A stretch of 33,142 nt of DNA from assembly GCA_029261775.1 (NCBI GenBank), contig JAJDAR010000344.1:1-33142 (forward strand), read 5' to 3'. A program made the translations under genes and the position numbers. The DNA comes from Deltaproteobacteria bacterium (GTDB lineage: Bacteria; Myxococcota_A; UBA9160; UBA6930). Positions 1 to 33,142 of the stretch are shown here, piece after piece (the stretch's first letter is position 1; each line of letters opens with the position of its first letter). Below the pieces are notes generated by a model that was given only the letters and a program-made list of their open reading frames with translations, ran no database searches and was not told the origin of the DNA.

Positions 1-17
1 GGGGTGGGCCGGGAGAG

Positions 18-137
18 CTAGAAGAGCGGCTCGTCGTCGGGAGCGTACGCGGTGATCTCGCAGGAGAGCGAGATGACCTCGAAGCTCGGCGGCTCGTAGG
101 CAGCCTGCTCGCGGCGCTCGGTGGGGTCGAAATCCAT
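18..137 (-). CDS. PqqA-like short peptide, candidate RiPP precursor (39 aa)
   Basis: Manual translation of the minus strand: MDFDPTERREQAAYEPPSFEVISLSCEITAYAPDDEPLF*. Has the Glu-x3-Tyr spacing (E27-ITA-Y31) typical of PqqA peptides. An AGGA Shine-Dalgarno-like element lies 8 nt before the ATG. Below the ORF track's length cutoff. Confidence 0.6.
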   Translation of the reverse strand: MDFDPTERREQAAYEPPSFEVISLSCEITAYAPDDEPLF

Positions 138-225
138 GGTCAGGATCCTAGCAAAAGGGTTCCGGGACGGGACAAGCGGAAGCCTGGGAACGGTTCACGG
201 AGGCGCAAGCCGGCCGGCCGAAGGG

Positions 226-1239
226 TCAGCGGAGCAGCACGTCGCAGCCGGTCCGCACCAGCCGCACCAGGCGACCCAGGGCGTTGTGCTGGATGTTGCG
301 CCGGGCGGCAACGAGCGCCCTCCGCTCCAGCGCATGCCGGGTCAGCCGCAGCTTGGAGGGGCCGGCCTTCCGGGGCTCGATGGCCGCGAGCGCCGCGCGC
401 AGCTCCGGCCCCGGCGTGCCCCAGCTCTCGAGGTCGGGGTCGGTCAGCCGGGCCACGATCTCGCGACACTGGACGAGGCGACCCTCGTCGCGGGCGAGCG
501 CGGCCGCCCATTTGTCGACCGAGGCCGTCGTGGGCCGGGTCTCCCGGCCCACGGTGACCGGGTCGCCGAGCCCGCGCGAGGTCTGCACCGGTGCCTCCTG
601 CTGCTCGCCGTAGTCGACCATGCCCGGCTCGAAGGGCAGACCGAGGAACTCGCAGACGGCGGACATCTCCCGCTCCGGCTCCTCGACCAGGCGCTCGTAG
701 CGCAGCGGGTGCAGGTTCACGGGTTTCTCCCGCAGGAACCGGGCGATGGCGGGGACGTAGCGCTCGAGAATCGGGTTGTGGGCATGGGCGGCCCGGTGGT
801 CGCCGTCGAAGAAGGAGTCGATCACGCTCGACCAGACGGCGACGGGGTGCCGGGTCAGCACGATGTACCGCGCGTCGGGATACAGCTTGGCCAGGAAGGG
901 CAGCACCAGCGCGTAGGCGGGCGTCTTGTCCAGGAAGTGGCTGCGGCCCGAAGGCGCGAGCGCGCACTCATAGAGATGGTCCGTTGCGGCCCGCAGGGCA
1001 TCGAGGTAGTCCTGCTCGCCCTTCGGGAGCAGCCCGACGAACTCGCGCAGACCGAGCTGGGTGATCACGGGGTCGTAGGGCGCCGCATCCACCCGATCGT
1101 GCAGGCCGAGGTGCGCCAGGGGCGGCATCAGGTGCGGCTCGACCGGCGCGAAGATCTGGGAGTGGGCGCCCAGCATCCGGGCGGTCAGCGTGGAGCCGGA
1201 GCGCGGCGCGCTGATCAGGAACACGAGCCGGTCTTGCAT
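226..1239 (-). CDS. Sulfotransferase family protein (PAPS-dependent)
   Basis: Translation from ATG at 1239: MQDRLVFLISAPRSGSTLTARMLGAHSQIF..., with 5'-PSB-like PRSGSTL and 3'-PB-like RYIVLTRHPVAVWSSV. GAGGA lies just upstream of the ATG; the longer ORF start at 1407 is low-complexity. Confidence 0.85.
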   Translation of the reverse strand: MQDRLVFLISAPRSGSTLTARMLGAHSQIFAPVEPHLMPPLAHLGLHDRVDAAPYDPVITQLGLREFVGLLPKGEQDYLDALRAATDHLYECALAPSGRSHFLDKTPAYALVLPFLAKLYPDARYIVLTRHPVAVWSSVIDSFFDGDHRAAHAHNPILERYVPAIARFLREKPVNLHPLRYERLVEEPEREMSAVCEFLGLPFEPGMVDYGEQQEAPVQTSRGLGDPVTVGRETRPTTASVDKWAAALARDEGRLVQCREIVARLTDPDLESWGTPGPELRAALAAIEPRKAGPSKLRLTRHALERRALVAARRNIQHNALGRLVRLVRTGCDVLLR

Positions 1240-1294
1240 GGAGTCCTCTTTCGGTGGCTCGTCGCCCTGGACTGAGCGGGGGCCGGGTTTCCGT

Positions 1295-2467
1295 CTAGCT
1301 CGGGAAGCCGCGCTCCGCTCCGACCTCCGCCCACCAGCGCCACGGGTCCGGCGCGCCCGGCGGCGGAAGCGGCTCGTCATCGGCCGGGGTGGGCGGGGGA
1401 TCCGCATGGTAGGCCCGCAACGGCCGCCCGGCCTCGACGGCCGCGGCGACCTCGGCCAGATGGATGCGGTGGAAGCTGATCCAGTCGCCGGGCCCTCGGG
1501 TCGGCTCGCCCGGGCCCAGGCCGGAGACCGAGAGCTCGACCGGGAGGTCCCCGTCGTTCTTGGCCAGCTCGTCCAGGACCGCTGCGAGCCCCGCCGCCCG
1601 GCGCTCGGGGTCGCCGCGGACCTCGACGTCCACGGGCTCGGGGAAGGCGTCCAGGCCCAGCGCGTCGTCGGAGACGGCGCGGACCCTGCGCAGCGGTCGG
1701 AGCTCCAGGTCCAGGAAGTCCACGGGGAGTTGCACGCGCTCGAGGTCGTCGTCGAGCAGGCCGAGCCGGCGGGCGGCAGGTCCTTCCATGAACGGGTCCG
1801 GGTAGCGGCCGCGACGCACGGGGTCGAGCGTCATCCGGTGGGCGAAGTCGCTCCACCGGGCCGCGGCGTCCGCGTCCGTCTGCGTATCGTCGACGGGGTC
1901 GATGGGACCCATGCGCAGCGAGAGACCGATCCCAAGTCCGCTCCGCTCCGCGCGCAGCGCGCGGCCCGCCTCGGCCTGCGCGAGATTGGCCACGTGCATG
2001 CCGCGCAGGAACGCCTCGGGCCCCCGGCGCTCCGGCAGCGCAGGAGGTCCGGCCCGGGTGTCGTCGGCGACGGCACCGAGCACGTCCTCGAACAGCACCC
2101 AGTCGCAGCACAGGTCCCCGAGGCGGCGCGCGACTCGCGCGGCGTAGTCGGCAAAGCGACCGACCAGGTCGCGGTCGGGCCAGCCGCGGAAGCCCAACGC
2201 GGACGGCAGGGCGCCTCCGTGGAGAATCGGCAACGGCCGTACGCCGGTCTCGAGCCAGGTCTCGACCTGGCGCCGCAGGGCGTCGAGGGCCGGAGCGTCG
2301 GCGGCCCCGCGGCCGCGCGGTTGGACGGCGCCCCAATCGATCCGGAAACGCACGCTCGGCTCCGCCAGCTCGGCCAGGCGCGGCGCGTCGGTCCACGGTT
2401 CGGAGGGCAGCCGACCGGGACAGTGGAGACCGAGCCGGAAGGCCTCGGGAAGACGGATCCGAGCCAT
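1295..2467 (-). CDS. GH1 (beta-glucosidase)-fold protein with degenerate active site, probable pseudoenzyme
   Basis: Start MARIRLPEAFRLG at 2467. GH1-like blocks: VRFRIDWGAVQPRGRG, GRFADYAARVARRLGD, LDPVRRGRYPDPFME, VQLPVDFLDLEL, HLAEVAAAVEAGRPLRAY, RWWAEVGAERGF. The NEP site reads FED and the ITENG site reads LSVSG. Confidence 0.65.
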   Translation of the reverse strand: MARIRLPEAFRLGLHCPGRLPSEPWTDAPRLAELAEPSVRFRIDWGAVQPRGRGAADAPALDALRRQVETWLETGVRPLPILHGGALPSALGFRGWPDRDLVGRFADYAARVARRLGDLCCDWVLFEDVLGAVADDTRAGPPALPERRGPEAFLRGMHVANLAQAEAGRALRAERSGLGIGLSLRMGPIDPVDDTQTDADAAARWSDFAHRMTLDPVRRGRYPDPFMEGPAARRLGLLDDDLERVQLPVDFLDLELRPLRRVRAVSDDALGLDAFPEPVDVEVRGDPERRAAGLAAVLDELAKNDGDLPVELSVSGLGPGEPTRGPGDWISFHRIHLAEVAAAVEAGRPLRAYHADPPPTPADDEPLPPPGAPDPWRWWAEVGAERGFPS

Positions 2468-2564
2468 CGGCGGAGTGTCTCCGAGCCGGCCCGCGCCGCA
2501 AGCGCGCCCCTGCCCCGGGGCGACCGGCCCGGCAGCCGCGCCGAATGGTACGGTCCGTGTTTCG

Positions 2565-3431
2565 ATGACCGACTCCGTTGCGCCTCGTTCCGATCTGCCC
2601 GGCACCGGGCCGACGCTCCGCGAAGGGCTCTTCCTCGCGGCGCTGCTGGCCGTCTTTGCGCCGGCGATCGCATCGATGGCGAGCATCTGGAGCACCTTCG
2701 ACTACCTCTCCCACGGCTACCTGGTGCCCGTCGTCTCGCTCTGGGCCTTCCTCCGTGAGCAGCCGCTGCGGGCCGGGGTGCCGATCCGCCCCGATCGACT
2801 CGGCGCTCTGTGGATCGGGCTCGCGCTGCTGCTGTATCTGGCGGGGCTGGCCGCGCGGGTCGTGAGCCTGCAGGGCCTGGCCCTGGTGCTGGCGATCGCC
2901 GGCGGGGTCTGGTTCCTGCGCGGCCCCCGTTGGCTGCGCGCCGCCGCCTTCCCGGTGGGCTTCCTGATCTTCATGGTTCCCCCGCCCTCGGCCTGGATCA
3001 CCCCGTTGATCGTCAAACTCCAGGTCTTCGTGTCGAGCGCCGCCGTCGCGGTGCTCCACGGTCTCGGGGTCACGATCGCGCGCAACGGGAACGTGCTGGC
3101 ACTCGCGAGTGGCGAGTCGTTGTTCGTGGCCGAGGCCTGCAGCGGCGTCACCTCGGTCATCACCCTGACGCCGCTCGCGGTCGTGCTGGCGGCGTACGTG
3201 CTGCGCGGCTTCCGGGCCCGGGCGCTGCTCGTGGTGGGCGTGATCCCCTTGGCGATGGCGGGGAACCTCGCCCGGGTCGTCGCGACGGTGCTGATCGCCG
3301 ATGCGCGCTCCGTGACCTTTGCGACCGAGGGGCCGCTGCACGATCTGCTCGGGCTCTCGACGTACGTGATCGCGTGCCTCGGCATGCTCGGGCTCGCGGC
3401 CCTGCTGCGCCGCGGCGAAGCCCGCGGGTGA
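2565..3431 (+). CDS. Exosortase/archaeosortase family transmembrane protein
   Basis: Hydrophobic multi-TM protein with the exosortase catalytic pattern: EACSGVTS (Cys), GNLARV (Arg), GPLHDLLGLSTY (His). ATG at 2565. Confidence 0.85.
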   Translation: MTDSVAPRSDLPGTGPTLREGLFLAALLAVFAPAIASMASIWSTFDYLSHGYLVPVVSLWAFLREQPLRAGVPIRPDRLGALWIGLALLLYLAGLAARVVSLQGLALVLAIAGGVWFLRGPRWLRAAAFPVGFLIFMVPPPSAWITPLIVKLQVFVSSAAVAVLHGLGVTIARNGNVLALASGESLFVAEACSGVTSVITLTPLAVVLAAYVLRGFRARALLVVGVIPLAMAGNLARVVATVLIADARSVTFATEGPLHDLLGLSTYVIACLGMLGLAALLRRGEARG

Positions 3432-4489
3432 CTCTCAGCGAGCGCGTCCGCGCGCTCGGCCTGGCGCTCGGCTTCGACCGGGTGGGCTTTGCGCGGGCCG
3501 AGCCGACCGAGCACAGCCGCTTCTTCCGCGAGTGGGTCGCCCGGGGCTATGGCGGCGAGCTCGGTTGGCTGACGTCCCGTGTGGAAGAGCGCGAGGATCC
3601 CCGACGCGTCCTGCCCGGTGCGCGCACGGCGATCGCGGTGGCCTTCGCCCACGGCGATCCGATCGACGAGCCCGGCGCTGCCGGCGTGGCCCGCTATGCG
3701 CTCGGCGACGACTACCACGACGTGCTCCTCGATCGGCTGCACGCCTTCGAGGCGGGGCTCGCCGCCCTCGTGGACGGGCCGCTCGCGACCCGCGCCTACG
3801 TCGATACCGGCCCGGTGCTCGAGCGGGTCGTGGCCGCGGCGGCCGGCCTCGGCTGGCAGGGCAAGAACACCTGCCTGATCGATCGGGAGCTCGGCTCCTT
3901 CTTGCTTCTCGGCGTCGTGCTGACAGACCTCGAGCTGCCTCCGGACACGCCGGAGCCGGACCACTGTGGGAGCTGTCGGGCCTGTCTGGACGCCTGTCCG
4001 ACCCAGGCCTTCGCCGCGCCGTACGTTCTCGATGCCACGCTTTGTCTCTCCTACTCGACGATCGAGCTGCGCGACGAGATCCCCGACACGCTGCGAGAGG
4101 GGCAGGGCCACTGGGTGTTCGGCTGCGACGTCTGCCAGACGGTCTGTCCCTGGAACCGGCCCGACCGCCGGCCGCTGCTGCCCGACCCGCTCGGTCTTCG
4201 CGCTCGGCTCGCTCCACGCGACGCGTGGCGGGCGCCGACCCTCGCCTGGCTGCTCGATCTGGATGAGGAGACCTGGCGGCGGCTGACCCGGCGCTCGGCG
4301 TTGCGGCGAGCCCGCTACCGCGGCCTGATCCGCAACGCCCTCGTTGCGGCCGGGCACAGCAGCGACCGATCGCTGCTTCCGGCGCTGCGCCGACATGCCG
4401 AGGGACCGGACGCGCTCCTCGCCGAGCATGCGCGCTGGGCCCTGGGGCGGCTGGAGGCCGCGCCGCCGCCGGGCCCCAGCGAGGCCTAG
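3428..4489 (+). CDS. queG: Epoxyqueuosine reductase QueG
   Basis: GTG start overlapping the exosortase stop (GTGA). Two 4Fe-4S motifs, CGSCRACLDACPTQAF and FGCDVCQTVCPWN, plus LSYSTIELRDEIPD. Confidence 0.93.
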   Translation: MTLSERVRALGLALGFDRVGFARAEPTEHSRFFREWVARGYGGELGWLTSRVEEREDPRRVLPGARTAIAVAFAHGDPIDEPGAAGVARYALGDDYHDVLLDRLHAFEAGLAALVDGPLATRAYVDTGPVLERVVAAAAGLGWQGKNTCLIDRELGSFLLLGVVLTDLELPPDTPEPDHCGSCRACLDACPTQAFAAPYVLDATLCLSYSTIELRDEIPDTLREGQGHWVFGCDVCQTVCPWNRPDRRPLLPDPLGLRARLAPRDAWRAPTLAWLLDLDEETWRRLTRRSALRRARYRGLIRNALVAAGHSSDRSLLPALRRHAEGPDALLAEHARWALGRLEAAPPPGPSEA

Positions 4490-5034
4490 CGGCTCGGCGG
4501 CTTGCGGGCGCGCAGGGACGCGAGCTCGAGGGGTCGCTCGCCCTCGGAGCGGCCCTCGCGGTAGGCCTCGGTCCGGAGCTCCGGAAAGAGCTCGCGGAGC
4601 TCATTCGGTTTCAGAAGAAAGTCAGGGTTCTCAGGCCCATAGCCAAGCTCCCTCTGGCAGAGGGTGAAGGTTTCGTAGAGCAGCAGGCCACCGGGCGCGA
4701 GCAACGACGCGAGCGCCCGGGCGAGCGGGCGGTGCAGGTAGCGGAAGACCAGCACCGCCCCGAAGCGGCCTGGCGCCAGGGGGATCGCGTGACCGGTCTC
4801 GAGATCGGCTCGGACGCAGCTCACCGGCAGCCCCTCCGCGCGAGCCGCTCCGGCCAGCTCGCGCAGCGCCGGCGCCTGGCGATCGAGGGCGATCACCCGC
4901 GCGCCGAGGGTTGCCACGGCGAGTGCGTGTCGGCCTCGTCCCGAGGCCAGGTCGAGGACCGGGCCCAGCTCGCCGGCCTCGCGGATCGCCACGGCGTGGT
5001 CCAGCAGCCAGGGCGAAGGATCGGCGCGGGTCAC
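4486..5034 (-). CDS. Class I SAM-dependent methyltransferase
   Basis: GPVLDLASGRGRHALAVATLGARVIALDR motif I and acidic loop; LAPGGLLLYETFT. GTG start overlaps the upstream GDPD stop. Stop codon overlaps the convergent queG stop (CTAG). Confidence 0.85.
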   Translation of the reverse strand: MTRADPSPWLLDHAVAIREAGELGPVLDLASGRGRHALAVATLGARVIALDRQAPALRELAGAARAEGLPVSCVRADLETGHAIPLAPGRFGAVLVFRYLHRPLARALASLLAPGGLLLYETFTLCQRELGYGPENPDFLLKPNELRELFPELRTEAYREGRSEGERPLELASLRARKPPSR

Positions 5035-5831
5035 GCTCCGGCCGCTGAGCCGGCCACGCCGACGAGTCGACCCGGGAAGTCGCTCATCAGCCCGTCCACG
5101 CCCAGCGCCAGCAGGCGCAGCATCTCGTCGCTGTCATTGACCGTCCAGACGTGAACCTGCACCTCGTGGTGGTGCGCGAAGTCGATGAGCTCGGGCGTGA
5201 CCAGCGGCTGGCCTCCGAAGCTCGGCGGGATCTGGAGCGCCATCGGCCCGGCAGGCGGGGTCTCTCCCGCGAGGGCGGCGCGCACGAAGCCCAGCACGTC
5301 TCCGACCGAGGCCCCCAGGGCCGGCTCGAGCGAACGGCGCACGACCGCGTCGCGCAGCGCACGCATGGTCGGGTCCTCGGCGGCCGCCAGCAGGATGCGG
5401 TCGGTGCAAGCCGCCACCCGGTCGAGCACCGCCTCGATCAGCGGTTCGCTCGCCGCCTTGATCTCGATGTTGAAGGGTACGTCCGGAAGTGCCCGAAGCA
5501 CCTCGCGAAGTGTGGGGATGCGGATGCCCTTTCCACGGAACGGGAAGGTCTCCCCGTCCGGGCTGAAGCGGTAGCCGGCGTCGAGCTGCTGGAGCTCGGT
5601 GAGGCTGCGCTCTGCGAGCGGGCCGACCGCGTCGGTGGTGCGGGCGAGGTCCGCGTCGTGGAAGACCACGACCTCACCATCTCGCGTCAGGTGGACGTCG
5701 GTCTCGATGGCCATCGCGCCCTGGGCGACAGCGCGCTCGAACGACTCGAGGGTGTTCTCCGGACACTCGCCGCTGGCGCCGCGGTGCCCGAAGAGGAGCG
5801 GGCGCTTGCTGCCGAAGAACGGGTGGGCCAT
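5031..5831 (-). CDS. Glycerophosphodiester phosphodiesterase family protein
   Basis: LLFGHRGASGECPENTLESFERA...IETDVHLTRDGEVVVFHDADLARTTD...NIEIK: GDPD catalytic HRG, E-x-D and H residues. Confidence 0.93.
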   Translation of the reverse strand: MAHPFFGSKRPLLFGHRGASGECPENTLESFERAVAQGAMAIETDVHLTRDGEVVVFHDADLARTTDAVGPLAERSLTELQQLDAGYRFSPDGETFPFRGKGIRIPTLREVLRALPDVPFNIEIKAASEPLIEAVLDRVAACTDRILLAAAEDPTMRALRDAVVRRSLEPALGASVGDVLGFVRAALAGETPPAGPMALQIPPSFGGQPLVTPELIDFAHHHEVQVHVWTVNDSDEMLRLLALGVDGLMSDFPGRLVGVAGSAAGA

Positions 5832-5858
5832 CGGGCGTACGTTACCTTACGACGCCCC

Positions 5859-6371
5859 ATGACCGTCCTGACGCGTGATCCGATCCTCGCCGAGATCGAA
5901 GCCGGTCGGATCCAGCTCGAACCCTTCGAGCCCGACCAGGTGGGCCCCGCCTCCATCGACCTGACCCTGGGCGACGAGATCCGGGTGATCGTGGAGGGCA
6001 ACGGGCCGATCCCGCTGCGCGCCGACGTGGACTACCGGGACCACACCCGGATCGAGCGGCTGGACGCTCCGTTCGTGCTGGTGCCCGGCGTGACGATTCA
6101 CGGCATCACCCGCGAGCGCATCACCCTGGCGCCGGATCTGTGCGGCTTCCTGGAGGGTCGCAGCCGCTTCGCGCGGTTGGGTCTGATGATCCACGTCACC
6201 TCGGCCTTCGTGCAGCCCGGCGTCTCGAACCGCCAGGTCCTCGAGATCAGCAACGTCTCGGCGCGACCGCTCGAGATCCATCCGGGCGTGCGGATCTGTC
6301 AGCTGGTGGTGCTGCGGGCCGAGGGCCAGGCCGTGTACCGCGGGCGCTTCGCCGAGCAGGACACGCTCTGA
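5859..6371 (+). CDS. dcd: dCTP deaminase / dUTPase family protein
   Basis: MTVLTRDPILAEIEAGRIQLEPFEPDQVGPASIDLTLG...LEGRSRFARLGLMIHVTSAFVQPGVSNRQVLEISN. Track ORF begins at 5151, but homology starts at ATG 5859. Confidence 0.88.
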   Translation: MTVLTRDPILAEIEAGRIQLEPFEPDQVGPASIDLTLGDEIRVIVEGNGPIPLRADVDYRDHTRIERLDAPFVLVPGVTIHGITRERITLAPDLCGFLEGRSRFARLGLMIHVTSAFVQPGVSNRQVLEISNVSARPLEIHPGVRICQLVVLRAEGQAVYRGRFAEQDTL

Positions 6372-6390
6372 CCGCTGCCGGCTGCAGGCC

Positions 6391-6840
6391 TTGAGGGCCG
6401 TCGTCCAGCGGGTGCTCTCGGCCGAGGTGAGCGTAGGCGAGGAGACGGTGGGCTCGATGGGTCGCGGCCTGCTGGCCCTGGTCGGGGTCGCGGAGGGGGA
6501 CGGGGAAGCCGAGGCCCGCGCCCTGGCCAGCAAGCTGGTCCACCTGCGGATCCTCGCCGACGAGCGGGGGCGCATGAACCGCTCGCTGGCCGAGACCGGC
6601 GAGACGCTGGGCGTGGTCTCCCAGTTCACGTTGCTCGGGGACGCGCGCAAGGGTCGGAGACCGGCCTTCACGGAGGCCGCACCGCCGGAGCGGGCCGAGC
6701 CGCTGATCGAGCTGCTGGTCGAGCGGGCCCGGGCCGAGGGGGTGGCGGTCGTGACCGGTCGCTTCCGGGCGCACATGAAGGTGTCGCTGTGCAACGAGGG
6801 CCCGGTCACGCTGCTGATCGACACGGAGCGCCGTTTCTGA
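6391..6840 (+). CDS. dtd: D-aminoacyl-tRNA deacylase
   Basis: MRAVVQRVLSAEVSVGEETVGSMGRGLLALVGV...VVSQFTLLGDARKGRRPAF...CNEGPVTLLID. TTG start. Confidence 0.95.
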   Translation: MRAVVQRVLSAEVSVGEETVGSMGRGLLALVGVAEGDGEAEARALASKLVHLRILADERGRMNRSLAETGETLGVVSQFTLLGDARKGRRPAFTEAAPPERAEPLIELLVERARAEGVAVVTGRFRAHMKVSLCNEGPVTLLIDTERRF

Positions 6841-6976
6841 GCTCCGCCGGGGCGGCAACCCCGGGCCCGGAGGCGGCGGCGTCTTTCGGCCCGCTCTTGA
6901 CCGCACGCCGGCCACTTTCGAGACTGAGCCACGGATGGATTGTCTCGCCGCTCCAGGCGAGGAGGAGAGGAAAGAC

Positions 6977-7375
6977 GTGCGTGGAACCACCCGGCTCGTG
7001 GGAGTCGGCCTGCTCGCTCTGTGGATGGCGGCGGCGCCGCTCGCGGCTCACGCCGAGAGCCCGGCCAAGGAGTTCGGAATGGGCGCCGCGACAGTCGTGG
7101 CGAACCTGGTCTACGGGCCCGTCAAACTCGTCTACGCCCTCTGCGGGGGCCTCGTCGCAAGCATGGCCTACGCGTTCTCGGGCGGAGACGAGGAGGTGGC
7201 GCGGCCGATCGTCGATGCATCGCTGCGTGGCGACTACTTCGTCACGACGAATCATCTGCGCGGCAAGGAGGACCTCGAGTTCATCGGGCGCCGCCCCGCC
7301 CTTCGCCGCCTGCAGGACGACGGTGGGTGGGGCGCCCCGAGCGACGATCCGCCGCCGGACGATCCCGGGTTCTGA
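6977..7375 (+). CDS. Small exported protein of unknown function
   Basis: GTG start after GGAGGAGAGG. Signal peptide VRGTTRLVGVGLLALWMAAAPLAAHA, then GAATVVANLVYGPVKLVYALCGGLVASMAYAFSGGDEEVARPIVDASLRGDYFVTTNHLRG. Confidence 0.75.
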   Translation: MRGTTRLVGVGLLALWMAAAPLAAHAESPAKEFGMGAATVVANLVYGPVKLVYALCGGLVASMAYAFSGGDEEVARPIVDASLRGDYFVTTNHLRGKEDLEFIGRRPALRRLQDDGGWGAPSDDPPPDDPGF

Positions 7376-7382
7376 CCGGGGC

Positions 7383-7430
7383 GCCGGCTCGGGCCCGGGC
7401 ATCGGGAGGACGATGAGGCCCGGAGCCGGC
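7383..7430 (+). other. Long imperfect hairpin upstream of ccdA
   Basis: GCCGGCTC (7383-7390) / GAGCCGGC (7423-7430), then GGGCC/GGCCC and CATCG/CGATG inside; followed by further inverted repeats up to about 7480. Confidence 0.6.
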
Positions 7431-7510
7431 AAGGTCCGCGGGGCTGGCACCTGGCTCCCGCGGGGACCGGGTGGGAACCCGCGCCCGGCCCTCGTCATCC
7501 AAGGAGCAGC

Positions 7511-8290
7511 ATGGCAGACGGACTGACCCTCGCGTCCCTTGGGGCGGCCTTTGCCGCAGGGCTGATCTCCGTCTTGTCGCCCTGCGTGATGCCGCTGATG
7601 CCTGCCTACCTTTCGCTGATCGGCGGGGTCTCCGTCGAGCAGCTCCAGAGCGAGGAACCCGACGAGGGCCTGCGCAGGCGGGTCCTCCTGGGCTGCACCG
7701 GCTTCGTCGGCGGCTTCTCGACCGTCTTCATCCTGCTCGGCGCCTCGGCGACGGCGATCGGGCACGTGCTGCAGACCTGGCGGGTGGACATCCTCGGGGT
7801 GGAGATCAGCGCCGTCCAGATCGCCGGCGTGGTGATCATCCTGATGGGTCTCCACCTGATGGGCTTGCTGCCGATCCAGGCCCTGTACCGCGACACGCGC
7901 TTCCACACCCAGGCGAGTCCGAAGAGCTGGATCGGGACCTATCTGGTGGGCGCGGCCTTCGCCTTCGGCTGGTCGCCCTGCGTCGGCCCCATCCTCGGCG
8001 GGATCCTGACCGTGGCCGGCTCGCGCGAGACCGTCGGCCAGGGCATGGCCCTGCTGGCCGTGTACTCGATGGGCCTCGGCGTTCCTTTCTTTCTCGCGGG
8101 CTGGAGCATCGAGTTCTTCTTCCGCACCCTCGCGCGCATGAAGCACCACTTCCGCCGCATCGAGATCGCCTCGGGCGTGCTGCTCGTCGGGCTCGGTGTG
8201 CTGGTCGCGACCCGACAGCTCACCGTGCTCAACGAGTACTTCGGTTTCCTGAACCGCTTCGTCGAAGCGGCCGAGGGGTGGTTGCTGTGA
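7511..8290 (+). CDS. ccdA: Cytochrome c biogenesis protein CcdA / DsbD-like transmembrane protein
   Basis: GLISVLSPCVMPLMPAYLSLIGG and FAFGWSPCVGPILGGIL, multi-TM. AAGGAG upstream of the ATG. Confidence 0.92.
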   Translation: MADGLTLASLGAAFAAGLISVLSPCVMPLMPAYLSLIGGVSVEQLQSEEPDEGLRRRVLLGCTGFVGGFSTVFILLGASATAIGHVLQTWRVDILGVEISAVQIAGVVIILMGLHLMGLLPIQALYRDTRFHTQASPKSWIGTYLVGAAFAFGWSPCVGPILGGILTVAGSRETVGQGMALLAVYSMGLGVPFFLAGWSIEFFFRTLARMKHHFRRIEIASGVLLVGLGVLVATRQLTVLNEYFGFLNRFVEAAEGWLL

Positions 8291-8778
8291 GGCGTATCGC
8301 GTTCGGGCTCGTGCTGGCGATGGCGCTCGGCTGCGGCGCCGGCCCCGATCCTGACCTGGCGGGGGACGAGCTCGAGCCTGCCCCTGCGTTCTCGCTCTCG
8401 ACCCTCGAGGGCGGCACGGTGAGCCTCGAGGACCTGCGCGGGCGGCCGGTGGTGATCGATTTCTGGGCGACCTGGTGTGCGCCGTGCATCCGTCAGATCC
8501 CCGTGCTGAACGCCCTGCTCGACAGCCGCGGGGACGAAATCTCCGTCGTCGGCATCTCCGTGGATGCGAGCGGAGCCGAGGTCGTGGGGCCCTTCGCCGA
8601 GGAGCACCAGATCGACTACACGGTCCTGCTCGGCGACGAGCGACTCGCGCATGCCTATGGCGCGCGGGGGTTCCCGACCCTCTTCGTCGTGGACGCCGAA
8701 GGCCGGATCTCGGAGGCGCACGTGGGGGTCGTGACCCTGCCGCAGCTCGAGGAAGCGCTCGAGCGAGCGGGCGGCTAG
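8287..8778 (+). CDS. TlpA/ResA-like thioredoxin-fold lipoprotein
   Basis: GTG start in GTGA overlap with ccdA. Lipobox-like MALGC; FWATWCAPCIRQIPVLNAL; ARGFPTLFVVDAEG. Confidence 0.92.
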   Translation: MRRIAFGLVLAMALGCGAGPDPDLAGDELEPAPAFSLSTLEGGTVSLEDLRGRPVVIDFWATWCAPCIRQIPVLNALLDSRGDEISVVGISVDASGAEVVGPFAEEHQIDYTVLLGDERLAHAYGARGFPTLFVVDAEGRISEAHVGVVTLPQLEEALERAGG

Positions 8779-8815
8779 GGCTCTCACGGCTCGGCCCCCC
8801 GAGGGGCCTCGTTCC

Positions 8816-8863
8816 GGGTTTGGCCTGAGGCGGGTTTGCCCTGAGGCGGGCTTGGCCTGGGGC
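8816..8863 (+). repeat. 16-bp tandem repeat, 3 copies plus a degenerate partial fourth
   Basis: GGGTTTGGCCTGAGGC / GGGTTTGCCCTGAGGC / GGGCTTGGCCTGGGGC read directly from the sequence; followed by GGGCTGGCCCG. Confidence 0.9.
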
Positions 8864-8950
8864 GGGCTGGCCCGAAATGAAGCGGCCCGGGCGGGGCGGC
8901 CCGAGCGGGGCCGGCTCAAGTCCGGGCCTCCGCACGTCGAAGCGCGGGCC

Positions 8951-9601
8951 GTGGGGAACTCGGCGAACAGCGGCGTCCATGAGGACACAGGGTTCTCCGT
9001 CCGGCGCGTCTTCGAGCGCCAGCTGGCCCGAGGCGACCTCCTGTTCGCCGAAGGGGATCCGGGGCTCCTGGTCTACGTCGTCCAGAGCGGCCACCTCGAG
9101 CTGAGCCGGGAGGGCCCGGACGGGCCCCGCTTGATCTCCCGCAAGGGACCGGGCGAGCTGATCGGGGAGATGGACGTCCTGCTCGGCGCCAAGCGCGGCG
9201 TCTACGCCAAGGCGGCCACCGATGCCTCCGTGCTCGAGCTCGATGGCGCCACCTTCGAGACGATGTGCACCGAGCAGCCCGAGATCGCCATCCGGGTGAT
9301 CCAGCAGCTGGCCGCGCGGGCCAAGGATCTCGAGCGTCGCCTCGCGGCCCTCGGCGGGGACGACATCCTGCGACCGCTGGTGCGCGTGCTCCTGCGGCGC
9401 GCACGGCCGGGCAGCGACGACGGCGGCGTGGCGAACAGCCTGCGCGAGCTTGCGTCGGAGGCGGGTCTCACGCTCCTCGAGACGCATCGGGCGCTGGGAC
9501 AGCTGGTGGACCGCAGGGTCGTGAAGCTCGTGAAGGATCGCCTCGAGGTCGCAGATCTCGAGGCCCTGGCGGCCACGGTCGAGGAGCCGGACGAGGGCTG
9601 A
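8951..9601 (+). CDS. Crp/Fnr-like cyclic-nucleotide-binding-domain regulator
   Basis: RQLARGDLLFAEGDPGLLVYVVQSGHLELSR...GPGELIGEMDVLLG and a C-terminal HTH-like LRELASEAGLTLLETHRALGQLVDRRVVKL. Start uncertain (GTG 8951 chosen; track ORF begins at TTG 8852 inside the repeat). Confidence 0.78.
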   Translation: MGNSANSGVHEDTGFSVRRVFERQLARGDLLFAEGDPGLLVYVVQSGHLELSREGPDGPRLISRKGPGELIGEMDVLLGAKRGVYAKAATDASVLELDGATFETMCTEQPEIAIRVIQQLAARAKDLERRLAALGGDDILRPLVRVLLRRARPGSDDGGVANSLRELASEAGLTLLETHRALGQLVDRRVVKLVKDRLEVADLEALAATVEEPDEG

Positions 9602-9609
9602 TCCCGCTC

Positions 9610-9639
9610 GGCCACCGCGAAGCCTCACGAGCGGTGGCC
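9610..9639 (+). terminator. Terminator-like hairpin downstream of the Crp-like gene
   Basis: Perfect 9-bp inverted repeat GGCCACCGC-gaagcctcacga-GCGGTGGCC, 8 nt after the stop codon. No T-tract. Confidence 0.45.
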
Positions 9640-9832
9640 TCTGTGGACGCGTGCGGGGCCCTCAGCAGGCCCTACGACGCGAAGCCCTCGATTTCGAGCG
9701 CGTTTTCGCCCGCCTTCCTTCACGGAAGACTCATCACGCGCGTTGCCCCTGGCGCATGGGCTTCGTTACCGTGCGCGACGGCGGTGGTGCCCAGCGTGCG
9801 GTGTGGGGGGAACGTTGCGGGGCTTCGAGCAG

Positions 9833-12481
9833 ATGGCAGAGCAACGAGCCCAGCGCGCGGGACGCAGTGCCCGGTCGCAGAGCCTCGCGTGGCTCCTGGC
9901 CATGATCGGCCTCCTGGCGCTCGCGGCCGCACCGGCCTCGGCCCAGGGGCTGTTCGGCGCGGGAGAGGAAGGCTCGGCCGACAAGGAGCCCTTCGACATC
10001 ACGGCCGACACCGTGGAGTTCGATACCGCCCGCCAGGTCTACGTCGCTCGCGGCAACGTGCGGCTCGAGCAGCCCAAGCGCGTGCTGACCTCGGACTGGA
10101 TGGTCTTCAGCGACAAGACCCGCGAGGGCGTGGCCAGCGGCAACGTCGTGGTCACCGAGGGCAGCGACCAGCTCCTCGCCGACGTCCTGCACTTCGAGAT
10201 CGACGACCTGCAGGGCATCGTCTTCGAGGGGCGCCTCGAGATGGGCGGCAACAACTTCATCGCCACCGGCGATACGATCAAGCGCACCGGGGAGCAGGAG
10301 TACATCTTCGACCAGGCGGTGTTCACCACCTGCCGCTGCCCGGAGGGCGAGATCGAGCCCTGGACCATCGAGGCCGACGAGGCCGATCTCGAGTTCGGCG
10401 GCTACGCGGTCACCAAGAGCACGACCTTCAACATCCTTGGCGTCCCCGTCCTGTGGTCGCCCCGGATGTGGTTCCCGCTGAAGACCGACCGCCAGACGGG
10501 CTTCTTGTTCCCGGTCTTCAATGCCGCCTCGCGGAACGGCTTCGACGTGGGGCTGCCCTTCTTCTGGGCCGCCGCCGACAACGTCAACGTGCTGATCACG
10601 CCGCACTACCTGACCGAGAACGGCTTCAAGCCCGAAGCCAAGATCGACTACGTCTTCGGGCCCCGCTCGTGGGGCGAGCTGTACGCCACCTGGATCCGGG
10701 ACGAGGACACGAACCCGAACAACCTCTCCACGCCCTTCAGCCAGGACCGCTGGGCGATCGAGTGGCTGCACGATCACGAGCTGCCCTACGGGCTGCGCTG
10801 GAAGACCCAGGCGCGCTTCCTCTCCGACAACAACTACACCTTCGACTTCCGGGACATCTCCGAGGTCCGGGACGATCGCTACGTCGAGTCCGTCAGCTTC
10901 CTCGAGACGCGGTTCGGCAGCCTGGGGCGCTACGGCCTGACAGGCGCCATCCACTACGCCGAGGACCAGCAGAACCCGGACAACCAGGACCGGGACAAGT
11001 TCCTGCTCCAGCGCATGCCCGACATCCGGCTCTCGGGCCTGCCCACGGAGCTTCCGGGTCCGCAGCTGCCCGGGCTGCTCGATCGGGCGGTCTACAGCTT
11101 CGACTCCCGCTACACGCACTTCTGGGCCCGGGATGACGTCCGCGACGCGCTGCCCTTCGCCACGATCGTGAACGGTGTCTTCGCCGACACCGGCATCGAC
11201 GCCATCCCGAACGGGGACGAGCGAGACCGGCAGGGGCGCAAGATCCTGCCGGACGGCAGCATCGAGCTGCGGGACGGAACCATCACCACGTCGGCCGCCA
11301 TCCTGGCCGCCAACATGAACCCGAACATCGATCCGCTCACGCTGCTCCCCTCGCCGGACGGCAGCCTCGACGACTTTCCGTTGGGCCAGGAGGGCGACGG
11401 CCGCTTCCAGGAGGGCGAGCCCCTCGCGGACCGTGGGCACCGGGTCGTCGTGAATCCGCGCATCGCCTTCCCGTTCCGGGTGGCGGACGCCATCGAGGTC
11501 CTTCCCGAGCTCGGCTGGCACGGCACCTTCTACAACACCGACAACCAGAGCACCGACTTCCGGAACCTGTTCACGGCGATGATCGACGTCCGGAGCCGGT
11601 TCCAGCGCGAGTACCAGCTGCCGGGCTGGGTGCGGGAGGGCGAGCGCGCGCTCCACGTGATGGAGCCGAGCGTCACGTACACGGGCGTCGAGGGAACCTC
11701 GCAGCGCAAGAACCCGCTCTTCATCCCGGCGGCCTTCGTCGAGCAGGAGCGCTTGCGGCAGCTCGAGCCGACCAGCATCACGCGGAACCCCTCGGACCGC
11801 ATCTCGGACGTCCAGGCCATCACGCTCGGCCTGAACAACCGGTTCTACCTGCCGGGTCGACCGTTGGAGGAGACGATCGGCCCCCCGCGACTCTTCGCGG
11901 ACTTCGCCGTCTCGCTCCATCACGACTTTGCCGACAGCGACCTGACGAGTCTCTACCTCGACGGCATGGCGACGCCCTGGCAGGGCATCCGCACGCGCTT
12001 CAACCTGGGCTTCGATCTCGACGACCCGCAGCTGCGCGAGGCGCTCTTCTCGATCGGCTACGGGGCACCCGAAGGCCACGACCTGCGAATCGCCTATCGG
12101 CTGGTGCGCGACGTCCCGCGCTTCTTCGAGAACTTCTCTTTCGACGACGAGCGCTTCGACAGCTTCAACGACGGCTTCGTGGAGATCAATCAGCTCGACT
12201 TCCTGGCGCGCCTGGCTGTGACCAAGAACTGGGCCTTCACCTACCGCGTCCGGTACTCCTTCGAGCAGACCATCGCGCTCACGAACCAGGTCGGCGTGGA
12301 GTACCTCTCGCGGTGCGAGTGCTGGGCGATCCGCGCGGAGCTGCAGGACAACCGGAACCGGGGCCTCGAGTTCAGCTTCCGCTACCGGATCCTCGGTCTC
12401 GGCGACGACACGACCCGACCCTTCTCGGGACGCAAGCGCGGCGAGCGGGATCCGCTCGTCGAGGACGCAGAGCCGCTCTAG
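9833..12481 (+). CDS. lptD: LPS-assembly protein LptD
   Basis: Start MAEQRAQ with signal peptide ending APASAQG. OstA-like domain FDITADTVEFDTARQVYVARGNVRLEQP; barrel segment WSPRMWFPLKTDRQTGFLFP; C-terminal LSRCECWAIRAELQDNRNRGLEFSFRYRILGLG. Confidence 0.92.
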   Translation: MAEQRAQRAGRSARSQSLAWLLAMIGLLALAAAPASAQGLFGAGEEGSADKEPFDITADTVEFDTARQVYVARGNVRLEQPKRVLTSDWMVFSDKTREGVASGNVVVTEGSDQLLADVLHFEIDDLQGIVFEGRLEMGGNNFIATGDTIKRTGEQEYIFDQAVFTTCRCPEGEIEPWTIEADEADLEFGGYAVTKSTTFNILGVPVLWSPRMWFPLKTDRQTGFLFPVFNAASRNGFDVGLPFFWAAADNVNVLITPHYLTENGFKPEAKIDYVFGPRSWGELYATWIRDEDTNPNNLSTPFSQDRWAIEWLHDHELPYGLRWKTQARFLSDNNYTFDFRDISEVRDDRYVESVSFLETRFGSLGRYGLTGAIHYAEDQQNPDNQDRDKFLLQRMPDIRLSGLPTELPGPQLPGLLDRAVYSFDSRYTHFWARDDVRDALPFATIVNGVFADTGIDAIPNGDERDRQGRKILPDGSIELRDGTITTSAAILAANMNPNIDPLTLLPSPDGSLDDFPLGQEGDGRFQEGEPLADRGHRVVVNPRIAFPFRVADAIEVLPELGWHGTFYNTDNQSTDFRNLFTAMIDVRSRFQREYQLPGWVREGERALHVMEPSVTYTGVEGTSQRKNPLFIPAAFVEQERLRQLEPTSITRNPSDRISDVQAITLGLNNRFYLPGRPLEETIGPPRLFADFAVSLHHDFADSDLTSLYLDGMATPWQGIRTRFNLGFDLDDPQLREALFSIGYGAPEGHDLRIAYRLVRDVPRFFENFSFDDERFDSFNDGFVEINQLDFLARLAVTKNWAFTYRVRYSFEQTIALTNQVGVEYLSRCECWAIRAELQDNRNRGLEFSFRYRILGLGDDTTRPFSGRKRGERDPLVEDAEPL

Positions 12482-12629
12482 GGGCACAGCCGGGCAGCGT
12501 GTTGCACGGCCCCTCGGGGGTTTGCTAGCTACGGTCTTTCCCGGCCGTTCGTCCCGTCGGAGCCCCGGAGCCGCCCGCCGCCCGCGGGAGGCGGGCTCCC
12601 GGGCTGCGCCCCTTCCCGCAGGAAGCACT

Positions 12630-14117
12630 TTGCTCCGCCCTCAGCCCGACGAGTTCGCGAGGCTCGCCACCCAGGGCAACCTGGTCCCGGTGGCGCGGGA
12701 GATCCTCGTCGATCTGGAGACGCCGCTCTCGGTCTTCCGCAAGCTCGACGACGGCCGGACGGCCTTCCTGTTCGAGTCCGTCGAGGGCGGCGAGAAGTGG
12801 GCCCGCTACAGCTTCATCGGCACCGGCGCGCGCGCGATCTTCCGGGCGCGCGGGCGCGACATCGAGTGGGAGGAGGGCGGCGAGACGCGCCGCTTCCAGA
12901 GCGAGGGCGACCCGCTCGAGGTGCTGCGCGCCCACCTGGCCGAGGTCCACCCCGTCACGCTGCCCGGCGAGGAGCTGCCGCGCTTCACCGGGGGCGCGGT
13001 CGGCATGGTGGGCTGGGACTGGGTGCGCTTCGTCGAGGAGATCCCCGACGCCAACCCCGACGAGCTCGGGCTGCCCGACCTGTGGTTCCACTTTCCCGAG
13101 ACGGTCGTGGTCTTCGACAACGTGCGACACACGGCGCTGCTGGTCCGGCACGTCCAGATCCGGCCCGGGGACGACCCGGCGGCCCTGTACGCGGAAGCCG
13201 TGAAGGCGATCAACGCGACGGTGGAGACGTTGCGCGCAGCGGGGCCCGCGGAGCCCCGGCACGAGGCCGTGCGCGCTCCGATGGAGGTGCGCTCGAGCAT
13301 GAGCCGCGAGGCCTTCCAGGCCGCGGTCAAGCGCGCCAAGGAGTACGTGGTTGCGGGCGACGTCTTCCAGGTGGTCCTGGGCTTCCGGCACACGGTCCCG
13401 CTGCAGGTCGATCCCTTCCTGCTCTACCGCATGCTGCGGCACATCAATCCGAGCCCGTACCTCTTCTACATGCAGATGGAAGGTCCCGTGCTGATCGGGT
13501 CCTCGCCCGAGATCCTGGTGCGCCTCGAGGGCGACCAGGTCGACGTGCGGCCGATCGCGGGCACGCGCCAGCGGGGGCGGGACGCCGAGCACGACCGGGC
13601 GATGGAGGAGGAGCTTCGCACCGATCCCAAGGAGATCGCCGAGCACGTGATGCTGGTCGACCTGGGGCGCAACGACGTGGGGCGGGTCGCCCGGGTCGGG
13701 AGCGTCGAGGTCACGGAGTACGCCTCGATCGAGCGCTACTCCCACGTGATGCACATCGTGTCCAACGTGCAGGGCCGGCTCGCCGAGGGGCAAGACTGGC
13801 TCGATCTGCTCCGCGCGACCTTCCCGGCCGGCACCCTGTCCGGCGCTCCGAAGGTGCGTGCGATGGAGATCATCGATGAGCTCGAGACGGTGCGGCGCGG
13901 GCCTTTCGGTGGCTGTGCGGGGTATCTCGACTACTCGGGCAACATGGACCTGGCGATCACGATCCGCACCATGCTGGTTCACGAGGGCGAGGTCTCGCTG
14001 CAGGCGGGGGCCGGCGTCGTGGCGGATTCGGTGCCGGAGCTCGAGTTCAAGGAGTGCAACAACAAGGCGCGCGCCATGATCCAGGCCATCGACATGGCCC
14101 GGGAAGGCGACGACTGA
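12630..14117 (+). CDS. trpE: Anthranilate synthase component I
   Basis: TTG start at 12630 after AGGAAG; GSSPEILVRLEGDQVDVRPIAGTRQRG, LVDLGRNDVGRVA, FPAGTLSGAPKVRAMEIIDELE. Track ORF start at 12522 adds a low-complexity extension. Confidence 0.93.
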   Translation: MLRPQPDEFARLATQGNLVPVAREILVDLETPLSVFRKLDDGRTAFLFESVEGGEKWARYSFIGTGARAIFRARGRDIEWEEGGETRRFQSEGDPLEVLRAHLAEVHPVTLPGEELPRFTGGAVGMVGWDWVRFVEEIPDANPDELGLPDLWFHFPETVVVFDNVRHTALLVRHVQIRPGDDPAALYAEAVKAINATVETLRAAGPAEPRHEAVRAPMEVRSSMSREAFQAAVKRAKEYVVAGDVFQVVLGFRHTVPLQVDPFLLYRMLRHINPSPYLFYMQMEGPVLIGSSPEILVRLEGDQVDVRPIAGTRQRGRDAEHDRAMEEELRTDPKEIAEHVMLVDLGRNDVGRVARVGSVEVTEYASIERYSHVMHIVSNVQGRLAEGQDWLDLLRATFPAGTLSGAPKVRAMEIIDELETVRRGPFGGCAGYLDYSGNMDLAITIRTMLVHEGEVSLQAGAGVVADSVPELEFKECNNKARAMIQAIDMAREGDD

Positions 14118-14120
14118 GCG

Positions 14121-14717
14121 ATGCCGCGCCTCCTGCTGATCGACAACTACGATTCCTTCTCGTACAACCTCTTCCAGTACCTGGGCGAGCTCGGAGCCGA
14201 GCTCGAGGTCCTGCGCAACGATGCCGCCTCGTTGGAAGCGCTGCTGGGCCGCAAGCCCGACGGCCTGGTCGTCTCGCCCGGTCCGGGGCGACCCGAGGAC
14301 GCCGGGCTTTCGGTGCCCGCCGTCCGGGCGTTCGGAGAGGCGGGCATCCCGGTGCTCGGCGTATGTCTCGGGCACCAGGCGATCGGCGCGGCCTTCGGCG
14401 GGCGCATCGTCGGCGCGCGCACCCTCATGCACGGCAAGGTGTCGCCCATCCACCACGAGGGCGAGGGCGTCTTCGCGGGGCTGCCATCCCCGTTCGAAGC
14501 GACCCGCTATCACAGCCTGGTGATCGACGAGTCGAGCCTTCCCGACGCGCTGCGGATCACCGCACGGACAGAGGACCGCGAGATCATGGGCGTCGTGCAC
14601 CGCAGCCTGCCGATCGAGGGGGTGCAGTTCCATCCCGAGTCGATCCTGACCGGGGAGGGCAAGCGCCTGCTCGGAAACTTCGTGGCGCGCTGTGCGCCAC
14701 GCCAGGGCACGTCGTGA
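14121..14717 (+). CDS. trpG: Anthranilate synthase component II (glutamine amidotransferase)
   Basis: LLIDNYDSFSYNLFQYLGELGA, LVVSPGPGRPEDAG, GVCLGHQAIGAAFGG, GVQFHPESILT. Confidence 0.94.
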   Translation: MPRLLLIDNYDSFSYNLFQYLGELGAELEVLRNDAASLEALLGRKPDGLVVSPGPGRPEDAGLSVPAVRAFGEAGIPVLGVCLGHQAIGAAFGGRIVGARTLMHGKVSPIHHEGEGVFAGLPSPFEATRYHSLVIDESSLPDALRITARTEDREIMGVVHRSLPIEGVQFHPESILTGEGKRLLGNFVARCAPRQGTS

Positions 14718-15742
14718 GCCTGCGCGAGGCCATCGAGTGCGCCCTCGACGGGCGGGAGGTCGCGGCGGAGCTGCTCGAATCGGCGTTCGGCACGATCATG
14801 GACGGAGAGGCCAGCGACGCCCAGATCGCGGCGCTGCTCGTTGCGCTGCGGGCCAAGGGGGAGACCACCCAGGAGATCGCGGCTCTCGCACGCGTGCTGC
14901 GGGCGCGGGCCGAGACCGTGCCGCTGGCGGATCCGCGGACCGTCGATACCTGCGGGACCGGCGGCGATGGTGCGGACACCTTCAACGTCTCCACCGTGGC
15001 CGCGTTCGTGGTCGCGGGGGCCGGGGTGCCCGTCGCCAAGCACGGCAACCGGGCCGCATCGAGCCGGACCGGCAGCTTCGACGTCCTGGAGGCCCTGGGC
15101 GTCGAGGCCGATCTGCCGATCGCGGAGGCGGCGCGGGTTCTCGCCGAAGTCGGAATCGGGCCCTTCTTCGCGCGGCGGGCCCATCCGGCCATGCGCTTCG
15201 TGGCGCCGGTGCGCCAGCAGCTCGGCGTCCGGACGATCATGAACTGCATGGGTCCGCTCCTGAACCCGGTGGGAGCCCGCCGCCAGCTCGTCGGGGTCTT
15301 CGCCGAGGTGTGGGTGGAGCGGCTCGCCCGAGCCCTCGCCGAGCTCGGCGCCGAGCGCGCACTGGTGGTGCACGGCAGCGACGGGCTCGACGAGATCACG
15401 ATCACCGGCCCGACGTCGGCGATGCTCCTCGAGGAGGGAAGGCTGCGGGCTCTGCAGCTCGATCCCGCAGAGATCGGGATCGATTCGGCCTCCGCCTCGG
15501 AGCTCCGTGGAGGCGACGCCCAGGAGAACGCGGCGATCGCCCGCAGCATCCTGGACGGCGAGCCCGGGCCGCGCCGCGACATCGTGGTGGCCAATGCCGG
15601 GGCCGCGCTCTGGGTGGCCGGCGCGGCCGGCGATTGGCCGGAGGGCGCGGGCCTCGCTCGCCGCAGCCTCGATTCGGGCGCCGCACGCGCCAAGCTGGCC
15701 GAGCTGGTCCAGGCGACGAAGGGACGGTCGGGCGCGGCGTGA
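14714..15742 (+). CDS. trpD: Anthranilate phosphoribosyltransferase
   Basis: DTCGTGGDGADTFNVSTVAAFVVAGAGVPVAKHGNRAASSRTGSFDVLEALG; GTG start in GTGA overlap with trpG. Confidence 0.95.
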   Translation: MSLREAIECALDGREVAAELLESAFGTIMDGEASDAQIAALLVALRAKGETTQEIAALARVLRARAETVPLADPRTVDTCGTGGDGADTFNVSTVAAFVVAGAGVPVAKHGNRAASSRTGSFDVLEALGVEADLPIAEAARVLAEVGIGPFFARRAHPAMRFVAPVRQQLGVRTIMNCMGPLLNPVGARRQLVGVFAEVWVERLARALAELGAERALVVHGSDGLDEITITGPTSAMLLEEGRLRALQLDPAEIGIDSASASELRGGDAQENAAIARSILDGEPGPRRDIVVANAGAALWVAGAAGDWPEGAGLARRSLDSGAARAKLAELVQATKGRSGAA

Positions 15743-16524
15743 CGATCCTCGACGAGATCCTCGAGCGAAAACGCGACCTGGTGGGTGCTGCGCAAGCGCA
15801 GGTGCCGGCCGACCGGCTGCGCAGAGAGGCCGTGGCGGTCGCACGCCCGCCGGCAGGGTTTCGGCGTGCGCTTCGGGATTCGCCGCCGCCTCGCATCATC
15901 GCGGAGCTGAAGCGCCGCTCGCCGAGCAAGGGCGAGATCCGTGCCGACTACGACCCGGTCGTGCTGGCCCGCGCCTATGCCGAGGGCGGCGCTGCGGCGC
16001 TCTCGGTGCTCACGGACGAGCCCTACTTCGGGGGCTCCCTCGACGACCTCCGAGCTGCCCGGGGGGCGACCGGACTGCCGATCCTGCGCAAGGACTTCGT
16101 GATCGGTCCCTACCAGATCGACGAGGCCCGGGTCGCGGGGGCCGATGCCGTGCTGCTCATCGTGAAGGCCCTGTCCCAGGAGGACCTCGTCTCGCTCCAT
16201 GCCCACGCCCGCGGCCTCGGGCTCGACGTACTGGTCGAGGTCCACGATGAAGAGGAGCTGGATCGCGCGGCGGCGTGTGGGGCAGATCTGATCGGGATCA
16301 ACAACCGGGACCTGACCCGATTCACGACCGATCTGGCGGTGACCGAGCGTCTCCTGCCCAAGGCGCCGGCCGAGGCGGTCGTCGTCACCGAGAGCGGTAT
16401 CATGACCTTCGAGGACGTGAGCCGCCTCTCGCGTGCCGGGGCCCACGGCTTCCTCGTCGGGGAGTCCTTGATGAGACAAGCCGACGTGACCCAGGCGCTC
16501 AGCCGACTTCGGGGGACCTTTTGA
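15739..16524 (+). CDS. trpC: Indole-3-glycerol phosphate synthase
   Basis: IIAELKRRSPSKGEIRADYDPVVLARAYAEGGAAALSVLTDEPYFGGS, LRKDFVIGPYQIDEAR, IGINNRDLTRFTTDL. GTGA overlap with trpD. Confidence 0.95.
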   Translation: MTILDEILERKRDLVGAAQAQVPADRLRREAVAVARPPAGFRRALRDSPPPRIIAELKRRSPSKGEIRADYDPVVLARAYAEGGAAALSVLTDEPYFGGSLDDLRAARGATGLPILRKDFVIGPYQIDEARVAGADAVLLIVKALSQEDLVSLHAHARGLGLDVLVEVHDEEELDRAAACGADLIGINNRDLTRFTTDLAVTERLLPKAPAEAVVVTESGIMTFEDVSRLSRAGAHGFLVGESLMRQADVTQALSRLRGTF

Positions 16525-17177
16525 CCGTACGCATCAAGATCTGCGGAATCGTGCACCCGGACGACGCCGCGGCCGCCGTCGATGCCGGCGCGGACATGAT
16601 CGGCCTCAATTTCGTCCCGGGCTCACCGCGCTGCCTCACCCTCGACGCCGCGGCGAAGATCGCGGACCGCGTCGAAGGCCAGGTCGAGCGGGTCGCGATC
16701 TTTCGCGACGCCCCCTGGTCCGAGATCGAGCGGGTCACGCGCCGGGTCCAGCTCGAGCGCATCCAGTTCCACGGCGACGAGTCGGAGGAGGAGATCGAGC
16801 TCGTCGACTATCCCGTGATCAAGGCCGTGCGCGGCGCGGATCGCGAGGCGGCGGTGCGTTACCCCGGAGCCTTGCTGCTGCTCGATCACCCGACGCAGGG
16901 CGGCGGCCAGGGCCAGGCCTGGAACTGGAGCGAGGCGACCGAGCTGATCGCTGAGGGTTACGACCTGATGCTCGCGGGCGGTCTCACCCCCGACAACGTG
17001 CAGGCCGTGCTGGGAGAGCTCGGCGACTACCTGCCGTGGGGCGTGGACGTCGCGACCGGCGTCGAGCAGCCTGGAGCCGTCCGCAAGGACGCGTCGCGGA
17101 TCGCGTCCTTCGTCGCCGCCGTGCGCCAGGCGGAGAAGCTCGAGAAGCCCGAGAAACCGGAAGGCGAAGAGGCCTAG
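16521..17177 (+). CDS. trpF: Phosphoribosylanthranilate isomerase
   Basis: [37 protein letters not shown]..., [28 protein letters not shown]. TTG start in TTGA overlap with trpC. Confidence 0.93.
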   Translation: [218 protein letters not shown]

Positions 17178-17237
17178 GCTGCGTTCGGGCGAAGAGGCCT
17201 AGCCTGCGTTCGGGCGAAGAGGCCTAGCCTGCGTTCT
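17163..17237 (+). repeat. 25-bp x3 tandem repeat across the convergent trpF/coaE 3' ends
   Basis: GGCGAAGAGGCCTAGGCTGCGTTCG (17163-17187), GGCGAAGAGGCCTAGCCTGCGTTCG (17188-17212), GGCGAAGAGGCCTAGCCTGCGTTCT (17213-17237); one mismatch between adjacent units. Confidence 0.97.
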
Positions 17238-17877
17238 GCGAGGACGGCTCCTCGCCGGTGAGGGTGCGGAACAGCTCGTCGACCTGCCGCTCGGTCTCGC
17301 GCAGGTCCCCGCCGTTCTCGATCACCCAGTCCGCCAGCTCGCGCTTCTCGTCGATCGGCATCTGGGCACGCATGCGCTGTGTGGCGTGCTCGGCACTCGC
17401 GCCGTCTCGAGCCTGCTGACGCTCGATCTGGAGCGCCTCGGGGGCGTAGACCAGGATCACGCCGTCGACTGCGTCGGCCGTCGTGGGGCGACCGCTGTCC
17501 CGCGCCTTGCGCGCGCTCTCGAAGAGCAGAGGAACGTCGACGAGGACGAGGGGGGCGTCGGAGCCGCGCGCTTCGGCGACCCGGCGCGCGAGCTCGGCGA
17601 CGATCGGGCCGCCGGTCAGGCGCGCGAGGGTGGCGCGGGCCTCGGGGTCGGCGAACACGTGGGCGCCCAGGGCCTTGCGGTCCAGGCTGCCGTCCGGCCT
17701 GCGGAAGCGCTCGCCGAAGGTCTCGAGGATCTCGTCGTGGAGCGGCGCGCCCGGCGCCTGCAGTTCGTGGACGATCGCGTCGGCATCGACGATCCGCGCA
17801 CCGCGCTTCTCGAAGAGCTGCGCCACGGTGCTCTTGCCCGTGCCGATTCCGCCCGTCAGCCCCACCACTCTCGGCAT
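17224..17877 (-). CDS. coaE: Dephospho-CoA kinase
   Basis: MPRVVGLTGGIGTGKSTVAQLFEKRGARIVDADAIVHEL (P-loop), LVLVDVPLLFES. Confidence 0.93.
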   Translation of the reverse strand: MPRVVGLTGGIGTGKSTVAQLFEKRGARIVDADAIVHELQAPGAPLHDEILETFGERFRRPDGSLDRKALGAHVFADPEARATLARLTGGPIVAELARRVAEARGSDAPLVLVDVPLLFESARKARDSGRPTTADAVDGVILVYAPEALQIERQQARDGASAEHATQRMRAQMPIDEKRELADWVIENGGDLRETERQVDELFRTLTGEEPSSQNAG

Positions 17878-17929
17878 CGGCCGAGCATGGCACGGGAGCG
17901 CGCGAGCGCCAGCGAACGGAGTCGGTCCC

Positions 17930-19432
17930 TCAGCGTGGCCCGGTCTCGTCCTCGCCGGGCGGCTCGTGGACCCGGACGCAGTTCTTGCCGGCGGCCTTCG
18001 CGCGATACAGGGCTTCGTCGGCGCCCAGGAAGAAGGCCTTGCGGCTGCCCTGGTAGCGGTTCACGCCGATCGAGACGGTCATCTTCACGAGGCGCATCGT
18101 GTCGTCGAGGATGAAGGAGGCCTCGGCGACGGCCGAGCGAATCTTCTCCGCCAGAAGCACGGCCCCTTCGAGACTCGTGTTGGACGCGAGCACCACGAAC
18201 TCCTCGCCGCCGTAGCGCGCCACCAGGTCGGCATCGCGGCTGTTGTCGTTCAGGATCTCGGCCAGGCCGGTGAGCAGCTCGTCCCCGGCCGCGTGGCCGA
18301 GCTGGTCGTTGAGCCGCTTGAAGTCGTCGATGTCGATCACCAGGATCGAGAGCTGCTCCTGGGTGCGGGCGACCCGCTTGATCTCGCGGGTGAGGAAATC
18401 CTGGAAGAAGCGGTGGTTGTGCAGCTTGGTCAGTCCGTCCGTGATCGACAGCTGTCCGAGCACCTCGTTGGCGGCCTGCAGGGCCTCGTTCTGCTGAACC
18501 AGCCGCTCGTTCGCCCGCTGGAGGTCGCCACGCTGATCGCGCAGGTCGCCGATCATCGCGTTGAAGGTGCGCGTCAGCAGAGCGAGCTCGCGCTCCGCGG
18601 GGACCGGCGACACCTCGACGTCGAGCTGGCCTTCGCTGACCTGGCGGGCTGCATCCGAGAGGGCGTGGATGGGACCGACCACGGCGTTGGTGACGCGGCG
18701 CGAGACGAGGGCCATCAGCCCGGTCAGGACCAGGCTCAGCAGCAGCGCGCTGGTCAGAAGGCCGAGGACCGGCGAGAACACACTCGAGAACGGAACCTCC
18801 AGGACGAGCCGGGTGCGCATGCCGGGCACCCCGCGGCTGCCGCCGAAGACCAGCTCGCCTGCGGGATTGCGGTAGATCGTAGGCGTCTCCGGCCAGCCGC
18901 CGGCCGGCGGGCTCGGTGCGCCCGCGACCGTCGGCTCGGGCGCCCACTGGATGCGGGCATCCGCGGGGAGCAGGCTCGGCGCCAGGAGCTGCTCGCGGTA
19001 GGCGGTCGAGACCCAGGCAACGCGACCGCCCTCCGGATCCACCCACCCGGGCGAGGGCTGGCCCGCGCGGGTCAGCCAGTACAGGCCGGGCGTACCGGGC
19101 CCTTCGGCCAGCGGCTCGACCGCGTCGAACATCGGGCCCGGCTCGAGGGCGGGCGATGCTTTGGCCCCGAGATCGGGGACGACGCGTGCCATCGCCCCCT
19201 CGAGGCTCGCCGGTACGGCACGTTCCATCGTGGCCGACACCAGCCGCTGCGCGGCGACGACCCCGAGCGCCAGCAGCGAGAGCGCCCCGAGCAGGACCGA
19301 GCCCAGCAGCAGCAGGCGCAGCCGACCCCCGAGGCTGCCGCCGCCGAAGGTCTCGTCGCCGGCGCCCCCAGCGGGGCTCGGTTCTCGGGCCTCGCCGTCA
19401 GGCGAGCTCTCGTCGTGGGTGGATTCGGACAT
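17930..19432 (-). CDS. Membrane-anchored HAMP-GGDEF diguanylate cyclase
   Basis: Two TM segments flanking a periplasmic region, HAMP-like segment, GGDEF domain SITDGLTKLHNHRFFQDFL...ADLVARYGGEEFVVLA, with RxxD (RDAD) five residues before GGEEF. Confidence 0.93.
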   Translation of the reverse strand: MSESTHDESSPDGEAREPSPAGGAGDETFGGGSLGGRLRLLLLGSVLLGALSLLALGVVAAQRLVSATMERAVPASLEGAMARVVPDLGAKASPALEPGPMFDAVEPLAEGPGTPGLYWLTRAGQPSPGWVDPEGGRVAWVSTAYREQLLAPSLLPADARIQWAPEPTVAGAPSPPAGGWPETPTIYRNPAGELVFGGSRGVPGMRTRLVLEVPFSSVFSPVLGLLTSALLLSLVLTGLMALVSRRVTNAVVGPIHALSDAARQVSEGQLDVEVSPVPAERELALLTRTFNAMIGDLRDQRGDLQRANERLVQQNEALQAANEVLGQLSITDGLTKLHNHRFFQDFLTREIKRVARTQEQLSILVIDIDDFKRLNDQLGHAAGDELLTGLAEILNDNSRDADLVARYGGEEFVVLASNTSLEGAVLLAEKIRSAVAEASFILDDTMRLVKMTVSIGVNRYQGSRKAFFLGADEALYRAKAAGKNCVRVHEPPGEDETGPR

Positions 19433-19599
19433 GATCGAGCGCCCCGGTATCGGACGGACGGGGGACCGGCTTGATCCGCGGTCCAGGTTCCAACCCCGCG
19501 AGAAGCCTATGCTTTTAGCGATTCTGCGAGCCGCCGCTGGAGCTTCGGGGCAGAAGCGGCTAACTCCCCGTAAGCGCGAAGGATTTCGAACCGGGGCGT

Positions 19600-19628
19600 T
19601 TGACCGCCCTGTGGCCCTCGGATATATT
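19600..19628 (+). promoter_or_regulatory. Sigma70-like promoter upstream of pheA
   Basis: TTGACC (19600-19605), 17-bp spacer, TATATT (19623-19628); predicted leader about 70 nt to the pheA ATG at 19704. Confidence 0.7.
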
Positions 19629-19703
19629 GCGCCAGTCTTTTCGAGGGGTTAGCGGCCTTCGCGCCGGTCCATCCCAGCCTCTCTCGACCCTCTTCGAGGT
19701 CAC

Positions 19704-20891
19704 ATGAGCGAGCCCGGCTCCCGCACACCCGCGGCGGCGTCCGATGGGGACGCGAGCGATTTGCCTTTTTCGGCGGAGCTCGCGGAGCTGCGCGCGGAGA
19801 TCGATGCGGTCGACCGGCGGATCCTTGCGGAGCTGAACCGACGCGCCGAGCTCGTGTTGCGCGTCGGCGAGCTCAAGCTCGACCGGGGCGCAGGCATCTA
19901 CAGCGCCGCGCGTGAGCGGGACCTGACGGACCGGCTGACGGCTGCGAACCCGGGTCCGTTTCCCGATGCCGGTGTGCGGCCCGTCTTTCGCGAGATCGTC
20001 TCGGCGACTCGATCGCTCGAAGCCCGTCTCCGGGTCGCGTACCTCGGACCGGAAGGCACCTTCTCCCATCTGGCCGCGCGCGAGACCTTCGGCGCCCATG
20101 CGGAGTACGTCGCGGCCGCCACGATGTCCGAGGTCTTCGCCATCGTCGAGCGGGGCGAGGCCGAGCACGGCCTGGTCCCGGTGGAGAACACCACCGAGGG
20201 CGTCGTGACGCCGACCCTGGACGCGTTGCTCGCCTCCGAGCTCGCAATCTCGGGCGAGAGCCTGCTGCGCATCTCGCACCACCTGATGTCGGCTTCGGGG
20301 CGGATGGAGGACGTGCGGCGGGTCGCCTCCCACCCCCAGCCGCTGGCCCAGTGCCGCATCTGGCTGGATCGTCACATCCCGCAGGCCGAGCGCCAGGAGA
20401 TGCCGAGCACGTCCGCCGCGGCGGAGCTCGCCGTGCGGGAGGCCGACGTAGCCGCGATCGGCAGCTCGCTGGTCGCCGAGCTGCGCCAGCTGCAGATCAT
20501 CGCCGGCTCCATCGAGGACCAGCGCGACAACACCACGCGTTTCCTGGTGATCGGGGGCGACTCTCCGCCGCCGAGCGGCAACGACCTGACTTCGGTCGCC
20601 TACACCGTGCGCAAGGGCAAGTCCGGTGCGCTGCACGATCTCCTGAAGCCCTTCGCCGACCACGGCGTGAACCTGACGAGCATCCAGGCGCGTCCGCTGA
20701 AGGGCACGCCGTGGGAGTACGTCTTCTTTCTCGACGTCGAGGGCCACACCAAGGAGGGCGAAGTGCTGGCGGCCCTCGAGGCGGCTGCCGTGTTCGCGAA
20801 CTCGCACCGCGTGCTGGGCTCGTTTCCGCGCGCCACCGAGGCCCGCAATCCTTCTCGCCAGCCGGTCGGCTCCCCGCGGTCCTCCTCGTGA
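19704..20891 (+). CDS. pheA: Chorismate mutase / prephenate dehydratase (P-protein)
   Basis: N-terminal AroQ-type helix LAELRAEIDAVDRRILAELNRRAELVLRVGELK; PDT RVAYLGPEGTFSHLAA, VPVENTTEGVV; ACT-like LTSIQARPLKGTPWEYVFFLDVEGH. Confidence 0.95.
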   Translation: MSEPGSRTPAAASDGDASDLPFSAELAELRAEIDAVDRRILAELNRRAELVLRVGELKLDRGAGIYSAARERDLTDRLTAANPGPFPDAGVRPVFREIVSATRSLEARLRVAYLGPEGTFSHLAARETFGAHAEYVAAATMSEVFAIVERGEAEHGLVPVENTTEGVVTPTLDALLASELAISGESLLRISHHLMSASGRMEDVRRVASHPQPLAQCRIWLDRHIPQAERQEMPSTSAAAELAVREADVAAIGSSLVAELRQLQIIAGSIEDQRDNTTRFLVIGGDSPPPSGNDLTSVAYTVRKGKSGALHDLLKPFADHGVNLTSIQARPLKGTPWEYVFFLDVEGHTKEGEVLAALEAAAVFANSHRVLGSFPRATEARNPSRQPVGSPRSSS

Positions 20892-21991
20892 AGCAACGCA
20901 CCCTCCGCGAGCGCGTGAAGCCCCACCTGGCCGCGCTCGAGCCGTACCAGCCCGGAAAGCCGATCGAAGAGCTCGAGCGCGAGCTCGGCATCGAGGGCTC
21001 GATCAAGCTCGCCTCCAACGAGAACCCGCTCGGGCCGTCTCCACGCGCCGTCGCCGCAGTCGAGCGCGCCGCGGCAGGCGTGCACCGCTATCCCGACGGC
21101 GCGAGCTTCGCTCTGCGTGCAGCCCTCTCCGAGCGCCTCGAGGTCGCTCCCGGACAGCTGGTCTTCGGCTGCGGCTCCGACGAGCTGCTGGAGCTGGTGG
21201 CCAAGGCCTTCGTCGGACCGGGCGACGAGGTCGTGTATGCGTGGCCTTCGTTCGCGATGTATCCGATCGTGACCCAGGGCATGGGCGGGACGCCGGTGCC
21301 GGTGCCGCTGGACGACGCATTGGTGCACGACCTGCCGGCCCTGGCCGCGGCGATCACGGATCGCACCCAGGTCGTGATCGTCTGCAATCCCAACAATCCG
21401 ACCGGCACCAGCGTGGGTGCCGAGGCCTTCGATCGCTTCGTCGAGGCGCTGCCCGAGGATCTGCTGCTGGTCGTGGACGAGGCCTACGTCGAGTATGCGC
21501 GGCGGCCCGACTTTCCGGATGCGCTGGCCTGGGTGGAACGCCGCCCGGCGACCCTGGTGATGCGGACCTTCTCCAAGATCTACGGCCTGGCCGGCCTGCG
21601 GGTCGGCTACGGCGTCGCGGGCGCCGAGCTTGCCGGCTACCTGGAGCGCGGGCGCCATCCCTTCAACCTGAACCTCCTGGCCGAGGCCGGCGCGCTGGCC
21701 GCGCTCGAGGACGGCGAGTTCGTCGAGCGCTCGCAGCGACTGAACGCGGAAGGGGCCGAGCTGCTGACCCGCCAGCTGGAGGCGCTCGGGTGCGAGGTCT
21801 GGCCCACCGATACGAACTTCCTGCTGACCCGGGTCGGAGCCGGGGCCTTCGAGGCCCTGCAGCAGCAGGGTGTGATCGTGCGGCCGATGGGGGGATTCGG
21901 TCTCCCCGAGCACATCCGCGTCACGATCGGGACGCCGGAGGAGAACGAGCGATTGATCAAGGCGCTGCGCACATGGCGGGAGTCGCGGTGA
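20888..21991 (+). CDS. hisC: Histidinol-phosphate / aromatic amino acid aminotransferase
   Basis: IKLASNENPLGPSPRAV, VIVCNPNNPTGTSVG, VVDEAYVEYARRPD, RTFSKIYGLAGLRVGYG. GTGA overlap with pheA. Confidence 0.93.
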   Translation: MKQRTLRERVKPHLAALEPYQPGKPIEELERELGIEGSIKLASNENPLGPSPRAVAAVERAAAGVHRYPDGASFALRAALSERLEVAPGQLVFGCGSDELLELVAKAFVGPGDEVVYAWPSFAMYPIVTQGMGGTPVPVPLDDALVHDLPALAAAITDRTQVVIVCNPNNPTGTSVGAEAFDRFVEALPEDLLLVVDEAYVEYARRPDFPDALAWVERRPATLVMRTFSKIYGLAGLRVGYGVAGAELAGYLERGRHPFNLNLLAEAGALAALEDGEFVERSQRLNAEGAELLTRQLEALGCEVWPTDTNFLLTRVGAGAFEALQQQGVIVRPMGGFGLPEHIRVTIGTPEENERLIKALRTWRESR

Positions 21992-22899
21992 AGCCGCACT
22001 TCGAGACGCTGAGCGTGATCGGCCTCGGGCTGCTGGGCGGCTCGCTGGTGGCCGCGGCACGCGAGCGGGGCCTGGCCGACCGCGTGATCGGCGTCAGTCG
22101 CCGCGCCGTCACGGCCGAGCAGGCGCTGGCCCGCGACATCGTCGACGAGGCGACGACCGACCTGGCCCGCGGCGTCCGCGGGGCCGACCTGGTCGTGCTG
22201 GCGACTCCGGTGTTCGCCATGGAGGAGGTGCTGCGCGCTGCGGTGCCGCACCTGCGCGAGGACGCCCTGGTCACCGACGTCGGGAGCGTCAAGGGCGCTC
22301 TGGCCGACACCTTGCCCGGCCTGCTGCCGCCGGGTGTGCGCTTCGTCGGCTCGCACCCCATGGCCGGCAGCCACGCCAGCGGGCTCGAGCACGCGCGGGC
22401 CGATCTGTTCGAAGGCGCGGCCTGCGTGGTCGCGCCCGGCTCCGAGCCCCGCGATACCGAGCGGCTGGTCGCGTTCTGGAAGGCGCTCGGCATGCGGGTC
22501 GAGCTGCGCGCCGCCGATCGGCACGACGAGGAGGTGGCCTGGATCAGCCACCTGCCTCACGCCGTGGCCTTCGCCTTCGCCCGGGCGCTCGAGCGCGCGC
22601 CGAGCGGCTCGGTCGCCCTGCGCGGCACCGGCTTCCGCGACTTCACGCGGGTGGCTCGCAGCGAGCCCGACCTCTGGGCCGACATCCTGGTCACGAACCG
22701 CAAGGCCCTGGCCGGGCCTCTTCACGAAATGAGCGAGCGGCTCGCCGAGCTGGCCCGCTGCATCGAAACCGGAGACCCCGACGCGGTCTCCGCCTATCTC
22801 AACGCTGCCGGGGACCAGCTCCAAGGCAGCGACGACGCCCGATCCGGGGGCGATAACCCGGAAATCCAGGCTGCCCCCGTGGCGGCCACCAAGGAGTGA
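21988..22899 (+). CDS. tyrA: Prephenate dehydrogenase
   Basis: LSVIGLGLLGGSLVAAARERGL, GSHPMAGSHASGLEHARADLFEGAACVVAPG, ISHLPHAVAFAFA. GTG 21988 in GTGA overlap with hisC; ATG 21973 is an alternative start. Confidence 0.93.
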   Translation: MKPHFETLSVIGLGLLGGSLVAAARERGLADRVIGVSRRAVTAEQALARDIVDEATTDLARGVRGADLVVLATPVFAMEEVLRAAVPHLREDALVTDVGSVKGALADTLPGLLPPGVRFVGSHPMAGSHASGLEHARADLFEGAACVVAPGSEPRDTERLVAFWKALGMRVELRAADRHDEEVAWISHLPHAVAFAFARALERAPSGSVALRGTGFRDFTRVARSEPDLWADILVTNRKALAGPLHEMSERLAELARCIETGDPDAVSAYLNAAGDQLQGSDDARSGGDNPEIQAAPVAATKE

Positions 22900-22910
22900 A
22901 GACACTTCAC

Positions 22911-24635
22911 ATGAATCAAGACGTAGCAACCGGCGGTTCTTTCGCCGAGCTCTTCTCGCAGACCGAGAAGAAGATCAAGGAAGGGGAGGTCGTCAAGGGA
23001 CGGATCCTCTCGATGGACGACGACCACGTACAGGTCGACGTCGGAGGGAAGTCCGAGGGGTTCGTGGACCTCTGGGAGTTCATGGACGAGCAGGGCAAGG
23101 TCCTCATCGCCGTAGGCGACGTGGTCGATGTCCTGGTCGAAGAGGCCGAGGACGACGAGGGCCGCATCGTGCTCTCGAAGGACAAGGCCGATCGGGTCAA
23201 GATCTGGGACCAGATCAGCGAGGCCTACGAGGCGGATCGAGCGGTCGAAGGCCGCATCCTCTCGCGGGTCAAGGGAGGGCTCTCCGTCGACATCGGCGTC
23301 AAGGCCTTCCTGCCGGGCTCCCAGGTCGATCTGCGACCCGTCCGGAACCTCGAGAACCTGCTCGGGGAACGCCTCGAGTTCAAGATCATCAAGTTCAACC
23401 AGCGTCGTGGGAACATCGTGCTCTCGCGTCGTGCGCTCCTCGAGAAGGAGCGTGAGACGATGCGGGCGACCACCCTGGAGACGCTCCAGGAGGGTCAGAT
23501 CATCGACGGCGTGATCAAGAACATCACCGACTACGGTGCGTTCATCGATCTCGGCGGCATCGATGGCCTGCTCCACGTGACCGACATGTCGTGGGGTCGC
23601 GTCAACCACCCGAGCGAGTTGTTCCGGGTGGGCGACGAGATCAAGGTCAAGGTGCTCAAGTTCGATCCCGAGAGCGAGCGGGTCTCGCTGGGTCTGAAGC
23701 AGATCCAGCCCGATCCGTGGGTGGATGCAGCGATGCGCGACCCGATCGGTGTGCGCGTGAACGGCAAGGCCGTCTCGCTCACCGACTACGGTGCGTTCAT
23801 CGAGCTCGAGCCCGGCATCGAGGGCCTGGTCCACGTCTCGGAGATGTCCTGGACCAAGCGGGTCAAGCACCCGTCGAAGGTCGTGAACATCGGCGAGCAG
23901 GTGGAGTCCGTGGTGCTCGACGTGGATGAGTACAACCGCAAGATCTCGCTCGGGATGAAGCAGATCGAGCCGAACCCGTGGGCCGTGATCGAGGAGAAGT
24001 ACCCGATCGGCACCCACGTCTCCGGCGAGATCCGCAACATCACGAACTTCGGGGTCTTCGTCGGCCTCGAAGAGGGGATCGACGGTCTGGTGCACGTCTC
24101 GGACATTTCGTGGACCGAGAACATCAAGCACCCGAGCGAGAAGTTCGAGAAGGGTGACGTCGTCCAGGCCGTCGTGCTGAAGATCGACCGGGAGAACGAG
24201 AAGTTCTCGCTGGGCATCAAGCAGCTCGAGGGCAATCCCTGGGACGACATCCTCAAGAAGTACCCGCTCGGGAGCGAGATCACCGGCGAGATCACGAACG
24301 TGGTGGACTTCGGCGCCTTCGTGAAGCTCGAAGAGGGCATCGAGGGGCTGATCTACAGCGCCGAGCTCGCCCAGGAACCGGTGGAGAAGCCTGCGGATGT
24401 CGTCAAGGCAGGCGACTCCGTGACGGCGGTGATCACGAAGGTGGACCCGGTGGATCAGAAGATCTCCCTGTCCATTCGAGCGCTGTCGGATCGCGAGCAG
24501 CGGGAGGCCCTCAAGAAGATGGCCGCCCAGCAGTCCGCGACCCAGACGGCGACCTTGGGCGATGTCGGTGCGCTGGCGAAGCTCAAGCAGAAGCTGGAGC
24601 AAGGCGGCGGCGACGACGCCGGTGAAGAGGGCTAG
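22911..24635 (+). CDS. rpsA: 30S ribosomal protein S1
   Basis: Six S1 RNA-binding repeats, e.g. GEVVKGRILSMDDDHVQVDVGGKSEGFV, ITDYGAFIDLGGIDGLLHVTDMSW, ITNFGVFVGLEEGIDGLVHVSDISW. Confidence 0.95.
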   Translation: MNQDVATGGSFAELFSQTEKKIKEGEVVKGRILSMDDDHVQVDVGGKSEGFVDLWEFMDEQGKVLIAVGDVVDVLVEEAEDDEGRIVLSKDKADRVKIWDQISEAYEADRAVEGRILSRVKGGLSVDIGVKAFLPGSQVDLRPVRNLENLLGERLEFKIIKFNQRRGNIVLSRRALLEKERETMRATTLETLQEGQIIDGVIKNITDYGAFIDLGGIDGLLHVTDMSWGRVNHPSELFRVGDEIKVKVLKFDPESERVSLGLKQIQPDPWVDAAMRDPIGVRVNGKAVSLTDYGAFIELEPGIEGLVHVSEMSWTKRVKHPSKVVNIGEQVESVVLDVDEYNRKISLGMKQIEPNPWAVIEEKYPIGTHVSGEIRNITNFGVFVGLEEGIDGLVHVSDISWTENIKHPSEKFEKGDVVQAVVLKIDRENEKFSLGIKQLEGNPWDDILKKYPLGSEITGEITNVVDFGAFVKLEEGIEGLIYSAELAQEPVEKPADVVKAGDSVTAVITKVDPVDQKISLSIRALSDREQREALKKMAAQQSATQTATLGDVGALAKLKQKLEQGGGDDAGEEG

Positions 24636-24654
24636 CGAGCCCGCAGTCCCACGA

Positions 24655-24688
24655 TCGCGGGGAGTCGGGGAAACCCGGCTCCCCGCGA
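24655..24688 (+). other. Strong GAAA-tetraloop hairpin between rpsA and ihfB
   Basis: TCGCGGGGAGTCGGG-GAAA-CCCGGCTCCCCGCGA: 15-bp stem with one G-U pair, no T-tract after it. Confidence 0.85.
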
Positions 24689-24707
24689 CGGAGAGGCGGA
24701 GAGACCG

Positions 24708-25031
24708 ATGACGAAGAGCGGACTCATCGAGAAGGTGGCGGAGCTGACCCCGCACATCTCGAAGAAGGATACGGAGATCGTGGTGAACACGATCTTCGAC
24801 TCGATGACGGATGCCCTCAAGGAGGGCGAGCGCATCGAGATCCGGGGCTTCGGCAGCTTCCAGGTCAAGGTTCGGGAGGCCCGCGAGGGGCGGAACCCGA
24901 AGACCGGGGAGGAAGTCCACATCCCCGCCAAGCGGACGCCGTTCTTCAAGGTCGGCAAGGAGCTGAAGGAGATGGTCGACAACTCCTCGGCGCCTCTCGA
25001 CGAATCGCCCGACGACGACTCGAACCTCTAG
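24708..25031 (+). CDS. ihfB: Integration host factor subunit beta / HU family DNA-binding protein
   Basis: MTKSGLIEKVAELTPHISKKDTEIVVNTIFDSMTDALKEGERIEIRGFGSFQVKVREAREGRNPKTGEEVHIPAKRTPFFKVGKELKE. Downstream of rpsA. Confidence 0.92.
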   Translation: MTKSGLIEKVAELTPHISKKDTEIVVNTIFDSMTDALKEGERIEIRGFGSFQVKVREAREGRNPKTGEEVHIPAKRTPFFKVGKELKEMVDNSSAPLDESPDDDSNL

Positions 25032-25079
25032 TTCCGGCTCTCCGGAACCCATGGCTCACTGCAGGAAGGACCGCTCCGC

Positions 25080-25427
25080 GTGAAGTGGCTGCGACGACTG
25101 ATCGTGCTCGCGCTGATGGTCGGCTTTGCGTACGTCTCCTATCGACTCCCGCAGGACAACGACGTGCTGGTCAACGTCGACCTGCTGGCCTGGCAGGCCC
25201 CCCCGGTTCCGCTGTGGGTAGCCCTCGGGCTGGCCTTCCTGGTCGGGGTGCTGTGCGCGAGTGCCGGGCTGCTCTTCCAGCTGGCGAAGAAGAGCCTGGT
25301 GGCGCGGCGCTATCGCAAGACCGTGCGCGGCCTCGAGGCCGAGATCCACAAGCTCCGCAACCTGCCGCTGGCCGGGGCGGAGGCTACGCCTGCGGCGGAG
25401 GAGTCGCCGGTCCCTGGCGCTCCGTGA
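25080..25427 (+). CDS. lapA: LapA-domain (DUF1049) membrane protein
   Basis: GTG start; two TM segments and DVLVNVDLLAWQAPPVPLWVALGLAFLVGVLCASAGLLFQL; position between ihfB and a LapB-like TPR gene. Confidence 0.8.
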   Translation: MKWLRRLIVLALMVGFAYVSYRLPQDNDVLVNVDLLAWQAPPVPLWVALGLAFLVGVLCASAGLLFQLAKKSLVARRYRKTVRGLEAEIHKLRNLPLAGAEATPAAEESPVPGAP

Positions 25428-25503
25428 GCCGGGGGCGAGGCAAGGTGACCTCGCCGGCCAGGCGCCGCGAGGGGGGCTCCGAGCCTGACCGGGCCGGCAG
25501 GCC

Positions 25504-26535
25504 ATGAGCTTCTGGCAGCGCGTCTTCCGCAAGGGGGAGTCACCGCAGGAGGCCCCGGACTCCGCGTTCCGCGAGGCCCTGCTGCGACTGCTCGACCGCG
25601 ACCTCGCGAGCGCGGAGGAGGCTCTCGTGCGCGCCGCGCAAGAGGACTCGTCGGACGTCGACGCCTTCCTCGCACTGGCCGCGCTGTATCGAACACGCGG
25701 CGAGATCGGCCGGGCGATCCGGATCCACCAGAACCTGCTGCTGCGCAGCGACCTCGGCGCCGTGAGTCGCGACGCGGCGCTGTCGGGGCTCGCCATGGAC
25801 TTCCAGCGCGGTGGGTTCCTGCAGCGCGCCATCGCGGCCTTCGAGGAGCTGCTGGAGCGAAATCCCCGCCACGAGGCCGCCCTGCGCGCGCTCGGCGAGT
25901 TGCACGGCGACGCCCGTGACTGGAAGCGCGCCCTCGAGATGTGCCGCCGACTGGCCAAGGTGACCGGCGAGGAGGCGCGGGTGGACGAGGCGGCCCTGTA
26001 CGTCCGGGCGGCGAATGCGGCCCAGGCGGAGGGACGCACCGACGACGCGCGCCGCGATCTGAAGAAGGCGCTGCGCCGGGATCCCGACCATGTCGACGCG
26101 TGGATCGCGCTCGGGGCGCTCGAGGCGGAGCGCGGCAAGGACAAGCGGGCGTTGGCGGCGTGGGCCAAGGTGCCCTCCATCGACCGGCGCGCCGGCCCCC
26201 GGGTCTACCCCCAGCTCGAGTCGAGCTTTGCCGCGGTCGGTCGGCCGCGCGAGTTCGAGACCTTCCTGCGCAAGCTGCTCGACGAGCGGCCCGGCGACGC
26301 GGCGGCGCGGCTCGCGCTGGTGCACTGCCTCCTCACGCGGGGCGACGCGGCCCTGGCGGAGACCGAGGCGCGGGCGCTGCTGGAGCGGGATCCGGCCAGC
26401 CTGGCCGGGCAGGGTGCCCTGCTGCGCGCACTGCTCGGCAAGGGCGAGACCGAGGCGGCCTTGAAGCAGGCGACCGAGCTACTGCAGGCCCTGGGACAGG
26501 CGGGCCTGCTGGACCACCGGGAGGCGCTCTTGTGA
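25504..26535 (+). CDS. lapB: LapB/YciM-like TPR protein lacking a recognisable C-terminal rubredoxin motif
   Basis: TPR repeats, LALAALYRTRGEIGRAIRIHQNLLLRSDL as in LapB, adjacent to lapA. C-terminus ...LLQALGQAGLLDHREALL with no CxxC. Confidence 0.75.
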   Translation: MSFWQRVFRKGESPQEAPDSAFREALLRLLDRDLASAEEALVRAAQEDSSDVDAFLALAALYRTRGEIGRAIRIHQNLLLRSDLGAVSRDAALSGLAMDFQRGGFLQRAIAAFEELLERNPRHEAALRALGELHGDARDWKRALEMCRRLAKVTGEEARVDEAALYVRAANAAQAEGRTDDARRDLKKALRRDPDHVDAWIALGALEAERGKDKRALAAWAKVPSIDRRAGPRVYPQLESSFAAVGRPREFETFLRKLLDERPGDAAARLALVHCLLTRGDAALAETEARALLERDPASLAGQGALLRALLGKGETEAALKQATELLQALGQAGLLDHREALL

Positions 26536-26563
26536 GGGGTCGGAGCGCTGGGAGGAGCGCGTC

Positions 26564-29242
26564 ATGAGTGGCGCAGCGAAATCGGCCCGCGACACGCCGA
26601 TGATGCGCCAGTACCTGGCGATCAAGGCGCAGGTGCCCGATGCCTTCCTCTTCTACCGGATGGGCGACTTCTACGAGCTGTTTCTCGACGACGCGGAGCG
26701 CGCGGCCCCGCTGCTCGACATCACGCTCACCACCCGCGACAAGAACAAGCCGGACCCGATCCCGATGTGTGGCGTGCCCGTGCACAGTGCCGACGGCTAC
26801 GTGCGCAAGCTCGCCGAGCTCGGGCACCGTGTGGCGATCTGCGAGCAGACCGAGGCTGCCAGCGCGAGCGGGCCCCGCAAGCTGGTGCGCCGCGAGGTGG
26901 TCGAGGTGGTCACACCGGGGCTGGTCGGCGACCCGGCCGGGCTGCCCGCGACCCGCGAGGTGGCGTTGGCGGCGCTCACGGCGAGTGAGCAGGGCCATGG
27001 GCTGGCCGCCCTCGACGCCTCGACCGGCCACTTCCGGGCGACCCGCTCTCATGCGGGCGAGCACCTGCCGGCAGAGCTGGTCGACGAGCTCGAGCGGATC
27101 GCTCCGCGCGAGCTGCTGCTCTCGGCCGAGCTCGCGCGCCGGCACGGTGAGAGCCTGCGAGAGCGGCTGGGGGAGACGGTGCTGCGCGAGACGGACGACG
27201 CGTCGTTCGCCGTCGAGTCCCTACCCGTGACCCCCCACGGGCTCGTCGCGGATCCGGCGGATCCGCGCATGACCGCGGCGGCGGGCATCCTCCGCTATCT
27301 CGCCGATCACCAGCCGGCCAGCCTGGGACAGGCGCCGCGCCTGCGCACCTACGAGCTCGGGGATGCGATGATCCTCGACGCGGCGACCTGCCGGCACCTG
27401 GAGCTGTTCGAGAGTCAGGAGGATCGCGGCCGCACCGGCACGCTGATCGAGCGGATCGACGACACGAAGACCGCGCTCGGTGCGCGCTGCCTGGCGCAGT
27501 GGATGGCCTATCCGCTGGTCTCGCCCGAGACGATCCGCGCGCGGCAGGACGGCGTGGCCGCGCTCGCGGAGCGCGACCGGGCACGCTCGCGCCTGCGCGA
27601 GGCGCTGCGCGGGGTGCGGGACCTGGAGCGGATCTTCGCGCGCTGCCAGCGGCCCGGTGCCGAGCCCCGGGACCTGGCGGCGCTGCGCGATTCGATTGCC
27701 GCGCTGCCCGACGTCGGCGCCGCCCTCGAGCTGGAGGCCGCGGAGCCGCTGGCGGGCACCCGCGCGCCGCTGCCGGCTCCCGCCCCCCTGCCCGAGCTGC
27801 AGACGCTCCTGCAGGAGGGCCTGGTGGAGCAGCCGAAGGCCCTGCCGCGCGGCTCGCGGGGTGCGCTCGAGACCGGCTACATCCGCGTGGGGTTCCGCGC
27901 CGAGCTGGACCACGTACGCGAGAGCGCGTCCAAGGGACGTGACTGGATGGCCGGGCTCGAGGCGTCGGAACGCGAGCGGACCGGCATCCCGAACCTGAAG
28001 GTGCGCTTCCACCCCGTCCATGGCTACTCGCTCGAGGTCACCAAGACGAACCTCGAGCGGGTGCCCGACGACTACGAGCGCCGCCAGACGCTCGCGAACG
28101 CGGAGCGCTACACGACCGCGGCCCTGCGCGAGATGGAGAGCTCGGTGCTCGGCGCCAACGAGCGCGCGGCGGGCCTCGAGCGCGAGATCTTCGAGGAGCT
28201 GCGGCAGGTCGCGCTCGCGGCCGCTGCCGAGATCCGCGCCGCGGCGGCGGCCGTCGCGGAGCTCGACGCCCTGCAGTCCCTGGCCGAGATCGCCCGCCGG
28301 GACGGCTGGGTGCGGCCGAGCGTGGACGAGGGCTGTGAGCTGCGGGTCCAGGCCGGGCGGCACCCCGTCGTCGAGGGCCTGATGAGCCGCAGCGGTGGGG
28401 AGTACGTTCCGAACGACACATCCCTCGATCCCGAGGACACACGCCTCCTGCTCATCACCGGACCGAACATGTCGGGCAAGAGCACGTACCTGCGCCAGGT
28501 CGCGATCCTGGTCCTGCTGGCGCAGATGGGCAGCTTCGTGCCGGCCGAGGCGGCCCACGTCGGCGTGGTCGATCGCGTGTTCACCCGGGTCGGCGCCTCG
28601 GACCGCCTGGCGCGCGGAGAGTCCACCTTCATGGTGGAGATGCGGGAGACGGCCGAGATCCTGGCGCAGGCGTCGCCGCGCAGCCTGATCATCCTCGACG
28701 AGATCGGGCGCGGAACCAGCACCTTCGATGGGCTGTCGATCGCCTGGGCCGTGGCCGAGTACCTGCACGACACCCCCGGTCTCGGGGCCCGCACCCTCTT
28801 CGCCACCCACTACCACGAGCTGGCCGATCTGGCCCACGCCCGTGCCGGGGTGCGCAACGCGCACTTCGAAGCGCGCGAGTGGAAGGAGGAGGTGCTCTTC
28901 TTGCGGCGGCTCGTCGAAGGGCCCGCGAACCGCTCCTACGGCATCCAGGTGGCGCGGCTCGCCGGCCTTCCCAGCCAGGTGGTCGAGCGCGCGCGGGAGA
29001 TCCTGGCTCGTCTCGAGAAGGACGAGCTCTCCGCCGATGGCAGGCCGCGCCTGGCGGCACCGGTGGACGCGCCCGAGCCGGGCGGGCAGCTGGCGCTGTT
29101 CTCGGGGGCCGCGAGCAGCGCGACGGAGCAGGCGGTGCTCGACGCGCTGCGCGCCAGCGATCCCGACACCTTGACGCCTCTCGAAGCGCTCCAGCGGCTG
29201 GCCGCCTGGCGGCAGCGGCTCGGTGACGAGGAAGACGCATGA
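26564..29242 (+). CDS. mutS: DNA mismatch repair protein MutS
   Basis: FLFYRMGDFYELFLDDA mismatch-binding motif, LLITGPNMSGKSTYLRQVA Walker A, IILDEIGRGTSTFDGLSIAWA, FATHYHEL; clamp-like GQLALF near the C-terminus. Confidence 0.97.
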   Translation: MSGAAKSARDTPMMRQYLAIKAQVPDAFLFYRMGDFYELFLDDAERAAPLLDITLTTRDKNKPDPIPMCGVPVHSADGYVRKLAELGHRVAICEQTEAASASGPRKLVRREVVEVVTPGLVGDPAGLPATREVALAALTASEQGHGLAALDASTGHFRATRSHAGEHLPAELVDELERIAPRELLLSAELARRHGESLRERLGETVLRETDDASFAVESLPVTPHGLVADPADPRMTAAAGILRYLADHQPASLGQAPRLRTYELGDAMILDAATCRHLELFESQEDRGRTGTLIERIDDTKTALGARCLAQWMAYPLVSPETIRARQDGVAALAERDRARSRLREALRGVRDLERIFARCQRPGAEPRDLAALRDSIAALPDVGAALELEAAEPLAGTRAPLPAPAPLPELQTLLQEGLVEQPKALPRGSRGALETGYIRVGFRAELDHVRESASKGRDWMAGLEASERERTGIPNLKVRFHPVHGYSLEVTKTNLERVPDDYERRQTLANAERYTTAALREMESSVLGANERAAGLEREIFEELRQVALAAAAEIRAAAAAVAELDALQSLAEIARRDGWVRPSVDEGCELRVQAGRHPVVEGLMSRSGGEYVPNDTSLDPEDTRLLLITGPNMSGKSTYLRQVAILVLLAQMGSFVPAEAAHVGVVDRVFTRVGASDRLARGESTFMVEMRETAEILAQASPRSLIILDEIGRGTSTFDGLSIAWAVAEYLHDTPGLGARTLFATHYHELADLAHARAGVRNAHFEAREWKEEVLFLRRLVEGPANRSYGIQVARLAGLPSQVVERAREILARLEKDELSADGRPRLAAPVDAPEPGGQLALFSGAASSATEQAVLDALRASDPDTLTPLEALQRLAAWRQRLGDEEDA

Positions 29243-30468
29243 GGGCCGTCGCAAGGGGGGCGCGCGGTCGCTGGACGGGCTGGGCAGGGCTCTGCCTGCT
29301 CCCGCTGCTGCTCGGCGTGGAGCGCCCGCCGGGCCTGGCCGACGTGCGGGACGTGCGGCACTGGTCGTACCCCAACTACACCCGCGTCGTCGTCGAGCTG
29401 TCGTCCGGCGTCGACACCACGGTCAAGCGGCTCGCGGCGGACCGCGCCTCGGGCAAGCCCGACCGGCTCTACCTCGATCTGCCGAACGTATGGGTCGGCC
29501 TCCGCTACGCCGACCCGATCCCCGTCGGAGACGGCCTCTTGCGCGGCATCCGGCTCGGCCAGAATCGCAAGACGGCCACGCGCGTGGTGATCGATCTGCA
29601 GCGCTACGAGCGGCACCGGCTGTTCCGCCTCAGCTCGCCGGATCGGGTCGTGATCGACGTGTTCGGCAGCGGCGCCCGGCGCTCCGAGAGCGAGGAGCGC
29701 GCCGCGCCGGAGGGCGCTCCCAAGGCGCGCCGTGGCGCGATGGCGCCCCGGCCGAGCCCGCCGACGGTGATCCGCGACATCCACACGATCGTGGTCGATC
29801 CGGGTCACGGCGGCAGCGACCCGGGCGCGACCGGTGTGGGCGGCCTGCGCGAGAAGGAGGTGACCCTGCGCGTCTCGCGCGAGCTCGCCACCCGGCTGCG
29901 CGATCGCGGCTTCGAGGTGCATCTCACCCGCGAGAAGGACGTGCACCTCAGTCTCGAAGAGCGCACGGCCTTTGCCGAGGGGGTCGGAGCCGACGTGTTC
30001 CTCTCGATCCACGCCAATGCGGCCCAGCGGCGCGGCGCCCACGGGATCGAGACGTACTACCTGGACAAGGGGCATCGGCGCCACTCGATGCGGGTGGCCG
30101 CCCGCGAGAACGGGGTCCCGGCGTCGCAGCTCGACGACCTGCAGCGAGCCCTGGCGGGCCTGAAGGTGTCCGAGATGTCGCAGATGTCCGCGCGGCTCGC
30201 CGAGACGGTTCATGGGAGCGTGGTCAGCGGCGTGCGCCAGACCCACGGCTCGGTCAAGGATCTGGGCGTCAAGCGCGGCCCCTTCCACGTGCTCTTCCTG
30301 TCCGGGATGCCCTCGATCCTGGTCGAGACCGGCTTCGTCACCCATCCCCAGGAGGCACGGCGCTTGCGCAGCCGCTTCTATCGAGACGTCCTGGCCGAGC
30401 AGATCGCGCGCGGGCTCTCGCGCTTCCGGAGCGAGCGGGCCTCGCGCCTGGCGGGGAGGTCCTCGTGA
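29239..30468 (+). CDS. N-acetylmuramoyl-L-alanine amidase with N-terminal AMIN domain (AmiC-like)
   Basis: AMIN-like VRHWSYPNYTRVVVELSSGV; Amidase_3 IVVDPGHGGSDPGATG, FLSIHANAA, LFLSGMPSILVETGFVTHPQEA. ATGA overlap with mutS. Confidence 0.93.
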   Translation: MRAVARGARGRWTGWAGLCLLPLLLGVERPPGLADVRDVRHWSYPNYTRVVVELSSGVDTTVKRLAADRASGKPDRLYLDLPNVWVGLRYADPIPVGDGLLRGIRLGQNRKTATRVVIDLQRYERHRLFRLSSPDRVVIDVFGSGARRSESEERAAPEGAPKARRGAMAPRPSPPTVIRDIHTIVVDPGHGGSDPGATGVGGLREKEVTLRVSRELATRLRDRGFEVHLTREKDVHLSLEERTAFAEGVGADVFLSIHANAAQRRGAHGIETYYLDKGHRRHSMRVAARENGVPASQLDDLQRALAGLKVSEMSQMSARLAETVHGSVVSGVRQTHGSVKDLGVKRGPFHVLFLSGMPSILVETGFVTHPQEARRLRSRFYRDVLAEQIARGLSRFRSERASRLAGRSS

Positions 30469-33142
30469 TCGAGGAGCCGCATCTCGACGCGCACATCCCG
30501 CCGTTCAGCCCGGGAGAGAAGCGGGACTCCCGCGAGGTGGCGGCGGCCGCGCGGGACTACCTGGCAGGCCTGCGCACCTGGCTGGCCGCGCTGCACGAGC
30601 GCGGCGACTCGGGCCAGGCCGTCAACCACGCGCATGCGGATGCGCTCGATCGGCTGCTCCGGCGCCTCCATGAGGTGGCCGAGTTCACCTACTACAGCGA
30701 CGCCGGAGAGTTCGACGCGCGGGTCTCGATCATCGCGGTCGGTGGCTTCGCACGACGCGAGCAGGCGATCTGTTCGGATGTCGATCTGCTCTTCCTGCAC
30801 GACGGCGAGACCATCAGCCCCCTGGCCGCGCGCGTCGCGGAGTGGATCCAGTACTGCCTGTGGGATGCGGGCGTGGAGGTGGGCGCCGCGCTGCGCACGA
30901 TCGAGGAGTCGATCGCCCTCGGGCAGTCGGACATCACCGCGCGCACCTCGATGCTGGGCGCCCGCTTCCTCTGCGGGGACTCGACGCTCTTCCACGAGTT
31001 CACGACCGCAGTTCGCGATCGTCTGATCCCGGACCTGGCGGAGTTCATCGCCGACCAGCGGGAGGCCTGGGACCAACGCCACGCCAAGTTCGGCGACTCC
31101 CTCTACCTGCTCCAGCCCAACGTGAAGGAGGGCGCCGGAGGCCTGCGGGACTACCACTCCGCGTGGTGGGTGGTGCGCGCGTCCGAGCCGCTCTTCCGGG
31201 AGCTCGACGACCTGCTGTACACGGGTCTGCTGACGGAATCGGAGATGGCAGAATACCGCGACGGGCTGCAGTTCCAGTGGCGGATGCGCAACCAGCTCCA
31301 CCTGCTGGCCAAGCGTCGCACGGATCAGATGAGCTTCGAGATCCAGGAGGAGCTGGCTCGCGACCTGGGCTTCGACGACGATGCGTCGGACGACTCGGAC
31401 CTGCCCGTCGAGCGGTTCATGCGGGAGTACTATCGGCACGCCCGCGCGGTCCAGAACTTCTCCGAGATCGTGATCGAGCAGTGCGAGGCGCGGGCTCGCC
31501 CCCGCCAAGGCGCGCCCGACACCCAGCTGGCCGAGGACGGCTTCCGCGTGGCGGCCGACCACCTGGAGATCCCCCACGCGGCACACCTGCGCCAGAAGCC
31601 CGTTCGCCTGCTCACGGCCTTCGCCGTGGCCCAGGAGCACGACGTTCCGCTCTCCCGGACCGCCCAGCGCTACGTGCGCGAGCACCTTCATCTGATCGAC
31701 GAGGGCTTCCAGCGCGATCCCGAGGCGGCCGACGCGCTGCTCCGGATCCTCGGCTCCGAGCGCCGGGTCATGCGCACCCTGATGATGATGAACGAGGTGG
31801 GCGTGCTCGGCCGCTTCCTTCCGGAATGGGAGCATATCGTCTGCCGTTGGCAGCAGGTCATCTACCACACCTACACGGTCGACGTGCACTCGATCTTCCT
31901 GGTCGAGGAGCTGCGCCGGCTCTGGCGGGGCAAGCACGCGGAGACGCTTCCCGAGCTGACGGATCTGGTGAGACAGGCGCCCGACCTGCCCGTGCTCTAC
32001 CTGGGATGCCTGCTGCACGACATCGGCAAGGGTCTCGGGGGCGACCACTCGAACAAGGGGGCCGACCTGGCCCGGGTCTGCTGTGAGCGTCTGGGCCTCG
32101 ACCCCGATCGCATCGAGCGGGTGATCTTCGTCGTGCGCTGGCACCTGCTGATGTCGCACGTGGCCCAGCGCCGCGATCTCTCGGACCCGAAGGTGATCGT
32201 CGATCTGGCGCGGACCTGCGGCGACCGCGAGAACCTGCACAACCTGTACCTGGCGACCTTCGCGGACATGCGGGCCTCGTCGGCCTCCGCATGGACCGAG
32301 TGGCGCTACGAGCTGCTGAAGGAGCTGTTCGAGCGCACCTCGGAGTTCCTCGAGTCGGGCAACGACGATCCGCGCTTTGCCCTCGACCAGGTGGATGCGC
32401 GGGTCGAGACGCGGCGGCAGGCGGCCGCCCGCGAGCTGGCCGAGCTGGGTGTGGACGAGGGACGCGTCGAAGCCCACTTCGACGCCATGCCGCAGCGCTA
32501 CTTCCTCTCGCACACGCCGCGGCAGATCGCCCGCCATGCGCGGGTGATCTTCTCGCTCGGCCCGGACCGCGATTTCGCGACGGCCGTGCGGACCATGCGC
32601 GGAGACTTCAGCGAGTTCATCCTGGCGACCCACGACGTACCGCGGCTCTACGCCAACGTGGCCGGCTCGCTGACGGCTGTGAGCATCAACATCCTCGGCT
32701 CGAACGTCTACACGTCGCGGACGGGGCTGGCCCTCGAGGTCTTCCGGGTGTCGACGCCGGAGGGCGGCGAAGAGGAGCGCGAGCAGAAGTGGGCCGAGCT
32801 GGAGGAGATGATCCGGCGGGTCCTGGCGGGTGAGGTGGACGTGGAGGCGCGGGTCAAGGGCCGTGCCCGGGCCTTCGGCCAGACGGCAATGCCCTCTCCG
32901 CGGCCGCCCCGGGTGCAGATCCGCAACGACGTCTCCGACTTCTACACCGTCGTCGACATCACCGCGAACGACCGCGCCGGCCTGCTCTATGACTTGACCC
33001 ACACGCTCTCGAGCCACGACCTCGAGATCTTCGTCTCCAAGGCGACCACGGTCCTCGATCAGGTGGCCGACACCTTCTACGTGAAGGGCCCCGAGGGCAA
33101 GAAGCTCACGGACGAGAACCTCGTGAAGGAGCTCGAGACCGC
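30465..33142 (+). CDS. glnD: PII uridylyltransferase / uridylyl-removing enzyme GlnD (3' truncated by window edge)
   Basis: GTG start in GTGA overlap. Manual translation: VGGFARREQAICSDVDLLFL (nucleotidyltransferase), LQPNVKEGAGGLRDY, LGCLLHDIGKGLGGDHSNKGA (HD), two ACT-like segments. Missing from the ORF track because it has no stop in the window. Confidence 0.92.
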   Translation, partial: MIEEPHLDAHIPPFSPGEKRDSREVAAAARDYLAGLRTWLAALHERGDSGQAVNHAHADALDRLLRRLHEVAEFTYYSDAGEFDARVSIIAVGGFARREQAICSDVDLLFLHDGETISPLAARVAEWIQYCLWDAGVEVGAALRTIEESIALGQSDITARTSMLGARFLCGDSTLFHEFTTAVRDRLIPDLAEFIADQREAWDQRHAKFGDSLYLLQPNVKEGAGGLRDYHSAWWVVRASEPLFRELDDLLYTGLLTESEMAEYRDGLQFQWRMRNQLHLLAKRRTDQMSFEIQEELARDLGFDDDASDDSDLPVERFMREYYRHARAVQNFSEIVIEQCEARARPRQGAPDTQLAEDGFRVAADHLEIPHAAHLRQKPVRLLTAFAVAQEHDVPLSRTAQRYVREHLHLIDEGFQRDPEAADALLRILGSERRVMRTLMMMNEVGVLGRFLPEWEHIVCRWQQVIYHTYTVDVHSIFLVEELRRLWRGKHAETLPELTDLVRQAPDLPVLYLGCLLHDIGKGLGGDHSNKGADLARVCCERLGLDPDRIERVIFVVRWHLLMSHVAQRRDLSDPKVIVDLARTCGDRENLHNLYLATFADMRASSASAWTEWRYELLKELFERTSEFLESGNDDPRFALDQVDARVETRRQAAARELAELGVDEGRVEAHFDAMPQRYFLSHTPRQIARHARVIFSLGPDRDFATAVRTMRGDFSEFILATHDVPRLYANVAGSLTAVSINILGSNVYTSRTGLALEVFRVSTPEGGEEEREQKWAELEEMIRRVLAGEVDVEARVKGRARAFGQTAMPSPRPPRVQIRNDVSDFYTVVDITANDRAGLLYDLTHTLSSHDLEIFVSKATTVLDQVADTFYVKGPEGKKLTDENLVKELET

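Follow-up and report, generated by a model that had tools for sequence, protein, structure and literature searches.

Which product is made from a 39-residue peptide that is encoded at the very edge of a Myxococcota contig and carries a Glu-x3-Tyr unit? PqqA, which has such a unit, is the raw material for the bacterial redox cofactor PQQ. PqqD binds this peptide, PqqE crosslinks it, and its glutamate and tyrosine become PQQ (PMC10906245, PMC2294125). The preliminary description of this locus proposed either a true PqqA or, given its neighbours, the precursor of a PQQ-like RiPP.

An open reading frame at the edge of the contig

The window, i.e. the whole stretch of DNA that was analysed, is an entire contig of 33,142 bases, and it belongs to a genome (G000) of 578 contigs that is 93% complete. 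Read directly, the minus strand holds at positions 18–137 an ORF that begins with ATG (137–135), ends with TAG (20–18) and encodes 39 residues, MDFDPTERREQAAYEPPSFEVISLSCEITAYAPDDEPLF. Coordinates, start, stop and length are all as first described, and this ORF is very probably a divergent pqqA. Upstream of ATG 137 the frame stays open for another 19 codons, to position 194, and ATG 137 is the sole start codon that gives a product of 34–75 residues. Standard gene models miss this peptide gene. The contig ends overlap exactly over 129 bases, as positions 1–129 of the window are identical to positions 2936–3064 of a 3,064-base contig of the same genome (C200); the assembly break falls inside the candidate pqqA gene.

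A spaced AGGA upstream of the start had initially been taken for a ribosome site. This AGGA sits within TTGCTAGGATCCTGACC-ATG and belongs to an extended -10-like box, TGC-TAGGAT (positions 145–153, minus strand), located 7 nt upstream of the start codon. Of 35 homologues, 25 have a TGCTA box, usually TGCTATA, a few nt before the ATG, while shuffles give a mean of 0.5 and a maximum of 4 in 500; the start codons were partly chosen by this box, which brings some bias into the count, and many of the sequences have only one ATG in range. Upstream of the homologues in loci L042–L061 and L144–L173, the TGCTATA-type box ends about 7–9 nt before the ATG. As a part of this conserved box, the AGGA is probably not a ribosome site. 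Judged from its sequence, the box is probably an extended -10 promoter element, and the transcript would start at or next to the ATG, i.e. be leaderless.

Conservation of the peptide subfamily

Relatives from the same order encode a peptide of 38–71 residues with the core [W/Y]xxPxFEVISLxCE[IL][ST][AS]YAPD..PLF, the N-terminal part being variable among homologues in both length and sequence. Of 61 relatives searched with the peptide, 40 gave matches at E<=1, and 31 of the 40 did so at E<=5e-4. A profile built from 21 homologues and run against the 91 genomes of the class matched 39 at E<=1e-12. When all GTDB species representatives were scanned with the core pattern, 30 loci were found, all of them in genomes whose titles read Myxococcota, Myxococcales, Deltaproteobacteria, Proteobacteria or uncultured bacterium.

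All 36 distinct sequences share the Pro, Leu, Cys, Glu and Tyr of the core; the homologues behind this count were gathered with a pattern in which CE and Y are obligatory, and an independent profile search and alignment agree on the conservation of E27 and Y31. The two residues delimit Glu27-Ile-Thr-Ala-Tyr31 (positions 45–59, minus strand), which corresponds to the Glu-x3-Tyr unit that PqqE crosslinks according to the PqqA literature. That this motif stands in a PqqA-like context had been pointed out before, and E27 and Y31 are invariant in all 36 homologues. The C-terminal Pro-Leu-Phe (positions 21–29, minus strand) is particular to the subfamily, with PL present in 36 of 36 sequences and F in 34 of 36.

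With a length of only 39 residues and HMM scores under the curated cut-offs, the peptide could be suspected of being a chance ORF without function. However, this explanation, to which we assign practically no probability, is already refuted by the order-wide conservation, by the invariant residues and by change that is biased to the third position. The mean differences per codon position are 0.23, 0.17 and 0.41 over the 36 distinct homologues, i.e. highest at the third. The checks initially proposed for the locus, a small ORF with conserved E and Y in relatives and a bias towards synonymous substitutions, have thus both come out in favour of a real gene.

Relation to known PqqA

A comparison with PqqA HMMs, also proposed at the outset, gave a divided answer. 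PqqA is the sole sensible family match of the peptide, but its scores are below both curated cut-offs, 13.3 vs 20 for TIGR02107 and 12.5 vs 21.1 for PF08042, such a cut-off being a threshold for annotation and not a biological property. No relative of the peptide was found among the solved structures searched. The product is a short ribosomal peptide with Glu-x3-Tyr, and an aromatic-x2-Pro and a hydrophobic stretch precede the Glu in the same register as in known PqqA, the Pro being invariant.

A bridge is provided by G071, a genome from the sister order, whose operon-linked PqqA passes TIGR02107 (21.0 vs 20). Aligned by hhalign, the profile of the subfamily and this linked PqqA give a probability of 95% and an E-value of 2e-8, with Glu and Tyr in register. 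Since the peptide is under the PqqA cut-offs, has PqqA as its sole sensible family match and is bridged by a sequence that passes, we file it as a divergent variant.

Co-occurrence with PqqE and the pqq operon

Among the 91 genomes of the class, peptide and PqqE (TIGR02109) are both present in 37, the peptide only in 2, PqqE only in 7 and neither in 45. The association has a Fisher p of 5e-16, or 6e-7 with a single count per genus of the order; as the genomes are related, these p-values overstate independence, which is partly met by the genus count and by a within-genus case (g23) where one genome has both and two have neither. PqqE is thus found in 37 of the 39 peptide genomes, and a 38th carries PqqB and PqqC. 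The two genomes with only the peptide are G039 and the window's own, G000. In G039, a contig of 3,080 bases carries PqqB and PqqC at its end, and PqqE is missing there because it is cut off. In five PqqE-positive genomes (G010, G012, G060, G086 and G090) the peptide was not found, and three of the five are 76–85% complete. The PqqE-positive G024 and G071 do not have this subfamily; both have a linked pqqA instead. PQQ-dependent alcohol dehydrogenases over the cut-off are present in 72 of the 91 genomes vs 44 for PqqE, which suggests widespread scavenging of PQQ.

The operon in relatives consists of pqqB, a pqqC-pqqD fusion and pqqE, all over the NCBIfam cut-off where scanned, and it is without pqqA; in several relatives it is preceded by ileS. 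A motif search at twenty PqqE loci in relatives found no pqqA-like ORF; this search is narrow, as it missed the linked pqqA of G024, which was revealed by a TIGR02107 search of the genome and by reading the sequence. In G013 and G011, peptide and operon are on separate long contigs, so the peptide is unlinked to the operon. It would fill the pqqA gap of the operon from an unlinked site.

Co-occurrence with PqqE, pqqB-CD-E operons without pqqA and the resemblance of the profile to an operon-linked PqqA together lend good support to the first of the two initial proposals, a true PqqA. From these sequence comparisons, the ORF very probably (about 90%) represents pqqA in this Myxococcota order and would encode the precursor of pyrroloquinoline quinone. 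Our verdict on the peptide family is that of a divergent, unlinked PqqA subfamily.

Could the Glu-x3-Tyr unit instead give rise to a different PQQ-like RiPP, one that involves Cys26, which is invariant, or the PLF tail? Both features are nearly invariant here, and the HMM scores are under the PqqA cut-offs. However, the peptide co-occurs with a bona fide PqqE over the equivalog cut-off, plus PqqB and PqqC, and those PqqE loci are without another linked PqqA. Moreover, a Cys before the Glu is found in the linked PqqA of G024 (CEINCYA) too. A different RiPP is therefore unlikely. We would likewise attach little probability to the idea that Cys26 and the PLF tail point to an altered maturation route, in which the PqqE of the order handles an extra-modified precursor or makes a product related to PQQ but not PQQ itself.

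Loss in relatives and the genome of the window

The genus-mates G001–G004 are without PqqC and PqqE, and the peptide is gone in them, DUF502 following directly after the sulfotransferase. G052 is also without PqqC and PqqE; here a copy of the peptide survives in which the Tyr has become His and the W/Y-x2-P motif is lost. That the Tyr has decayed where PqqE is absent makes a neat natural genetic control. In the genus-mate G002 (L197:1418–2152) and in G008, a member of the same family (L198:1884–2543), a pqqB homologue persists next to ileS with neither pqqCD nor pqqE at its side. G003 and G005 also keep a pqqB homologue, and no PqqE or PqqC was found over the cut-off in these four genomes.

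In G000 itself, searches for PqqB, PqqC and PqqE found none in an assembly that is 93% complete in 578 contigs, the best of the distant radical SAM proteins reaching 59 bits vs a PqqE cut-off of 381. The genome encodes four PQQ-dependent alcohol dehydrogenases. A mis-binned contig was rejected as an explanation, the proteins of the contig being closest to the genus-mate G001 in most comparisons.

It is almost an even bet that the gene in G000 is an intact leftover, i.e. a family PqqA in a genome that has lost pqqB-CD-E and takes up PQQ from others. This concerns G000 only and is compatible with assigning the family to PqqA. The failure to find PqqB, PqqC and PqqE is in line with a leftover, as are the four dehydrogenases, the loss of the peptide between sulfotransferase and DUF502 in G001–G004 without PqqC/PqqE, and the ileS-pqqB remnants of G002 and G008. 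However, every invariant residue is intact in the G000 peptide, unlike in the decayed copy of G052, the assembly is incomplete and fragmented to the degree given above, and pqqB is gone too, though some genus-mates keep it. Because the invariant residues are all kept and pqqB is missing as well, we lean slightly away from a recent loss of the pathway and towards an assembly gap; the whole ileS-pqq stretch of G000 may be unassembled.

Neighbouring genes

The Pfam-scanned genes of the window are ordinary, i.e. sulfotransferase, GH1, exosortase, QueG, methyltransferase, GDPD, dCTP deaminase, aromatic amino-acid genes, an S1-domain protein, HU and others, and no RiPP maturation gene was found among them. 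To the left, C200 continues the contig with an EthD-domain ORF, a DUF502 protein and a sensor kinase-like ORF, and no RiPP gene was found there either. The proposed leftward extension has therefore not produced maturation genes, and the neighbours lend nothing to a PQQ-like RiPP. A local RiPP cluster was rejected for the scanned window genes and the joined left contig; the proximity of sulfotransferase, GH1 and DUF502 is a matter of synteny. The exosortase gene (PF09721; window 2565–3431, plus strand) adjoins QueG and is present in several syntenic loci.

The PF13469 sulfotransferase (positions 226–1239, minus strand) is in many loci the gene directly upstream of the peptide, in the same orientation, and acidic residues follow the Tyr, so one could imagine a secreted signal whose Tyr is sulfated by the adjacent enzyme, as in RaxX/RaxST. 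However, we consider this highly improbable. The peptide loci L042, L043, L046 and L057 have no sulfotransferase neighbour, genus-mates without the peptide keep the sulfotransferase at 72–81% identity, and the co-occurrence with PqqE would be left unexplained. The partnership is broken both ways, peptide without enzyme and enzyme without peptide, and the peptide does not qualify as RaxX-type; the sulfotransferase is judged a syntenic neighbour outside the system.

Proposed pathway

By analogy with established PqqA chemistry, the PqqD domain, here fused to PqqC, would hold the N-terminal part of the peptide, and the SPASM radical SAM enzyme PqqE would link Glu27 to Tyr31 through their side chains. 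The linked pair would then be released by a protease, and PqqB and PqqC would complete PQQ for the PQQ-dependent alcohol dehydrogenases. The pqqA gene would stand by itself, without linkage to the operon, and would probably have a leaderless promoter of its own.

The missing PQQ precursor gene would thereby be supplied for an uncultured Myxococcota order, in which profile-based annotation would report pqqB, pqqCD and pqqE without pqqA. The subfamily alignment is ready for a better PqqA model, and the subfamily helps to tell PQQ makers from likely PQQ scavengers.

Comparison with known systems

Our literature search found no paper naming both PqqA and Myxococcota; subscription papers are mostly outside its coverage, and an earlier mention is possible. 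Compared with PqqA as defined by TIGR02107 and PF08042, the peptide is similarly short and shares W/Y-x2-P, the hydrophobic stretch, Glu-x3-Tyr and the co-occurrence with PqqB, PqqC-PqqD and PqqE. It differs in the invariant Cys before the Glu, the APD..PLF tail, the longer and variable N-terminal part, the lack of linkage to pqqB-CD-E and scores that are under both curated cut-offs.

The mycofactocin precursor MftA is also a short peptide on which a PqqE-like radical SAM enzyme acts, with a proposed redox cofactor as the product; however, its core residues and maturase family are different, and MftA is clustered with its own maturase (PMC3023750). The number of pqqA genes can vary as well, with 3 to 12 copies in Methylophilaceae (PMC4109929). 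A parallel in gene arrangement is Methylosinus trichosporium OB3b, where an unannotated, highly expressed pqqA lies away from pqqBCDE and PqqC and PqqD are annotated as one gene (PMC3615186). That peptide is close to the PqqA of Methylobacterium, whereas the window peptide represents a divergent subfamily in another phylum. An unlinked pqqA is thus already known in kind, and what is new here is a divergent subfamily under the cut-offs that is apparently the sole PqqA of a Myxococcota order.
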